64,000 nucleotides of DNA from contig NZ_SAIT01000003.1 in assembly GCF_004360145.1 (NCBI RefSeq), positions 310,001-374,000 of the forward strand, written 5' to 3'. The stretch is from Aliiroseovarius marinus. GTDB lineage: Bacteria > Pseudomonadota > Alphaproteobacteria > Rhodobacterales > Rhodobacteraceae. The position numbers were made by a program, and so were the translations under genes. Below, one piece after another: positions 1-64,000 of the stretch (position 1 is the stretch's first letter; each line of letters begins with the position of its first letter). The notes beneath the pieces were generated by a model that was not told where the DNA came from, did no database searches, and worked only from the letters and a program-made list of their open reading frames with translations.

Positions 1-102
1 GGCGTAAAGGTCTTCAACACCGGCAAAGGCGAAGAGGTCGTGTCGGTCGCGCGGATCGTCGAATCGTCGGAAGACGATGAAGATAGCGGCGCCGAAGAAT
101 GA
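1..102 (+). CDS. gyrA: DNA gyrase subunit A, C-terminal fragment
   Basis: Only the last 33 codons lie in the window, open from base 1 to a TGA at 100-102. The peptide has a GVKVFNTGKGE segment followed by an acidic Glu/Asp/Ser tail. This resembles the last beta-propeller blade and acidic tail of alphaproteobacterial GyrA, the subunit that wraps and cleaves DNA in the supercoiling enzyme. The call rests on a short stretch, so another protein with the same kind of repeat is possible. The stop codon overlaps the start of the next small gene (ATGA), which suggests translational coupling. Confidence 0.75.
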   Translation, partial: GVKVFNTGKGEEVVSVARIVESSEDDEDSGAEE

Positions 103-323
103 GCTATTCGCTCACGCTGTTCATATTCGGAGGAGCGATCATCATCGCGATGGTCGCCCTGTCCCGCTATCAACAGAATGCCTACCGCCGCTATCTGTCC
201 GAACATGTCGCGAAAACCGACGAGCTTCGGCAGGGGCAGGAAAAGCTGATTGAGCTTTCAATCCGCCAAGCCGAGGCACAAGAACGCATTGCCGCTGCAC
301 TAGAAGCTCGGAATGCAAAATAG
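99..323 (+). CDS. Small membrane-anchored coiled-coil protein, unknown function
   Basis: 74 residues. Residues 4-20 form one hydrophobic segment (LTLFIFGGAIIIAMVAL), which should be a single N-terminal membrane span. A charged, Gln/Glu/Ala-rich helix of about 50 residues follows and would face the cytoplasm. The ATG overlaps the gyrA-like stop by four bases, and its end overlaps the start of the following VOC gene by 11 bases, so the three genes probably share one transcript. I do not recognise a named family. Confidence 0.7.
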   Translation: MSYSLTLFIFGGAIIIAMVALSRYQQNAYRRYLSEHVAKTDELRQGQEKLIELSIRQAEAQERIAAALEARNAK

Positions 324-705
324 CCTCGCCCTCGTCACCTTTCTGACCAACGACTACGACAAGGCCATTACATGGTTCCAGTCCGCGCTTGGGTTTGTGC
401 TGCTTGAAGACACCGAAATGGGCGGAGGCAAGCGGTGGGTGCGTATGGCGCCTCACCCCAAGGCCGAAACGGCCTTTCTGATTGCAAAGGCCATTGGCGA
501 ACAAGCCGTCACCATCGGGCATCAGGCGGGCGGACGGGTCGGTCACTTCCTATTCACCGATGACTTCGACGGGATGTTTGCCCGGATGCAGCGCTTCGGT
601 GTGACCTTCCGCGAGCCGCCGCGCACAGAACCCTATGGAAAGGTTGTCGTCTTTGAAGACCTTCACGGCAATCCGTGGGACCTGATGCAACCAAACACCC
701 CCTGA
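313..705 (+). CDS. VOC (glyoxalase/bleomycin-resistance) superfamily protein
   Basis: 130 residues with the two beta-alpha-beta-beta-beta modules of the vicinal-oxygen-chelate fold. The first module is ALVTFLTNDYDKAITWFQSALGF near the N-terminus. The second ends in VVFEDLHGNPWDLMQP, the usual closing strand with a metal-binding-type Glu/Asp. Family members act as lyases, dioxygenases or resistance proteins. The substrate cannot be told from the sequence. The start overlaps the upstream small membrane gene, so the two are probably cotranscribed. Confidence 0.85.
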   Translation: MQNSLALVTFLTNDYDKAITWFQSALGFVLLEDTEMGGGKRWVRMAPHPKAETAFLIAKAIGEQAVTIGHQAGGRVGHFLFTDDFDGMFARMQRFGVTFREPPRTEPYGKVVVFEDLHGNPWDLMQPNTP

Positions 706-786
706 TTTCCGCACGGTCTTTGGCTGAATCTAGGCGCGGAAAATCTGCCTAGAAGTGTGTTTTTCACACAGTCTCGCCACGCATCT

Positions 787-945
787 TCATATTTTTGCCT
801 CAATTGCCCATATATTGACTTCAACCCTAACGCGCTCACTAGGATCAAAGAACAACTTCTTATTTGACGAGTTACCAGACTTCCTATTGCCTGACGGCAA
901 TTTGAATTGATCTGTTTTTTCTACAGCAAATCCTTTCTGGTCCAC
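787..945 (-). pseudogene. Possible remnant or tiny gene on the minus strand, unknown
   Basis: In the AT-richer gap between the VOC gene and trmFO, one minus-strand frame reads as a protein-like peptide of about 52 residues. It starts at GTG 945, stops at TGA 789-787 and ends in PSERVRVEVNIWAIEAKI. The frame stays open further upstream through the hairpins at 972-1042 but has no ATG there. I see no ribosome binding site. It may be the C-terminal scrap of a lost gene, or chance. Composition is the only support. Confidence 0.2.
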
Positions 946-1011
946 CCCACCCCAAAGATCAGGAAGGGCGTCCCCGATTACCGGGGCACGGGTGAATTTT
1001 CCCTCACCCGG

Positions 1012-1047
1012 AAAAGCCTGCCATTCCCCATGGCGGGCTTTTCTTTT
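1012..1047 (+). terminator. Rho-independent terminator just upstream of trmFO
   Basis: The 12-base arms 1012-1023 (AAAAGCCTGCCA) and 1031-1042 (TGGCGGGCTTTT) pair with one G-T wobble and are followed by TTCTTTTT. It lies only about 30 bases before the trmFO start, so it ends either the gyrA-side transcript or a short leader/small RNA. Confidence 0.8.
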
Positions 1048-1073
1048 TCCGGATGATGCCCTATCTGCGGGTC

Positions 1074-2420
1074 ATGACAGACAAGACTTTGCATATCGTC
1101 GGCGGCGGAATGGCCGGATCGGAAGCGGCCTGGCAGGCCTCGCATATGGGTGTAGACGTGGTTTTGCACGAAATGCGCCCACAGGTGGAAACCTTCGCCC
1201 ACCAAACCGGCGATTTCGCCGAGATGGTGTGCTCGAACTCCTTCCGCTCGGATGATGACGAACAGAACGCCGTGGGCCTTTTGCATTGGGAGATGCGCCA
1301 GGCGGACGGGTTGATCATGACCACCGCCGATCAGCACCGCCTGCCCGCTGGCGGCGCGCTTGCCGTGGACCGCGAAGCGTTCAGCGCTACCGTCACCGAA
1401 AAGCTGCGCGGCCGCGACAACATCCGCGTGGAATATGGCGAGATCTCGGAGCTGCCGACAGACGGCAACTGGATTTTCGCAACCGGCCCCCTGACCTCGC
1501 CCGCGCTTGGCGAGGCAATCGCCCGCGAAACCGGCGCTGAACGTCTGGCCTTTTTCGACGCCATCGCCCCCATCGTCTATGCCGACACGATCAATATGGA
1601 CGTGGCCTGGGCCCAGTCGCGCTATGACAAGGGCGAGACCGAGGAAGAGCGCAAAGCCTATCTGAATTGCCCAATGACCAAGGAGCAGTACGAGGCTTTC
1701 ATCGACGCACTTCTCGCCGCTGAAAAGACTGAGTTCCACGAGGGCGAAACCGCCACCTATTTCGACGGCTGCCTGCCGATCGAGGTGATGGCCGAACGTG
1801 GTCGCGAAACCCTGCGCTTTGGTCCAATGAAGCCGGTGGGTTTAACCAACGCCCATGACCCTGAAAACAAGCCCTATGCCGTTGTGCAGCTGCGCCGCGA
1901 CAACGCACTTGGCACGCTGTTCAACATCGTGGGCTTCCAGACCAAGATGAAATACGGCGCGCAGGCTGAGGTGTTCAAGATGATCCCCGGCCTAGAGGAC
2001 GCCTCTTTCGCGCGTCTGGGTGGCATCCACCGTAACACCTTCATGAACTCGCCCACGCTTCTGGACAACCAGATGCGCCTGAAATCTCGCCCGAACCTGC
2101 GTTTCGCGGGTCAGGTGACAGGGGTTGAGGGCTATGTGGAAAGCGCCGCCATGGGGCTGCTGGCTGGCCGTCTGGCTGCTGCGGAAATTCTGGGGCTCGA
2201 CCTACCCACCGTACCGCAAGACACCGCGATGGGCGCACTTATCCACCACATCACCGGCGGGGCTGAAGCGAAAACCTTCCAGCCGATGAACGTGAATTTC
2301 GGCCTCTTCCGGCCGGTTGACGGGCTGAAAGGCGGACGTCGCGGGCGAAAGGATCGCTACAAAGCCTATACCGACCGCGCCAAAGTGGAATGGTCGGATT
2401 GGCTGACGAACTTCTCATGA
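1074..2420 (+). CDS. trmFO: tRNA uracil-54 C5-methyltransferase, folate/FAD dependent
   Basis: 448 residues. This flavoprotein makes 5-methyluridine at tRNA position 54 using methylene-THF and reduced FAD. The FAD-binding GGGMAG is at residues 10-15. C53 (in [10 protein letters not shown]) and C233 (in [14 protein letters not shown]) sit where the two catalytic cysteines of Bacillus TrmFO are expected. The C-terminal half has the [16 protein letters not shown] motif. The start at 1074 ([12 protein letters not shown]) fits homologues better than the upstream ATG at 1053, which would add seven unusual residues. gluQ follows after 13 bases, giving a likely tRNA-modification operon. Confidence 0.95.
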
Positions 2421-2433
2421 CGGCTGCGCGCAA

Positions 2434-3297
2434 ATGACTGACTTCATAACCAGATTTGCGCCCAGCCCCACTGGCCCACTGCATCTTGGCCACGCTTATT
2501 CTGCGTTACTGGCACATGACATGGCGCGTTCTGTTGGGGGCCAATTCCTGCTGCGGATCGAAGATATCGATCGTACCCGTTCCCGCCCAAACTGGGAAGA
2601 GCAGATCTATGACGATCTGAAATGGCTCGGCATCACGTGGGACGACACGCCCATGCGCCAGTCGGACCGGCTGTCAGACTACGAGAAAGCGCTCCACATC
2701 CTCTGGGACCGTGGCTTACTCTACCCCTGCACCTGCACCCGTCGCGATATCGCCTTCGCTGCCAGCGCCCCTCAAGAAGGCGCTGAACCCGCCTATGGCC
2801 CTGACGGATTAATCTACCCGGGGACTTGCCGCACAAAGACCGACCGCCGCACGGCCTTCCCCGAGCACCAAGCCCTTCGCTTGGACATGCAAAAGGCGCT
2901 CGACGCAGTCGACCAGTCCGAATTCTGCTACACCGAGCAATCGTCGGTAAAAGACGAGACCCTCTGCACCCCTGCCCTAAATATGGTGGATGGGGTCGGA
3001 GACATCGTCCTCTCGCGCCGCGATTTCCTTGGCTCCTACCACCTGTCCGTTGTTCTGGACGACGCCGCTCAAGGCATCTCCCATGTGGTGCGCGGCAAAG
3101 ACATCCAGCCCGCCACACACATCCACGTGCTGCTGCAACGCCTCTTGGGGCTACCCACACCAATCTATCACCACCATCGCCTAATCCGCGATGAAGGCGG
3201 CAAGCGCCTCGCCAAACGGGACGACGCCCGCGCCATCGCGACTTACCGTGCGGAAGGTAAAACTCCCGACGACATCCGTCGCATGGTGGGCCTGTAA
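2434..3297 (+). CDS. gluQ: Glutamyl-Q tRNA(Asp) synthetase
   Basis: 287 residues, the short GluRS paralogue without an anticodon-binding domain. It activates glutamate and transfers it to the queuosine base at position 34 of tRNA-Asp. The class-I HLGH signature is at residues 17-20, a KRLAKRDDA segment stands in for KMSKS near residue 255, and zinc-ligand cysteines are seen in YPCTCTRRD and YPGTCR. The length matches the family. It follows trmFO closely, so two tRNA-modifying enzymes are probably coexpressed. Confidence 0.95.
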   Translation: MTDFITRFAPSPTGPLHLGHAYSALLAHDMARSVGGQFLLRIEDIDRTRSRPNWEEQIYDDLKWLGITWDDTPMRQSDRLSDYEKALHILWDRGLLYPCTCTRRDIAFAASAPQEGAEPAYGPDGLIYPGTCRTKTDRRTAFPEHQALRLDMQKALDAVDQSEFCYTEQSSVKDETLCTPALNMVDGVGDIVLSRRDFLGSYHLSVVLDDAAQGISHVVRGKDIQPATHIHVLLQRLLGLPTPIYHHHRLIRDEGGKRLAKRDDARAIATYRAEGKTPDDIRRMVGL

Positions 3298-3333
3298 ACC
3301 CACATTTTCTTGCCAAAAATATCCTGCGGGGGT

Positions 3334-3354
3334 CCGGGGGTGCAAAACCCCCGG
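3334..3354. terminator. Hairpin between convergent gluQ and hisI
   Basis: The arms CCGGGGG (3334-3340) and CCCCCGG (3348-3354) surround a 7-base loop. There is no U-run, so it is a weak terminator. GC-rich hairpins of this kind in an ATCCTGCGGGGGTCCGGGGG context may be a family-wide intergenic repeat. Confidence 0.4.
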
Positions 3355-3361
3355 CGTGACA

Positions 3362-3721
3362 TTACGCCATCGGCGCCATCAGCTCGACCTCTTCCCCATC
3401 TCGCACGGCGGTATAGAAACACGTCCGGCGATTGGTGTGGCACGCGGCACCCGTCTGGCGGATCAGCACCAGAAGACAATCCTTGTCGCAATCAAACCGG
3501 AAATCTACCAGTTCTTGCACATGGCCCGAGGTCTCGCCCTTGATCCAGAACGACTGGCGCGAGCGCGACCAATAGGTGACGCGGCGCGTCTCGAGCGTCT
3601 TCTCGACCGCCTCACGGTTCATCCACGCCATCATCAAAACCTCACCGGTTTCTTCATCTTGCGCGATGGCCGGGATCAGGCCCTTGTCGTCAAACTTCAG
3701 CTGGCTCACATCAAATGTCAT
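3362..3721 (-). CDS. hisI: Phosphoribosyl-AMP cyclohydrolase
   Basis: 119 residues, the single-domain HisI that opens the ring of phosphoribosyl-AMP in histidine synthesis. It has the Mg/Zn-binding motifs DFRFDCDKDC and HTNRRTCFY, and the SRSRQSFWIKGETSGH substrate segment. The start at 3721 (MTFDVSQL) is chosen because the frame upstream to 3814 has no family similarity and runs into the divergent scaffold gene. It is fused to nothing (no HisE domain). Confidence 0.95.
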   Translation of the reverse strand: MTFDVSQLKFDDKGLIPAIAQDEETGEVLMMAWMNREAVEKTLETRRVTYWSRSRQSFWIKGETSGHVQELVDFRFDCDKDCLLVLIRQTGAACHTNRRTCFYTAVRDGEEVELMAPMA

Positions 3722-3791
3722 GGCCTGTCCTTTTCTTTCCGGTACTGCGCTTCTATGTAGAGCGTAAGAACGCCCGACGAAAGGCCCGGAC

Positions 3792-4235
3792 ATGAGCGAT
3801 ACTGACCTGATCAAGCTTTATTCCAAGCAGATCCTGTCCTTGGCAGCCGCGATCCCGCATCAGGCCCCGTTGGAGGCGCCACAGGGCGAGGCCAAAACCC
3901 GCTCGCCGCTGTGTGGATCGACCGTGACAGCAGCGCTGACACTCGACGGGGATCACATTTCGGACTACTCGCAAAACGTTAAAGCCTGCGCCCTAGGCCA
4001 GGCGTCCGCGTCGATCCTTGGAAAAGTCATCATCGGATTGGATCGCCCCACTTTGGAACGTGGCCGCGACGAACTCGCGGCGATGCTGAAAGACGCTGGC
4101 CCCGTCCCCACGGCCCCCTTCGATGGCTATGAAGTGCTGCAGCCCGCGCGTGAGTTTAAAAACCGCCACGCCTCGATCCTGTTGGCCTTCAATGCCGCCA
4201 TCGAGGCCTTCGACAACGCCAAAGCCAACGCATAA
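3792..4235 (+). CDS. NifU/IscU-like iron-sulfur cluster scaffold protein
   Basis: 147 residues. Residues 1-110 match the NifU N-terminal/IscU fold, with the cluster-ligand cysteine segments SPLCGSTVTA and VKACALGQAS. The third cysteine usual in IscU is not seen near the C-terminus, where NRHASILLAF stands instead. This protein belongs to an alphaproteobacterial variant often annotated as a scaffold. Its exact role (assembly or carrier) is not established here. It is divergent from hisI. Confidence 0.8.
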   Translation: MSDTDLIKLYSKQILSLAAAIPHQAPLEAPQGEAKTRSPLCGSTVTAALTLDGDHISDYSQNVKACALGQASASILGKVIIGLDRPTLERGRDELAAMLKDAGPVPTAPFDGYEVLQPAREFKNRHASILLAFNAAIEAFDNAKANA

Positions 4236-4268
4236 AAAAAACGCCGCGCTCCTGGCAGGGAGGCGGCG
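4234..4268 (-). terminator. Rho-independent terminator ending the small SOS-type gene transcript
   Basis: Read on the minus strand, arms CGCCGC and GCGGCG with inner CTCC/GGAG form about 10 paired bases, followed by eight T. It overlaps the stop of the plus-strand scaffold gene. It faces transcripts coming from the 40-residue membrane gene at 4437-4559. Confidence 0.75.
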
Positions 4269-4436
4269 GAAGTGATGCGGTTCAGGTCATCCAAATAGCG
4301 TCGGGAAGAGGCAAACATTCCGACAGGCAGGTGACGGGCGGTACTCCGTCGAAGGCATCGTGAAGGCTTCGGGACAGAAGGCTTCGTTGGGACATGATGC
4401 TGGATCAGACCATCCGCAGGCAGAAACTGGTTGGGA

Positions 4437-4559
4437 TCAGATCATCCCGGGCAGATGCAACGCACCCAAAAGCAGCACAAGCAAGGAAATCGCCCCAAGC
4501 GTGTCCGAGACAATCGTGGTCGAGGACCGGGACAATGCGATTTTGACATCGTTCAACAT
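4437..4559 (-). CDS. 40-residue single-span membrane protein, probably SOS-induced
   Basis: The sequence starts MLNDVKIALSRSS and ends GALHLPGMI. Residues about 20-36 are a hydrophobic membrane span. A GGAG ribosome binding site sits 7 bases before the ATG. It lies downstream of recG on the same strand, separated from it by a GAAC-N7-GAAC (LexA-type) box and an AT-rich leader, and ends at its own terminator at 4234-4268. No domain is recognisable. By size, topology and apparent SOS control it resembles the Caulobacter division inhibitor SidA (29 residues), but that is analogy and not homology. Confidence 0.65.
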   Translation of the reverse strand: MLNDVKIALSRSSTTIVSDTLGAISLLVLLLGALHLPGMI

Positions 4560-4649
4560 GGGGTTACTCCTGCTCTCTGTCTTCTGGGCAGTGTGTGTCA
4601 CTGCATCCGTGTTGCTATTTTGTTCGCATATCGAAGACCGTTCTGTAAA

Positions 4650-4684
4650 GAACTTTTTAAGAACATTTGTGAACTTTTGAGAAC
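4650..4684 (-). promoter_or_regulatory. LexA-type SOS box with extra GTTC repeats
   Basis: On the plus strand GAAC occurs at 4650, 4661, 4671 and 4681. The first pair is GAAC-N7-GAAC, equal to GTTC-N7-GTTC on the minus strand, the known LexA target in Rhodobacter and other Alphaproteobacteria. The other repeats are spaced by 6. The box is 90 bases upstream of the 40-residue membrane protein and directly behind the recG stop. Confidence 0.7.
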
Positions 4685-4691
4685 AAAAGCG

Positions 4692-6781
4692 CTAACCCAC
4701 TGAAATCAAACGGATCGCTTCGTCCTGTCGCATGAGCCACAGAAGAACACGGGCAGCGTGCCCCCGCGGCGAACTCAGATCCGGGTCCTGCTGAAGCAAC
4801 AAACGCGCGTCTTTTTGCGCCACGGCCATCAGTCCCGCTTGATGTTCCAAATCCGCGACCCAGAAGCGCGGCAGGCCGGATTGCGCCGTGCCCAGCACAT
4901 CCCCCGCCCCGCGCATTTCCAGATCTGCCTCGGAAATTACGAACCCGTCTTCGGTGTCTCGCATCACCGACAGACGTTTCTCACCGCCCTCGGTCAGCGG
5001 CGCTTGATACATCAACAAACAGGTCGAGGCCGCCTGCCCGCGCCCAACGCGTCCGCGCAACTGGTGCAGCTGCGCCAGTCCAAAATGCTCCGCCCGTTCA
5101 ATCACCATGATCGAGGCATTGGGCACGTCCACGCCCACCTCAATGACTGTGGTGGCCACCAGCAGCTTGGTCTTACCAGCCACGAAATCCGCCATCGCGG
5201 CGTCTTTCTCGGTGACTGCCATCTGACCGTGCACCATACCGACGACACCTTCACCCAAGGCGGCACGCAGATGTTTGAACCGTTCCTCGGCCGCGGTCAT
5301 GTCCATGACCTCGCTTTCCTCGACCAGCGGGCACACCCAATAGGCCTGCGCACCTTCGGCAATCGCGCTGCGCAGCCGTTCAACCACTTCCTCAAGCCGA
5401 CCAGTGTTGATCAGCACCGTTTTGATGGGTTTGCGGCCTGGAGGTTTCTCGTCCAGCACCGAGACATCCATGTCGCCATACTGCGCCAGCGCCAAGCTGC
5501 GCGGGATCGGCGTGGCGGTCATCACCAGCACATCCGACGCCGTGCCTTTCGCACCCAACTCCATCCGTTGGGCCACACCGAACCGGTGTTGTTCATCCAC
5601 GACGGCAAGACGAAGGTCCTGAAACTCCACATCTTTTTGGAACACCGCGTGGGTGCCGACCAGAATGTGGATATCACCAGCCTTGAGCGCCTCAAGCTTG
5701 CGCCGCCGTTCCGCGCCCTTGTCACGCCCCGTCAGGATCTCAACCACGACACCGGCTTCCTCGGCCAGTGGGCGCAACCCTTCCAAGTGCTGACGGGCCA
5801 GGATTTCTGTGGGGGCCATCATCACGCCCTGCCCGCCCGCTTCGACAGCGATCAGCAACGACAACAGCGCGACCAGCGTCTTGCCTGCGCCCACATCGCC
5901 TTGCAGCAAACGATTCATCCGGGTACCGGCCGCCATGTCGGCGGCGATCTCCTCGACCGCGCGGGATTGAGCGCCGGTGGGGGTATAGGGCAGCGCAGCC
6001 AGTACTTTGTCGCGCAGCGCGCCGGTGCCGATGCTGACCCGCCCTTTGCCGCGCCGCACGGTCGCGCGGGCCAATGCGAGCGTCAGTTGATGCGCGAAGA
6101 ACTCGTCATAGGCCAGCCGACGCCGCGCAGGGGATTGCGGAGACAGATCGTCCGGGCCTTCGGGTGTATGGGCCGCGCGTAACGCCTCGTGCCAGTCCGG
6201 CCAGTGCTCGCGCTCTTTCAAGGCGGGATCGACCCATTCCTGCAGCATCGGCAGACGGGTCAGAATATCGCCCACGCCCTTGATCACTGTTTTGCCAGTG
6301 ACACCCGCAGTCAGGCGATAAACCGGTTCGAAATCAGGGATCAGCCCGACCTCGCCCGGCGGCAGGATGAAATCTGGATGCACGATCTGCGCACGCCCGT
6401 CGAAGTGCTCAACCTTGCCCGAGATCACACGTTTCGCACCCACTGGTAGCTGCTGCTCAAGCCAGCGTGTATTGGCGTGGAAAAACACCAGCTCAAACGT
6501 CGTAAGAGGGTCCGAGACCTCGACCCGATAGGGCGCATTCTTCGACCGTCCGGGGCGATGCGGACCGACTTCAACCTCGACCGTGGCCATGTCGCCCGGC
6601 TGAACCTCGGTGACCGAGGCGCGGAATTTACGGTCGATCCCTGCATGGGGCAGCCAGAACAGCAGGTCGCGCGGCAGAGTTATCCCAAGCGTTTCCAGAG
6701 ACTTGGCAGTCTTCGGCCCGATCCCACCCAGCGTTTCCAGCTTGGCGAACAGAGGGAACAGGATTTCGGGCCGGGTGGACA

Positions 6782-6782
<1 letters not shown>
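4692..6782 (-). CDS. recG: ATP-dependent DNA helicase RecG
   Basis: 696 residues, the full family length. RecG regresses stalled replication forks and branch-migrates Holliday junctions. The N-terminal wedge/OB domain is followed by Walker A LLQGDVGAGKT near residue 290, the VVDEQHRFG motif II variant, VMTATPIPRSLAL motif III, and the LHQLRGRVGRG motif VI. It ends in the RecG C-terminal TRG-type segment. Its ATG overlaps the ligA stop by one base (TGATG), so ligA and recG are translationally coupled. Confidence 0.97.
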
Positions 6783-8941
<2,159 letters not shown>

Positions 8942-9123
8942 TTAGGAAAGTGATATGCGGTTCCGTCACAGCGCGTCCACCCCCAACCCGCGCAGCGCAC
9001 GCCTAAGCCCCTGAAAATCCCGGCTTCACAAGATACTGAACAGAGCAAATTGACGTTACGGCTATTGCCGATTTCACCCCGAGCACATAAGTTTCGCGCA
9101 AGAAGATACGGGAACCCACCTTC

Positions 9124-9870
9124 ATGCACGATCAGGACGACCATCACAGGCGCAAGTGGCGCCCCTTTACCGGCCTGCGCAACAACTTCCTTGCGGGCCT
9201 TGTGGTCGTGGTTCCCATTGCCATCACCATCTGGCTGATTTGGACCTTCGTGGGCTGGATCGACAGCTGGGTTCTGCCGTTTGTACCCGCCGCCTATCAA
9301 CCGGATGCCCTGATTGACTGGCTGTTTGGCGACAGCACTTGGTTCAAGATGCTGTTTGGCGAGGATGTCCGCGTCAACGTGCGTGGTCTTGGCGTGGTGG
9401 TGTTCCTGATTTTCACCGTACTGGTGGGCTGGATCACCAAGGGTCTGATTGGTCGATCATTCCTGTCCTGGGGCGAAGGGATCGTGGACCGCATGCCGGT
9501 CGTACGCTCGCTTTACAACGGTCTGAAGCAGATCGCCGAAACCGTGTTCAGCCAGTCGACCGACACCAAGTTCGACAAGGCCTGTTTGGTAGAATACCCC
9601 CGCAAAGGGATCTGGGCGATTGCCTTTATCTCGACCAAAGCCAAAGGCGAGGTCGACATGCGCATTCCGGTGGCCGAGGACATCATCTCGGTCTTTCTGC
9701 CGACGACGCCGAACCCGACCTCGGGCTTCTTGCTGTTCGTCCCACGCCATTCGGTGATCGAATTGGACATGACGGTCGAAGATGCAGCGAAGCTGGTGAT
9801 CTCGGCCGGGCTGGTCTATCCGAACGCGAAAGATCCAAGCCAACCGACGGCGGAAGCCGACGACGCATGA
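9124..9870 (+). CDS. DUF502 family inner-membrane protein
   Basis: 248 residues. A membrane span is at about 22-45 (FLAGLVVVVPIAITIWLIWTF) and a second at about 90-110 (GVVVFLIFTVLVGWIT). A soluble domain follows with the DUF502 signature IVDRMPVVRSLYNGLKQI and LVEYPRKGIWAI. The family is widespread in Proteobacteria, and its function is not settled. The stop overlaps the start of the following exporter gene (ATGA), so the two are cotranscribed. Confidence 0.88.
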   Translation: MHDQDDHHRRKWRPFTGLRNNFLAGLVVVVPIAITIWLIWTFVGWIDSWVLPFVPAAYQPDALIDWLFGDSTWFKMLFGEDVRVNVRGLGVVVFLIFTVLVGWITKGLIGRSFLSWGEGIVDRMPVVRSLYNGLKQIAETVFSQSTDTKFDKACLVEYPRKGIWAIAFISTKAKGEVDMRIPVAEDIISVFLPTTPNPTSGFLLFVPRHSVIELDMTVEDAAKLVISAGLVYPNAKDPSQPTAEADDA

Positions 9871-10496
9871 GCATCGCGCCTGCCCTGACCGGATTTGCCA
9901 CCGGGTTTTCCCTGATCCTTGCGATTGGAGCGCAGAACGCATTTGTGCTGCGGCAAGGATTGATGAAGCAGCATGTTTTTGGGCTGTGCCTGTTCTGTGC
10001 GGCGTCGGACGCGTTCTTGATTGCCGCAGGCATCGCCGGATTTGGCGCTTTGGTCGAGGCGATGCCGTCCCTACCCACTATCATGGCACTGGCCGGGGCC
10101 GCTTTTCTGATCGTCTACGGGTTGATGCGCTTCACGGCAGCGTGGAAAGGCAACTACGCGATGGAGATCGCAGGCAAATCGCGTGGACTGTGGGCCACTC
10201 TGGCAATCGCGGCGGCTTTCACCTGGGCCAACCCCCATGTCTATCTGGACACGCTGGGCCTGATCGGTGCGATCTCGACGTCGTATCCCGACTGGCCCAC
10301 CCGGATCACCTTTGGTGCGGGCGCAGTGATCTCTAGCTTCGTGTTTTTCTTTTCGCTGGGCTACGGCGCACGGTTCTTGGCCCCCGTCATGCAAAAACCC
10401 GCCTCGTGGCGGGTTCTCGACGTGATCATTGGTGTGGTGATGTGGGCCATTGCGGCGAAGCTATTGCTAGGCGTCCTGAACGGCACGCTGCACTAA
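9867..10496 (+). CDS. LysE/ArgO family amino-acid exporter
   Basis: 209 residues, about six hydrophobic segments. The family signature GFATGFSLILAIGAQNAFVLRQGL is at residues 8-31, and FTWANPHVYLDT is near 125. LysE/ArgO proteins export basic amino acids. The ATG at 9867 overlaps the DUF502 stop. The longer frame upstream to 9339 is only an out-of-frame extension. It is convergent with the patatin gene, and the two overlap by four bases. Confidence 0.9.
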   Translation: MSIAPALTGFATGFSLILAIGAQNAFVLRQGLMKQHVFGLCLFCAASDAFLIAAGIAGFGALVEAMPSLPTIMALAGAAFLIVYGLMRFTAAWKGNYAMEIAGKSRGLWATLAIAAAFTWANPHVYLDTLGLIGAISTSYPDWPTRITFGAGAVISSFVFFFSLGYGARFLAPVMQKPASWRVLDVIIGVVMWAIAAKLLLGVLNGTLH

Positions 10497-11545
10497 CCAA
10501 ACATCTCTTCCAGATCGACGGTGCTGCAGGTGTTCAGGTCGCTGCGATGCGCGGCAAGGAAAGCTTTGGCGGCCTGACGCCCGGCTTCTTTCAACCGTGA
10601 CAACATCACGGCGGTTGGGATCAGTTTGGTCGCGATGGACAGGTCCCGCATCAAGGCGTCATCCGCAATCATATGCACCAGCACGTCCCGCATCTGGTCC
10701 GAGGACATCTGCCCCTCGGCAATCAGGCGTTTTACAAAGCTGATCGCCCGCAACTCGCGCAGAAGCGACGAGTTAAAGCTAATCTCGTTGATGCGGTTCT
10801 GGATGTCCTGCCCGGTGGTGGGCACGTCCGGCCGGAACAGTGGGTTGATATTCACCACGACCACATCGGCAGGCAGCGCGCGGTCAAACAGCGGAAACAG
10901 CGCCGGGTTGCCGGTATAACCGCCATCCCAATAGGCCTCGACCGTGCCTGTTTTTGGATCCTCCAACTCGACCGCTTGGAACAGCGTTGGCAGGCAAGCC
11001 GACGCAAGGATCGCCTCGGTCGAGATCTCGTCGCCCTGAAACACTCGGATCTTACCGGTCCGCACATTGGTGGCCGAGACATGCAGCTTGGGACCGGTAT
11101 CGGCGCAGACCTGTTCGAAGTCGAACGCCTCCACCACCGATTTCAGCGGGTTCGCATAAAACGGACCATAGGCGTAAGGGCTGACCACGCGGCTGGCCAT
11201 GTCGGCCCACGCGAAAACCGGCGTCGCTTCCAACGCTTGGCTGATCAGGTCACTGTGCGGGGCGAACTGGGCAAACCATGTGGTCAGGCGCAGGTCATTG
11301 ACCCCCGCCAGACGATGCCACAGCGCATCCAGAGACGCCCGTGCCGCGTCGCGGTCATTGCCTTTGCCATCCGCGACCAACCCCGCCTTTACGGCAGCGC
11401 CGTTCAAGGCCCCCGCCGACGTGCCCGAGATTGCGGCGATCTCGATCCCTTCATCTTCCAGAAGGCAATCCAGCACGCCCCACGTGAAGGCACCATGCGC
11501 GCCTCCACCCTGCAGGGCCAGATTGATCCGCTTGGGCGAGGCCAT
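10493..11545 (-). CDS. Patatin-like phospholipase/esterase
   Basis: 350 residues. The patatin catalytic features are all present: the oxyanion loop GGGAHG near residue 15, the nucleophile GTSAG near residue 42, and the DGG dyad aspartate near residue 207. In relatives, genes of this family next to bdhA are linked to polyhydroxybutyrate metabolism. Here the gene starts two bases after the bdhA stop, so a role beside hydroxybutyrate use is plausible but inferred. The ATG at 11545 (MASPKRINLAL) is used because the frame before it reads back into bdhA. Confidence 0.9.
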   Translation of the reverse strand: MASPKRINLALQGGGAHGAFTWGVLDCLLEDEGIEIAAISGTSAGALNGAAVKAGLVADGKGNDRDAARASLDALWHRLAGVNDLRLTTWFAQFAPHSDLISQALEATPVFAWADMASRVVSPYAYGPFYANPLKSVVEAFDFEQVCADTGPKLHVSATNVRTGKIRVFQGDEISTEAILASACLPTLFQAVELEDPKTGTVEAYWDGGYTGNPALFPLFDRALPADVVVVNINPLFRPDVPTTGQDIQNRINEISFNSSLLRELRAISFVKRLIAEGQMSSDQMRDVLVHMIADDALMRDLSIATKLIPTAVMLSRLKEAGRQAAKAFLAAHRSDLNTCSTVDLEEMFG

Positions 11546-11547
11546 GT

Positions 11548-12333
11548 TTACAGAGCCGTCCAGCCACCATCGACCGAGATCGTCGTGCCGGTGATCTGCG
11601 CTGCAGCGTCCGAGCACAGGAAGGTGGCAGTGCCGCCCATCTGCTCGACGGTAGCGAAATCCTTGGACGGCTGACGGGCCAGCATCACCTCGCGCACCAC
11701 CTGATCGCGGTCCATGCCGTGGGTTTTCATCTGATCCGGGATCTGGCTTTCGACCAGCGGGGTCAGCACATAGCCGGGGCAGATCGCGTTTGCCGTGATC
11801 GGATCCTCGGCGGTTTCCAGCGCCACAGTCTTGGTCAGCCCGACCACGCCGTGCTTCGCGGCGATATAGGCGGATTTATAGGGTGACGCGGTCAGACCAT
11901 GCGCCGAGGCGATGTTGATTACCCGGCCCCAGCCATTGGCGCGCATCATTGGCACGGCAGCAGCAGTGGTGTGGAAGGCTGAGCTGAGATTGATCGCGAT
12001 GATCGCGTTCCACTTGTCGATGGAGAAGTCCTCGACCGGGGCAACGTGCTGAATGCCGGCGTTGTTCACCAGGATATCGCAGCGCCCGGCCTTGTCGATC
12101 AGGGCGCGGCAAGCCTCGGCGTCGGACATGTCCGCCTGAATATAGCGCGCGGTTACGCCGAATTCTTGGGCGATCTCAGCGGCAATGGCGTGGTCTTCAG
12201 GCGAATCGGTGAACGAGTTCAGCACAACATCTGCACCGGCACGCGCCAGTTCCTTGGCGACCCCAAGGCCGATGCCCGAGTTCGATCCGGTGATGACGGC
12301 TGTTTTGCCTTCCAGTGACATGGTGATGGCCAT
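11548..12333 (-). CDS. bdhA: D-3-hydroxybutyrate dehydrogenase
   Basis: 261 residues, short-chain dehydrogenase that interconverts 3-hydroxybutyrate and acetoacetate with NAD. It has TGSNSGIG for cofactor binding, NNAG, and the Ser...YIAAK catalytic motif. The segment SAHGLTASPYKSAYIAAKHGVVGLTK is typical of BdhA. The start at 12333 has AAGGAG six bases upstream. It heads an operon with the patatin gene. Confidence 0.93.
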   Translation of the reverse strand: MAITMSLEGKTAVITGSNSGIGLGVAKELARAGADVVLNSFTDSPEDHAIAAEIAQEFGVTARYIQADMSDAEACRALIDKAGRCDILVNNAGIQHVAPVEDFSIDKWNAIIAINLSSAFHTTAAAVPMMRANGWGRVINIASAHGLTASPYKSAYIAAKHGVVGLTKTVALETAEDPITANAICPGYVLTPLVESQIPDQMKTHGMDRDQVVREVMLARQPSKDFATVEQMGGTATFLCSDAAAQITGTTISVDGGWTAL

Positions 12334-12498
12334 ATTGGGGCTCCTTATCCACAAGCATAAATCTGTTGCGGTGCAGCATAACGCAAGGATTCCAAGGCAC
12401 CAGTGCTTTCACGCGGGGAAAGTTACCTTTGGAATCACCCGATTCTTCATCGGGTTCACAACGCGCTTTGCGCGATCACGTCATCCCGGATTCGCCAT

Positions 12499-12575
12499 AA
12501 AAAAAACGCCCGCACAAGGCGGGCGTAAAGTTATTGAGGCAGGTTTCATACAGGCAAGAAACCTATCGAGCAGTG
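12499..12575 (-). ncRNA. Probable small RNA of about 75 nt
   Basis: The minus strand has a -35 TTGGAT (12609-12604), a 17-base spacer, and a -10 TATAAA (12586-12581), so transcription should begin near 12575. The predicted RNA has a 7-bp hairpin (arms 12558-12564 and 12541-12547), a single-stranded GCCTCAATAACTTT segment, and an 8-bp GC-rich terminator hairpin (12519-12526 with 12506-12513) followed by eight T. No protein gene lies between promoter and terminator. No known RNA family was recognised. Confidence 0.6.
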
Positions 12576-12580
12576 CATTC

Positions 12581-12609
12581 TTTATAAGCGGTTAGGCGCC
12601 TTTATCCAA
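12581..12609 (-). promoter_or_regulatory. Sigma-70-type promoter of the small RNA
   Basis: TTGGAT, 17 bases, TATAAA on the minus strand. This is 4/6 and 5/6 matches to the consensus with ideal spacing. It sits about 80 bases upstream of, and divergent from, the oligopeptide-binding protein gene. Confidence 0.55.
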
Positions 12610-12686
12610 GCTAAAAGTTTGAAAAGGCGGATTTCCACCTCTAGTGTTTCCCCAGATAAATCAGGGACGTGAAGGATTGTTTCGCA

Positions 12687-14507
12687 ATGAGAACTAATAT
12701 GACCCAGAAGCTTCGCGGGATGATCGCAACAGGCGTTGTGACGCTGTCGACGGTGCTGGCCGCACAAGCCGAACCGCAGCATGGCATCGCGATGTATGGC
12801 GACCCCGCCCTGCCCGCTGATTTCACCGCCCTGCCCCATGTAAACCCCGACGCGCCCAAAGGGGGCCGCATCGTGTTCGCCGAGGCTGGCAGCTTTGACA
12901 GCCTGCATCCCTACATCCGCAAAGGCAGCACGCCGTGGCAGTTGCGTTTCATGCTGGCCGAAAGCCTGATGGGCCGCAGCTATGACGAGCCCTTCACGCT
13001 TTATGGCCTGCTGGCCGAGACCATCGAGACCGACGACGCCCGCACTTGGGTCGAGTTCACGCTGCGCGAAGAGGCCGCGTTCTCGGACGGCACCCCCGTC
13101 ACCGTGGACGACGTGATGTGGTCCTACGAGACGCTGGGCACCAAGGGGCACCCGCGCTATCACGGGGCGTGGAACAAGATTGAAACGATGGAGCAAACTG
13201 GCCCGCGCTCGATCAAGTTCACCTTCAACACCGAAGACCGCGAATTACCCCTGATCTTGGGCATGCGCCCGATCTTGCAGAAAGCCCAGTGGGAGGCCGC
13301 GAATTTTGACGAGTCCGGCGTGGACGTTCTGCCCATCACCTCGGGGCCTTACATGATTGGCGATTTCGAGCCCGGTCGCTATCTGACCCTGAAACGGAAC
13401 CCCAATTACTGGGGCAAGGACGTGCCCTTTATGAAAGGTCAGGCCAATCTGGATGAAATCCGCTTTGACTATTACGGCGATGGCGGCGTGACGTTTGAAG
13501 CCTTCAAGGCCGGCGAAGCCAACACCCACCGCGAAACCAACGCGCATAAATGGGCCACGCAGTTCAACTTCCCGGCAGTTGAATCGGGCGACATCGTTCT
13601 GTCCGACATCCCGCATCAGCGCCCGACCGGCATCAAGGGCTATGTGATGAACACCCGCCGCCCGGCGTTCCAAGACATCCGCGTACGGGATGCCATGATC
13701 CATGCGTTCAACTTCGAATTCATCAACCAGACGATCCACGGCAACACGAAACGCCGCATCCAGTCCTATTTCCACAACTCGGTTCTGGGCATGGCCCCCG
13801 GTGAAGAGGCCCAAGGCCAGGTGCGTGCGCTGCTGGATGGGCTGGCGGGTAACATCCCCCCCGGCGCGATCGAGGGCTACAGCCTGCCTGTGTCGGACGG
13901 CTCCGAACGCAACCGCGCGGGCATCCGCGCCGCGATGGGCCTGATGGAAGAAGCGGGCTGGACCGTGCAAGATGGCGTGATGAAGAACGCAGCAGGCGAT
14001 CCCTTCACCTTCGAGATCCTTCTGAAGTCCGGTGCCGATGAAAACCGGCAAGAGATCGAGATATTCTCGGCCGCGCTGTCGCGATTGGGCATTACGCCGA
14101 CGATCACCTCGGTCGATAGTGCGCAGTATAAAGAACGCACCACCGCGTTTGATTTTGACATGGCCTATTACTGGCGCGGTCTGTCGCTGTCTCCGGGCAA
14201 TGAACAGAAGCTTTACTGGGGTGGCGAGAGCGCCGACACCGAAGGCTCACGCAACTGGATGGGTGTGAAAAACCCGGCCATCGACGCGCTGATCGACGCC
14301 ATGCTGACGGCCGAGGATCAGGACGGCTTCCGCGCCGCCGTAAAGGCCTTGGACCGCGTCCTGACCGCCAGCCGTTTCGTCATTCCGCTGGGCTATAGCG
14401 AACTGTCGCATGTCGCCCACGCCAAGGAACTGCACTTCCCCGAGCGCATCCCGATGTATGGCGACTATCTGGGCTTCCAGCCAGAAATCTGGTGGTACGA
14501 GGATTAA
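12687..14507 (+). CDS. Periplasmic oligopeptide-binding protein (ABC transporter, family 5)
   Basis: About 606 residues. A signal peptide (hydrophobic MIATGVVTLSTVLAAQA) is followed by HGIAMYGDPALPADFTALPHVNPDAPKGG, typical of YejA-type oligopeptide-binding proteins. Later motifs include TSGPYMIGDFEPGRYLTLKRNPNYWG. It should capture peptides or similar solutes. No permease or ATPase gene is adjacent, so it is an orphan. The start is uncertain: GTG 12669, ATG 12687 and ATG 12699 are in frame. 12687 has a GAAGGA ten bases upstream. Confidence 0.85.
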   Translation: MRTNMTQKLRGMIATGVVTLSTVLAAQAEPQHGIAMYGDPALPADFTALPHVNPDAPKGGRIVFAEAGSFDSLHPYIRKGSTPWQLRFMLAESLMGRSYDEPFTLYGLLAETIETDDARTWVEFTLREEAAFSDGTPVTVDDVMWSYETLGTKGHPRYHGAWNKIETMEQTGPRSIKFTFNTEDRELPLILGMRPILQKAQWEAANFDESGVDVLPITSGPYMIGDFEPGRYLTLKRNPNYWGKDVPFMKGQANLDEIRFDYYGDGGVTFEAFKAGEANTHRETNAHKWATQFNFPAVESGDIVLSDIPHQRPTGIKGYVMNTRRPAFQDIRVRDAMIHAFNFEFINQTIHGNTKRRIQSYFHNSVLGMAPGEEAQGQVRALLDGLAGNIPPGAIEGYSLPVSDGSERNRAGIRAAMGLMEEAGWTVQDGVMKNAAGDPFTFEILLKSGADENRQEIEIFSAALSRLGITPTITSVDSAQYKERTTAFDFDMAYYWRGLSLSPGNEQKLYWGGESADTEGSRNWMGVKNPAIDALIDAMLTAEDQDGFRAAVKALDRVLTASRFVIPLGYSELSHVAHAKELHFPERIPMYGDYLGFQPEIWWYED

Positions 14508-14521
14508 GCTTGAACTGACTT

Positions 14522-14570
14522 CGGGCGGCGGCTAGGCATCGCGCAACGCGATCATCTGCCGCCCGGAGGT
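14522..14570 (+). promoter_or_regulatory. Structured leader abutting the ribosome binding site of the ACR3-type gene
   Basis: Arms CGGGCGGC (14522-14529) and GCCGCCCG (14558-14565) enclose an inner hairpin ATCGCG/CGCGAT (14538-14552). The outer 3' arm runs straight into GGAGGT (14565-14570), four bases before the ATG. It could be the terminator remnant of the upstream gene or a translation-controlling fold. Confidence 0.45.
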
Positions 14571-14573
14571 CTC

Positions 14574-15593
14574 ATGGGTATTTTCGAACGCTTTCTGTCC
14601 GTCTGGGTCGCCTTGTGCATCATTGCGGGCGTATTACTGGGCAACTTGATGCCCAGCCTTTTCCAAACCATCGCAGCGCTTGAGATTTCCAAGGTGAACC
14701 TTGTGGTCGCCGTGCTGATCTGGGTGATGATCTATCCGATGATGGTGCAGGTCGATTTCGCGTCGATCAAGGATATCGGTCGCCGCCCCAAGGGGCTGGT
14801 GCTGACGCTGGTGATCAACTGGCTGATCAAACCCTTCACCATGGCAGCCCTTGGCTGGCTGTTCTTCCGGGTGATCTTTGCCGGTCTGGTCGAGCCTGAA
14901 ACCGCCAATGAATATATCGCGGGCATGATCCTGTTGGGCGTGGCGCCCTGCACGGCGATGGTCTTTGTCTGGAGCCAACTGACCAAGGGCGATCCGGCCT
15001 ATACACTGGTGCAGGTCAGCGTGAATGACGTGATCATGATCTTCGCCTTCGCCCCCATTGCCGCCTTCCTTCTGGGCATCTCGGACGTCACTGTCCCGTG
15101 GGAGACGCTGCTGCTGTCCGTCATCCTGTATGTTGTTCTGCCGCTCGCGGCTGGCATCGTGACCCGCGCGCGCTTGATCAAAGCAGGCCCCGCCGCACTG
15201 GACGCTTTCCTTGCCCGTCTGAAGCCGTGGTCCGTGGTGGGCCTGCTGGCGACCGTCGTTCTGCTGTTTGGTTTTCAAGCGCAGACCATTCTGGCGAAAC
15301 CGCTGGCCATCGTGCTGATCGCCGTGCCGCTGCTAATCCAGACCTATGGGATCTTCGCCATCGCCTATGGCGCCGCGAAGGCAATGAAGCTGCCGCATAA
15401 CATCGCGGCACCCGCCTGCATGATCGGCACGTCAAATTTCTTTGAACTGGCGGTGGCCGTGGCAATCTCGCTCTTCGGCCTGAACTCGGGCGCGGCTTTG
15501 GCCACGGTGGTCGGTGTGTTGGTCGAAGTACCCGTCATGCTGTCGCTGGTGGCAATCGCCAACCGCACCCGCCATTGGTTCCCAAGCAGCTAA
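14574..15593 (+). CDS. ACR3 family arsenite efflux permease
   Basis: 339 residues with about ten membrane spans. It carries the ACR3 signature [36 protein letters not shown]. The cysteine in APCTAM is the conserved one needed for arsenite transport in characterised members. No arsenate reductase is adjacent. One lies at 52.5 kb. An excellent GGAGGT ribosome binding site precedes the ATG. Other BASS-superfamily substrates cannot be excluded. Confidence 0.88.
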
Positions 15594-15596
15594 CCC

Positions 15597-16223
15597 TTAG
15601 GTCAGCGAGGTCACCCACAGGATCATCGCATCCTCTTCGCTGACCGAAATCACGTTGTGCCCCATCGAGGCATCGTAATAGGCGCTGTCACCACGCCGCA
15701 TCTCGACCGGCTCGTAGAACTCGGTGATCAGGTGGATCGCGCCGGTCAGGACATAGAGGAACTCCTCGCCGTCATGACGGACCCAGCCGTCAAACTCATC
15801 AAAAGACCGGGCGCGGACACGGGCGCGATAAGGTAGCATGGCCTTCTTCGTCAACGCCCCCGCCAGCATCTCGTGCTCGTAGGTGGTGGTGGGGTGCGAC
15901 GCCCCCTCGCCCGATTTTGTCACCGCCATCCGGCCCGACACCTGCGCCGATTTCGGCGCGGTGAACAGCTGTGGCACCGAAATCTCAAGCCCCACTGCCA
16001 GCTTTTTCAGCGCCTCATAGGTGGGCGACATCTGACCGTTCTCGATCTTCGACAGAGTCGAGCGTGCAAGGCCCGCCTGCCCCGCCGCTTGCTCTAACGT
16101 CCAGCCGCGCGACTTGCGCAGCTCGCGCACACGTTCGCCCAAGTTCAACGGATTGGGGTCGGGCAAGTCTTCCCCGGTTTCGCGGGCAAGCTTGATCAGG
16201 CTGGGTTGGTCGGCTTTGGTCAT
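15597..16223 (-). CDS. XRE-family regulator with C-terminal cupin domain
   Basis: 208 residues. The helix-turn-helix is at about residues 30-85 (LGERVRELRKSRGWTLEQAAGQAGLARSTLSKIENG). A cupin sensor domain follows (EFLYVLTGAIHLITEFYEPVEMRRGDSAYYDASMGHNV). Such regulators usually control a neighbouring catabolic gene and bind a small ligand in the cupin. It is divergent from the acyl-CoA ligase gene 78 bases away, its likely target. The start at 16223 follows GGAAGGGGT. Confidence 0.9.
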   Translation of the reverse strand: MTKADQPSLIKLARETGEDLPDPNPLNLGERVRELRKSRGWTLEQAAGQAGLARSTLSKIENGQMSPTYEALKKLAVGLEISVPQLFTAPKSAQVSGRMAVTKSGEGASHPTTTYEHEMLAGALTKKAMLPYRARVRARSFDEFDGWVRHDGEEFLYVLTGAIHLITEFYEPVEMRRGDSAYYDASMGHNVISVSEEDAMILWVTSLT

Positions 16224-16301
16224 ACCCCTTCCATACAGACAATCTGCGCTGATGCAACCACGTGGCTTGCATCCGTGGCCATCCCTTGGCAAATCAGAAC
16301 G

Positions 16302-17846
16302 ATGATCTCGGAACTCACGCCCTCCTCCCCGCTTGCCCCCGCCCCAACGCCCTTCAACATGGCGGAATACGTGCTGCAACACGCGGATCGACTAGGCGAC
16401 AAGGTGGCGTTGAGGATCGTCTCGGCGGGGACTGAAGGTGCCGCGACATGGACCTATGCTCAGCTGGAACGCGCTGTGCGCGGTGTTGCGACGGGTCTTC
16501 TGAACCATGGGCTTCAGCCCGGAGATCGCGTGCTGCTGCGCCTTGGCAATACGGTCGACTTCCCGCTGGGCTTTCTGGGCGCCATCGCCGCAGGGCTGGT
16601 GCCGATCCCCAGCTCGTCTCAGCTGACCCAATCCGAGATCACGCGCATGGCCGATCTGGTCTCACCAGCGCTGATCATCGCAGATCCCGGCATCGCCCTA
16701 CCCGCGCCTGCGCCCTGCAAGGTTATCGATACAGAGACCCTGCATAGTTTCGCCGACCTGCCCCCGGCCCCCTATCACCAAGGCAGCCCCGAGCGCCCCG
16801 CCTATATCATCTTCACCTCGGGCACCTCGGGCCAAGCGCGCGCCGTGCTGCATGCCCACCGCGCGATCTGGGCGCGACAGATGATGTGGGATGGCTGGTA
16901 CGGGATCACCGAAGGTGACCGCGTGATGCATGCCGGCGCGTTTAACTGGACTTATACGCTGGGAACTGGGCTGATGGATCCGTGGTCCGTCGGCGCCACC
17001 GCGCTGATCCCGGCGGCAGGCAGTACGCCGGACGACCTGTCCACGCTGCTCAGCCGCAAGAACGTCACAATCTTCGCCGCCGCCCCCGGTGTGTATCGCC
17101 AAATGCTGAAAAACGACCTGCCTGCGCTTCCCAACCTGCGCCATGGACTGTCGGCGGGCGAGAAACTGCCCGATGTCACCCGCGCCCGGTGGGAGGAGCA
17201 GTCAGACACCCCCATTCACGAAGCCTTTGGCATGTCTGAATGCTCCACCTTCATCTCGGGATCGCCCGCACGGCCCTCGCCGGACGGCGCGCTGGGCTTT
17301 GGGCAGGCGGGGCGGCACTTGGCCGTCCTAGGCGCAGACGGCGCACCGGTTCCCTTGGGCACCGCAGGTACCCTTGCCATCCACCGCAGAGACCCCGGAT
17401 TGATGCTGGAATACCTGAACGCGCCCGAGGCTACTGCCGCGAAGTTTCAGGGCGACTGGTTCCTGACCGGTGACAGCGCCTCGATGTCCGAAACTGGCGC
17501 CTTCACCTATGAAGGCCGCTCGGACGACATCATGAACGCGGGCGGCTATCGCGTCTCGCCGATCGAGGTCGAAGCCGTCATGGCCCAGCATCCCGGCATC
17601 AGCGAGGCTGCTTGCGTTGAAGTTTCCGTGAAGGCGGATGCATCTGTGATCGGGTGTTTCTATATCCCCACCGAAGCCCCCCTTTCTGACGACGAGCTGT
17701 CCCGACATGCCCATGCCCTTTTGGCCCATTACAAATGCCCGCGCCTGTTCCGGCCGGTCGACAGCCTGCCGCGATCCACAAATAACAAGCTGTCGCGCGC
17801 CACTTTACGCCTGTTGGTTGACCAGACCGACAAAGATATCACCTGA
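16302..17846 (+). CDS. Acyl-CoA synthetase (AMP-forming), benzoate-CoA ligase-like
   Basis: 514 residues, ANL superfamily. The P-loop IIFTSGTSGQARAVLH is near residue 167, the A5 motif HEAFGMSECSTFIS near 307, and the hinge/A8 motif YEGRSDDIMNAGGYRVSPIEVE near 405. The catalytic lysine region near the C-terminus is STNNKLSRATLR. The enzyme joins a carboxylic acid to CoA through an acyl-AMP. The compact, benzoate-ligase-like layout suggests an aromatic or short-chain acid. The start at 16302 avoids overlap with the divergent regulator. Confidence 0.88.
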   Translation: MISELTPSSPLAPAPTPFNMAEYVLQHADRLGDKVALRIVSAGTEGAATWTYAQLERAVRGVATGLLNHGLQPGDRVLLRLGNTVDFPLGFLGAIAAGLVPIPSSSQLTQSEITRMADLVSPALIIADPGIALPAPAPCKVIDTETLHSFADLPPAPYHQGSPERPAYIIFTSGTSGQARAVLHAHRAIWARQMMWDGWYGITEGDRVMHAGAFNWTYTLGTGLMDPWSVGATALIPAAGSTPDDLSTLLSRKNVTIFAAAPGVYRQMLKNDLPALPNLRHGLSAGEKLPDVTRARWEEQSDTPIHEAFGMSECSTFISGSPARPSPDGALGFGQAGRHLAVLGADGAPVPLGTAGTLAIHRRDPGLMLEYLNAPEATAAKFQGDWFLTGDSASMSETGAFTYEGRSDDIMNAGGYRVSPIEVEAVMAQHPGISEAACVEVSVKADASVIGCFYIPTEAPLSDDELSRHAHALLAHYKCPRLFRPVDSLPRSTNNKLSRATLRLLVDQTDKDIT

Positions 17847-17900
17847 CCTCTTCCCAAACCTATCAATCCCAGATAGAGCTAACCGCTATAGGAGTATCAT

Positions 17901-18569
17901 ATGATCCGTCTGGACATTTTCTCTGATCCGATCTGCCCATGGTGCTACATCGGAAAAGCGAGATTAGATTTTGCATTGGAAAGCCGCCCTGATCACCCGT
18001 TTCAGGTGCAGTGGCATCCCTTCCAGCTGAACCCGGAAATGCCGCCCGAAGGCATGGATCGACGCACCTATCTGGAAACCAAGTTTGGTGGTCAGGAAAA
18101 GGCCGTGAAAGCCTATATGCCAGTGATCGAAGAAGCCGCCGCTTCTGGGGTCGAGATCAATCTGGAAGCCATCAAGCGCACGCCAAACACGATGAACGCG
18201 CATCGCGTAATCCATTGGGCGGGTCTTGAGGGCAAACAAAACGCGGTGGTCGACCGCCTGTTCCGCGCCTATTTCGTCGAAGGACGTGATCTTGGCGACA
18301 ATGAAGTCCTATGCGACATCGCCGCCAGCGCCGGAATGGATGGCGAGATGGTCGCCCGTCTACTGGCGTCGTCAGCGGATGCAAGCGACCTTCTGGCCCG
18401 CGACATGGATGCACGCCATAAAGGGGTGAACTCGGTCCCGACCTTCCTAATCGCAAACCAGCACGTGGTGCCCGGGGCGCAACCGATCAAACTATGGCAG
18501 CAAGTGATTGACGACATCATGGCGCAACTGGACGCTGCCGATGTTCAAAGTGGGACGCCCATTCAGTGA
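17901..18569 (+). CDS. DsbA-family (FrnE-like) thiol oxidoreductase
   Basis: 222 residues without a signal peptide, so cytoplasmic. The thioredoxin-fold active site is CPWC at residues 14-17 (SDPICPWCYIGKAR). The GVNSVPTFLI segment near 175 carries the cis-proline. FrnE-like proteins act as disulfide isomerases or 2-hydroxychromene-2-carboxylate isomerase-like enzymes. The substrate is unknown. It is followed at once by an MFS pump gene that overlaps or abuts its stop. Confidence 0.9.
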   Translation: MIRLDIFSDPICPWCYIGKARLDFALESRPDHPFQVQWHPFQLNPEMPPEGMDRRTYLETKFGGQEKAVKAYMPVIEEAAASGVEINLEAIKRTPNTMNAHRVIHWAGLEGKQNAVVDRLFRAYFVEGRDLGDNEVLCDIAASAGMDGEMVARLLASSADASDLLARDMDARHKGVNSVPTFLIANQHVVPGAQPIKLWQQVIDDIMAQLDAADVQSGTPIQ

Positions 18570-18574
18570 GGCTG

Positions 18575-19786
18575 ATGGCCAACCCTCCAGTCGAGCCATT
18601 GCGCTTGCGGGAATACGTGCTGTTGATGGCAGCTCTGTTTTCGATGGTGGCGTTCTCGATCGACTCGATCCTGCCCGCGCTGCCCGAGATCGCCTCCCTA
18701 CTGGTGCCAGACGACGTCAACCGCGCGCAGCTTTTGATCAGCTCATTCGTGATTGGCGCGGGTGCTGGGCAGTTGATCTTTGGCCCCTTGTCTGACGCGA
18801 TCGGACGACGTTGTTCGCTGGCGCTGGGCATGTTGTTGTACATGTTCGCAGCCTTCGCGGCCCTCTGGGCGCAATCGCTTGAGGCGCTTCTGTTCTGGCG
18901 TTTCATCCAAGGTCTGGGCGCCGCTGGCCCGCGCACCTGTGCTATGGCGATGACCCGAGACCTTTACGAAGGGCGCCAGATGGCGCGCGTCAACTCGATG
19001 GCCTTCACCTTCTTTGTCCTCGTCCCGGCCGTTGCTCCCCTGATCGGCCAATGGATCGTTCTGGGCTTTGGCTGGCGGCACATGTTCACCACATATATCG
19101 TGGTGGCCATCGCCATTCTGACCTGGTTCCTTCTGCGCCAACCCGAAACGCTGGCACCTGAACGCCGCCGCCCACTATCCCCCAGACCGACACTGGAAGC
19201 CTTTGTAATCGTTATGAAAAGCCGGGTCACGCTGCTCTATATGGGCGTGATTACATTTGCCTTTGCCCAGTTGATCGCCTTCATCAGTTCTGCCCAGCAG
19301 ATCTTTGTCGACGTGCTTGGGGCGGGTACGAAATGGCCGGTCTATTTCGCGCTGATCACGGTGTTTTCGGCGGCCTCCGGCCTTTTGAACGCGCGGCTGG
19401 TGATGCGGATTGGGATGCGCCGCTTGGCGCAAGCGGGCTTTGCCACGCAGACGGTTCTGGCAGGTCTGACCCTGACCTTCTGGTGCATGTACGAGCCGCA
19501 AGGGCATAGCGCGCTGGCCATCTTCTGCCTCTGGGCCACCACCCTGTTCTTCCTGAACGGGCTGAGCTTTGGCAACCTGAACGCGCTGGCGATCCAACCG
19601 CTTGGCCATGTCGCCGGAACCGCGAGCGCGATCATCGGCGCGCTTCCGACCGTGGCGGCAATGGCGATTGCCGCGCCCATTGGGTTGGCTTTCAACGGCA
19701 CGCCCCTGCCCCTGATGACCGGTGTCACGATCTGTTCGGGCCTTGCGCTGGCGCTGATGCAGTTTGATCGCAAGAACGACCACTAA
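18575..19786 (+). CDS. Bcr/CflA-type MFS efflux transporter
   Basis: 403 residues with twelve predicted spans. It has the drug:H+ antiporter motifs SIDSILPALPEIA at the first span, GQLIFGPLSDAIGRR between spans 2 and 3, and RFIQGLGAAGPRTCAMAMTRDL (motif C-like) after. It is probably a small-molecule exporter of the inner membrane. The ATG at 18575 is preceded by GAGG. A GTG at 18566 overlapping the upstream stop is an alternative start. Confidence 0.9.
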   Translation: MANPPVEPLRLREYVLLMAALFSMVAFSIDSILPALPEIASLLVPDDVNRAQLLISSFVIGAGAGQLIFGPLSDAIGRRCSLALGMLLYMFAAFAALWAQSLEALLFWRFIQGLGAAGPRTCAMAMTRDLYEGRQMARVNSMAFTFFVLVPAVAPLIGQWIVLGFGWRHMFTTYIVVAIAILTWFLLRQPETLAPERRRPLSPRPTLEAFVIVMKSRVTLLYMGVITFAFAQLIAFISSAQQIFVDVLGAGTKWPVYFALITVFSAASGLLNARLVMRIGMRRLAQAGFATQTVLAGLTLTFWCMYEPQGHSALAIFCLWATTLFFLNGLSFGNLNALAIQPLGHVAGTASAIIGALPTVAAMAIAAPIGLAFNGTPLPLMTGVTICSGLALALMQFDRKNDH

Positions 19787-19792
19787 AACTAA

Positions 19793-19827
19793 AAAAGCCG
19801 CCCAAGCCAATTGGCGGGGCGGCTTTT
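19793..19827. terminator. Bidirectional terminator between MFS gene and betB
   Basis: The 11-base arms AAAAGCCGCCC (19793-19803) and GGGCGGCTTTT (19817-19827) pair perfectly, with A- and T-runs at both ends. It serves both converging genes. The loop contains a further GCCAATTGGC palindrome. Confidence 0.85.
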
Positions 19828-19846
19828 CTGATTTGATAGCAGCGGC

Positions 19847-21301
19847 TTAGAACGGTGCTTCCAGATCGCTGAGGCGGACATAGACCGTCTTCAGCTCGGA
19901 ATAATGCTCGATCGCCGCTTTCGAGTTCTCGCGCCCCACACCCGAGGCCTTCGAGCCCCCGAACGGCGCTTCAACCGGTGCGTCGTTATAGGTGTTGATA
20001 TAGCAGGTGCCCGCTTCGAACCCAGCGACTACGCGGTGTGCGCGGGTCAGGTCGTTGGTGAACACGCCAGCGGCCAGACCGAACTCGGTGTCATTGGCGC
20101 GGGCCATAACCTCGTCCTCGTCTTCGAAATCCAGCACCGACATGACGGGTCCAAAGATTTCCTCGCGGGCGATGGTCATGTCATCGGTCACATCGGCAAA
20201 GACGGTGGGCTGCAGATAGAAGCCGTCGCCCTCGATCCGCGTACCGCCATAGGCCAGACGCGCGCCCTCTTCCTTGCCCTTCTCGATGTAATTCATCACG
20301 ATGTTCAGCTGTCCTTCGCTGACCATCGGGCCGAACGAGGTTTCCGGGTCCAGCGGGTCGCCAATCACGGCGCCGTCCAGACGCTCGGCAAGGCGTTTCA
20401 GGAAGGCTTCCTTGATACCTTTCTGCACAAACACGCGTGTTCCGTTCGAGCAGACCTGACCCGACGAATAGAAGTTGCCCAAAATGGCGCCCGACACGGC
20501 GTTGTCCACGTTGGCATCGTCAAAGACGATCATGGGCGACTTGCCACCCAACTCCATCGTGACATGTTTCAGACCTGCGGCGGCGGCGGCATAAACCTTG
20601 CGGCCTGTCGGCACCGATCCGGTCAGCGAAACCTTTGCCACACGATCGTCGGTAACAAGCGTAGCGCCCACATCGCCGTAACCCTGAATGACGTTGAAAA
20701 TTCCCGCAGGTGCACCCGCTTCGATCAGGATCTCGGCCACTTTCAGCGCGGACAGCGGCGTGGTTTCGGACGGTTTGAAGATCGAGCTGTTGCCGCAAGC
20801 CAGCGCAGGCGCGGCCTTCCAGCAGGCGATCTGGGTCGGATAGTTCCACGCACCGATACCCACGCAAACGCCAAGCGCTTCGCGGCGGGTATAGACGAAA
20901 TCGCCGTCTGGCATCTGGATGTGTTCGCCGGTCAGCGACCCAGCCAGACCGCCGAAATACTCCAGCGCATCCGCGCCCGAGGTGGCGTCCGCAACGCTGG
21001 TTTCCTGATAAGGCTTGCCGGTGTCCAGCGTTTCCAGAACCGACAGATCGTGGTTGCGTTCACGCATGATATCAGCAGCGCGACGCAGGATACGACCCCG
21101 CTCGGTCCCGGTCATTGCGGCCCAGTCCTTCTGGGCGGCCAGCGACGAGGTGATGGCCTGCTCGATGATCGCGGGCGTTGCAGAATGCAGTTTCGCAATG
21201 ACTTCGCCCGTCGCGGGGAAGACCACGTCGATCTCAGCGCCTGCGGTGTCTTCGACATAGGCGCCGTTGATGAAATGGCTGGCTTGAGGTTGTGCGCGCA
21301 T
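19847..21301 (-). CDS. betB: Betaine aldehyde dehydrogenase
   Basis: 484 residues, NAD-dependent aldehyde dehydrogenase that makes glycine betaine from betaine aldehyde. It shows [20 protein letters not shown], the catalytic Glu in [10 protein letters not shown] near residue 250, and the catalytic Cys in [14 protein letters not shown] near residue 285. These segments fit BetB better than other ALDH subfamilies. No betA or betI lies beside it here, so it is either split from the usual bet operon or the operon lies elsewhere. Confidence 0.92.
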
Positions 21302-21470
21302 GTTGCACCTTTCCAGTTTTTCCCGACACTTTGGCGGGACGTCAGTTCAGTTTGATCCGGTTGTGTCAGATGTGACGTCCGGCTGCTATTCAAAAGGCGA
21401 CAGAGTAAGGGCAGCGCGCGCCGTTGACGTAACGCACAGTTTTCGCTCACCCCTGTAAATTACGGACAGA

Positions 21471-22232
21471 TCAGCCCTTAAAGCCCATCGCGACCACGAA
21501 TTTTTCCGAGCTGTCAGAGCGGCTGGAAGGTGGTTTGACGTTCATCACCTTGTTGAACTTGGTCTTCAACAGTTTCTGAAGCTCACCTTCAGCCCCACCT
21601 GCCAGCACCTTGGCAACGAAAGTGCCGCCTTCGTCCAGCACGTCGAAGGCGAAATAGGCTGCAGCTTCGCACAGAGAGATGATGCGCAGGTGGTCGGTCT
21701 GTTTATGGCCCGAGCTTGCGGCCGCCATGTCGGACATCACCACGTCGGCTTTGCCGCCGAGCCAATCCCGTACCACTTGATCCGCGTCATCTTCCATGAA
21801 GTCCAGCTGTTCGAACCGGGCACCCGCAAGCGGTTCGACCTCTTGCAGGTCGACGCCCAGATAGGTGCCGATACGTTTGCCGGATTTCTCACCAAGTGCA
21901 TTGATACGCGGCACGGCGACTTGCGCCCAGCCCCCCGGTGCACAGCCAAGGTCCACCACGCGTGCGCCATTCACGAGGAACCGGAATTTATCATCCAATT
22001 CCATAATCTTATAGGCCGCACGTCCGCGATAGCCTTCGGCCTGCGCGCGCTGCACATAGGGATCATTGAGCTGACGCTGTAACCAGCGCGTCGACGAACT
22101 GCGCCGCCCTCGCGCGGTTTTCACCTTCACGGTCAGGTCCCGCTGTCCCCGGCCCGAGCTTTTGCGCGTGCGCTTTGAATACTTGTTGCCGCCCCCTTGG
22201 GAGCCGCCGGAATTACCACCGTCTTGAGACAT
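21471..22232 (-). CDS. rlmE: 23S rRNA 2'-O-ribose U2552 methyltransferase
   Basis: 253 residues, FtsJ/RrmJ family. The basic Gly/Ser/Arg N-terminus is followed by [13 protein letters not shown] (catalytic Lys), [14 protein letters not shown] for SAM binding, VVMSDMAA (catalytic Asp), and [11 protein letters not shown] (catalytic Lys). It methylates the ribosomal A-loop uridine in the mature 50S subunit. Its start overlaps the stop of the ppx-type gene by one base, so the two are coupled. Confidence 0.95.
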
Positions 22233-23344
22233 CAGAAAGGTCCGCCTTCCAACACGCCGTCCGAGGACATTTGAGAATAAAGGATGCCTTCTCTAAGGCC
22301 ACGATCCGCAACTGACAAGCGATCAGTCGGCCAGACGCGCAGAAGCGCCTGTAAAATTGCAGATCCAGACATGATCAGCGATTGCCGGTCCCGCCCGATA
22401 TGCGAGTTCACGCGCCGTCCCTTTGGCCCCATCGCCAGATAGCCCTGAATGACACGCTCGATCTGTTCGGACGTCATCCGCAGCCCGTCCACGCGGGTGC
22501 GGTCATAGCGGCGTAGACCCAGATGGGTCACAGCGACGGTCGTCACCGTGCCCGAGGTGCCGATGATCTGGAACCCTTCGCGCGGAGGTTCGTGATAGAA
22601 GGGGCTGAAATCGGCCAGCTGCTCTTCGAAATGAACCGACATCAGGGCATAACGGCCCGCGTCATCTTCCACATCGTCAAACATCTCGCGCAATGTTGCG
22701 ACGCCAAGCGGGACAGAAATCCAGTCGACCACGCTGGCCGCCGGAAAATCGCCGACACCGCCCGAAAACCCACGCCCCATCCGCATGATAGATTGCGCGC
22801 GGTCCAACGGCGGGACTTTCGACAGGTCGATCCAGACAAGCTCGGTCGAGCCGCCGCCGATATCCACCACCAAAAGCTGCTCGGTCTTGGTGGACACAAG
22901 CGGCGCACAGGACACCACGGCCAGACGCGCTTCTTCCTCGGGCTTGATGATTTCCAGATCCAACCCGGTTTCGCGCCGGATATTGGCCATGAAGGCCTTG
23001 CCGTTGGTCGCACGGCGGCACGCCTCGGTCGCGACAAGGCGCATCCGCTTTACATCATGCTTGATCAGCTTCTTGCGGCAAATCCGCAGCGCCTGAATGG
23101 TGCGCGACATGGACGAGCGGCTCAGCCGCCCCGAGGCTTCAAGCCCCCGGCCCAATTGCACGGATTTCGAGAAGCTGTCCACGACATGAAACTGACTGCC
23201 CTTAGGCTGGGCAATCAGCATGCGACAACTATTTGTTCCGAGGTCCAGAGCAGCATAGAGGCTGGCCGGATCCACGGGAGATGGCGCGGGGGTATCGACC
23301 GCTTTCGGGAACGCGCCCGCACCTTTGGGACGCTTGGGCGTCAT
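22232..23344 (-). CDS. Ppx/GppA family exopolyphosphatase/pppGpp phosphatase
   Basis: 370 residues, ASKHA-fold phosphatase. It contains [11 protein letters not shown] at residues 32-42 (phosphate loop 1), [13 protein letters not shown] (phosphate loop 2), and GTSGTVTT. It lacks the extra C-terminal HD domain of full Ppx, which is the usual form in Alphaproteobacteria. It hydrolyses polyphosphate and/or the pppGpp gamma phosphate. It is the first gene of a pair with rlmE. Confidence 0.9.
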
Positions 23345-23637
23345 AGGTCACGCCCTCCATTTTCAAGTTACCTTCAAGATAGGGTGCATGGCCGGTGCTG
23401 GCAATCCCTGCAGACGGCAAATGTAACGCTCTCATGTCATAATCAACATGAATGGTTTTCACGGCGCATGGCATGGCTTGTGCCGGTCGTTTTGCGTATT
23501 CCTTTGGCGCGGATCGTATGAACGCGACCCCCGTGAAGCCTGTTAAGTCGCTGTTGAAACGCGGCGTGTCGAAAATCGACACAAGGTCAGGGGTTAGCGA
23601 GACTACGAATAGAGGACGAAGAAAAGGGAGAATCGCA
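23345..23637. other. Divergent promoter region with one hairpin
   Basis: 293 bases between the ppx-type gene and the one-carbon block. A perfect hairpin, GTGTCGA/TCGACAC with an AAA loop, lies at 23566-23582. I found no cobalamin or THF riboswitch pattern and no convincing promoter on either strand by eye. Confidence 0.4.
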
Positions 23638-23934
23638 ATGCCAGACGTCACCATCGTTTATTGGAGGGACATCCCCGCCCAGGTGATCGTGGGCAAAGGG
23701 CGCCGTGGGACGAAAGCCCCCCTGCCCGAGCGGTTCGAACAGGCCATTGACCGGGCTGCCATGAAGGTGAACGCGAAAGACAGCGACGCCTATCTGGCGG
23801 AATGGCGCAAGGCGGACCCCTTTTCTGTCGAAGGTGACCCGCAAGAAATCGCGACGGCCGAGGCTGCGCGCTTGGATGCGGAATATGACAACGAGCGTTT
23901 GCGCGCTCTGATTGGCAACGACGGATGGGCCTGA
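23638..23934 (+). CDS. PF13769-type 'virulence factor' domain small protein
   Basis: 98 residues, cytoplasmic. It begins MPDVTIVYWRDIPAQVIVGKGRR and is rich in charged residues. This looks like the small domain annotated as virulence factor (PF13769), which in Rhodobacteraceae commonly precedes a methylene-THF reductase gene. Its biochemical role is not known to me. The start has GGGAG seven bases upstream. It precedes the reductase gene by 26 bases in one operon. Confidence 0.75.
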   Translation: MPDVTIVYWRDIPAQVIVGKGRRGTKAPLPERFEQAIDRAAMKVNAKDSDAYLAEWRKADPFSVEGDPQEIATAEAARLDAEYDNERLRALIGNDGWA

Positions 23935-23960
23935 TCCCGTCCTCTATCAAGGAGGCAGCC

Positions 23961-24899
23961 ATGGCGCTGTTGAACTTCCGCAAGAAGCCGACCGAAGGTC
24001 AGGCGAATGCTGCATCCCCCGAACTTCAGGCCTTCCTGAAGGGCTATTCGATTGAAGTCATGCCGCGCACGGCTGGCAAGGTCGAAGACTTCCGTGATCT
24101 TCTGCCCGAAGGTACGCGCGTCTATATCGCCCATATCGAAGGCACGCCGATCGAGGACATGGTCGCCACCGCAAAACGCCTAAAGGAAGAAGGCTTCGAC
24201 GCGATGCCGCATTTCCCGGCGCGTATCATCAAAGACAAAGCCACTCTGGCCGACTGGATTGCCCAGTATCAGGGCGAAGCTGACGTCAAGCAGGGCCTGA
24301 TCCTGGCCGGTGGCGTTGCTCAGCCGCATGGCGATTTCGACAGCTCGATGCAGCTTCTGGAAACCGGCCTGTTTGATCAGGCGGGCTTTACCAACCTGCA
24401 CGTTGCCGGTCACCCCGAGCCGAACCTGGACATCGACCCCAATGGCGGTCGTGCCAACACCTATGCGGCGCTGGATTGGAAACAGGAATTCTCGAAGCGC
24501 ACCGACGCCGAGATGGCCTTGGCCACCCAGTTCTGCTTCGAGGCCGAGCCGGTCATCCAATGGGCCAACGAACTAGCCGAGCGTGGCATGAACCTGCCGA
24601 TCCACATCGGCATCGCGGGTCCCGCCAAGCTGCAGACCATGATCAAGTTCGCCATTGCATGTGGCGTGGGCCCGTCCCTGAAAGTGCTGCAAAAGCGTGC
24701 CAAGGACGTGTCGAAGCTGCTTCTGCCGCACGAGCCGACCGAGGTTCTGAACGATCTGGCACTGCACAAAGCCGCCAACCCCGACTTCAACATCACCCAA
24801 GTGCACTTCTTCCCGCTAGGCGGGATCAAGACCAACGCCAACTGGGCCATCGAGCACGGCGGAGACAACACCGCCCCCGTCAACGCGACCAAAGGATAA
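23961..24899 (+). CDS. Methylenetetrahydrofolate reductase
   Basis: 312 residues, MetF-type TIM barrel. A VEVMPRTAGKVEDFRDLLPEG-like N-terminus is followed by HFPARIIKDKATL and a C-terminal QVHFFPLGGIKTNANWAI. It interconverts methylene-THF and methyl-THF with FAD. Its place between a small PF13769-type protein and a methyl-THF:corrinoid methyltransferase suggests that it oxidises methyl groups released by demethylation, in addition to or instead of serving methionine synthesis. A strong GGAGG site precedes the ATG at 23961. Confidence 0.88.
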   Translation: MALLNFRKKPTEGQANAASPELQAFLKGYSIEVMPRTAGKVEDFRDLLPEGTRVYIAHIEGTPIEDMVATAKRLKEEGFDAMPHFPARIIKDKATLADWIAQYQGEADVKQGLILAGGVAQPHGDFDSSMQLLETGLFDQAGFTNLHVAGHPEPNLDIDPNGGRANTYAALDWKQEFSKRTDAEMALATQFCFEAEPVIQWANELAERGMNLPIHIGIAGPAKLQTMIKFAIACGVGPSLKVLQKRAKDVSKLLLPHEPTEVLNDLALHKAANPDFNITQVHFFPLGGIKTNANWAIEHGGDNTAPVNATKG

Positions 24900-24905
24900 T
24901 CAAGA

Positions 24906-25976
24906 ATGACCCGTACCATCGTCGAAAGCGCAACCAAGACCTCGATCATCGGCTTTGACCAACCGTTCTCGGTGATCGGCGAGCGCATCAACCCGACTGG
25001 CCGCAAAATCCTGAACGAAGAGCTGGAGCGCGACGATTTCAGCCGCGTTGAGGCCGACGCTCTGGCACAAGTTGCTGCTGGCGCGACCATTCTGGACATC
25101 AACTCGGGCGCTGTGTTCTCGAACAAAATGGCCGAAGACCCGCGCTACGCCGACAACAACTTTGTCGAGCCTGACCTGATGCGCAAACTGGTCGAAACCG
25201 TGCAAGCCGTCACCGACTGCCCGCTCTGCATCGACTCGTCGGTTCCCGGCGCGCTGGAAGCAGGTCTGGAAGCCGCCAATGGCCGCCCGCTTCTGAACTC
25301 GGTCACCGGCGAAGAAGAGCGTCTGGAAATGGTTCTGCCGCTGGTCAAGAAATACAACGTGCCGGTTGTTGCGATCTCGAACGACGACACCGGCATTTCG
25401 GAAGACCCGGAAGTCCGCTTCGCCGTGGCCAAGAAAATCGTGGAACGCGCGGCTGACTATGGCATCCCCGCCCATGACATCGTGGTTGACCCGCTGGTGA
25501 TGCCGATCGGCGCCATGGGCACTGCCGGCCTTCAGGTCTTCGAACTGAACCGCCGTCTGCGCGACGAGCTGGGCGTGAACACCACCTGTGGCGCGTCGAA
25601 CATCTCGTTCGGTCTGCCGAACCGTCACGGCATCAACAACGCCTTCCTGCCGATGGCCATGGCCACTGGTATGACCTCGGCGATCATGAACCCTGTCGCA
25701 ATCCCGTTGGGTCCGAAGAAATTCGCTGAGAAACGCGCCGAGATCGAAGCCAAGGGCATCATCATCCCGGACGACATGGATGACGAAACCATCTGCCAGA
25801 TCTTCAACCTGGGCTCGACCAAGCCGCGTGCCGGTAAGGAAATGGAGGCCATCCGCGCCGCCAACTTCCTGACCAACAACGACGAAGGTGGCGCCAACTG
25901 GATTGCCTTCAACAAGCCTGCTGGCGAAGCCGGTGGTGCTGGTGGCCGCCGCGGTGGCCGTCGCCGTCGCGGCTAA
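24906..25976 (+). CDS. Methyltetrahydrofolate:corrinoid methyltransferase (pterin-binding domain)
   Basis: 356 residues. The pterin-binding TIM barrel is marked by VIGERINPTGRKILNEEL near residue 20, ATILDINSGA, and CIDSSVPGALEAGLEAANGRPLLNSVTGEEER. It moves a methyl group between a methylated corrinoid protein and THF. The catalytic barrel should end near residue 335. A Gly/Arg-rich tail (GGRRGGRRRRG) follows and is not part of the fold. It starts six bases after the reductase gene. No corrinoid-binding protein is next to it. Confidence 0.9.
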   Translation: MTRTIVESATKTSIIGFDQPFSVIGERINPTGRKILNEELERDDFSRVEADALAQVAAGATILDINSGAVFSNKMAEDPRYADNNFVEPDLMRKLVETVQAVTDCPLCIDSSVPGALEAGLEAANGRPLLNSVTGEEERLEMVLPLVKKYNVPVVAISNDDTGISEDPEVRFAVAKKIVERAADYGIPAHDIVVDPLVMPIGAMGTAGLQVFELNRRLRDELGVNTTCGASNISFGLPNRHGINNAFLPMAMATGMTSAIMNPVAIPLGPKKFAEKRAEIEAKGIIIPDDMDDETICQIFNLGSTKPRAGKEMEAIRAANFLTNNDEGGANWIAFNKPAGEAGGAGGRRGGRRRRG

Positions 25977-25999
25977 GGCAAAGTTGTACAAACACATGA

Positions 26000-26024
26000 A
26001 AGGCCCGCAAGTTTGGCGGGCCTT
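26000..26024 (+). terminator. Terminator after the methyl-THF:corrinoid methyltransferase
   Basis: Arms AAGGCCCGC (26000-26008) and GCGGGCCTT (26016-26024), followed by CTACTTTA. The pyrimidine run is broken, so termination may be partial. Confidence 0.65.
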
Positions 26025-26213
26025 CTACTTTACGTATATGTAAAACCCGAAAAATCATCGAAAAACCGGTGTTTGACACGCCTCGGCTTGCGTCGTCGAT
26101 CAACTTGCCTATCATCAGACGTGTTCGCGGTTCCGTCCCTTCGACCACATAAATCCGGGGATATCGGGGCTTTTAAACACTCGTTTTCGATCAAAAACAT
26201 CGGAGTTTTATCC

Positions 26214-26339
26214 ATGAAAGTTACTGCAACACTTCTTCTGATTGCGATGACCACCCTTGCGGCCTGCGCGACCGAGCCAGAGCCCGCTCCCGTCGTAGAA
26301 GCCGAGCCTATGTATGACAAAATGGGCAACCCCATGTAA
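26214..26339 (+). CDS. 41-residue lipoprotein
   Basis: The peptide begins MKVTATLLLIAMTTLAAC. This is a complete lipoprotein signal with lipobox LAAC at residues 15-18. The 23-residue mature part is acidic and Pro-rich and ends MYDKMGNPM. It has its own upstream terminator and a strong downstream terminator, so it is a separate unit inside the one-carbon block. Function unknown. Small acidic lipoproteins of this type are easily missed in annotation. Confidence 0.75.
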   Translation: MKVTATLLLIAMTTLAACATEPEPAPVVEAEPMYDKMGNPM

Positions 26340-26356
26340 GGTTGACCTCGCCAGTC

Positions 26357-26386
26357 AAAGCCCGCGCACGTCGCGGGCTTTTTTTT
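26357..26386 (+). terminator. Strong terminator of the small lipoprotein gene
   Basis: A perfect 10-bp stem, AAAGCCCGCG (26357-26366) with CGCGGGCTTT, a 5-base loop and eight T. Confidence 0.9.
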
Positions 26387-26505
26387 GCGCGGGTGTTACA
26401 GGACACGTGCCAAGGTAGTGCCAGATGGTTTGATTCACCGCGAAGAAACCACCATAACGCGAGTACAACCCACCTACTATAGCCGCAAACAGAAGGACAT
26501 TGATC

Positions 26506-27675
26506 GTGTCGACATCCCAACGCCCTCCGCTTGAAGGGATCACAATTCTGGACCTGACCCACGTGCTGGCAGGCCCCTATTGCTCGATGATCCTGTCGGA
26601 TCTGGGGGCGAAGGTGATTAAGGTCGAGCAGCCTGGTATTGGCGATGACACGCGGCACTTCCCGCCATTTCGCGACGGACACAGCGCCTATTTTGCCACC
26701 ATCAACCGTGACAAGCAGTCGATCGCCCTGAACCTGAAGGACGAGGCGGATCGTGCCGTCTTCGAACGGCTTCTGGCGCAGGTCGATGTGGTGATGGAGA
26801 ACTACCGCCCCGGCGTGATGGAGCGGCTGGGCTATGGCTATGACACCCTGTCCGAACGCCACCCGCATCTGATCTATGGCGCGGTGTCGGGCTTTGGGCA
26901 CACGGGGCCCGACGCCCTGAAACCAGCCTACGACATGGTCGTGCAGGCACGCGGTGGCGTCATGTCGATTACGGGTGAGAAGAACCGCGAACCTGTACGG
27001 GTTGGGGCCTCGGTCGGCGACATTGTTGCCGGCATGTTTCTAGGCCACGGACTTCTGGCCGCGCTCTATCAACGCGAAAAGACCGGTAAGGGGCAGAAGG
27101 TCGATGTGGCGATGCTAGACAGCCAGTTGGCGATCATCGAACACGCGATTGCCATCACCGGCGAAACCGGCATGCCGCCCGAGCCCTCCGGTGCCCGTCA
27201 TCCGTCTATCGCCCCGTTCGAGACATATCATACGGCAGATGGGCTGATGGTCATCGCCTGCGGCAACGACGTGCTGTTCGGAAAGCTGTGCAACGTGCTT
27301 GGCAAACCGAAATGGACGACCCGGCCTGAGTTCGCCAACAACCTCGCCCGCTGTCAAAATGTGCAGCTTCTGCGCCGCCGGATCGAGACCGTAACCCTTG
27401 GGAAATCACGCGCGCATTGGCTCGAGCTTCTCACTGCCGAAGGCATCCCCTGCGGCCCCATCCAAAACGTCGCGGAAGCCATGCAAGACCCGCAAATTCT
27501 GGCGCGCAACATGGTTAAACACCTGCCCGCCCCAGATGGCGGCAAGCCCTTCGTCGCCGCCGGAAACCCGATCAAGATGAGCAGCCTGGACGACACTCAG
27601 GACCCCGGCGCAGCGCCGTTTTTGGACGGAGATCGCGCCGCAATTCTGGATTGGTTAACCGAACAAGAGGCCTGA
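26506..27675 (+). CDS. CaiB/BaiF family CoA transferase
   Basis: 389 residues, family III CoA transferase. It begins PPLEGITILDLTHVLAGPYCSMILSDLGAKVIKVEQPG and has NLKDEADRAVFERLLAQVDVVMENYRPGVMERLGYGYD. The catalytic Asp is expected in PAYDMVVQARGGVMSITG. It moves CoA between acids, and the substrate pair is unknown. A GTG start at 26506 is preferred because AAGGA is eight bases away. The TTG at 26500 is too close to it. Its position between corrinoid genes may or may not be functional. Confidence 0.88.
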   Translation: MSTSQRPPLEGITILDLTHVLAGPYCSMILSDLGAKVIKVEQPGIGDDTRHFPPFRDGHSAYFATINRDKQSIALNLKDEADRAVFERLLAQVDVVMENYRPGVMERLGYGYDTLSERHPHLIYGAVSGFGHTGPDALKPAYDMVVQARGGVMSITGEKNREPVRVGASVGDIVAGMFLGHGLLAALYQREKTGKGQKVDVAMLDSQLAIIEHAIAITGETGMPPEPSGARHPSIAPFETYHTADGLMVIACGNDVLFGKLCNVLGKPKWTTRPEFANNLARCQNVQLLRRRIETVTLGKSRAHWLELLTAEGIPCGPIQNVAEAMQDPQILARNMVKHLPAPDGGKPFVAAGNPIKMSSLDDTQDPGAAPFLDGDRAAILDWLTEQEA

Positions 27676-27789
27676 CCCGCCCGCACAGACAAAAAACGGC
27701 GTTTCCAGACTATTTATGCCGCAAGCAGGCATTGCGCGTGCCCGTACGTTCCTTAAATTGATGGAAAATCAACAGGAAAGACGCGCGCA

Positions 27790-29832
27790 ATGTCTCAGGA
27801 TCCTTTGGTCATCTTCACCCCCTCCGGCAAACGGGGTAGATTCCCGGTTGGCACCCCTATTCTGACCGCTGCCCGCCAATTGGGCGTGGATCTGGACTCG
27901 GTCTGTGGCGGACGTGGCATCTGTTCGAAATGTCAGGTGACCCCCAGCTTTGGCGAGTTCCCCAAACACGGCGTCACCGTCGAAGACGACGCCCTGTCGG
28001 AATGGAACAAGGTCGAGCAGCGCTATGACGACATCCGCGGCCTGCCCAAGGGTCGCCGTTTGGGCTGTCAGGCCACGGTGCAGGGCGACGTGGTGGTTGA
28101 CGTGCCGCCAGAAAGCCAAGTCCACAAACAGGTGGTCCGCAAACGGGCCGAGGCGCGAGACATCACGCTCGATCCGGTCGTGAAGCTTTACTATGTCGAG
28201 GTCGAGGAACCCGACATGCACGAGCCTTCGGGCGATCTGGAACGCCTCGTCACGGCTCTTGAGGAACAGTGGGAAATCAAGGGCGTCCGCGCTGATCTTC
28301 ACATCCTGTCTTCGCTGCAACCTTGCCTGCGTAAGGGGGAATGGAAGGTCACCGTGGCTGTCCATCTGGGCGACGAAGAAAACCCGCCCCGCGTCATGCA
28401 TGTCTGGCCCGGTTATCACGAAGGCAGCGTCTATGGCATGGCTGTGGACCTTGGATCGACCACCATCGCCGCGCATCTCTGTGACATGTCAACCGGCGAG
28501 GTTGTTGCCTCGTCCGGCCTGATGAACCCGCAAATCCGCTTTGGCGAAGATCTGATGAGCCGCGTCAGCTATTCGATGATGAACGCGAATGGCGCGCAGG
28601 AAATGACCGATGCGGTGCGCGAGGGGATGAATGCGCTTTTCACCCAGATCGCCGCAGATGCCGAGATCGACAAGCACCTGATTATGGATGTGGTCGTGGT
28701 GTGTAACCCAGTCATGCACCACCTGTTCCTTGGCATAGACCCGTTCGAGCTGGGTCAAGCGCCCTTCGCGCTGGCGACCTCGGATGCGCTGCGGCTGCGG
28801 GCCACCGATGTGGATCTGACCATCCACCCGCTTGCGCGTCTCTACATGCTGCCCTGCATCGCGGGCCATGTGGGAGCAGATGCGGCTGCTGTTGCGCTGT
28901 CGGAAGCACCTGACAAGTCCGACGACCTCGTACTGGTCGTCGACGTAGGCACCAACGCGGAAATCCTGCTAGGCGACAAAGACGGCGTGCTGGCCTGTTC
29001 CTCGCCCACCGGTCCCGCTTTCGAAGGCGCGCAGATCAGCGCGGGCCAACGCGCGGCCCCTGGTGCCATCGAACGCGTCGAAATCAACCCTGTCACCAAA
29101 GAGCCCCGCTTCCGTGTCATCGGGTCCGACATCTGGTCCGATGAAGACGGGTTTGCCGCCGCAACTGCCGTCACCGGCGTGACCGGCATCTGCGGTTCCG
29201 GCATTATCGAGGTGATCGCCGAAATGCGTCTGGCTGGTCTTGTGGATGCCGGCGGGCTGATCGGTTCGGCCGAACAAACCGGCACCGCGCGCTGCATTGC
29301 AGATGGCCGCACCAATGCCTATCGCCTGTGGGACGGGGACGAGGATCAGAAGCCGATCACCGTCACCAATGGCGACGTCCGCGCCATCCAGATGGCCAAG
29401 GCCGCGCTTTATTCCGGTGCGCGCTTGTTGATGGACAAACGTGGCGTCGACAAAGTGGATCGCGTGGTGCTGGCGGGCGCGTTTGGCGCGCATATCTCGG
29501 CCAAGCACGCGATGGTGCTGGGCATGATCCCGGATTGCGAGCTGGACAAGGTGACCTCGGCGGGCAACGCGGCAGGCACTGGCGCGCGCATCGCGCTGCT
29601 GAACCGCGCCGCGCGGGCCGAGATCGAGGACACGGTGCGCAAGATCACCAAGATCGAAACCGCTGTGGAAGAGAAGTTTCAAGAGCATTTCGTCAACGCC
29701 TCGGCCATGCCGAACTCGGCCGATCCCTTCCCGATCCTGCGCTCGGTCGTCGACCTGCCCGAGCCCAGCTTCAACACGGGTGGCGGAGACGAAGAAGGCA
29801 GCGGCCGCCGTCGCCGTCGTCGCCGGGGCTAA
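27790..29832 (+). CDS. Ferredoxin/ASKHA reductive activator of corrinoid proteins (RamA/RACo-like)
   Basis: 680 residues. The N-terminal 2Fe-2S ferredoxin domain has C39, C45 and C48 (CGGRGICSKC) and a fourth Cys in RRLGCQA. A linker domain is followed by the DUF4445 ASKHA ATPase (MAVDLGSTTIAAHL near residue 220, LVVDVGTNAEILLG near 385, CGSGIIEVIAEM near 475). Such proteins use ATP and electrons to return inactive cob(II)alamin to cob(I)alamin on a methyltransferase corrinoid protein. It ends in an Arg-rich tail (GSGRRRRRRRG), like the methyltransferase three genes upstream. Confidence 0.9.
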   Translation: MSQDPLVIFTPSGKRGRFPVGTPILTAARQLGVDLDSVCGGRGICSKCQVTPSFGEFPKHGVTVEDDALSEWNKVEQRYDDIRGLPKGRRLGCQATVQGDVVVDVPPESQVHKQVVRKRAEARDITLDPVVKLYYVEVEEPDMHEPSGDLERLVTALEEQWEIKGVRADLHILSSLQPCLRKGEWKVTVAVHLGDEENPPRVMHVWPGYHEGSVYGMAVDLGSTTIAAHLCDMSTGEVVASSGLMNPQIRFGEDLMSRVSYSMMNANGAQEMTDAVREGMNALFTQIAADAEIDKHLIMDVVVVCNPVMHHLFLGIDPFELGQAPFALATSDALRLRATDVDLTIHPLARLYMLPCIAGHVGADAAAVALSEAPDKSDDLVLVVDVGTNAEILLGDKDGVLACSSPTGPAFEGAQISAGQRAAPGAIERVEINPVTKEPRFRVIGSDIWSDEDGFAAATAVTGVTGICGSGIIEVIAEMRLAGLVDAGGLIGSAEQTGTARCIADGRTNAYRLWDGDEDQKPITVTNGDVRAIQMAKAALYSGARLLMDKRGVDKVDRVVLAGAFGAHISAKHAMVLGMIPDCELDKVTSAGNAAGTGARIALLNRAARAEIEDTVRKITKIETAVEEKFQEHFVNASAMPNSADPFPILRSVVDLPEPSFNTGGGDEEGSGRRRRRRRG

Positions 29833-29884
29833 ATCCGATAAGCGCTTGAAATTCCCTGCCCCTTGGCTTAGCTCAAGGGGTAAG

Positions 29885-29958
29885 GCGGGTGTAGCTCAAT
29901 GGTAGAGCAGCAGCTTCCCAAGCTGACGACGAGGGTTCGATTCCCTTCACCCGCTCCA
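29885..29958 (+). tRNA. tRNA-Gly (anticodon CCC)
   Basis: Acceptor arms GCGGGTG (29885-29891) and CACCCGC (29948-29954) pair fully. The D-arm GCTC...GAGC, the anticodon loop TTCCCAA (CCC, reading GGG), the T-arm with GGTTCGATTCC, and an encoded CCA (29956-29958) are all present. The lowest pair of the anticodon stem is a G-A mismatch. A 7-bp CCCCTTG/CAAGGGG hairpin lies just upstream at 29859-29880. Confidence 0.95.
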
Positions 29959-29992
29959 AGCCTTCCCCCCAGCGCTCCCCGTCGAGGTGTCC

Positions 29993-30481
29993 ATGTTCGT
30001 CCACACAGACCTTCCGCTTGTCACTCCGTTGACAGCACAGCAGTTGCAACGCGCGGGCGTGCCTGCGGGTTGGAATTTCGGACAAGCGGACCGCGTGCGT
30101 TTTCACGAGCTGGACGCATTGAACCATGTGAACAACATCGTCTATCTGCGCTGGTTCGAGGATCTGCGCATCCCCTATTTCCACGCCCACGCAATCACCA
30201 GCTATAACTCGAAAGACGATCCGCAGGTCGTGCTGGCCACCAACGCGGCCCGCTATTTCAAGCCGATGTTTCTGGGCGAAACCTTCGTCGTCACGGCGCG
30301 CTGTACCAGTTTCCGCAACAGCTCGTTCGTGCTGGAGTATGGAGTCTGGGTCGAGGGCGAATTGCGCTGCTCGGGCGAAACCGTGATTGTTACGCTGGAA
30401 CAAGACGGCAAGACCAAACGCCCGCTCAGCCCCGCGGTGATTGCCGCATTGACGGCAGATGGCGCCACTAAGGCCGGGTAA
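29993..30481 (+). CDS. Hotdog-fold acyl-CoA thioesterase
   Basis: 162 residues, 4-hydroxybenzoyl-CoA thioesterase/YbgC type. The family motif FHELDALNHVNNIVYLRWFEDLR near residue 34 includes the catalytic Asp position. The rest follows the beta-sheet pattern AARYFKPMFLGETFVVTARCTSF. It hydrolyses an acyl-CoA of unknown chain. The ATG at 29993 has GAGG five bases upstream and is better placed than the GTG at 29987. Its 3' end overlaps the convergent gene by 14 bases. Confidence 0.85.
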   Translation: MFVHTDLPLVTPLTAQQLQRAGVPAGWNFGQADRVRFHELDALNHVNNIVYLRWFEDLRIPYFHAHAITSYNSKDDPQVVLATNAARYFKPMFLGETFVVTARCTSFRNSSFVLEYGVWVEGELRCSGETVIVTLEQDGKTKRPLSPAVIAALTADGATKAG

Positions 30482-31268
30482 GCCAGTCGGACACGCCGCC
30501 GGGCAGATCCGGACGGAAATAGGCGATCATTCGGCCCTCGGCTGGGGCCTCTGCCCCATCCTGCCACGGGGCGACCCCATGCAGCGTGAAACGATCCAAC
30601 AGATAGGCCTCGCCCGGTAGGGCATGAACCGTGATGCGCGGACAGGTCTCGAACACCTCGCGCCGCGCCGTCTGATAGGCTTGGGTGACGTCATGCCGGC
30701 GCATTTTCTCGGCGGGCACGTCCGCAAACACCTCTTGCATCGCTTTCCGCATGATCAGATGGCTGCCCTCCCACAAAACCAACAGGCTGGCGCGGTCATC
30801 CGTGTGGTTTAGGGGGATGCCGACGACATAGGCATGCGCCTCGTCCACACAGCGCCCGCCGCCCGGCAGCTCGGGCTTTAACCCGTCCAAGTGCGCAGCA
30901 TCGCGGTCGCGGCGATAGCGAAACCCGGCATCGGTCTCGTGCGGGTCTTTCTGAGGGTAGCCGGGATAGGTGATCGACACCTGCGCCCGGTCCAGTTCGT
31001 GCCAGCCAAAGCGGGCCTCGATAAAATCACGCAGTTGGCCGGTCAGCGCAGGCCCATCCCCGACACGTCCCTGCCCATCATTATCGATGGCGTTTACACC
31101 GACAAACCATGTGCCATTGGCGCGCAGCCATTTTGCGATCTGGTCGGGATCATTGCGCGTTTCACGCGCCAGCGGTGTGACGTGATCCACCCACGCGGCG
31201 ACGGCGTCGTCGTAGTCAAACTTGACCCAGCCGTTCTGGTCAAACGCCGAGCGCAGGGCATCTACCAT
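30468..31268 (-). CDS. Phytanoyl-CoA dioxygenase-like protein
   Basis: 266 residues. AAHLDGL near residue 125 gives the HxD metal pair, FTLHGVAPW near 230 the distal His, and EGRMIAYFRPDLP the 2-oxoglutarate-binding Arg. This fits the PhyH-type Fe(II)/2-oxoglutarate oxygenases. The substrate cannot be deduced. It is downstream of and overlaps the TauE-type permease gene by seven bases, so the two are one transcript. Confidence 0.7.
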   Translation of the reverse strand: MVDALRSAFDQNGWVKFDYDDAVAAWVDHVTPLARETRNDPDQIAKWLRANGTWFVGVNAIDNDGQGRVGDGPALTGQLRDFIEARFGWHELDRAQVSITYPGYPQKDPHETDAGFRYRRDRDAAHLDGLKPELPGGGRCVDEAHAYVVGIPLNHTDDRASLLVLWEGSHLIMRKAMQEVFADVPAEKMRRHDVTQAYQTARREVFETCPRITVHALPGEAYLLDRFTLHGVAPWQDGAEAPAEGRMIAYFRPDLPGGVSDWLTRP

Positions 31269-32086
31269 CCCAAAGCCTTCCGCAGCATGTTCAACGCAAC
31301 GAGTGTCAGGAACACGGCAAAAACGCGCTTAAGTGGCTTCGGATCCATTGCATGAGCCAGCTTTACGCCCAAGGGTGCGGTGAACAGGGTCATCGACACG
31401 ATCAAGACGAAGGCCGGCATGTTCACGGCGCCGATGGTCCAAGGGGGCCGTCCCGCTGGGTCGATCTGGACAAACAGGAACCCGAGAACCGAGGGCACGG
31501 CGATCAGCACGCCAAATCCCGCGGCAGTTGCCACAGCCCGGTGAATGGGCCGTCCATGCAAGGTCATCAGGGGGACACCGAAGCTGCCGCCTCCGATCCC
31601 CATCAGGACCGACAGGAAACCCAGAACGGGCGCGAGCATGGCCACTTTTGGGCCTTTAGGCATATCCTCGGCCAGCCGCCAATGGGCTTTGCCAAGCCCC
31701 AGATACGCACCGATACACAGGCCGAGAATGCCAAAAATCGCCTGCAAAACAATGGATTTCAGGCCCGAGGCAATGATCACGCCGATCAGCGCGCCTGCGG
31801 CAATCCCCGGCGCCCAGCCTTTCAGGATCTCCCAATCCACCGCACCCTTTTTGTTGTGCGACAGGACCGAGCGGATCGACGTCACGATGATCGTCGCCAA
31901 AGAGGTCGCCAGACAGATTTGCATCAACTGGTCCGAGCCGTATCCAAGTGCTGAGAACGCATAGAAAAACGCTGGCACCAGCACGATCCCACCGCCAACT
32001 CCCAAAAGCCCAGCCAAGACGCCCGCGAAGGCCCCGATCGCGGCCAAAAGCGCGGTCATGGGTAGAAGGATGGACAGTTCTGGCAT
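31262..32086 (-). CDS. TauE/SafE-type sulfite/organosulfonate exporter family permease
   Basis: 274 residues with about eight spans. The two repeats begin with FAGVLAGLLGVGGGIVLVPAFFYAF and LSVLMGIGGGSFGVPLMTLHG, the paired glycine-rich motifs of the family. Members export sulfite, sulfoacetate or other small anions. Its neighbours (DusA upstream, PhyH-like downstream) do not fix the substrate. Confidence 0.9.
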   Translation of the reverse strand: MPELSILLPMTALLAAIGAFAGVLAGLLGVGGGIVLVPAFFYAFSALGYGSDQLMQICLATSLATIIVTSIRSVLSHNKKGAVDWEILKGWAPGIAAGALIGVIIASGLKSIVLQAIFGILGLCIGAYLGLGKAHWRLAEDMPKGPKVAMLAPVLGFLSVLMGIGGGSFGVPLMTLHGRPIHRAVATAAGFGVLIAVPSVLGFLFVQIDPAGRPPWTIGAVNMPAFVLIVSMTLFTAPLGVKLAHAMDPKPLKRVFAVFLTLVALNMLRKALGW

Positions 32087-32095
32087 CGGGTGGCC

Positions 32096-33103
32096 CTAAT
32101 CAGCGGGGACGTGTTCAGGCACAGATGACAGCGCTTCGGCGACCAACGCAACCCCTGCCCCCGGTTTCGGCGCGCCTTCTGACAGGATACGCCGCCATTT
32201 CCGCGCGCCCGGACGGCCCGTGAAGATGCCCAGCATGTGGCGGGTGATCGAATGCAGGCGGAGACCTTCGGCCAAGCGCGCTTCTATATAGGGATACATC
32301 GCCTCGACCACCTCATGCGCCGAACGTCCGGGTGTGGTGTCGCCAAAGATCTGTTGATCAGCGTCCAGCAGCACGGTCGCCGGGTCGTGATACGCCGCGC
32401 GTCCGATCATCACGCCGTCCATGACCTCCAGATGCGCGCGGGTTTCATCCAGCGTTGTGATGCCCCCGTTGATCGACAGGTGCAGATGCGGGAAGGCCTC
32501 TTTCATGCGGTGGACCAGTGGATAGTCCAATGGGGGAATGTCCCGGTTCTCCTTCGGGCTGAGCCCCTGCAGCCACGCCTTGCGCGCATGGATGGTGAAG
32601 CGGTTCACACCCGCGGCAGCAACCTTTTCAAGGAAGTCCGGCAGCACCTCTTCCGGCTCTTGATCATCCACACCGATACGGCATTTCACCGTAACTTCAA
32701 TACCTTGCGCCGCATCCTTCATCGCGGCCATACAGTCCGCCACCAATCCCGGATCGCGCATCAGAACAGCGCCAAACGTGCCCGACTGCACCCGGTCCGA
32801 GGGACAGCCCACGTTCAGGTTCACCTCGTCATAGCCACGTTCAACACACAGCTTCGTAGCCGCCGCAAGCTCTTTCGGGTCCGACCCGCCAAGCTGCACA
32901 GCCACAGGGTGTTCTTCGGCATTGTAGTCGAGAAGATGCAGCGCCCCGCCACGCACCAAAGCAGGCGCGGTAACCATTTCGGTGTATAGCAGCGCATGGC
33001 GGCTCATCAGCCGGTGGAAATACCGGCAATGGCGGTCGGACCAGTCCATCATCGGGGCGACGGACAGGCGGGCAGCGTGGCGTATGGTCGATTGCGTAGT
33101 CAT
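32096..33103 (-). CDS. dusA: tRNA-dihydrouridine(20/20a) synthase
   Basis: 335 residues, FMN flavoprotein that reduces uridines 20 and 20a of tRNA. It has LSVAPMMDWSDRHCRYFHRL, TEMVTAPALVRG, and the catalytic Cys in VNLNVGCPSDRVQSGTFGAVLM near residue 98. FTIHARKAWLQGLSPKENRDIPPLDY distinguishes DusA from DusB and DusC. Confidence 0.95.
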   Translation of the reverse strand: MTTQSTIRHAARLSVAPMMDWSDRHCRYFHRLMSRHALLYTEMVTAPALVRGGALHLLDYNAEEHPVAVQLGGSDPKELAAATKLCVERGYDEVNLNVGCPSDRVQSGTFGAVLMRDPGLVADCMAAMKDAAQGIEVTVKCRIGVDDQEPEEVLPDFLEKVAAAGVNRFTIHARKAWLQGLSPKENRDIPPLDYPLVHRMKEAFPHLHLSINGGITTLDETRAHLEVMDGVMIGRAAYHDPATVLLDADQQIFGDTTPGRSAHEVVEAMYPYIEARLAEGLRLHSITRHMLGIFTGRPGARKWRRILSEGAPKPGAGVALVAEALSSVPEHVPAD

Positions 33104-33171
33104 CGCGCGCTACATAGGCGATCCGCGCGCGGGATGCCAGAGGGCGGTCGCCCGCCCCCGGCCAATTGGGT

Positions 33172-33939
33172 TTAGCGCGGTGCCATGCGCACGGCGCCGT
33201 CCAGACGGATCACTTCGCCGTTCAGGAACGAGTTCTCGACGATGTGGCGTACCATGCCAGCGAACTCGGCCGGGTCGCCAAGGCGCGACGGGAACGGCAC
33301 CTGAGCGCCAAGGCTATCCTGAACCTCTTGCGGCAGGCCAGCGACCATCGGGGTTTTGAAGATGCCCGGTGCGATGGCCATCACGCGGATGCCGTCGCGC
33401 ATCAGGTCGCGCGCCATAGGCAGGGTCATGCCCACTACGCCGCCCTTCGAGGACGCATAGGCCAGCTGGCCGATCTGGCCGTCCATGGCTGCGATCGAGG
33501 CGGTGTTGACGATTACGCCACGCTCGCCATCATCGGTCACCGGGTCGGCCATCGCCATGCCCGCTGCGGCTTGGCTGGCACAGTTGAAGGTGCCGATCAT
33601 GTTCACACCGATGACCTTGGCATAGAGGCCTGCGTCATGCGGTTCGCCCTTCGATTGGGTCTTGGCGGCGGGTGCGATGCCCGCGCAGTTCACCATCACA
33701 CGCTCTTGACCCAACGCCGCACGCAGCGTCTTGAAGCCCTCGGCAACCGATGCGGCATCCGACACGTCCACCTTGGCGAACGCACCGCCCAGCTTTTCAG
33801 CCATGGCCTGTCCGGCCTCTTCATTCAGGTCGAAAATGCCAACTTTGGCACCTGCGGCGGCGAACGCTTCGGCGACTGCGCCGCCCAGACCAGATGCCCC
33901 GCCCGAGACGGTGACAACGGTGTTCTCAGTAATCTGCAT
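33172..33939 (-). CDS. Short-chain dehydrogenase, 3-hydroxyacyl-CoA dehydrogenase type II-like
   Basis: 255 residues. [16 protein letters not shown] binds the cofactor, [11 protein letters not shown] is the NNAG-type strand, and the Ser plus YASSK form the active site. The insertion around [22 protein letters not shown] and the ending [28 protein letters not shown] match 17-beta-HSD10-type 3-hydroxyacyl-CoA dehydrogenases. It may act in short or branched acyl-CoA oxidation. It has no operon partner. Confidence 0.87.
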
Positions 33940-34047
33940 GGGGAACCCTCCGTAACTGTTGGGTCGGCCCTAGCAAGAATTGCACAAGCGTTCAATAAAT
34001 CCGGTCACCCTGCCCCAGATGACGCAGCGTCGCCCCTAGTTCACCGT

Positions 34048-35790
34048 CTAGTTCACTGGCCCCAACGCGCGCATCGCCGCGTATTGCGTCAGATAGACAT
34101 CACCGGACAGGTGATCCAAGAAATCGGTGCGCTGCAGGCGATCCATGACGGGGCCTTTGACTTCGGACAGGCTGAGCGTGATGCCGCTGTCAGAGAGCTG
34201 CCGGTCCAGTTCCTCGAGCGTTTCAAGGGCGGACAGGTCGATCTCGTTCACAGCCGAGCACATCAGAACCACGTGTTTCAGACCTCCTCGACCGGTGCGC
34301 GCCAGAAGGTAATCCTCGATATAACGTGCATTGGCGAAATAGAGGTTTTCGTCCAGCCGCAGGGTCACCAGTTCCGGGTGTGTCATCACGTTGTGCCGGT
34401 CGATGTTGCGAAAGTGCTGGGTGCCCGGGACCAGACCGACCTCGGCAATATGCGGGCGTGAAGTCTTGTAAAGATAGAGCACGATCGACAGAACCACACC
34501 GGCAGACACTCCGATCTCGACACCGAAACCCAAGGTCAGCAGGATCGTCGCCAGAACCGCGGTGAAGTCCGCGCGGTGATAGCGCCACGTCGCTTTCAGG
34601 ATGTGGAAATCAACCAGCCCCAGCACAGCCACGATGATGGTCGCGGCCAGCGTGGCTTTGGGCAGGAAATACAGAAGCGGGGTCAAGAACATGGCGGCCA
34701 GCAGGATGCCGATGGCGGTGAACGCTCCGGCGGCAGGGGTTTCAGCCCCGGCATCGAAATTCACCACCGAACGCGCAAAGCCCCCGGTCACCGGATAACC
34801 GCCCGACATGGCTGCCGCAATGTTCGACGCGCCAAGGCCCACAAGCTCTTGATCCGGCACGATGCGCTGGCGTTTTTTCGCGGCCAGTGTCTGCGCGACC
34901 GAGATCGATTCAACGAACCCGATGATCGAGATCAGCAGCGCCGAGCCAAGCAGGCTGGTCCAAAGATCCGCATCAAAGCTGGGCATGGTCAGGGGCGGCA
35001 GGCCTTGCGGCACGTCGCCCACGATGGCGACCCCCTTGGACTGTAGATCAAATCCCCAGCTGACCAGCGTGGTCGCGACGACAGCAGCCACCGGCCCCGC
35101 TTTGGCTAGACTGTCTGCCAGCTGGTTTCCAAGCCCCAAGGACATCAGAAACGGTTTCAACCCTTTGCGGACCCAGAACAGGAACGCGACCGAGGCTGCG
35201 CCGATCACCAGCGTGATCAGATTGGTCTGGCCGATATGTGCGATGAGCGAACCGAACAAGTCGATCAGGGAATGGCCATGCGCTTCGATCCCCAGAATGT
35301 GCTTCAGCTGGCTGGTGGCGATCAGCAGGCCCGAGGCCGTGATGAAGCCAGCGATCACCGGGTGGCTGAGGAAGTTCGCCAGAAAACCCAAGCGGAACAC
35401 ACCCATCACCAGCAGGATCAGGCCCGACAGGAAGGCCAAGGTGATGGCCGCAGCGATATAGTCGGCTTGGCTGGGCAGATCGAGATTGCCAACGGCGGCC
35501 GCCGTCATCAAGCTGACCACCGCGACCGGCCCGACGGCCAAGGCGCGCGACGTCCCGAAAATTGCATAGGCGACCAAGGGAAGGATCGACGCGTAAAGCC
35601 CCATCTCGGCGGGAAGACCGGCCAGAAGCGCATAGGCCAAGGACTGCGGGATCAGCATGATCGTGACGATCACCGCCGCCAGCAAATCGGCCGAGAACGC
35701 CCCCTGATCATAGCGGCGCCCCCAGTCTAACACAGGCACGAATTGTCCCAGGGCAGCGCCGCGCGCTGCCATAGCCTTGATCGCATTCAT
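34048..35790 (-). CDS. SulP family anion transporter with STAS domain
   Basis: 580 residues. The membrane part (about residues 20-420) begins with FSADLLAAVIVTIMLIPQSLAYALLAGLPAEMGLYASILP, the SulP signature. A C-terminal STAS domain (about 440-565) has VLMCSAVNEIDLSALETLEEL. It transports sulfate, bicarbonate or a related anion. It lies directly downstream of the persulfide-dioxygenase gene set on the same strand (47-base gap), so a sulfur role as sulfate carrier is plausible. Confidence 0.9.
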   Translation of the reverse strand: MNAIKAMAARGAALGQFVPVLDWGRRYDQGAFSADLLAAVIVTIMLIPQSLAYALLAGLPAEMGLYASILPLVAYAIFGTSRALAVGPVAVVSLMTAAAVGNLDLPSQADYIAAAITLAFLSGLILLVMGVFRLGFLANFLSHPVIAGFITASGLLIATSQLKHILGIEAHGHSLIDLFGSLIAHIGQTNLITLVIGAASVAFLFWVRKGLKPFLMSLGLGNQLADSLAKAGPVAAVVATTLVSWGFDLQSKGVAIVGDVPQGLPPLTMPSFDADLWTSLLGSALLISIIGFVESISVAQTLAAKKRQRIVPDQELVGLGASNIAAAMSGGYPVTGGFARSVVNFDAGAETPAAGAFTAIGILLAAMFLTPLLYFLPKATLAATIIVAVLGLVDFHILKATWRYHRADFTAVLATILLTLGFGVEIGVSAGVVLSIVLYLYKTSRPHIAEVGLVPGTQHFRNIDRHNVMTHPELVTLRLDENLYFANARYIEDYLLARTGRGGLKHVVLMCSAVNEIDLSALETLEELDRQLSDSGITLSLSEVKGPVMDRLQRTDFLDHLSGDVYLTQYAAMRALGPVN

Positions 35791-35837
35791 GGCAAATTTC
35801 CGTTTATTTCAGAGGGGTTGGCTTGCGCCACCCCGGA

Positions 35838-36167
35838 TCAGCTGTTTGCGAGTGTCCACAAAATCTCGCACCGTGTGCCAGTGCGGCAATATGCAAAGAC
35901 CGGCCCGTCCGCAGCCTCCATCGCAGCTTGGAACGGCTCTTTCATGGCAATCGCGTCCTCACGCGAACTGACCGGCAAGAACGCAGTCTTCAGGCCCACT
36001 GCCTCGGCGGCAGACTTCACGTCTTCCCAAAGCGGCTGCCCCGGATCCTCGCCATCCGGGCGGTTGCACATCAGGACGGTGAACCCCTGATCGCGGATGG
36101 CTTGCACATCCTCGACCGCAATCTGATAGGCCACCGTGATGGCGTCATCCAGTTTCTTGGTTTGCAT
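35838..36167 (-). CDS. DUF442/TIGR01244-type sulfurtransferase
   Basis: 109 residues. It is a phosphatase-like fold with the loop YCRTGTRCEILW near the C-terminus. The cysteine of CRTGTR would carry the persulfide. In plant-associated bacteria this domain is fused to a persulfide dioxygenase in Blh, under BigR. Here it is a separate gene nine bases after the MBL gene. Confidence 0.85.
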   Translation of the reverse strand: MQTKKLDDAITVAYQIAVEDVQAIRDQGFTVLMCNRPDGEDPGQPLWEDVKSAAEAVGLKTAFLPVSSREDAIAMKEPFQAAMEAADGPVFAYCRTGTRCEILWTLANS

Positions 36168-36176
36168 TTGAACCTC

Positions 36177-37064
36177 TTAAAGCGCGTTTACGGGAACCTT
36201 CAGGAAGGTTTTTCCGTCCTCATCTGCGGGGGGCATTTCGCCCGCACGCATGTTGACCTGAAGCGAAGGAATGATCAGGCGCGGCATATCCAGTTGCGCA
36301 TCCCGCTCGGTGCGGAACTTCACGAATTCTTCGCGAGTCTTCCCGGCACCAACGTGAATGTTGTGCTCTTTTTCGTCTGCCACGGTGGTCTCCCACTGAA
36401 TGTCACGGCCATTGGGGCCGTAGTCGTGGCACATGAATAGACGGGTTTCGTCGGGCAGCGCCAGAACCTTCTGGATCGAGTCATAAAGAACACCCGCATC
36501 CCCACCCGGGAAATCAGCACGAGCCGAGCCGCCGTCGGGCATGAACAGCGTGTCGCCCACAAACCCGGCATTGCCGACCACATGCACCATACAGGCGGGC
36601 GTGTGGCCCGGCGTATGCATGGCAAACACGTCCATATTGCCGATCTTGTAGGTGTCGCCATCCTCGAACAACGCGTCGAACTGGCTGCCGTCCCGCTGGA
36701 ATTCGGTGCCTTCATTGAAGACCTTACCGAACACGTCCTGCACAACAGTGATCTGGCTGCCAATACCGATCTTGCCACCCAGCTTTTGCTGGATATAGGG
36801 CGCAGCCGACAGGTGGTCAGCGTGGACATGGGTTTCGATCAGCCATTCCAGCTTCAGCCCTTCGGACTGGATATAGTCGATGATCTCATCCGCATGCTCA
36901 TAGGAAATCCGGCCAGCGGCGTAGTCGATGTCCATGACGCTGTCGATCACCGCACAGGCGTCCGAGGTCGGATCTTTGACCACATAGGAAATCGTGTTCG
37001 AATCCGGCTCGAAGAAGGCTTTCACTTCAGGGATCAGGTCAGTGTTTACGGGATAGTCAGTCAT
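36177..37064 (-). CDS. MBL-fold persulfide dioxygenase-like protein (Blh/ETHE1 group)
   Basis: 295 residues. The metal motif THVHADHLSA is near residue 80, HTPGHTPACMVHVV near 153, GDTLFMPDGGSARADFPGG near 170, and CHDYGPNGRD near 215. These are the landmarks of ETHE1/Blh proteins that oxidise glutathione persulfide to sulfite. It lies in an operon with two YeeE/YedE subunits and the DUF442 sulfurtransferase, so sulfide-derived persulfide enters, is oxidised and may leave as sulfite. Confidence 0.9.
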   Translation of the reverse strand: MTDYPVNTDLIPEVKAFFEPDSNTISYVVKDPTSDACAVIDSVMDIDYAAGRISYEHADEIIDYIQSEGLKLEWLIETHVHADHLSAAPYIQQKLGGKIGIGSQITVVQDVFGKVFNEGTEFQRDGSQFDALFEDGDTYKIGNMDVFAMHTPGHTPACMVHVVGNAGFVGDTLFMPDGGSARADFPGGDAGVLYDSIQKVLALPDETRLFMCHDYGPNGRDIQWETTVADEKEHNIHVGAGKTREEFVKFRTERDAQLDMPRLIIPSLQVNMRAGEMPPADEDGKTFLKVPVNAL

Positions 37065-37103
37065 GACATGTCCTTTCCTTGGGGCCCGGATTGGGATCCG
37101 GAG

Positions 37104-37547
37104 TTAGCTTGCTGTTGCGGCATCACGCTGTTGCGCGCTGCGCTGGATCATGAGGCGGGCGATAAAGATGCCCACGATGAATGAGGCCGTGAAAATCAAC
37201 ACGTCCGGGTTGCCGGTCGAGATCACGGGAAGCGAGGCACCGGGGCAGAAGCCAGCCAGCCCCCAGCCCAGACCGAAGGTGAAAGATCCACCGATCAGAC
37301 GGCGATCAATCAGCTTGGTGCCCGGCAGGGTGAACCCATTGCCGAAAACCGGCTTCGGGCGCTTCAGAACCAGAAAATAGCCCGGCGCCGTGACCAGAAT
37401 GGCCGCGCCCATCACGAAGATCAGGCTTGGGTCCCATATGCCTGCGAAGTCAAAGAAGTTCAGGACTTTGGCCGGATTGGCCATGCCCGAGATCGAAATA
37501 CCAAGGCCAAAGATCAGGCCGATCGCATAGATGACTACCAAGTGCAT
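37104..37547 (-). CDS. YeeE/YedE half-transporter (DUF6691 type)
   Basis: 147 residues with four spans. The motif GGSFTFGLGWGLAGFCPGASLPVISTG carries the conserved cysteine of the family. With the next protein it corresponds to one full-length YeeE split in two (PmpA/PmpB-like). Such carriers move thiosulfate or other sulfur compounds with a persulfide relay on cysteines. It lies 12 bases after its partner gene. Confidence 0.88.
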   Translation of the reverse strand: MHLVVIYAIGLIFGLGISISGMANPAKVLNFFDFAGIWDPSLIFVMGAAILVTAPGYFLVLKRPKPVFGNGFTLPGTKLIDRRLIGGSFTFGLGWGLAGFCPGASLPVISTGNPDVLIFTASFIVGIFIARLMIQRSAQQRDAATAS

Positions 37548-37559
37548 ATCGGTCCCTCC

Positions 37560-37994
37560 TTACAGACCAAAGATGTGGCGGGTGACGAACACCATGACGG
37601 TGATCCCGGCCATAAAGCTAAGCGTGGCGACGAAGCTACGCGGAGACAGGCGCGACATGCCGCAGACACCGTGACCCGAGGTACAGCCCGACCCGTAAGT
37701 CACGCCGATCCCGACAATGACGCCGCCGATGATCATGGACAGCGTGCTGACGGGCACTTGGATCGCGGGAAACTCGCCAGCGATGAACAGGTAGACAAGC
37801 GGGCCGGTGACCATGCCCGCCAGGATGGCCGCACGCCACGCCCAGTCGGCCGAGCTGCTGGGTTGCATGAAACCGGTCAGAATGCCGGTCGCCCCCAGGA
37901 TGTTGCCGCGCACCCACATCAGAAGCACCGAGGCCAAGCCGATCAAGGCGCCTCCGAGCGATGCAGCCAGCGGTGTGAATTCAGTTTCGATCAT
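37560..37994 (-). CDS. YeeE/YedE half-transporter
   Basis: 144 residues with four spans. The motif YGSGCTSGHGVCGMSRLSPRS has the two family cysteines. The ATG at 37994 is chosen because GAGG lies seven bases upstream and the extra 21 residues before it look unlike the family. It is the first gene of the operon. An ATTC-N8-GAAT palindrome is about 70 bases upstream. Confidence 0.88.
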   Translation of the reverse strand: MIETEFTPLAASLGGALIGLASVLLMWVRGNILGATGILTGFMQPSSSADWAWRAAILAGMVTGPLVYLFIAGEFPAIQVPVSTLSMIIGGVIVGIGVTYGSGCTSGHGVCGMSRLSPRSFVATLSFMAGITVMVFVTRHIFGL

Positions 37995-38062
37995 GTCATG
38001 CCTCACCAGGATTTCTGTTCGCGTGTTAAACTTAGGGCGCTCATTCGGGCAGGACAAGAGTT

Positions 38063-38082
38063 ACATTCACTTTTTTGAATGT
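38063..38082. promoter_or_regulatory. ATTC-N8-GAAT palindrome upstream of the YeeE–persulfide-dioxygenase operon
   Basis: Arms ACATTC (38063-38068) and GAATGT (38077-38082) with an 8-base T-rich spacer. This fits the consensus that I recall for the persulfide-sensing repressor SqrR. It is a likely operator for the SoxR/SqrR-type protein encoded at 48871. Confidence 0.65.
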
Positions 38083-38107
38083 TTTTTCTCTCAACCTTGC
38101 GTCAAGC

Positions 38108-38140
38108 AAAAGCCCCGCGCGTCATTGCGACACGCGGGGC
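38108..38140 (-). terminator. Terminator of the DUF302 gene
   Basis: Arms GCCCCGCG (38112-38119) and CGCGGGGC (38133-38140). On the minus strand the stem is followed by TTTTG, so it ends transcription coming from the DUF302 gene. Confidence 0.7.
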
Positions 38141-38164
38141 CTTGGTTTTCAAGCCAAATCGACG

Positions 38165-38626
38165 TTATTCGGCGATTGCTTCCTGTACGATTCCATCCAG
38201 AAGCGCTTGGACTTTCTGCATTTCGCCTTCTGGATAGGTGCGATACCCGATGCGCACCTCGCCATTCGTGTCGGTCACGAAAATGCTGTAGGGGCAGAAC
38301 GAGATGTTGGCGGCGTCTGCCTCCATCACTTCGCGGCTGATTTTGGCCGAGCAGAACAGGAAGATGTCCGCGGCCTCAAAGATCGTTACGTCCGAGCCCA
38401 CATCGCCCTTGGTGCGTTCCAGCATGTCGCCGGTGTGGCTGACATAGTCGATCACCAGCCCCTGCCCCACGATGGCCGTTTCAACCGCGAAGGTCGCATC
38501 GCCGAAGTCGCCATTAAACGCATAGGTGACGGCGTGATCGCTCATCTGCTTACCGTGACCGTCCGCAAAAGCCGGGGCGGAAATGGCCGCAGTGGCGACC
38601 AGAAGTTTTCCAAGAATCTTGCGCAT
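38165..38626 (-). CDS. Periplasmic DUF302 domain protein
   Basis: 153 residues. A signal peptide (MRKILGKLLVATAAISAPAFA) is followed by a DUF302 domain with FLFCSAKISREVMEADAANISFCPYSIFV. The two cysteines, about 20 residues apart, could pair or carry sulfur. DUF302 proteins often sit beside sulfur-oxidation genes. The activity is unknown. GGAGG lies seven bases before the ATG. It has its own terminator and an operator-bearing leader. Confidence 0.8.
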   Translation of the reverse strand: MRKILGKLLVATAAISAPAFADGHGKQMSDHAVTYAFNGDFGDATFAVETAIVGQGLVIDYVSHTGDMLERTKGDVGSDVTIFEAADIFLFCSAKISREVMEADAANISFCPYSIFVTDTNGEVRIGYRTYPEGEMQKVQALLDGIVQEAIAE

Positions 38627-38671
38627 GTGTATTCCTCCTAAATTGAGGGCCGTTCGCGCGAAGCCCCTTAC

Positions 38672-38700
38672 AAAAACGGGGCCCGGACAACCGGACCCCG
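38672..38700 (-). terminator. Terminator between soxF and the DUF302 gene
   Basis: A 10-bp stem, CGGGGTCCGG/CCGGGCCCCG on the minus strand, with one G-T pair, a TTGT loop and TTTTT. It lies downstream of the promoter-operator at 38711-38739 and upstream of the DUF302 start. Confidence 0.8.
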
Positions 38701-38710
38701 CGTTGATCAC

Positions 38711-38739
38711 AACATATTCGCTCATGCGAATATTGGCAA
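38711..38739 (-). promoter_or_regulatory. Promoter with embedded ATTC-N8-GAAT operator, DUF302 leader
   Basis: On the minus strand TTGCCA (38739-38734), a 17-base spacer and TATGTT (38716-38711) form a promoter. The spacer contains most of the perfect palindrome ATATTCGC-TCAT-GCGAATAT (38714-38733). A bound repressor would cover the polymerase site. Confidence 0.6.
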
Positions 38740-38744
38740 GAACA

Positions 38745-40019
38745 TCAGCCAAACATGTCCGAGGTAATCCCGGCATACCAGCCGACGCTTTCCTCGTACG
38801 TGGCCTGACGCAATTCCGCGTCTTCGCCCACAGCGCTGATGAAGCCGTCGACCTTGGCGATCTTCTCGTCCGTAGCCTCATAGCTCGCGCCCACTTTCAC
38901 GCCGTCCTCATCACTGATCAGCGACCAGCATGTGTTGGTGAACTTGGCTGGGAACAGTTTCGACCCGGTCAGCGCCGAGCGTACGGCCATCGCGGCCACT
39001 TTTGCCTGACTGTTGGCCGCAAAGCCCGACTTCGGCATGTCACCCTGCGACGAGGCATCGCCCAGCACGTGGATGTTTTCGTCCACGCGGCTTTGCATCG
39101 TGTGCGGGTTGACCGGGGCCCAGTTCCCCTCGGTGATGCCTGCCATGTCACAGATCTTGCCCGCTTTCATCGCCGGGATGACGTTACAGACGTCAACCTT
39201 GGTCTCTTCGCCGTCGATGGTCACCGTCATGTCATGCGGATTGACCGAGACATTGCCGCCACCAAAATCGCCGCCGATCCAATCAATCATGCCATCATAG
39301 TGACGCGACCAACCATCCTGGAACAGCGCCATCTTCGAGAACTTCTCTTTCGGGTCCGCGATGATGATCTTTGCGGTCGGGTTCTTCTTCGACAGGATGT
39401 TCGCGATCATCGAGATCCGTTCATACGGCCCAGGAGGGCAGCGGAACGGGTTGGGCGGCGCGACCATGGCGAAAGTACCGCCTTCCGGCATGGCTTCAAC
39501 CTGCGCTTTCAGCAGCTCGGACTGCGAACCTGCCTTATAGGCGTGCGGCATGGCGTTCTGATGGGTGACATCCCAGCCCTCAACCGCACCATCAACAAAG
39601 TCGATACCCGGCGACAGGATCAAACGGTCATAGTTCAGCGTGGCGCCACCAGCCAGCGACACAGTGCGTGCCTCGCGGTCGATGCCAACGGCCCAGTCAT
39701 GCACGACGTTGATGCCGTATTCCGATGCCAGTTTGCCATAGCTATGCGCAATCGAGCCCAGCTCGCGGAAGCCCGCCATATACAGGTTCGAGAAGAAGCA
39801 GGTGTAATAGCTGCGGCTGGGTTCTACCAAAGTGACCTCGATTTCGCCTTTCGAGTCCTTTGCGATGTAACGCGCTGCGGTCGCACCACCTGCGCCGCCA
39901 CCAACGACAACAACCTTCGGCTTGCCGTGGCCAGCCGCATGCACCATCGGCGCAGTCAGTGTTGTCGCTGCAGCACCGGCGGCCGCACCACCCATGAACA
40001 AACGTCTGTTAATCTTCAT
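38745..40019 (-). CDS. soxF: Sulfide dehydrogenase flavoprotein subunit (FccB/SoxF)
   Basis: 424 residues. A Tat-type signal (MKINRRLFMGGAAAGAAATT) is followed by the FAD-binding VVVVGGGAGGATAARYI. The cysteines in SRSYYTCFFSNLYMAG and VCNVIPAMKAGKICDMAG match the redox pair of flavocytochrome c. With SoxE it should oxidise sulfide in the periplasm. The start at 40019 has GGAGGAAAAT upstream. A 9-bp palindrome lies between soxE and this gene. Confidence 0.92.
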   Translation of the reverse strand: MKINRRLFMGGAAAGAAATTLTAPMVHAAGHGKPKVVVVGGGAGGATAARYIAKDSKGEIEVTLVEPSRSYYTCFFSNLYMAGFRELGSIAHSYGKLASEYGINVVHDWAVGIDREARTVSLAGGATLNYDRLILSPGIDFVDGAVEGWDVTHQNAMPHAYKAGSQSELLKAQVEAMPEGGTFAMVAPPNPFRCPPGPYERISMIANILSKKNPTAKIIIADPKEKFSKMALFQDGWSRHYDGMIDWIGGDFGGGNVSVNPHDMTVTIDGEETKVDVCNVIPAMKAGKICDMAGITEGNWAPVNPHTMQSRVDENIHVLGDASSQGDMPKSGFAANSQAKVAAMAVRSALTGSKLFPAKFTNTCWSLISDEDGVKVGASYEATDEKIAKVDGFISAVGEDAELRQATYEESVGWYAGITSDMFG

Positions 40020-40064
40020 ATTTTCCTCCCTGATTGGCTGTGTGAGCGCACAACCTTCGCGTGC

Positions 40065-40086
40065 CATAGATTGAGTGCAATCTATG
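40065..40086. promoter_or_regulatory. Perfect palindrome between soxE and soxF
   Basis: Arms CATAGATTG (40065-40073) and CAATCTATG (40078-40086) with an AGTG centre. It is followed by no T-run, so it is more likely a binding site or RNA stem than a terminator. It does not fit ATTC-N8-GAAT. Confidence 0.45.
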
Positions 40087-40095
40087 TATAGTATA

Positions 40096-40806
40096 TTACG
40101 GCTCTACAACTTCAAAGTAAGCTGCCAAAGCCGCAATCTCGTCATTGGACAAGCGCCCGGCCATCATCTGCATGACTGGATGCGGGCGGAACTTGTCCTT
40201 GTAAGCATGCATGGCGATCACGAAATCCTCGGCAGGCCAACCGATGATGCCGGGAATGCCGTCATTGTCGCCGGTCAACTGGTGACAGGATGTGCATTCC
40301 GACGACAGGTATTCGCCATATTCCGGGTCGCCCTGAATGGCCAAAATGGCCGGATCAACTTCGTGGTCGGTGCCCGCTACGGTGGGGGCAGCTTCCGGGA
40401 TATCGCCTGGATTATCCGAATAGCGACGCAGGAATGCCAGCAGGTCCGCCCGCTTTTGTTCGTCTTTCAAGCCACGATAGGACATCCGTGTATCGGACGC
40501 GAATGCCTTGGGGTTCTCGATATAACGATCAAGAAGATCAAATTCCCAAATCAGGCCGTCTTTACCCATGCGTGCCAGACCGTTGGAGTATTTGAACCCC
40601 TCTTCCGATCCTGCCCGACGACCGAAAATTCCATTCAGATGGGGCCCTACACGGTTCTTGGCGCCTTCGCCAACCGCATGGCAAGACTTGCATTCTTTCC
40701 AGAGTTTTTCACCTTCTTCGGCATTGCCGATTTCATTGGAAAAAGAAGGCGTTGCGGCGCATATCGCAACCGCAAGCCCAGTCGCAGCGTTTCTAATCCA
40801 GTTCAT
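40096..40806 (-). CDS. soxE: Diheme cytochrome c, sulfide dehydrogenase subunit (SoxE)
   Basis: 236 residues with a signal peptide. Two heme motifs are present, CKSCH near residue 39 and CTSCH near 170. The first domain resembles mitochondrial-type cytochrome c (GPHLNGIFGRRAGSEEGFKYSNG), the second FccA-like. It receives electrons from SoxF. The gene is separated from soxD by a terminator, so soxEF may have its own promoter. Confidence 0.9.
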   Translation of the reverse strand: MNWIRNAATGLAVAICAATPSFSNEIGNAEEGEKLWKECKSCHAVGEGAKNRVGPHLNGIFGRRAGSEEGFKYSNGLARMGKDGLIWEFDLLDRYIENPKAFASDTRMSYRGLKDEQKRADLLAFLRRYSDNPGDIPEAAPTVAGTDHEVDPAILAIQGDPEYGEYLSSECTSCHQLTGDNDGIPGIIGWPAEDFVIAMHAYKDKFRPHPVMQMMAGRLSNDEIAALAAYFEVVEP

Positions 40807-40893
40807 GCGGACACTTTAAACGGCAAGCCTCATCCACTCAATAATAATCATATACAAATGCATGCATAAGCGGAAATTATGTTGCGCAATAAC

Positions 40894-40930
40894 AAAACGG
40901 GCGCCGCATTATCTGCAGCGCCCGCTTTTT
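40894..40930. terminator. Terminator between soxD and soxE
   Basis: Arms CGGGCGC (40898-40904) and GCGCCCG (40918-40924) with an inner TGCAG/CTGCA-like pairing. TTTT follows on the minus strand and TTTTT on the plus strand. It should cut or reduce read-through from soxABCD into soxEF. Confidence 0.75.
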
Positions 40931-40949
40931 AGCTACGTGAGTGGTAAGC

Positions 40950-42035
40950 TTACTGGCTGTGCGACTTCAGGAATTCCAGGATCGCAGCGATGTCCTTGTC
41001 CTTCTTCAGACCCGCAAAGGACATTTTGGTGCCCTTCATGTATTTGCGCGGGTTAGCCAGATAGCCGGACAGTTCAGCCTCGTCCCAAACCAGACCACCT
41101 TCAGCAGCGGCCAGCATCGGTTTCGAGTACTTGAACCCGTCAACCGTACCCGCGGCGCGACCATAGACACCATTCAGGATCGGTCCGGTACCGTTCTTGG
41201 CTTTGTCGCCAACCTTGTGGCAGGCCTTACATTTCTTGAAGACCTTCTCGCCTTTGGCGACCAGTTCGGCATCCAGCGCCATCGCAGGCGCGGCTTCTTC
41301 GGCGGCAGGCGCTTCAGCTGCGGCCTCGGTGACTTCAGCTTCGGCTGGCGCGGCAGCGGCAGCAGCCGTCCCCATCACAGCCTGACTGATCGGCGTCGCA
41401 TCCGTGCCCGAGTTCGGATCGCCCGGGAAGACCACGGTGGTGGTAATCTCGACCGCGCCCGGTTTACAATCGCTCATGCAGCGGTTGGTGAATGTGCCGT
41501 ATTCGGTGTCCGCACGATCATCGACAATAAAGCCCTCAGCGTTCGGCAGTTCCACATCCAGGAAGGTCTCTTTCGACAGGACGAAATCGTCGTCGACCAA
41601 GTCGTTCGAGTAGAGGATATAAGCCACGATCGCATAGACATCGTCATCCGACAGCGTGCCCGCAGCGCCAAACGGCATTGAGCGGCGCACATAGTCGAAC
41701 GTGGTCGACAGGTAGGGCCAGTAGGAACCAACCGTCTTCAGCGGATCTTCATGGTCCAGCGTGTCCGCGCCACCGGCCAGTTTCGGCCAGTTGCCCGCGC
41801 CCTCGGCGAATTCACCGTGACAGACGGCGCACGCTTCCGCGAAGACTTCTTCACCGGTCCAGACATCGCCCTTACCCGCAGGCAGGTTCGATCCGTCGGG
41901 GAATACGTCCAAGTTCCACGCGGCGATTTCTGCCTCGGTCGCAGCGCGGCCAAGGCCCAGCTTTTCAGCCATCGCGGGGGCGGCGGTCAAAGCGGCAACA
42001 GACGCTGCCATCAGGAATTTAGGAAACTTCGACAT
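40950..42035 (-). CDS. soxD: Sulfur dehydrogenase cytochrome subunit SoxD
   Basis: 361 residues. A signal peptide is followed by a first heme domain (CAVCHG near residue 72), an Ala/Glu-rich linker, and a second cytochrome c domain (CKACHK near 275, then GPILNGVYGRAAGTVDGFKYS). SoxD passes on the electrons that SoxC takes from sulfane sulfur bound to SoxYZ. Its start overlaps the soxC stop by 17 bases, with GGGGAGG before the ATG. Confidence 0.94.
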   Translation of the reverse strand: MSKFPKFLMAASVAALTAAPAMAEKLGLGRAATEAEIAAWNLDVFPDGSNLPAGKGDVWTGEEVFAEACAVCHGEFAEGAGNWPKLAGGADTLDHEDPLKTVGSYWPYLSTTFDYVRRSMPFGAAGTLSDDDVYAIVAYILYSNDLVDDDFVLSKETFLDVELPNAEGFIVDDRADTEYGTFTNRCMSDCKPGAVEITTTVVFPGDPNSGTDATPISQAVMGTAAAAAAPAEAEVTEAAAEAPAAEEAAPAMALDAELVAKGEKVFKKCKACHKVGDKAKNGTGPILNGVYGRAAGTVDGFKYSKPMLAAAEGGLVWDEAELSGYLANPRKYMKGTKMSFAGLKKDKDIAAILEFLKSHSQ

Positions 42036-43299
42036 TGTTTGCCTCCCCGTTTGCGTTGACGTGCCACGTCTGGATGCAGTTGTTGTGATAGATCGAGTTC
42101 AAGCCGCGTACCTCGCGCAGCTGCGCCTTGGTGGGCTGAACATAGCCAGTGTCGTCCATCGCACGCGACTGAACGAACATCTCGGATCCATCCCAGTTGA
42201 TGTCCAGATAGAAGCGGGTCAGCGCCATCGGTTTGCCCGGCTCGGCCAGACGCGCCTCTTGCCAGGTCACGCCGCCATCCAGCGACACGTCGACGGCAGT
42301 GATTGCACCGCGGCCCGACCAGGCCAGACCCGTGATGACCAGCGGGCCTTTGCCGTGTTTGATCGGCATCTGCGGGCTGGGGCTGGTGACAACGGATTTC
42401 GCGTCCATCGCCCAGGTCCACTTGCGGCTTGTGCCGTCTTCAAGCGTGTCCGTGTATTTCGAGGTCTCTTCGCGGCTTTCAACTGGCTTGTCCATCACTT
42501 CGATGCGACGCAACCATTTAACCCACATGTTGCCTTCCCAACCGGGCACAACCAGACGGACCGGATAGCCATGCTCCATCCGCAGGGCTTCGCCGTTGGC
42601 TTTGAAGGCGACCATGCAGTCATCCAGAGCCTTCTCCATCGGGATCGAGCGACCGTTCGACGACGCATCCGCACCTTCGACGTAAACCCATTTGTCCTTC
42701 AGGTCGCCAGCGGCGTCCAGACCAGCCTCTTCCAGAAGAGTTCGCAGCGAAACGCCGGTGTATTCCATGTTGTGGATCATGCCATGGGTGTACTGCGCGC
42801 CGTTCAGCTGCGAGCCCGCCCATTCCATGCCGGTGTTGGCCGCACATTCCAAGAAGAAGGTCTGTTGCGCACGCGGGAACCGCTCGAGGTCTTCATAGGT
42901 GAACACCAGCGGCGTATCGACCAGACCGTTGATCATCAGACGGTAGTCTTCTTTCTTCAGCGTGATCGCGCCCGAGTGGTGGCGTTCAAACGCACAGCCC
43001 TGTGGGGTAATCGTGCCGTCCAGCGCGTGGATCGGTGTGAAGTTGATTGAGGAAATCGTGTCGGCGGTCAGCCATTCCACATTGCGACGGATCACGTCGC
43101 CCTCGAATTCGATCGGCATACCGTAAGGCGTGGCGTCGACGCCTTCGCCCAGACCGGATGCCCATTCCTGTACTTCGGTGATCAGCGGATCGCCTTCGGC
43201 GCGGGCAGCACCGGCAGCGCCCAGGGCGGCGCCCGTAGCGGCGGCCCCTTTCAGGAAACCGCGACGCGAGGTCCCGGTGCCTTTGGTTTCAGTCGACAT
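42019..43299 (-). CDS. soxC: Sulfur dehydrogenase molybdenum subunit SoxC
   Basis: 426 residues. A Tat signal (SRRGFLKGAAATGAALG) is followed by a sulfite-oxidase-type molybdopterin domain with the Mo-ligand Cys in FFLECAANTGMEW, and a C-terminal dimerisation domain. SoxCD removes six electrons from the sulfane sulfur. Its presence predicts complete thiosulfate oxidation to sulfate without sulfur globules. GGAGG precedes the start. Confidence 0.95.
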   Translation of the reverse strand: MSTETKGTGTSRRGFLKGAAATGAALGAAGAARAEGDPLITEVQEWASGLGEGVDATPYGMPIEFEGDVIRRNVEWLTADTISSINFTPIHALDGTITPQGCAFERHHSGAITLKKEDYRLMINGLVDTPLVFTYEDLERFPRAQQTFFLECAANTGMEWAGSQLNGAQYTHGMIHNMEYTGVSLRTLLEEAGLDAAGDLKDKWVYVEGADASSNGRSIPMEKALDDCMVAFKANGEALRMEHGYPVRLVVPGWEGNMWVKWLRRIEVMDKPVESREETSKYTDTLEDGTSRKWTWAMDAKSVVTSPSPQMPIKHGKGPLVITGLAWSGRGAITAVDVSLDGGVTWQEARLAEPGKPMALTRFYLDINWDGSEMFVQSRAMDDTGYVQPTKAQLREVRGLNSIYHNNCIQTWHVNANGEANNVEVS

Positions 43300-43381
43300 A
43301 TGTCAAACCTCCTATTTGGCTGTTTGGCTAAAAGTGTCCCGCCGCCCTGCTCTTTTGGCCTGACGGCGGGTGTTCAATGAC

Positions 43382-45079
43382 TTATGCACCCACCACCTGG
43401 ACCGAGTTGTTCGGGTCCAGTTTGATGGTGCCTTGTTTCTTGATGTGGTTTTCGACCACATCCCAGATCTGCGGACCTTCCGTCCCTTCGTTGACCGAGG
43501 CCCAGCCCGCGACCACATAGGTCTTAGACGGATCGATCTTCTCGCCGGTTTTCAGAAGGGTCATGTCGGTGATGCGTTCGCCCTGCGGCTTCGACACGTC
43601 GATGCGATAGCCCATGCCACCGATGCGCACCATGTCACCGCCCTGCTGATAATAGGGATCCGGGTTGAACAGGTTGTCGCCTACATCCTCAAGGATCGTG
43701 TGGATGAATTCACCTGTCATTTCAGTGCGATACGCCTCGCCATACGACATCGAGGTCACATTCCAGATGTCTTCGCGGGTGATCGCCTGACCGGGCAGGA
43801 TCGACGGGCCCCAGCGGACGCCGGGCGACATGGCGATATCGGCTTCACGCTCGTTAATCAGCGCGTCGCAGATCAGGTCATCCCACGATCCGTTGAAGTT
43901 GCCGCGACGATACAGAAGCGTGTCGGTGTGGCCGATCACCTCTTCCAGCTCGGCCTTATAGGGCGCGCGCTGCTCGTCGATCAGCTTGGTCACGGTGGCG
44001 TCCGGCGTGATGACGTCAGCAAAGATCGGGATCAGCTTGTGGCGAATGCCCATCATCTTGCCGTCGCGCACGTCCAGATCGACGCGGCTGACAAATTTCG
44101 AATTCGATCCCGACGCAATGATGAAGGTCTGCTCGACCTGTACCGGTTCGGGCAGCGCGTCGTGGGTGTGGCCCGACAGGATCACGTCGATGCCTTTGAC
44201 GCGACCGGCCATTTTCTTGTCCACGTCGAACCCGTTATGCGACAGGACGACGACCAGTTCAGCGCCAGCAGCGCGGACTTCGTCGACCATAGCCTGCATG
44301 TTTTCGTCACGGATGCCGAAGGAGTATTCCGGGAACATCCAGCGCGGGTTCGCGATGGGCATATAGGGGAAAGCCTGACCGATCACGGCCACCTTCACGC
44401 CACCGCGCTCGAAGAATTTGTAGGGCTTGAACAGCTCGGCGGGTTCGTCCCACTCGGCGTCAAAAATGTTCTGGCCGAGAGCGGCGAAGGGCAAATTGCC
44501 AACGATCCCTTCAACGCGCTCCGTGCCCAGCGTGAATTCCCAGTGGAAGGTCATCGCATCAGGCTTCAGCGCGTTCATCACGTTGACCACGTCCTGCCCT
44601 TCGGTCTGATAGCAGGTGTACGAACCGTGCCAGGTGTCTCCACCGTCCAGCAGCAGCGCGTCGGGGCGCTCGGCGCGAATGGCGTTCACAACAGTCGCGA
44701 CGCGGTCCATGCCGCCCACCTTGCCGTAGGCCTGCGCCAGCGAGGTAAAGTCGTTATAGGTCAGGGCATACGCATTGGGCGAGCCGTCCTCGATCCCGTA
44801 AGCCTTACGGAAATCCGCGCCGGTCACGTGCGGCATCTGGCCGTTGGCCGCGCCGACACCCAGATTGATCTCGGGCTCGCGGAAATAGATCGGTTTCAGC
44901 TGGGCGTGAATATCAGTGATGTGGATCAGGCTGACATTGCCAAACGTATCAAACTTCAGAAGGTCGTCCTGTGTCAGAGCCTGCTGAGCAGCCAGCTTGG
45001 CCCAGTTGCCAAAGCCCGACGCGCCATAGAGCGCAGACGCAGCCATCGAGACCTGAAGAAAGTCGCGGCGAGAAATCAT
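43382..45079 (-). CDS. soxB: Thiosulfohydrolase SoxB
   Basis: 565 residues. The twin-arginine signal (SRRDFLQVSMAASAL) is followed by a dimanganese calcineurin-like fold (SLIHITDIHAQLKP, LLDGGDTWHGS, FHWEFTLG, LSHNGFDVDKK, LSGHTHDALPEP) and a 5'-nucleotidase C-terminal domain. SoxB hydrolyses the terminal sulfone from SoxY-bound thiosulfate as sulfate. Confidence 0.96.
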   Translation of the reverse strand: MISRRDFLQVSMAASALYGASGFGNWAKLAAQQALTQDDLLKFDTFGNVSLIHITDIHAQLKPIYFREPEINLGVGAANGQMPHVTGADFRKAYGIEDGSPNAYALTYNDFTSLAQAYGKVGGMDRVATVVNAIRAERPDALLLDGGDTWHGSYTCYQTEGQDVVNVMNALKPDAMTFHWEFTLGTERVEGIVGNLPFAALGQNIFDAEWDEPAELFKPYKFFERGGVKVAVIGQAFPYMPIANPRWMFPEYSFGIRDENMQAMVDEVRAAGAELVVVLSHNGFDVDKKMAGRVKGIDVILSGHTHDALPEPVQVEQTFIIASGSNSKFVSRVDLDVRDGKMMGIRHKLIPIFADVITPDATVTKLIDEQRAPYKAELEEVIGHTDTLLYRRGNFNGSWDDLICDALINEREADIAMSPGVRWGPSILPGQAITREDIWNVTSMSYGEAYRTEMTGEFIHTILEDVGDNLFNPDPYYQQGGDMVRIGGMGYRIDVSKPQGERITDMTLLKTGEKIDPSKTYVVAGWASVNEGTEGPQIWDVVENHIKKQGTIKLDPNNSVQVVGA

Positions 45080-45189
45080 GAGCGGTTATCCTTGATTTTC
45101 ATCCCCCTGCACGCCTCACTTATGCCGGGGTTTGAATGTGTTCGAGTAAAGAAAACCCCGCCCGATACGCGCCGGGCGGGGTCTGTGAT

Positions 45190-46038
45190 TTAGTTGCGAA
45201 CCGACGGGCCTTCGACCGACAGACCGTTGCCGCGCGAAGCGACGTACAGTTCCAGAGCGATGAACTCTTCCGAACCCGGGCTATAGGTGTGGGCACGCGT
45301 GTCACGGACACAGCCTTTGAAGCGCGAATGCACCCCGTTCAGCTTGGCATTTTTCAAACGGTAGGTTGGGAAACCGTTGATCTGACCCTGCGACAGGTGG
45401 TCGGCACGGATCATGTTGCCATAGTTGTCTTCGTGACAGTTGGCGCAGCTCAGCTCCAGCTGACCAGTGCGGGTATAATAAAGCTCTTTGCCCAGTTCCC
45501 ACATGGCTTCCGCCGGACCGTCGATGGCCACATTCACCGGCATGCCGCGCGACACCGAAGCCAACAGAGCTTCGATATTGATCGCGTCAGAAGCATCATA
45601 CTTCCACGGCTCGGCACCCATGGCGTTTTCACGGCAGTTGTTCACGGCCATCTGAAGGGTATGGACCGTTTCGGCCTGATCATTCCACTTCGGATAGACG
45701 GCTTTCACGCCTGCCATTTCCTCGGGCTCACCGTGACAATCCGCACAGGATTTGCCTTTCGAGCCGTCCACGGTGTTCCAGATCTCGATGCCCGCTTCGA
45801 CGCCCAGCATGCCGGGGTTATCAAAGTCGTCCATCTGCATTTCCTGTGTCTGGTCCGAGCGGAAACGCCAGCCAGACATAACCTCGTCCAACACATCCGA
45901 CAGATGCGCTGGCGCGGCGGTTTTGGTGACAATATCGATCTCGCCATTGATGGTGAGTTCAGCGCTTTCATCGGCTGTTGCGGCGGCTGCCCCGAAGATG
46001 GTCGAGGCAGCTACAAGTGCTGCGATGCCTTTTTTCAT
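45190..46038 (-). CDS. soxA: Sulfur-oxidising c-type cytochrome SoxA
   Basis: 282 residues. Signal peptide, then two heme motifs CADCH (98-102) and CANCH (198-202). C243 in FKGCVRDTRA is the expected persulfide-modified heme ligand at the active site. With SoxX it couples thiosulfate to SoxY. The diheme form is as in Paracoccus. The start at 46038 has GGAGGAGAACATA upstream. Confidence 0.95.
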   Translation of the reverse strand: MKKGIAALVAASTIFGAAAATADESAELTINGEIDIVTKTAAPAHLSDVLDEVMSGWRFRSDQTQEMQMDDFDNPGMLGVEAGIEIWNTVDGSKGKSCADCHGEPEEMAGVKAVYPKWNDQAETVHTLQMAVNNCRENAMGAEPWKYDASDAINIEALLASVSRGMPVNVAIDGPAEAMWELGKELYYTRTGQLELSCANCHEDNYGNMIRADHLSQGQINGFPTYRLKNAKLNGVHSRFKGCVRDTRAHTYSPGSEEFIALELYVASRGNGLSVEGPSVRN

Positions 46039-46062
46039 TATGTTCTCCTCCCTGCGCATTCC

Positions 46063-46392
46063 TCAGCCGATAGCGATCGACTTGGTCGTGTCATAGACAG
46101 ACCCGTCGTCATCGTACCAAGTGAATTTGAAATCACCGGCTTCATCGACCTTGGCGTCAAATTCGACGTAAGGGTTGGTCGAGATTGCGGGCTCCAGCGT
46201 CACGTCGATGACCGACTTGCCGTTGAACTCGCAGGTGAAGCGATTGATGATCGAACGCGGGATGAGGTTGCCCTCTTTATCCTTGCGCTGACCCGATTCC
46301 ATCTTGTGGCTGATCAGGGTCTTGATGGTCACAACGTCGCCGGCAGCAGCCGTCTTGGGGACCTTTACGCGGGGTTTTGCACCTTTTGCCAT
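46063..46392 (-). CDS. soxZ: Thiosulfate-oxidation carrier subunit SoxZ
   Basis: 109 residues, immunoglobulin-like SoxZ fold (KPRVKVPKTAAAGDVVTIKTLISHKMESGQRKD). It has no signal peptide and should be exported in complex with Tat-signalled SoxY. It forms the SoxYZ carrier that holds the sulfur intermediates. Confidence 0.96.
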   Translation of the reverse strand: MAKGAKPRVKVPKTAAAGDVVTIKTLISHKMESGQRKDKEGNLIPRSIINRFTCEFNGKSVIDVTLEPAISTNPYVEFDAKVDEAGDFKFTWYDDDGSVYDTTKSIAIG

Positions 46393-46412
46393 ATCTCTGG
46401 TCTCCTACTCTA

Positions 46413-46829
46413 TTAGCCGCCGCAGCCGCCGATGGTGACTTTTACGGTCGACGACGCTTTTACGAAGCTGCCATCTGCCATTTTGGCAACAGCAACAACG
46501 TCTTGCGTGCCAGCCAGACGAATGCGGGTCGAAGCAGCCTGCGAACCAGCAGCCTCACCGAAGTTGAACTGAGCGACACCCGGGGTCGGGTTGCCAGCAG
46601 CCAGAACAAGGATCGATACGGCGCCAGGGGCGTCGACCGAGATCGGAACAGTGTTGCCGTTTTCAGCAATTTCCGGCGCGGTCAGGGTGATCCCGCCTTC
46701 GCCGGCTTCAGCGCCACCAGTGAAGGCCGCGACGGCCTCGTCTGCAGCAGCCAGTGCGCGCATCGGCAGCATGGCCACGGCGGTCGCGCCGAGCCCAAGT
46801 GCCAGAGCATCACGTCGAGTGAATTTCAT
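46413..46829 (-). CDS. soxY: Thiosulfate-oxidation carrier subunit SoxY
   Basis: 138 residues. A Tat signal (MKFTRRDALALGLG) is followed by a small beta-domain and the flexible C-terminal arm ending IGGCGG. The cysteine of GGCGG (residue 136) carries all sulfur intermediates of the pathway. AGGAG lies seven bases before the ATG. Confidence 0.97.
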   Translation of the reverse strand: MKFTRRDALALGLGATAVAMLPMRALAAADEAVAAFTGGAEAGEGGITLTAPEIAENGNTVPISVDAPGAVSILVLAAGNPTPGVAQFNFGEAAGSQAASTRIRLAGTQDVVAVAKMADGSFVKASSTVKVTIGGCGG

Positions 46830-46869
46830 CTCTAGTCTCCTGTGAGTGTACTTCGTTGCCCCGACCCGC

Positions 46870-47346
46870 TCAGTCTTTGAGCGTCATCAGATAGGCAACA
46901 ACATCTTCGATCTGCTGAGCCGTCAGCAGAGGTTCGACATCCCCTTCATGGGCTTTGCCGGTGTAGGCCTTACCAAGGCGAATGAAGCCTTCGGTCTTGT
47001 AGAACGAGGGCATGACCGATTCATCAAAGGTCATTTTCGCGTCCACAAGGATGCCGCGCAGTTCAGCTTCGCTCCAGCGGTCGCCAGCGCCATCCAGCAT
47101 GGGGCCAACTTCGCCGTGGAACGGAACGTCCGCCAGGTCTGTGATTTCGTGACAAGCCACGCAGTTGCCCTGCGATTTCGTCGAAACCACCGTGGCGCCG
47201 GCCGCAGGATCCCCTGCAACGCCCGTAAGCGATTGGGCCACTGCCCCTTCTTCAAATGCGACGGCGGTGGGTGCCACCGTCTCGGCGTTTGCCGCTCCCA
47301 GCCCTGCGATAAGCAGGGTGCAAAGCGAGATCGTTGTCCGCTTCAT
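46870..47346 (-). CDS. soxX: Sulfur-oxidising cytochrome SoxX
   Basis: 158 residues. Signal peptide, then one heme motif CVACH (residues 62-66), VGPMLDGAGDRWSEAELRGILVDAK, and a C-terminal Met-containing heme-ligand region. It forms the SoxAX complex. The start at 47346 is set by GGAGG five bases upstream. The ATG 12 bases earlier contains that ribosome binding site. An ATTC-N8-GAAT operator lies about 65 bases upstream. Confidence 0.95.
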   Translation of the reverse strand: MKRTTISLCTLLIAGLGAANAETVAPTAVAFEEGAVAQSLTGVAGDPAAGATVVSTKSQGNCVACHEITDLADVPFHGEVGPMLDGAGDRWSEAELRGILVDAKMTFDESVMPSFYKTEGFIRLGKAYTGKAHEGDVEPLLTAQQIEDVVAYLMTLKD

Positions 47347-47408
47347 GTTTCCTCCCATAACCGTTGTGCGGCCAAACTACGCAGGTGAAGCAAGTTTCGC
47401 AACATCAA

Positions 47409-47424
47409 ATTCCGTTATTTGAAT
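47409..47424. promoter_or_regulatory. ATTC-N8-GAAT palindrome upstream of soxX
   Basis: ATTC (47409-47412), eight bases, GAAT (47421-47424), in an AT-rich stretch between soxV and soxX. It has the same layout as the sites at 38063 and 38714. In Paracoccus the SoxR repressor is known to bind the corresponding intergenic region in front of soxX. Confidence 0.65.
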
Positions 47425-47502
47425 TATTATTAAATTGCGCCCAGATAGGTTCGATCAGATGGGATATTTCTCAAAATCGCGTTAACCCGTCAGATAAGCG
47501 GC

Positions 47503-48240
47503 TTATCCGACATTTCCTAGCGCCGGGAATGTCTCGAGCAGCCATTGCCCGATCCGGTTCACCTGCCCCGACACGATCAAGATCGCGAAAAGGATCAGCA
47601 TCGCGCCCATGACCCTTTCTACCCACGGCAAATACTTCCGATTCCGGCCAACCCACGCCAGAAACGGACGCGCAAACATGGCCGCCAGAACGAAGGGCAG
47701 CGTCATTGCCAGACCGTAGACAGCCAGCAACAGCGTGCCGCGCAGAAGGTCGCCCATCCCGCTGGCAATCATCAGGATCGAGGCCAGCGCAGGCCCGACA
47801 CAAGGCGTCCAGCCAAAGCCAAAGGCCAGCCCCATCAGGTAAGCCCCAAGGATCGAGCTTGGCTGCGTCGGCCCCTCCAGCCGGGCTTCGCGATACAGAA
47901 AGGGGATTCGCATGATGCCCAGAAAATGGAGCCCGAACAGAACCAGAATTGCCGCGCCCAGATAGCTGAGTTCCTGTTGATACTGTGCGAACGCCGACCC
48001 CAGCGCCGTGGCCCCCAGCCCTAGAAGCATGAAGATCGACGTGACCCCGAAGGCAAACGCAATGGCCGCGATGACCAGCCTGCGTTGTGCACCTGGATTG
48101 ATCTTGCCCTCGCCCGTCAGCTCGGTCATCGACAGTCCAGCCATATAACACAGGTAGAACGGCACCATCGGCAGGATACAGGGCGAAAAGAACGACAGAA
48201 GCCCCGCAAGCGCCGCTCCGGCAAAGGATATATCCAGCAT
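47503..48240 (-). CDS. soxV: CcdA-type membrane thiol transporter SoxV
   Basis: 245 residues with six spans. It starts DISFAGAALAGLLSFFSPCILPMVPFYLCY and later has GFTPCVGP-like FGWTPCVGPALASILM. The cysteines in SPCILP and TPCVGP are the redox pair that moves electrons across the membrane. In Paracoccus SoxV feeds a periplasmic thioredoxin that keeps SoxY active. It is divergent from soxS. Confidence 0.93.
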   Translation of the reverse strand: MLDISFAGAALAGLLSFFSPCILPMVPFYLCYMAGLSMTELTGEGKINPGAQRRLVIAAIAFAFGVTSIFMLLGLGATALGSAFAQYQQELSYLGAAILVLFGLHFLGIMRIPFLYREARLEGPTQPSSILGAYLMGLAFGFGWTPCVGPALASILMIASGMGDLLRGTLLLAVYGLAMTLPFVLAAMFARPFLAWVGRNRKYLPWVERVMGAMLILFAILIVSGQVNRIGQWLLETFPALGNVG

Positions 48241-48325
48241 CAGGGCTTCCTTGAAATTAGAACATATTCAATTTATCTATTGGATGAAACGAAGGTCAAC
48301 CTATTGTCAAGAAGTGGGCTCCGTG

Positions 48326-48730
48326 ATGCGGAAAGTTACATTAAGTTTGCTCTCTACTGCCCTGATTGGGTTTGGTTTTGCCGCACAGGCCGCCGAACTG
48401 ATCATGGTCGAAGAGCCCGGCTGCGCGTGGTGCGCCAAATGGGAAAGCGAGCTTGGCGACATCTATCCGAAAACCTCGGAAGGCAAATATGCACCGCTTC
48501 GCAAAGTGAAATTGCACGACCTGAAACGATCGGATGGCCCCGACGCGCTGGGGGTGATGCCAGCACGTCCGGTGGTCTTCACGCCCACTTTCCTGCTGAT
48601 CGAAGACGGCAAGGAGCTTGCCCGCCTTCAGGGCTATCCGGGCGAGGATTTCTTCTGGGGTCTCTTGGAGCAAATGCTGCTTGAGAACACGGATTACGTG
48701 ACGCCACCGGCGGAACAAAGCGGCAGCTAA
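48326..48730 (+). CDS. soxS: Periplasmic thioredoxin-like protein SoxS (SoxW-type alternative)
   Basis: 134 residues. Signal peptide ending near AAQAAE, then EEPGCAWCAKW with the active-site cysteines 33 and 36, a VVFTPTFLLIEDGKELARLQGYPG segment with the cis-proline. SoxS in Paracoccus has a similar PGC-x-x-C motif and reactivates SoxYZ. The position, divergent from soxV and ahead of soxR, fits SoxS better than SoxW, and no second thioredoxin gene is present in the cluster. Confidence 0.8.
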   Translation: MRKVTLSLLSTALIGFGFAAQAAELIMVEEPGCAWCAKWESELGDIYPKTSEGKYAPLRKVKLHDLKRSDGPDALGVMPARPVVFTPTFLLIEDGKELARLQGYPGEDFFWGLLEQMLLENTDYVTPPAEQSGS

Positions 48731-48763
48731 ATCGCGCTGAACGCCTTTGTTTCAATGGTATTG

Positions 48764-48793
48764 CAGTCAGAACACGTCTTGTTCATCTGACTG
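48764..48793. promoter_or_regulatory. Perfect inverted repeat between soxS and soxR
   Basis: Arms CAGTCAGA (48764-48771) and TCTGACTG (48786-48793) enclose GAACA-like/TGTTC half-sites. It has no T-run. It could be a soxS transcript end or an operator for soxR. It does not match ATTC-N8-GAAT. Confidence 0.45.
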
Positions 48794-48870
48794 TTACAAC
48801 GATTGCAAATGAACCTGCCTCCTATTATGAGGGGGCCAGTAACAGTAATGGACCACAAGGACCTGTTCAC

Positions 48871-49242
48871 ATGGCACTGCCCGTCATCAAGGAAGACATG
48901 TCAAACGAAGAGCTGGACAAAATGATGACCAGCGCATGCGATGCATCGACCCTTCTCAAGGCGATCAGCCACGAGGGGCGCTTGATGATCCTGTGCCATC
49001 TGGTAACGGGCGAAAAATCCGTGACCGAGCTGGAAAAACTGCTACACGCCCGTCAGGCCGCCGTGTCGCAACAGCTGGCCCGTCTGCGTCTTGAAGGTCT
49101 TGTGACGCCGCGTCGCGAGGGCAAAACGATCTATTACTCGCTGACAGATGATCGTCCGCGGCGTATCTTGGAAGTGATCTACGAGCTGTTCTGCTCGATC
49201 GACACACCACCGGCTTCGGAACTTCCTAAAGCGGCTGAATAA
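48871..49242 (+). CDS. soxR: ArsR-family persulfide-responsive repressor SoxR (SqrR/BigR group)
   Basis: 123 residues, winged helix (EKLLHARQAAVSQQLARLRLEGLVTPRREGKTIYYSL). C42 and C108 align with the two cysteines of Rhodobacter SqrR and BigR, which form a tetrasulfide bridge with persulfides and release DNA. C23 is extra. It should repress the sox genes and the persulfide-dioxygenase operon until sulfide or thiosulfate appears. Three ATTC-N8-GAAT sites are in this region. It is followed by the soxT-like gene. Confidence 0.9.
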   Translation: MALPVIKEDMSNEELDKMMTSACDASTLLKAISHEGRLMILCHLVTGEKSVTELEKLLHARQAAVSQQLARLRLEGLVTPRREGKTIYYSLTDDRPRRILEVIYELFCSIDTPPASELPKAAE

Positions 49243-49293
49243 CAGCCACCCCTTCGCAAGCCTGTCCAACGCCAACTGGAATTGTGAGGTTCC

Positions 49294-50352
49294 ATGTACG
49301 ACTGGATCAGCGACGCATCACTTGCCGCAATCGTTGGATTGATCGGCGGCATCCTGCTGGGGCTTGCCGCCCGTCTGGGCCGTTTCTGCACATTGGGCGC
49401 CATTGAGGACGCACTTTATGCGCGCTCGGGCTTGCGCATGCGCATGTGGGGCGTGGCCATTGGTGTCGCGATGATTGGCAGCCACCTTCTGATCGCTACT
49501 GGCCATCTACCCGCAGCTGAAGCGACCTATCTGCGGATCGGCTGGAACCCGATGGCCTCGATCATTGGCGGTCTTCTGTTTGGCTATGGCATGGCTTTGT
49601 CCGGAAACTGCGGCTTCGGCGCTTTGGCGCGTCTGGGGGGCGGAGATCTTCGGTCCTTCGTCATCGTGCTGGTGATGGGCCTGTCGGCCTATGTGGCCAT
49701 CTCGGGACCTCTTTCTGGTCTGCGCGTGTCGATCTTCCCTGAAAACCCGGTTGATGAAACCGCCCTGCCCTCGCTTGCTTTCGCCGTTGAACGTGTCGGC
49801 GGGTTGTCGGCAGCCTCGGTTGGAATTGGCGCCGGTCTGGTCTTGTTGCTCGTGATGCTTGCAAATCCCGAACTACGCCACGCCAAGCTCGAGCTTTTCT
49901 GGTCCGTTATCGCCGGCATTGCGGTCGTCATTGGCTGGGGCGGCACGGCATGGATTCTCGAGAACGGGTTTTCGGCCATCCCGGTGGAAAGCCACACCTA
50001 CTCGGCGCCGTTGGGCGACATGATGATCTATCTGATGACCTCGTCGGGCAACAACCTGAACTTCGGTGTCGGGTCCGTCGTTGGCGTGCTGGCGGGTGCC
50101 TTCATCGGCAGCCTCTTCAAGGGCCATTTCCGCTGGGAAGCCTGCGAAGACCCGCGCGAGCTGAAGCGTCAAATTGGTGGCGCGGTGATCATGGGCTTCG
50201 GGGCCGTGATCGGCTTTGGTTGCTCGATCGGGCAAGGGCTTTCAGCGTTCTCGATCCTGTACTATGGGGCACCTGTGACGTTTCTGGCGATCATCGCTGG
50301 CGCTTGGCTTGGCCTGCGCCAGTTGATCCAAGGTTTTGCCGTGGCCGAGTGA
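49294..50352 (+). CDS. Full-length YeeE/YedE sulfur-compound transporter (SoxT-like)
   Basis: 352 residues, about ten spans, with both repeats: GRFCTLGAIEDALY and SGNCGFGALARLGGGDLRSF in the first half, and GFGCSIGQGLSAFS in the second. This full-length form contrasts with the two half-size proteins at 37 kb. SoxT-type proteins adjoin soxR in several sulfur oxidisers and bring in thiosulfate or the signal compound. It follows soxR by 51 bases. Confidence 0.88.
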   Translation: MYDWISDASLAAIVGLIGGILLGLAARLGRFCTLGAIEDALYARSGLRMRMWGVAIGVAMIGSHLLIATGHLPAAEATYLRIGWNPMASIIGGLLFGYGMALSGNCGFGALARLGGGDLRSFVIVLVMGLSAYVAISGPLSGLRVSIFPENPVDETALPSLAFAVERVGGLSAASVGIGAGLVLLLVMLANPELRHAKLELFWSVIAGIAVVIGWGGTAWILENGFSAIPVESHTYSAPLGDMMIYLMTSSGNNLNFGVGSVVGVLAGAFIGSLFKGHFRWEACEDPRELKRQIGGAVIMGFGAVIGFGCSIGQGLSAFSILYYGAPVTFLAIIAGAWLGLRQLIQGFAVAE

Positions 50353-50485
50353 GCTTTCACACCCACAAACGTCGCTTTTCGCCCTTTCCACCCTGTTTCA
50401 CTCGGGTTAGTGTCCGCGCCGAACCGCAGGGTATCTCTGGCCGCCAGCCCCCTGCCCCGATGCGCGAACACAGGACGGATTGCCG

Positions 50486-50980
50486 ATGAGCAGCTTCACC
50501 CCCAGCCCGGACCACGCGGGTGAATTCCGTCAGGCCTTGGGGCAGTTTGCGACGGGTGTGACCGTTGTGACCGCCGCGTCGGACACCGGCCCGATCGCGA
50601 TGACCGTGAACAGCTTCACCTCGGTCTCGTTGGACCCGCCCCTGATCTTGTGGTGCCCTGCCCATGTGTCCGAACGCCACGACGCGTTTGTCGCGGCCTC
50701 TCACTTCGCCATTCACGTCTTGAAAGAAGACCAGACCGAGCTTGCGCGTCACTTCGCCATGAACGGCGCGGATTTCTCGCCCATCGACCTGATCCACGGC
50801 GCGCATGACGTGCCGCTGTTCGAGGACTGCTTGGCTCGGTTCGAATGCGCAACCCACACAGTCCACCCCGGCGGCGATCATTCGATCATGATCGGAGAGG
50901 TCCTGCGTGTCACGCTGGACCCCGGCGCCCCGCTGGCATTCCAGGCAGGGCATTTCGGGCGCTTCACACCAAACAGCTAA
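50486..50980 (+). CDS. Flavin reductase-like FMN-binding protein
   Basis: 164 residues, flavin-reductase domain (FRQALGQFATGVTVVTAA...MTVNSFTSVSLDPPLILWC). It is similar to the small components that supply reduced flavin to monooxygenases. No monooxygenase gene is adjacent. The start at 50486 is preferred over a TTG two codons earlier. It is convergent with the next gene. Confidence 0.88.
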   Translation: MSSFTPSPDHAGEFRQALGQFATGVTVVTAASDTGPIAMTVNSFTSVSLDPPLILWCPAHVSERHDAFVAASHFAIHVLKEDQTELARHFAMNGADFSPIDLIHGAHDVPLFEDCLARFECATHTVHPGGDHSIMIGEVLRVTLDPGAPLAFQAGHFGRFTPNS

Positions 50981-50983
50981 GCC

Positions 50984-51397
50984 TTACGGAATTTGGATCT
51001 GGGCGCGGTCAAACTTTGCCACGGTCTCGGCCCCGTCATCATAAACAATGCGGACCTCGACGGTTTCGACCGATTGAAGCGCGAACTGCTGATAGGGCAG
51101 AATATCGGTGACCTTCAGCCCGTTGGGCGTCGGCTCGTCCTCGTAACAGGGCTCGGCCTCGAATTGCGTTTCCTCTCCACCATTTACGCTGAAATGAATG
51201 GCCTCAAGTCCGCAGCGCCACGCCAGAAGATGGGTGAAATACACAAGGTCCTGCCCGTTGAACTCGCGCACGGCCACCCAATTCGCCTGCGTGGCATTCA
51301 AGATCGGGCGCACTTCGGCGGCTGTGGTGAAGTTCTGCGCGGCTACGGGGGCGGCAGCCCCGACACAAAGCGCTGTCATCGCAAGAAATTTACGCAT
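50984..51397 (-). CDS. Secreted hypothetical protein
   Basis: 137 residues. A signal peptide (MRKFLAMTALCVGAAAPVAAQ) is followed by a soluble domain with two cysteines (WRCGLEAIHFSVNG and AEPCYEDEP) that may form a disulfide. No named domain is recognised. The ATG at 51397 is chosen to give a normal signal peptide. Upstream residues to 51436 do not fit. It is periplasmic or outer-membrane associated. Confidence 0.75.
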   Translation of the reverse strand: MRKFLAMTALCVGAAAPVAAQNFTTAAEVRPILNATQANWVAVREFNGQDLVYFTHLLAWRCGLEAIHFSVNGGEETQFEAEPCYEDEPTPNGLKVTDILPYQQFALQSVETVEVRIVYDDGAETVAKFDRAQIQIP

Positions 51398-51510
51398 CAA
51401 CTCGTCCTTTAAATATCGCCCGAGACACGCCTGCAATCCCGCCTGCGCTCTTCCAGACTCGTTTCATTCCTGACTATACTGCCCGAAAGAACAGCGCGGG
51501 CAAAGCAGTG

Positions 51511-52527
51511 ATGACAAAAACCTCGGAACCGGCAGAGATGCCCACCACGACGGCACCCAGTGTTGTCATCGTCGCGCAGGATGGCCGTCTGGCGTACGAG
51601 GCGATCCTGTTTGCCGCCAGCCTGCGCCACAGCGACCCGGACTTTCAGGGGCGTCTTCTGGTCGCCGAACCGCAGCCCGGAGACCTGTGGCTGGATGACC
51701 CCCGCCTAAAGCCGCATATCCGCGAGACGTTGGAAATGCTGGGGGCCGAAATCGTACCCTTCGAGGCCCAGCAATTTGGCCGCCACTATCCCAATGGCAA
51801 CAAAATCGAAGCGCTGCTGGCCTTGCCTGAAGGCGAGCCCTTCCTGTTCTTTGACACGGATACGGTGATCACCGGCAAATTGTCCGAACTGCCGATCCCC
51901 TACACGCGCCCCTCGGCCTCGATGAAACGCGAGAATACGTGGCCGACGATCGAACTTTACGGACCGGGCTATACCCAGACGTGGAAATCGCTCTACGACA
52001 AATTCGGGCTGGATTTCGAGGCGTCCTTGGACCTGAGTCAGCCGGACGAATACTGGCAGCGCTACATGTATTTCAACGCCGGCTGGTTCTTCGGCCCCTG
52101 CCCGCGCGAATTTGGCCGCCGTTTCAAAGACTACGCCGTCGCCATCCACCATGATGGCCCCGAAGAACTGGTCTGCCAGACGCTCTATCCGTGGCTCGAC
52201 CAAATCGCCCTGCCCCTTGTGATCTCAAGCTTTGGCGGAGGCCGCCCGGGGCCGGAACTGGACGGACTGGACGGCGATGTTAGCTGCCACTGGCGCATCC
52301 TGCCTTTGGCCTATGCCCGCGAGAGCGACAAAGCCATTGAGGTGATCGAGGCCGCCACCGCCCCCAACAAGATCAAAAAGGTTCTGAAGGAATACGACCC
52401 CATGAAACGGATGATCTTTCAGGGACGCGGCCAGAAGGTGCGGGCGCTGTTTGACAGGGACAACCTGCCCCGCAAGGAAATGACCATCCGCAATACGATC
52501 AAGCGTGAAGGGTTCTGGATGCGGTGA
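51511..52527 (+). CDS. GT-A-type glycosyltransferase-like protein
   Basis: 338 residues without a signal peptide. The segment FLFFDTDTVITGKLSELPI near residue 115 contains a DxD-type nucleotide-sugar/metal site (DTDT). The flanking YPNGNKIEALLALP and NAGWFFGPCP are also seen in family-8-like sugar transferases. The acceptor and sugar are unknown. It does not sit in a polysaccharide operon. Confidence 0.65.
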   Translation: MTKTSEPAEMPTTTAPSVVIVAQDGRLAYEAILFAASLRHSDPDFQGRLLVAEPQPGDLWLDDPRLKPHIRETLEMLGAEIVPFEAQQFGRHYPNGNKIEALLALPEGEPFLFFDTDTVITGKLSELPIPYTRPSASMKRENTWPTIELYGPGYTQTWKSLYDKFGLDFEASLDLSQPDEYWQRYMYFNAGWFFGPCPREFGRRFKDYAVAIHHDGPEELVCQTLYPWLDQIALPLVISSFGGGRPGPELDGLDGDVSCHWRILPLAYARESDKAIEVIEAATAPNKIKKVLKEYDPMKRMIFQGRGQKVRALFDRDNLPRKEMTIRNTIKREGFWMR

Positions 52528-53361
52528 TCACACGTCCAGCTTGGCGATGTCATCCACCGCCTTCTGCAACGACACACGATCCAGTGCCGCGACCGGCAAT
52601 GCGGAAAACGCGGTGATGCGATTGCGCAGCGCGCCATAAGTGCCTTGGAAAGCCAGACTGATCTCGGCATCCGTGCCGCTGGCTTTCACCGGGTCCGGCA
52701 GGCCCCAATGGCCGCTGATCGGTTGACCCTGCCAGCTGGGGCATTCTTCGTTTGCAGCTTGATTACAGACTGTAAAGACGAAATCCATCTTGGGCGCTTC
52801 GTCGGTTTGAAACGCGCTGATATTCTTGGATTGCAAGGGCGCAACGTCGTGCCCTTTTTGGCGCAGCACGTCGACGGCAAAGGCGTTCAGCTCTGATTTC
52901 GGCTTGGTGCCTGCTGAATAGGCATTGAAACGATCCCCGGCCAAATCCCGCAGAAGGGCTTCGGCAAAGATCGAGCGGGCGGAATTACCCGAACAGATGA
53001 ACAGGACATTGTATTTCTGATCTGGCATCTCGGTATCTCCTTCAGGTGAGATCAGATTGGCAGGCTGGCACAGCTCGGGACGCCCCCGGCAGCAGTCATT
53101 CAACAGGAAATCGAACGTCTCGCCACACGTGGACATGTTGATGGCGTAAAGAAGCGAGTTCCCGGCCCGCGTCTGTCCGATCAGCCCCGCCCCCATCAGC
53201 GCAGACAGATAGTTCGAGGCCGTGCTGGGTTTGATCCCCAGAACGTCACAGATCTCTCCTGCCGAAAGCTGATCCGGATACCGGCGCATGAGCAGCCGAA
53301 AGATCTTGAGGCGCAGCGGGTGGCCAAGGGTGGCAAGTCGATTCGAGATTTCTATTTCCAT
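52528..53361 (-). CDS. ArsR-type HTH fused to arsenate reductase (ArsC)
   Basis: 277 residues in two parts. Residues 1-85 form an ArsR winged helix (EICDVLGIKPSTASNYLSALMGAGLIGQ), then a Cys-rich link (CCRGRPELC). From about 112 a low-molecular-weight phosphatase-type ArsC follows with the CX5R loop CSGNSAR at 123-129 and DFVFTVCNQAANEECPSW. The enzyme part would reduce arsenate to arsenite, which an ACR3-type permease (as at 14.6 kb) could export. Regulation and catalysis in one chain is the notable feature. Confidence 0.9.
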   Translation of the reverse strand: MEIEISNRLATLGHPLRLKIFRLLMRRYPDQLSAGEICDVLGIKPSTASNYLSALMGAGLIGQTRAGNSLLYAINMSTCGETFDFLLNDCCRGRPELCQPANLISPEGDTEMPDQKYNVLFICSGNSARSIFAEALLRDLAGDRFNAYSAGTKPKSELNAFAVDVLRQKGHDVAPLQSKNISAFQTDEAPKMDFVFTVCNQAANEECPSWQGQPISGHWGLPDPVKASGTDAEISLAFQGTYGALRNRITAFSALPVAALDRVSLQKAVDDIAKLDV

Positions 53362-53522
53362 ATTTCATGAATTACCGAATCTCCAAATGTGAAGCAATCA
53401 GATTTCAGCGCAACTTGTGCCTCAGCCTTATTTGAGCTCGAACACACGCAGCATTCTTTGTAGGCTTCACTCAGCTTCTTCTTTAGAAGTAATGCGCCGT
53501 GATAGATGTTTAAGAACACGAT

Positions 53523-53930
53523 ATGATTGAGAAAAGCCTACTCTCCCAAATACCCGGCGGCAGCTCAGCAATAGAATGGTTTGGGCGGGAACCAAAATTC
53601 CACGATGCGGAAGTCTTGGATATTCGGCTGATGCAGAATGCGGCAAGCTCAATCCGCCTGCACGCGTGGAACACCACAGATTCCGTTGATAGGGACGGCT
53701 ATTTCTTGACAGAAAAGCACGCCACCGTTGACATCGAGTTTCAGGCCGTCGACCTGATCGAGTTGTCCAACTTCGGCGATGGTCACAAAGGGATTGTGTT
53801 TTCACTCGAGTTCACTGGCTCTTTGCAACTCACTGAAATCAGTTGGACCAGTTCGGTCGGGGTTGAGGGGAGGATCGTTGGATGCGGCGTTTCAATATCA
53901 GTTTCGCCGCACCAGCCTGCTGAAGAATAA
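53523..53930 (+). CDS. Imm50-like immunity protein, orphan
   Basis: 135 residues. The segment IEWFGREPKFHDAEVLDIRL at the N-terminus, followed by a beta-rich domain, is the typical Imm50 start (W-F-G...P-x-F-H-D-A-E-V). Imm50 proteins are predicted immunity partners of polymorphic toxins. No toxin gene is nearby. The local base composition is less GC-rich than the flanking genes, which suggests acquisition. Confidence 0.7.
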   Translation: MIEKSLLSQIPGGSSAIEWFGREPKFHDAEVLDIRLMQNAASSIRLHAWNTTDSVDRDGYFLTEKHATVDIEFQAVDLIELSNFGDGHKGIVFSLEFTGSLQLTEISWTSSVGVEGRIVGCGVSISVSPHQPAEE

Positions 53931-53971
53931 CGGTAATACTTGTCTGCCACCCAACACGCGATCAGCGCCAT

Positions 53972-54385
53972 CTACCCCGCAAACACCCCCTCCATATCCC
54001 GAAACCCCTTCACCTCGATCGGGTTGCCCGAGGGATCGCGAAAGAACATCGTCCATTGTTCGCCGGGTTCGCCTTCGAACCGCACCGTGGGGGCGATGTC
54101 CCAGTCGGTGCCCGCAGCCTCAAGCCGATCCGCCAGCGCGCGCCAGTCGTCATAGGGCAGCACGACGCCGAAATGGGGCATGGCGACCATATGCGCGCCG
54201 ACTTTGCCGGTGTTGGCGGTGGTGAAGGGTTCACCCAAATGGAAGCTCAACTGGTGTCCGAAGAAGCTGAAATCGACCCATGCGTCGGTCGACCGGCCCT
54301 CGATGCAGCCCAGAACACCGCCGTAAAACGCGCGGGTTTCGTCAAGATCGGTGACGTTGATGGCAAGGTGAAAGGGCGTCAGCAT
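53972..54385 (-). CDS. VOC superfamily protein (glyoxalase-like)
   Basis: 137 residues with the two-module VOC fold: FHLAINVTDLDETRAFYGGVLGC at the N-terminus and TMFFRDPSGNPIEVKGF at the C-terminus. Both putative metal ligand positions (His near 5, Glu near 124) are present. The substrate is unknown. It is divergent from the metY gene. Confidence 0.87.
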   Translation of the reverse strand: MLTPFHLAINVTDLDETRAFYGGVLGCIEGRSTDAWVDFSFFGHQLSFHLGEPFTTANTGKVGAHMVAMPHFGVVLPYDDWRALADRLEAAGTDWDIAPTVRFEGEPGEQWTMFFRDPSGNPIEVKGFRDMEGVFAG

Positions 54386-54499
54386 GCGGGCCTCCGGAAC
54401 AGTGTTTTGCGCAGCTTACGAATTTTGGGAAATTGGACCAGCCCGAAGATGCTGCGCGACCAGCTTTCTTGATCGGAAAATACTGCGCAAACCAGACCG

Positions 54500-54549
54500 C
54501 TTGGTCGTTGAAGCCTACGCCGCAATGCCCTAGCCTTCCCGCGACCAAG
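54500..54549 (+). promoter_or_regulatory. Structured leader of metY
   Basis: Arms CTTGGTCG (54500-54507) and CGACCAAG (54542-54549) pair perfectly around a 34-base interior that ends with a pyrimidine-rich CCTTCCC. The 3' arm is next to the ribosome binding site GGGAG (54553-54559). The interior does not show the SAM-II or SAM/SAH riboswitch consensus that I know. Confidence 0.5.
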
Positions 54550-54565
54550 AATGAGGGAGAGAACC

Positions 54566-55858
54566 ATGTCCGACGAACGCCCACAGGGCTTTGACACGCT
54601 GCAAATCCACGCAGGCACCGAACCTGATCCCGCCACTGGCGCCCGTCAGGTGCCGATCTACCAGACCACCGCATACGTCTTCCAAGACGCAGACCACGCG
54701 GCGCGTCTGTTTAACCTGGAAGAGGTCGGCTATATCTATTCGCGCCTGACCAACCCGACCGTTGGCGCGCTGGCCAATCGGATCGTGGCGCTGGAAGGCG
54801 GCGCGGGCGGCTTCTGCTGCTCGTCCGGTCACGCGGCGCAAATCATGGCGCTGTTCCCGCTGATGGGCCCGGGCCTGAACATTGTGGCGTCGAACAAACT
54901 GTATGGTGGTACCGTCACGCAGTTCACCCAAACCTTCAAACGCTTCGGCTGGGAAGCCAAGCTGGTGGATTTCGACGATCCGGCCGCTGTGGAAGCTGCC
55001 ATCGACGACAACACCCGCGCCGTGTTCTGCGAAAGCATCGCGAACCCCGCTGGTGTCCCCACTGACATCCCGGCCATGGCTGCGATTGCAGACAAGGCTG
55101 GCGTGCCGCTGATCGTCGACAACACCTCGGCCACGCCTTATCTGGTGCGCCCGATCGAGATGGGCGCGACCATCGTCGTGCACTCGACCACAAAATACCT
55201 GACCGGCAACGGCACCGTGACCGGCGGCTGTGTTGTGGATTCGGGAAAATTCGACTGGATGGCGTCCGACAAGTTCCCGTCCTTCAGCCAGCCGGAACCG
55301 GCCTACCACGGCCTGACCTTCGGCGCGGCGCTTGGCCCGATGGCCTATACGTTCCACGGCATCGCCATTGGTCTGCGTGATCTCGGCATGACCATGAACC
55401 CGCAAGGCGCGCATTACACGCTGATGGGGATCGAGACGCTGTCGCTGCGTATGCAGAAGCACGTCGAAAACGCCCAAAAGGTTGCCGAGTGGCTGGAGGC
55501 CGACGACCGCATCGAAAGCGTCAGCTATGCCGGCCTGCCCTCGTCGCCCTATCACGACCGTGCCAAGGCAATTGCCCCCAAAGGTCCGGGCGCGCTGTTC
55601 ACCGTGGGCGTGAAAGGCGGCTACGAGGCCTGTGTGAAGCTGGTCAACAACCTGAAACTGTTCAGCCACGTGGCCAACCTGGGCGACACACGCTCGCTGA
55701 TCATCCACTCGGCCTCGACCACGCACCGTCAGCTGAGCGAAGAACAGCAGGTCGCGGCGGGCGCAGCCCCCAACGTGGTCCGCATCTCGATCGGGACGGA
55801 AGATGCTGCTGACATCATCGCCGATCTGGATCAGGCGCTGGCGGCTGCGACGGCGTAA
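54566..55858 (+). CDS. metY: O-acetylhomoserine sulfhydrylase
   Basis: 430 residues, Cys/Met-metabolism PLP enzyme. It contains FDTLQIHAGTEPDPATGARQVPIYQTTAYVF, SSGHAAQIMALFPLM, VDNTSATPYLVRPIEMGAT, and the PLP lysine in STTKYLTGNGTVTGG near residue 210. It makes homocysteine from O-acetylhomoserine and sulfide. The start at 54566 has GGGAG upstream. Its 5' leader is strongly structured. Confidence 0.93.
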   Translation: MSDERPQGFDTLQIHAGTEPDPATGARQVPIYQTTAYVFQDADHAARLFNLEEVGYIYSRLTNPTVGALANRIVALEGGAGGFCCSSGHAAQIMALFPLMGPGLNIVASNKLYGGTVTQFTQTFKRFGWEAKLVDFDDPAAVEAAIDDNTRAVFCESIANPAGVPTDIPAMAAIADKAGVPLIVDNTSATPYLVRPIEMGATIVVHSTTKYLTGNGTVTGGCVVDSGKFDWMASDKFPSFSQPEPAYHGLTFGAALGPMAYTFHGIAIGLRDLGMTMNPQGAHYTLMGIETLSLRMQKHVENAQKVAEWLEADDRIESVSYAGLPSSPYHDRAKAIAPKGPGALFTVGVKGGYEACVKLVNNLKLFSHVANLGDTRSLIIHSASTTHRQLSEEQQVAAGAAPNVVRISIGTEDAADIIADLDQALAAATA

Positions 55859-55878
55859 ATCGCGCGACATCTAAAGCG

Positions 55879-55910
55879 AAGACCCCCGCCAGATCGGCGG
55901 GGGTCTTTTT
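55879..55910 (+). terminator. Terminator of metY
   Basis: A 12-bp stem (AAGACCCCCGCC/GGCGGGGGTCTT), a 5-base AGATC loop and a T-run. The A-rich 5' side could let it act also for the converging SIMPL gene. Confidence 0.9.
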
Positions 55911-55931
55911 ATTTCAGCGCCTTAGAGCTGA

Positions 55932-56624
55932 TTACTCAACCAGCTCAAACACCATCGTCACGCTGGAGTTGATGCCCATTTCACCGGCGGCTATCGGCAT
56001 ATCGGCCGAGGCCATCTCGCGCGACATCATGACCGGACGGCCGGGCGCGGCGCCGCCTTCCTGCATCATCAAAACGGATCCGAGCTTCAGCCCCGCAGCT
56101 TCAGCCAGCACCGTGGCACGGCGCATCGCGTCCTTCACGGCCAGTGCGCGCGCACTGTCTTCAGCGCCTACACGGTCCTTCACGTCAAACTGCAAGCCAT
56201 GGATTTCGTTCGCGCCGACCGAGGTCACGGCCGTCATGATCGCCCCAAGTGTCGACAGATCCTGCACCTTCACCGATAGGGTCGAGCTGGCCACGAAACC
56301 CACCAGAACCGGTGCGCCGTTGTTCTTGCGGTTATAGTCATATTGCGGCGACAAGTTCACTTGCGTGCTTTGGATGTCGCGCTCAGCAACCCCGGCCTCA
56401 GACAGTTTGGTCAGCATGCGCGCGATGGACCCGGCGACGGCATCTAGTGCCTGCCCTGCATCGTCCGACCGCTCGCTGACGCCCAGACTGACCCGCGCCA
56501 TATCGGGCACAACCTGCGCCACGCCCTGTCCAGTAACGGTCAGCTGTGGGACTGCTGTGGTCTCGGCATAGCCCACACCCGCTGCGGCAATGGAAATCGC
56601 GATAATGGATAAAAGTTTCCGCAT
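55932..56624 (-). CDS. SIMPL (DUF541) domain periplasmic protein
   Basis: 230 residues. A signal peptide (MRKLLSIIAISIAAAGVGYA) is followed by a SIMPL domain with LTVTGQGVAQVVPDMARVSLGV and YDYNRKNNGAPVLVGFVASSTLSVKV. The family is linked to oxidative-stress resistance in other bacteria, with no clear enzymatic role. The start at 56624 has GGAG six bases upstream. Confidence 0.88.
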   Translation of the reverse strand: MRKLLSIIAISIAAAGVGYAETTAVPQLTVTGQGVAQVVPDMARVSLGVSERSDDAGQALDAVAGSIARMLTKLSEAGVAERDIQSTQVNLSPQYDYNRKNNGAPVLVGFVASSTLSVKVQDLSTLGAIMTAVTSVGANEIHGLQFDVKDRVGAEDSARALAVKDAMRRATVLAEAAGLKLGSVLMMQEGGAAPGRPVMMSREMASADMPIAAGEMGINSSVTMVFELVE

Positions 56625-56797
56625 CTTAAGCTCCTTTTCCCAACAGATTGCGCTGTCTTTCGCCACTGGCAAGGGCGCGACCGCACGCCCCCTTTCCATG
56701 AGCAAATTCCTGCTGTAGTTTCAATCACGTATTCGGCGGTTGTAAGGCCGCAAAAGGTATGCCTGACTTCAGGTATTTTCGAGGGGACAAGGGCTGC

Positions 56798-59575
56798 ATG
56801 AAACCAAGCTTTGCGCTTGATCTTAATCCCGATGGGATCGGTCTTGTCCATCGCGGCAAGGACGGCTGGCAGCTTGTCGGCAAGGTTGCCCTGGACGATC
56901 CTGACCTCAGCGCGGCTTTAACGGCGATGCGCGACACCGCCACGACGCTTGGCTCGGGTGTGTTCGCCACCAAGCTGATCGTGCCCGGAACGCAGATCCT
57001 CTTCACCTCGATGACCGCCCCCGGCCCTGATGACATTACGCGCGAAGCCCGCATTCGCGAGGGGCTGGACGGACTAACCCCATATCCGGTCGAGGATCTG
57101 GTTTTTGACTGGCAACCTGACGACAGCGAAGAGGCGATGGTCCATGTGGCCGTTGTCGCCCGCGACACGCTGGACGAGGCTTTAGGCTTTGCGCAAGACC
57201 ACGCAATGAACCCGCTGGGGTTCGTGGCACGTCCCAAAGGTGCATTCTCGGGCGAGGTGTTTTTCGGATCTTTGGAAGGCAGTACAACAGTTCTGGATCG
57301 TGAAAAGCGCCCGGTTCCCAAGCTTCTGGATACCGAGCCGGTGTCGATCGAGATGGACGCTGCCGAGGACGAGAAAGCTCCTCTTACACTCGAAGATCCG
57401 ACACCACCGCCAGCCGCTGAGCAGGCCGAACCGGAACCGCCTGCTTCCCCCACGGCCAGCGACATTCCCGAGCTTGCCCCCTTCCCGCCGACGCCAGACG
57501 TGCCGGTGGGAGACGTGGAAGACGCGCCGACGCCACGCCCTGCCAAAAAGAAGAAAAAATCCAAGCGCGATGCGGTGGACAAACCCGTCGCCGATCCGGT
57601 CGCCCCCAAAGCGCCAGCGCCTGAACCGGCAGAGCCCGAGGCGCCCGTTATCGGCTTTTCCTCTACCCGGACCGCCGACGCCGAGGCTGAGGTCGCCCCG
57701 GAAGCGCCGGCTAAAGCGCCTCCTGAGGCTGATCCCCTTCCGGCTGAGCCGCGGTTGTCCCTTGGCCTAACAGCCTCCGAGCCCGCTCCCGAGACCAACA
57801 AGCCCGCCATTCCGCCCGCCCCGCCATCAACGGTCCACGTACCTGTGACCGCGCCTGTTGCGTTCGAGACGGACCCGAAACCGTCCAAAACGGAAAAGGC
57901 GAAAGCCACCGCAGAGCGTGGCAAAGAGGGCCTGACCAAAGCGGCGCGCAAAGGGGCTGCGGGGCTGACCGCCGCGGCCGAACGCGCCAGCGCCGTGGGG
58001 CGCCAAGCGACCAGCAAAATTCCGTCCGCGCCCACGCATAGCAGCCCTTCGGCAGAGCCCGATCAGAAACCCGGTCGCGCGAAGGCCTTGTCCCAATTGA
58101 GTGGCCAGTTATTGCGCAAAGGGCGCAACAAACCGGCATCGGCAGCCGAACCGCAAGTTACCGCCGTGGCGCCGCCGCCGATCACTGACGAAGACGCCCC
58201 ATCATCCGGCGAGACAGGCAGTTGGACCCGCGAGGCCGAGGCGCTCACCATTTTTGGCGCCCGCAAAACGCAGCAGGTCGGCGGCAAGCCCCGATTCCTG
58301 GCGCTGTACCTCATTCTTGGCCTTCTGATCTTCCTGGGCATTCTGATCCTCTGGTCGATGCTGTTTCTGTCGGACACAGAAACGACGCGCGACTCCAGCC
58401 AAATTGACCAGTTTGAAGCAGCCATCGCCACCGCGCAGTCGGACGCTGACGAAGACGAGCTTTTCGGGGCGGACAGCAATCTGATCGACCCCTCGCTTGT
58501 CGAGGGGGACGAGGCGCTGGGTAGCCAATTCCCCGAGCCTCTGTCCGAAGAAGCCGCGCAGGCGCGCTATGCGGCCACCGGGATTTGGCAGCGCGCGCCC
58601 GAGCCGCTGAACGACGCGACGACGGGCCGGATTGATGACCTCTATGTGGCATCGATTGACCCGCAAACGGTGGGTCATGATGCGGTTGCTTTGACCCCGC
58701 TCCGGGCGGACCAGATGGGCGGCCCGCTTCCGAATACCAACCCGCCGCCGCCGCTTGGAACCGTGTTCAATCTGGATGAACGTGGCTTTGTTGAAGCCAC
58801 GCCCGAGGGCACGTTGACGCCGGAAGGTGCGGTGGTCATCGCAGGCCGCCCGGTTGTCATCCCCGCCCCGGCCCCACGGCCCGAGCAAAGCCAGACCGCT
58901 GCAGACGACGGTACAGCGGAAGACACCACAGACGACACGACCGAAGCGGTCGACGCCGCTCCGAAGATCCGCCCCCGCGCGCGCCCCGATGGGATTACGG
59001 AAGGAAATGAACGCCTGCTGCTAGGAGGCCGCACACGCACTGAGCTTGCGCAATTGCGCCCGCGTAGCCGCCCTGAAGCGGTCACAGCAGCAGCGCAGGC
59101 TCAAGCACAAGCGCAGGCAGATGCTATTGCCGCAGCCCTGTCAGGTGAAAACGCTGCCGCTGCAGGCATTGCGCCGACCGCACTGGCCGTGTCCCGCTCG
59201 ACGTCACCCAAAGCACGCCCTTCGAACTTCTCGCGCATCGTGGCGAAGGCCCGCCCGAATGGAAACGCATCGGATGGCAGCGTCGCGGTCGCAGCAGCGC
59301 CGCAAACCACGGGACCGACGATCCCCACACGCGCTTCAGTGGCCAAACAGGCCACCATCAAGAACGCCATCAACCTGCGCAAAGTCAGCCTGATCGGGAT
59401 TTACGGCCCGGCGTCGTCGCGGCGTGCCTTGGTCCGAATGCCCTCGGGGCGCTACGTAAAGGTTGGCGTGGGCAGCCGGTTGGACGGGGGCAAGGTGGTC
59501 TCGATCTCGACCACCAAGCTGATCTATCAAAAAGGTGGCCGGACGGTAACGCTGGATATTCTGCCCTTCGGGTGA
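56798..59575 (+). CDS. Large membrane protein joining a PilM/GspL-like and a PilP-like domain
   Basis: 925 residues. Residues 1-190 look like the cytoplasmic actin-like fold of GspL/PilM (LVPGTQILFTSMTAPG...REARIREGLDGLTPYPVEDLVFDW). About 190-490 is a Pro/Ala/Glu-rich linker. A membrane span lies at about 500-525 (ALYLILGLLIFLGILILWSMLFL). An acidic and then Pro/Arg-rich periplasmic stretch follows, with a final domain at about 857-925 (NLRKVSLIGIYGPASSRRALVRMPSGRYVKVGVGSRL) that fits the PilP family. No other pilus or secretion gene is near. The start at 56798 follows GAGGGGACAAGGG. I am less sure of the N-terminal match than of the C-terminal one. Confidence 0.65.
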   Translation: MKPSFALDLNPDGIGLVHRGKDGWQLVGKVALDDPDLSAALTAMRDTATTLGSGVFATKLIVPGTQILFTSMTAPGPDDITREARIREGLDGLTPYPVEDLVFDWQPDDSEEAMVHVAVVARDTLDEALGFAQDHAMNPLGFVARPKGAFSGEVFFGSLEGSTTVLDREKRPVPKLLDTEPVSIEMDAAEDEKAPLTLEDPTPPPAAEQAEPEPPASPTASDIPELAPFPPTPDVPVGDVEDAPTPRPAKKKKKSKRDAVDKPVADPVAPKAPAPEPAEPEAPVIGFSSTRTADAEAEVAPEAPAKAPPEADPLPAEPRLSLGLTASEPAPETNKPAIPPAPPSTVHVPVTAPVAFETDPKPSKTEKAKATAERGKEGLTKAARKGAAGLTAAAERASAVGRQATSKIPSAPTHSSPSAEPDQKPGRAKALSQLSGQLLRKGRNKPASAAEPQVTAVAPPPITDEDAPSSGETGSWTREAEALTIFGARKTQQVGGKPRFLALYLILGLLIFLGILILWSMLFLSDTETTRDSSQIDQFEAAIATAQSDADEDELFGADSNLIDPSLVEGDEALGSQFPEPLSEEAAQARYAATGIWQRAPEPLNDATTGRIDDLYVASIDPQTVGHDAVALTPLRADQMGGPLPNTNPPPPLGTVFNLDERGFVEATPEGTLTPEGAVVIAGRPVVIPAPAPRPEQSQTAADDGTAEDTTDDTTEAVDAAPKIRPRARPDGITEGNERLLLGGRTRTELAQLRPRSRPEAVTAAAQAQAQAQADAIAAALSGENAAAAGIAPTALAVSRSTSPKARPSNFSRIVAKARPNGNASDGSVAVAAAPQTTGPTIPTRASVAKQATIKNAINLRKVSLIGIYGPASSRRALVRMPSGRYVKVGVGSRLDGGKVVSISTTKLIYQKGGRTVTLDILPFG

Positions 59576-59648
59576 TGTGATCAGACCAAAAAGAAGGGCC
59601 GAAGCGCGGCATCGCTTCGGCCCAATCGCTTCTGTTTTTAAAAGGCTG

Positions 59649-60668
59649 TTAGCCGTCTGACACGCCAGCCTCGGCAAATGTCGCCATGCCCGAATGGCAC
59701 GCGATGGCGGCTTTCAAGATGCTGATCGCAACCCCAGCGCCCGAACCTTCTCCAAGTCGCATACCCAATGACAGAAGAGGCTCTTTGCCAATGCGTTCCA
59801 AGGCGTTGGCATGTGCCAGCTCGGCCGAGACGTGGCCCGCAACTGCGTGATCCAGAGCACCCGGAACGCTTTCATGCAGACATGCCGCAGCGGCGGACGA
59901 GATGAAGCCGTCAAGAATAACCGGAACGCCGATCACACGCGCGCGCGCCATAGCGCCAGCCATCGCGGCTACTTCGCGGCCACCCAGACAGCGCAACGCC
60001 TCTAGCCCGTTGCCAGCAGCCGAAGCATTGGCGGCCAGACCCTCGCGGATCACGCGAGCTTTCAGCGCCAAACCGTCATCGTCTACCCCAGTGCCGCGAC
60101 CGACCCAATCCTCGGCCTCGCCACCATAAAGCGCCAGGAACAGGGCAGCGGCGGATGTCGTGTTGCCGATCCCCATCTCGCCAGTGACCAGAAGGTCGGT
60201 GCCATCGTTCACTGCGTTCCAGCCGACCAGAAGGGCCGCGACGACCTCGTCCTCGCTCATCGCTGGGCCTTGGGTGAAATCGCCGGTCGGGCGGTCCAGC
60301 TCCAACGCATGGACGTCCATCTGCGCGCCCGCTGCTTTGGACAGCTGGTTGATCGCCGCCCCGCCATGCTGGAAGTTCAGAACCATCTGCTCGGTCACTT
60401 CCGCCGGGAAAGCCGACACGCCTTGCGCGGTCACACCGTGATTGCCCGCAAAGACCACAACCTGAGGCGCGTTCAGCTCGGGACGTCCATTGCCCTGCCA
60501 GCCTGCCACCCAGATCGCAAGCTCTTCCAACCGGCCCAAGGCTCCCGGAGGTTTGGTCAGCTGGCCGTTCCGCTCTTCTGCCGCTTGGATCGCCGCTGTA
60601 TCCGGGCCGTTCGCCGCCTCAAGCAGCGCCTTGAACTCGGCCAGGGTCGAGAATGGCTGTTGCGACAT
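59649..60668 (-). CDS. cobT: Nicotinate-nucleotide:dimethylbenzimidazole phosphoribosyltransferase
   Basis: 339 residues. It makes alpha-ribazole phosphate for the lower ligand of cobalamin. The marks are [65 protein letters not shown], and the catalytic Glu in [12 protein letters not shown] near the C-terminus. AGGAG lies seven bases before the start at 60668. It is divergent from cobS. Confidence 0.95.
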
Positions 60669-60749
60669 GGCGAGACTCCTTGATTGATTCATTTCCTCAC
60701 CCTCTTTACCGATGGGATTGAACTGCAACCAGACTGCAAAAGACCAAAT

Positions 60750-61526
60750 ATGACGAAACACGACAGATCGACGGCGATCCTGCATCCCGCGGATATCCCA
60801 GCGGCGATTGGGCTTTTGACCCGTCTACCGATACGAGTGGACACGACGCTGGCAACCCAGCGGGCCGCGCGGTCGGCGTGGGCGTGGCCTTTGGCAGGGA
60901 TTGTCCCTGCCCTGATCGGTTGGGGTTTGGGTGTTGGTGCCGTAACTGTCGGTCTTCCGCCTCTCTTTGCGGCCTGTCTGGCGCTTCTGGGGCAAATCAT
61001 GGTCACCGGCGCCCTGCACGAGGATGGTCTGGCCGATGTCGCCGACGGCTTCTGGGGCGGGTACGCGCGCGCGCGGCGGCTCGAGATCATGAAGGACAGC
61101 CGAATTGGCGCCTATGGGGTGATCGCGCTGGTGCTGTCGCTAGGATTGCGTGCGACGGCCCTTGCCGCTGTGCTGACCGCCTCCGGCGCACTGACGGCGC
61201 TGGTGGTCATTGGCGTCAGCAGCCGCCTTCCCATGGTGCTTTTGATGGCTGCCCTTCCCAACGCGCGCGGCGCGGGACTGGCCAGCCAAGTGGGACGCCC
61301 GCCCGCGCGCACGGCTTGGATCGCCTGTGGCGTGACCGCGCTGCTGGTGCTGATCCTGATGCCACATGCGCTGTTCCCGGTTTTGGCTTACATCGGCCTT
61401 GGATCGCTCGCCTTGGCTGCCGTGGCGAACAGCAAGATCGGCGGGCAAACCGGCGACGTGCTGGGCGCTTCGCAACAGGTCAGCGAGATCATCGGACTGG
61501 CCGTCATGGTCAGCCTGATCGCATAG
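60750..61526 (+). CDS. cobS: Adenosylcobinamide-GDP ribazoletransferase
   Basis: 258 residues with about six spans. It has [43 protein letters not shown] (the Asp-rich active-site segment), and [20 protein letters not shown]. It joins alpha-ribazole to adenosylcobinamide-GDP as a late step of cobalamin assembly. The start at 60750 (MTKHDRS) is chosen because the frame upstream to 60684 shows no family similarity. No riboswitch fits in the 81-base cobT/cobS gap. Confidence 0.94.
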
Positions 61527-61560
61527 AAAAAGCCGCCTACCTTGGGGCAGACGGCTTTTT
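61527..61560. terminator. Bidirectional terminator between cobS and carD
   Basis: Arms AAAAAGCCG (61527-61535) and CGGCTTTTT (61552-61560), with A- and T-runs on both sides, between converging genes. Confidence 0.85.
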
Positions 61561-61578
61561 GCAAGACTAGAGGCTGAC

Positions 61579-62091
61579 TTACGCAGCAGCCGCGCGCGAC
61601 ATCAGAACGTCCGAGACCTTTTTCTGTGCGGCCAGTTCGTCACCACCACCCACGGCAGCAACTTCGCGGGTAAGACGCTCAAGTGCTGCTTCATACAGCT
61701 GACGCTCGGAATAGCTCTGCTCGCGCTGATCATCGGTGCGGTGCAGGTCGCGCACGACCTCGGCAATGGCAATCAGATCGCCCGAGTTGATCTTCTGTTC
61801 ATATTCCTGCGCCCGGCGCGACCACATGGCGCGTTTTACACGGGCCTTGCCTTTCAGAGTGGTCATGGCTTTGGAAATCTCGTCCGGGCTGGACAGCCCG
61901 CGCATGCCAACTTCGGTGGCTTTGTTGGTGGGCACCCGCAGCGTCATCTTGTCTTTCTCAAACGAGATGACGAACAGCTCAAGCTCGATCCCGGCAATTT
62001 CCTGCTCTTCGATCGACACGATCTGTCCGACGCCGTGAGCGGGATAGACAACGTATTCGTTCGGGCGGAAATCCAGTTTCTTCTTGCTCAT
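61579..62091 (-). CDS. carD: CarD-type RNA-polymerase-binding regulator
   Basis: 170 residues. The N-terminal Tudor-like RNAP-interaction domain (EYVVYPAHGVGQIVSIEEQEIAGIELELFVI) is followed by an all-helical DNA-binding domain (SRRAQEYEQKINSGDLIAIAEVVRDLHR). CarD stabilises open complexes at rRNA and other promoters. It stands apart from fdxA with its own upstream region. Confidence 0.94.
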   Translation of the reverse strand: MSKKKLDFRPNEYVVYPAHGVGQIVSIEEQEIAGIELELFVISFEKDKMTLRVPTNKATEVGMRGLSSPDEISKAMTTLKGKARVKRAMWSRRAQEYEQKINSGDLIAIAEVVRDLHRTDDQREQSYSERQLYEAALERLTREVAAVGGGDELAAQKKVSDVLMSRAAAA

Positions 62092-62200
62092 GTATGCGAT
62101 CCTTCGCGTTGTTGTTACAGTCGGGTGTCATGGTTGGCGGGGTCAGACAAAAATGGGTGGCGGCGCCGTTAGCCCGCCAGCAAAATGTCACGACTCACCG

Positions 62201-62232
62201 AAATAAAACGCCCTGCCTCAGGTACAGGGCGT
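62201..62232 (-). terminator. Terminator upstream of carD, ending fdxA transcripts
   Basis: Arms ACGCCCTG (62208-62215) and CAGGGCGT (62225-62232). On the minus strand they are followed by TTTATTT. Confidence 0.75.
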
Positions 62233-62305
62233 CATGATCGACCCAAGATTTGCGGTAAGTATACCATAAAAATCAGGTATAGAAAAGCGCTGCAATGCAG
62301 AAGCC

Positions 62306-62319
62306 TGACCGATCGGTCA
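62306..62319. promoter_or_regulatory. Perfect 14-bp palindrome TGACCGATCGGTCA
   Basis: A complete palindrome in the fdxA–carD gap, of the type bound by TetR-family dimers. It sits behind fdxA and 215 bases ahead of carD on the minus strand. No regulator gene is adjacent. Confidence 0.4.
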
Positions 62320-62367
62320 AACTCTGCCCGCAGGTGCAGATGTTGCCCACCTTACGGCAGACAGACC

Positions 62368-62703
62368 TTACTGCTCAGCTGGTGCTTCCGAGAAATATTT
62401 CTCGAGCTTGCCCTCTTCGCCATCACGCTCTTCAGCTTCCGGCAGCGGATCTTTACGCTCGATGATGACCGGCCACAGTTCCGAGTACTTGCGGTTGAAC
62501 TCGACCCATTTCTCCGTTCCCGGCTCGGTATCGGCGCGGATGGCATCTGCCGGGCATTCCGGTTCACACACACCACAGTCGATGCATTCGTCCGGATGGA
62601 TGACCAGCATGTTTTCACCTTCATAGAAACAGTCTACGGGGCAAACTTCCACGCAATCGGTGTATTTGCAGGCGATGCAGTTGTCTTGGACGACATAGGT
62701 CAT
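62368..62703 (-). CDS. fdxA: Seven-iron ferredoxin FdxA
   Basis: 111 residues. The cluster motifs are [18 protein letters not shown] near the N-terminus (3Fe-4S and part of the 4Fe-4S ligands) and [12 protein letters not shown] at about 39-50. The C-terminal extension of about 50 residues is typical of FdxA. It is a soluble electron carrier. It is downstream of the S4-domain gene. Confidence 0.95.
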
Positions 62704-62752
62704 TGTGGCACCTTCAATTTGGTCTCGGCCTCACTTAGGACAGCGCGCGGGA

Positions 62753-63181
62753 TCAATCAAGCATAGTCCTGCGGGTTTGATCCAAGATGCGACGATCTTT
62801 CTTAGTCGGACGGCCCTTCCCGACCGTTTTCAAGGCAGAGGCTTGGGATTGCGGAACATTGTCCGTCCGATCTGCCGGCGGATCAAGGTCTTCGTAGAGC
62901 GCTTGGGCCTCAGGCGCCGGGCCGCGACGGGTGGACAGCGCCTGAACTCGGATCACACGCACCTGTTTGGCCTGCGGAAAGGTCAGAACATCGCCCGAAG
63001 TGATTCCATGTGAGGCTTTTGCGATCTTGTCGCCATTGACCCGCACGTGACCGGCTGTGACCAGTTTGGTGGCCAGCCCGCGGGTCTTGAAAAAACGCGC
63101 GTGCCACAACCACTTGTCCACGCGCATTTTTGAAGCTGTTGGGGCGGGCGGTGTACCGCCCTTCCCCTGTGCATCCGCCAT
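62753..63181 (-). CDS. S4-domain RNA-binding protein (Hsp15-like)
   Basis: 142 residues. The S4 domain is at about 17-80 (MRVDKWLWHARFFKTRGLATKLVTAGHVRVNGDKIAKASHGITSGDVLTF), as in Hsp15, which rescues stalled 50S subunits after heat stress. A basic C-terminal tail follows. It lies six bases after the helicase gene, and the unit continues to fdxA. Confidence 0.9.
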   Translation of the reverse strand: MADAQGKGGTPPAPTASKMRVDKWLWHARFFKTRGLATKLVTAGHVRVNGDKIAKASHGITSGDVLTFPQAKQVRVIRVQALSTRRGPAPEAQALYEDLDPPADRTDNVPQSQASALKTVGKGRPTKKDRRILDQTRRTMLD

Positions 63182-63187
63182 CGCGGC

Positions 63188-64000
63188 TTAGCCCTTGTCT
63201 TTCAGACCCATCAGGGCCGCAGCAAACGGGTTGTCCGGGTCGATGGCTTTTTCCTTCTTCGGTCCGGACTGATAGCTTTTCGGCTTCATGTCGCGCGGGC
63301 CTTTGTTCGGGCCCTTACCGCGTTTGGGCTTACCACCCGCGCGATCCCCACGCGGTTTGCCGCCGGGTTTGCCCTGCCCGCGTTCACCACGCGGTTTGCC
63401 ACCCTGACGGGCGCGACCAAAGCCGCCCCATGTGAAGGTAAAGAAGGTCTCCATTTCGGGACCGGCGTCCTCGGCGGGTGCTTCAGCAGCGTCAGCCGCA
63501 GCTTCAGCAGGTGCTTCCTCAGCAGCAGGAGCCTCGGCGGGCGCTTCCGCGCCCTCGACCATAGCTTTCACCTTCTCGCGCTCGCCCTTCTCGGCCTTAT
63601 AGCCCAGACCCTGCATCAGGTCGGCGAACTGCTCCAGCGTCATGCCGGTAATCGACAGCATGTCGGCCTTGGCTTCAAAGCCGCCACGGCTGTCTTCCAC
63701 GCGCAGCTGATCAGCCAGACGTTCCAGCATGTCGATGCGGATCGCACGGGCCCCTGCAGGGCGATAGCCCGACAGCAGATAGGCCGAGTGGTCCACGCCT
63801 TCGACCACAGGGATCGTCACCAGACCGGGGGGCGGGCTTTCGGGGAATTCGGCCAGACCTTTCCACAGGCTGTCCAGCACCAGACGCAAACGAGTCGGCG
63901 CAGGCTTCAAGAGAAGCGGCATGAAGATGGTGAACTGACCAAAGCGCACACCGTGCTTGCGCAGCGCGCCGCGGGCGTCTTGGTCCAGATCCTTCACCTC
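63188..64000 (-). CDS. Helicase (SUV3-like), C-terminal part
   Basis: The frame is open to the window edge, so only the last 270 codons are present. It starts inside a conserved domain (VRFGQFTIFMPLLLKPAPTRLRLVL). An Ala/Glu-rich linker and a basic RGG-like tail (GGKPRGERGQGKPGGKPRGDRAGGKPKRG) follow, ending NPFAAALMGLKDKG. The C-terminal domain and its place beside the S4 and fdxA genes match the DEAD/DEAH helicase of Rhodobacteraceae that resembles mitochondrial Suv3. The GTG near 63997 is internal and not the true start. Confidence 0.8.
   Translation of the reverse strand, partial: EVKDLDQDARGALRKHGVRFGQFTIFMPLLLKPAPTRLRLVLDSLWKGLAEFPESPPPGLVTIPVVEGVDHSAYLLSGYRPAGARAIRIDMLERLADQLRVEDSRGGFEAKADMLSITGMTLEQFADLMQGLGYKAEKGEREKVKAMVEGAEAPAEAPAAEEAPAEAAADAAEAPAEDAGPEMETFFTFTWGGFGRARQGGKPRGERGQGKPGGKPRGDRAGGKPKRGKGPNKGPRDMKPKSYQSGPKKEKAIDPDNPFAAALMGLKDKG

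Follow-up and report, generated by a model that had tools for sequence, protein, structure and literature searches.

The window analysed here is a 64,000-nucleotide stretch of Aliiroseovarius marinus DNA. On its minus strand, between recG and a convergent gene for a NifU-like protein, lie an array of GTTC repeats, a promoter, a 40-codon open reading frame (ORF) and a long 3′ part that ends in an intrinsic terminator (Table 1); Pfam identifies recG, ligA, hisI and the NifU-like protein as neighbours. The four half-sites of the array occupy 4684-4681, 4674-4671, 4664-4661 and 4653-4650 on the minus strand, with the final two separated by N7 and the other two steps by N6, and seven bases separate the recG stop from the array. 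The ORF runs from an ATG at 4559-4557 to a stop at 4439-4437, and about 170 bases lie between that stop and the strong terminator, a GC-rich hairpin with a T-run at about 4268-4234. Direct reading of the sequence bore out the initial annotation where it had described GTTC-N7-GTTC with two further GTTC copies on the minus strand, and a 40-codon gene with a ribosome binding site and its own terminator; the upstream gene, which it had taken for recG, is recG by Pfam.

Table 1 Features of the peptide locus, in positions of the window
Feature	Positions	Strand	Basis or remark
recG, upstream neighbour (context)	4692..6782	minus	Pfam
GTTC array, GTTC-N6-GTTC-N6-GTTC-N7-GTTC	4650..4684	minus	sequence read directly
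LexA-type N7 pair, GTTC-N7-GTTC, abutting the -35	4650-4664	minus	
-35 element, TTTACA	4644..4649	minus	TTTACA in 86/110 promoters
Second N7 element, GAACAAAATAGCAAC (GAAC-N7-CAAC), proposed as the other operator of a LexA pair	4611..4625	minus	
Ribosome binding site, GCAGGAG	4567..4573	minus	read in sequence (AGGAG about 4571-4567)
40-codon ORF, MLNDVKIALSRSSTTIVSDTLGAISLLVLLLGALHLPGMI, one hydrophobic helix	4437..4559	minus	
Structured 3′ RNA, conserved, with a long closing stem, hairpins inside it and repeats of unpaired CUG(C/U)C(C/U)	4237..4423	minus	
Intrinsic terminator, GCCGCCTCCCTGCCAGGAGCGCGGC with T-run, final hairpin of the RNA	4234..4268	minus	
NifU-like protein, convergent neighbour (context)	3792..4235	plus	PF01592, E 4.4e-5

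The peptide and its spread in the Rhodobacteraceae

A first survey of 61 genomes found the peptide in 32: in every one of the 21 from the window's genus, in 11 of 16 from other genera of the family, and in none of the 24 that belong to other families of the class. With a profile built from 16 members, matches were obtained in 346 of 395 Rhodobacteraceae genomes, covering 295 of 329 genera, and the copy number in the matching genomes is nearly always one. Across a sample of the class, the profile matched 4 of 241 genomes, all four of them Rhodobacteraceae, and tblastn gave no match to the peptide in phage records. At least one genome missed by the profile (G021) has the gene all the same: its promoter is retained, and its ORF, diverged and 39 residues long, scores 0.013.

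For comparison we assembled 110 loci: 29 from the first survey, including that of the window, 80 taken in descending order from the listed best part of the 346 profile matches, and G021; one further locus (L018), which is cut off, was left out. Because 20 of the 110 come from the window's genus, the set is uneven as a sample. The C-terminus of recG lies upstream of the peptide gene in all 110 (tblastn, E≤1e-3), and a sequence pattern recovers it in 78 loci in its strict form and in 109 in its loose form. The initial annotation had made its reading depend on homologues in related genomes, downstream of recG and with a conserved start and box. Such homologues are present in the family, as that reading requires, with recG and the ATG in 110 of 110 loci and the N7 box in 109. 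Taken together, these comparisons indicate that the peptide gene is a single-copy member of the Rhodobacteraceae core genome.

The ORF bears the marks of coding selection. Among 19 distinct ORFs of the window's genus, pN/pS is 0.33 and variable sites are distributed 27/12/34 over the three codon positions. All 110 loci have an ATG start and a length of 38-42 codons, and D19, G22 and L34 are invariant among the 97 members of 40 residues. AlphaFold2 predicts a single helix spanning residues 2-39 (mean pLDDT 87.9), and the best 19-residue Kyte-Doolittle mean of the window's peptide is 2.16; the helix and the score together bear out the single membrane span described at the outset. The residues ahead of the helix core have a small positive net charge (mean +0.56), and those after it a net charge of 0. 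The sequences thus describe a conserved peptide of 38-42 residues with one predicted hydrophobic helix.

Neither the peptide nor the RNA has a convincing match in the family databases searched. Sixteen family members, searched at E≤1, had no hit in Pfam, NCBIfam or PADLOC, and a single one of them matched a single PHROGs family of unknown function (E 0.042). Rfam returned nothing for window positions 4200-4800 at E≤5, and in six relatives it gave two matches below the gathering threshold, both outside the RNA (L205 344-418 and L192 203-405). Searches of openly licensed papers yielded no account of the peptide or the RNA.

Promoter architecture and LexA-type sites

The arrangement in the window recurs across the 110 promoters. 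GTTC-N7-GTTC abuts the -35 element in 109 of them and GTTC-N7-GGTC does so in one; 101 promoters have a third GTTC at N6, and one has it at N7. TTTACA is present in 86, the remainder having variants, and we call it a -35 because its pattern of base variation resembles that of a -35: where the third base is G, the final three bases vary (TTGATC, TTGTCC, TTGCTT, TTGATT, TTGCAT and TTGACG). A -10 element could not be placed, nor a transcription start located. Downstream lies a second N7 element, a site of the opposite strand, which is GAAC-N7-CAAC in 103 loci, GAAC-N7-AAAC in three, GAAC-N7-TAAC in two, and GAAC-N7-GAAC and GTAC-N7-GAAC in one each. The spacing between the two N7 elements is 23 in 87 loci, 24 in 18, 22 in four and 21 in one. 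The A-rich spacers of the GTTC array are nearly fixed across genera. LexA alone fails to explain these conserved spacers and the copies at N6, and together they may form an UP element or the site of another factor.

By raw count the box is unremarkable. A single GTTC-N7-GTTC is insignificant in the window (1 observed against 2.0 expected from shuffles), and the whole genome holds 123 against 90 of a reversed control pattern; it is the conservation in 109 of 110 orthologous promoters that lifts the box above chance. An exact scan for GTTCTNAAAAAGTTCTTTAC across the genome collection found at least 117 stretches. Among those listed, 112 are followed by a match to the peptide profile (E<0.01), two from Paracoccus have short ORFs with weak profile matches (0.061 and 0.031), two are truncated where the stored DNA ends, and one, from a Muribaculaceae metagenome-assembled genome, has no such ORF. 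In the Paracoccus loci L314 and L386, the promoter is retained and the ORF is shorter, without most of its N-terminal part, so that by sequence the promoter is more conserved there than the peptide. A search for the promoter core with at most three mismatches recovered 22 of 23 family genomes, the one missed being 56% complete (G010); outside the family it hit one genome, where the reversed control matches too. Four genomes have a second, weaker core site. One extra weak motif site (G000:C8:95151) coincides in part with the beginning of an ORF whose N-terminus is signal-like, and was taken for coding sequence. The window also holds three more near matches to GAACAAARNRGCAACA, each with two mismatches, on the plus strand at 30398-30413, 41985-42000 and 48713-48728, bringing near matches to 4 against 0.35 expected, a number reached by 0 of 100 shuffles.

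A LexA DNA-binding domain was matched in 23 of 23 family genomes of the searched set. The recA and lexA promoters of the window's genus carry GAAC-N7-GAAC, and uvrA, identified by Pfam, has GTTCCTGTAATGTTC upstream; the peptide gene has a LexA-type site at its promoter, as do recA, lexA and uvrA of the same clade. We searched 394 genomes of the family for AAGTTCTT followed by GNAC-N7-GAAC and obtained 27 matches, each from a different genus, of which 26 were parsed (L414 was left out). In 17 of these the peptide lies downstream (profile E 6e-20 to 0.013), and all 17 have another GTTC, placed 11 bases ahead of the first; the nine other parsed matches have neither this upstream partner nor the peptide. 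The downstream site of the 17 genera is a perfect GAAC-N7-GAAC in 16 and GTAC-N7-GAAC in one (G222), a form that occurs, on the opposite strand, in recA promoters of the genus. In these genera, with a downstream site ending in GAAC and the upstream partner in place, the promoter is therefore flanked by two N7 sites.

Scored with a LexA matrix trained only on recA and lexA sites (41 distinct), all 110 peptide promoters exceed the 99th percentile of 900 background windows, though with a mean of 13.2 their sites fall short of the training sites, which have a mean of 22.8 and a lowest score of 13.5. Several further details count against LexA. In 107 of the 109 promoters read, A precedes the GTTC beside the -35, whereas 40 of the 41 distinct recA and lexA sites have T at that base (A after GAAC); the usual downstream site has CAAC rather than GAAC (103/110); and the third GTTC stands at N6 rather than N7 (101/110).

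Triple GTTC arrays number five in the window's genome against one in the control, and two of the five are the peptide array and one is that of lexA. The genes lexA, recA and uvrA appear among 20 regions chosen from 100 listed of the 123 GTTC-N7-GTTC sites, and many others apparently fall within coding sequence. One site, GTTCTGCAAATGTTC (L069, C2 near 106086), lies at the start of a gene assigned by Pfam to the radical-SAM family, a possible additional LexA target, and one triple GTTC match resembles a tRNA T-loop, GTTCAAATCCT (L062, C5 near 47242). The recA promoters of the window's genus (L088-L110) have two N7 elements of their own, GAAC-N7-GAAC and an imperfect GTTC-N7-GTAC/GTGC upstream. 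Comparison with recA, lexA and uvrA, the second operator and the matrix all lend support to the LexA-type reading of the box given at first, and we regard LexA control of the peptide gene as highly probable on these sequence grounds.

The 3′ part of the transcript

A terminator was detected in 105 of the 110 loci, at a median of 173 bases from the stop, and the intervening untranslated region (UTR) repeats short motifs. The 84 non-redundant UTRs that were counted contain 120 copies of CTGCCTG, where 3.3 would be expected, and 98 of CTGTCCC, where the expectation is 4.7. The combined motif CUG(C/U)C(C/U) amounts to 312 copies in 76 UTRs, about 4.1 per UTR, and its mean unpaired probability is 0.757, compared with 0.385 for all 6-mers and 0.444 for 6-mers of the same composition.

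Evidence for a conserved fold comes from tests with and without an alignment. An alignment-free duplex test covered the 76 of 85 non-redundant UTRs that remained after filtering. The closing stem binds its own partner there at -30.1 kcal/mol versus -22.5 for the partners of others, and the own partner ranks in the top tenth in 45 of the 76 UTRs. The median fold z-score is -2.9, with 58 of 76 below -2. When 28 UTRs were simply aligned with MAFFT, RNAalifold recovered the terminator only. In an alignment of 16 sequences, pairing in the closing stem and terminator reaches 95.7%, eight pairs are double-changed and 16 of 29 pairs never vary. Of five measures taken on it, four were matched by none of 500 shuffles, and the fifth, further pair types, by 126 of 500.

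A covariance model built from 16 similar sequences (R1) matches window positions 4237..4423 with 32.6 bits (E 3.2e-7) and the sense strand of 93 of 96 loci at E≤1e-3, of which 11 are training sequences. One locus matches at 0.0037 only (L224), two match partially (L258 and L192), and two have no match up to E 0.1 (L240 and L245); antisense matches are weaker and mostly of the terminator. A larger alignment of 129 rows was reduced to its best 91, with each source represented once and 11 training sequences among them. In these 91 rows all 16 pairs of the closing stem are double-changed, in an alignment that was fitted to the structure and so leans towards it; on the same structure-fitted rows, double-changed cells number 254 against a shuffled mean of 63.8 (maximum 89), and the terminator stem is 95.8% paired. 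Across 37 genomes, with at most 74 first-look candidates scored in each, the model found 22 of 23 family members and none of 14 others; 22 of its hits adjoin the peptide, and two additional, weaker ones (G001 and G005) are located away from it.

By these comparisons, the 3′ part of the transcript is a conserved, covarying RNA that displays CUG(C/U)C(C/U) and ends in the terminator, a new element for which any explanation of the locus has to account. The initial annotation, which these comparisons support in part, overlooked both the second operator and this structured RNA, and the RNA suggests another possible function for the locus. We think it somewhat more probable than not that the RNA has a regulatory role besides termination. 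The gene itself is real and family-wide, and is probably an SOS-controlled gene for a peptide plus an RNA, as judged from its sequence.

A possible division checkpoint and its alternatives

Two small division inhibitors of Caulobacter offer points of comparison. SidA, an SOS-induced inhibitor of 29 residues, sits in the inner membrane and binds FtsW (PMC4211646 and PMC9578287). It shares with our locus a tiny single-helix membrane protein and a LexA-type GTTC-N7-GTTC in an alphaproteobacterium (PMC4211646, PMC9578287 and PMC12700426). The peptide is thus of the SidA type in being a tiny single-span membrane protein under LexA-type control, the control being read from sequence; set beside the description of SidA, it differs in length (40 residues rather than 29), and its gene has two operators and the conserved structured 3′ RNA. 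DidA, too, is a small damage-induced division inhibitor with one membrane helix, of 71 residues (PMC4211646). It is SOS-independent, and the peptide promoter differs also in having, by eye, no DriD site.

We favour a model in which LexA, bound at both N7 sites, would keep a strong promoter shut. Upon DNA damage, RecA filaments would trigger LexA self-cleavage, and the message would be produced in a burst. The peptide would then enter the inner membrane with its N-terminus inside and restrain a late divisome protein until repair is finished, in the way that SidA acts on FtsW in Caulobacter. The 3′ RNA might set the stability or translation of its own message or, alternatively, its loops might act on other RNAs or on an RNA-binding protein. 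A SidA-like division block is suggested by size, topology and regulation; the profile matches in most genomes of the family, the nearly constant single copy, the place beside recG and the slightly positive charge ahead of the helix core also speak for a checkpoint. For the peptide's function alone we hold a division checkpoint to be about an even proposition. LexA control together with a division checkpoint is our leading reading, to which we give slightly less than even credence.

The alternatives differ in what they make of the promoter and of its product. A chance box before a constitutive gene would fit the raw counts, with about two GTTC-N7-GTTC expected per window of the same composition and the modest genomic excess over control, but the box is kept in 109 of 110 orthologous promoters and in 17 of 17 loci found by an independent pattern, and we consider this explanation extremely improbable. 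Another factor that recognizes GTTC direct repeats, such as an OmpR-type activator upstream of the -35, could control the gene for reasons unrelated to DNA damage. The repeats are in phase, with steps of 10, 10 and 11 bases immediately before the -35. The conserved spacers, the third copy at N6 and the unusual base before the final GTTC would all suit such a factor. The perfect LexA-type downstream site in 16 genera argues against it, as does the poor fit of candidate motifs: the TGA-N8-TGA motif of CenR (PMC9275681) misfits the promoter, as does the inverted repeat described for CenR of S. meliloti (PMC9561847), and the DriD motif ATACGAC-N7-GTCGTAT (PMC12340889) is absent from the promoter sequences by eye. 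This reading is therefore decidedly unlikely.

The products of the gene allow other roles. E. coli tisAB combines a LexA-controlled message, the tiny membrane peptide TisB and a long untranslated RNA, features that our locus has in common with it, the LexA control here being probable from sequence, and a TisB-like SOS toxin would depolarize the inner membrane and yield dormant cells. Type I toxins mostly show a patchy spread, whereas this peptide is near-universal in the family and nearly always single-copy, with conserved polar residues such as D19; this spread fits a checkpoint better than a toxin. The seven bases between recG and the GTTC array also leave no room there for a divergent antitoxin RNA like IstR, and we regard the toxin as quite unlikely. 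The RNA might instead be the main product, a damage-induced regulatory RNA with the peptide secondary. CsrB/RsmZ RNAs, and the CcsR RNAs of R. sphaeroides, carry several copies of one short unpaired motif, as the 3′ RNA does, although here the motif is CUG(C/U)C(C/U), a coding message carries the RNA as its 3′ part and Rfam has no match for it at E≤5. The excess of CTGCCTG and CTGTCCC, the mostly unpaired state of the motifs and the covariation of the closing stem favour an RNA whose repeated loops pair with messages or titrate an RNA-binding protein. Yet the ORF is likewise under coding selection and conserved in length, and no free copy of the RNA is evident beyond the two weaker extra hits in 37 genomes, at up to 74 candidates each; the RNA as main product seems unlikely to us.

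Besides the leading reading of a LexA-controlled checkpoint, a bifunctional SOS gene can be envisaged, in which one LexA-controlled transcript would give both a division-stopping peptide and a structured regulatory RNA, and the RNA would reprogramme messages, or remove an RNA-binding protein, through its several copies of the exposed loop motif, conserved across the family. We regard such a gene as less probable than not.

The Rhodobacteraceae include abundant marine bacteria and laboratory phototrophs. To our knowledge, neither a SidA or SulA of the family nor the way in which its members stop division after DNA breakage has been described. A 40-codon gene present in 295 of 329 genera, with LexA-type sites read at 110 loci, makes the question of division arrest testable. 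If its 3′ RNA acts on other RNAs, a family-wide SOS response would be tied to RNA regulation.
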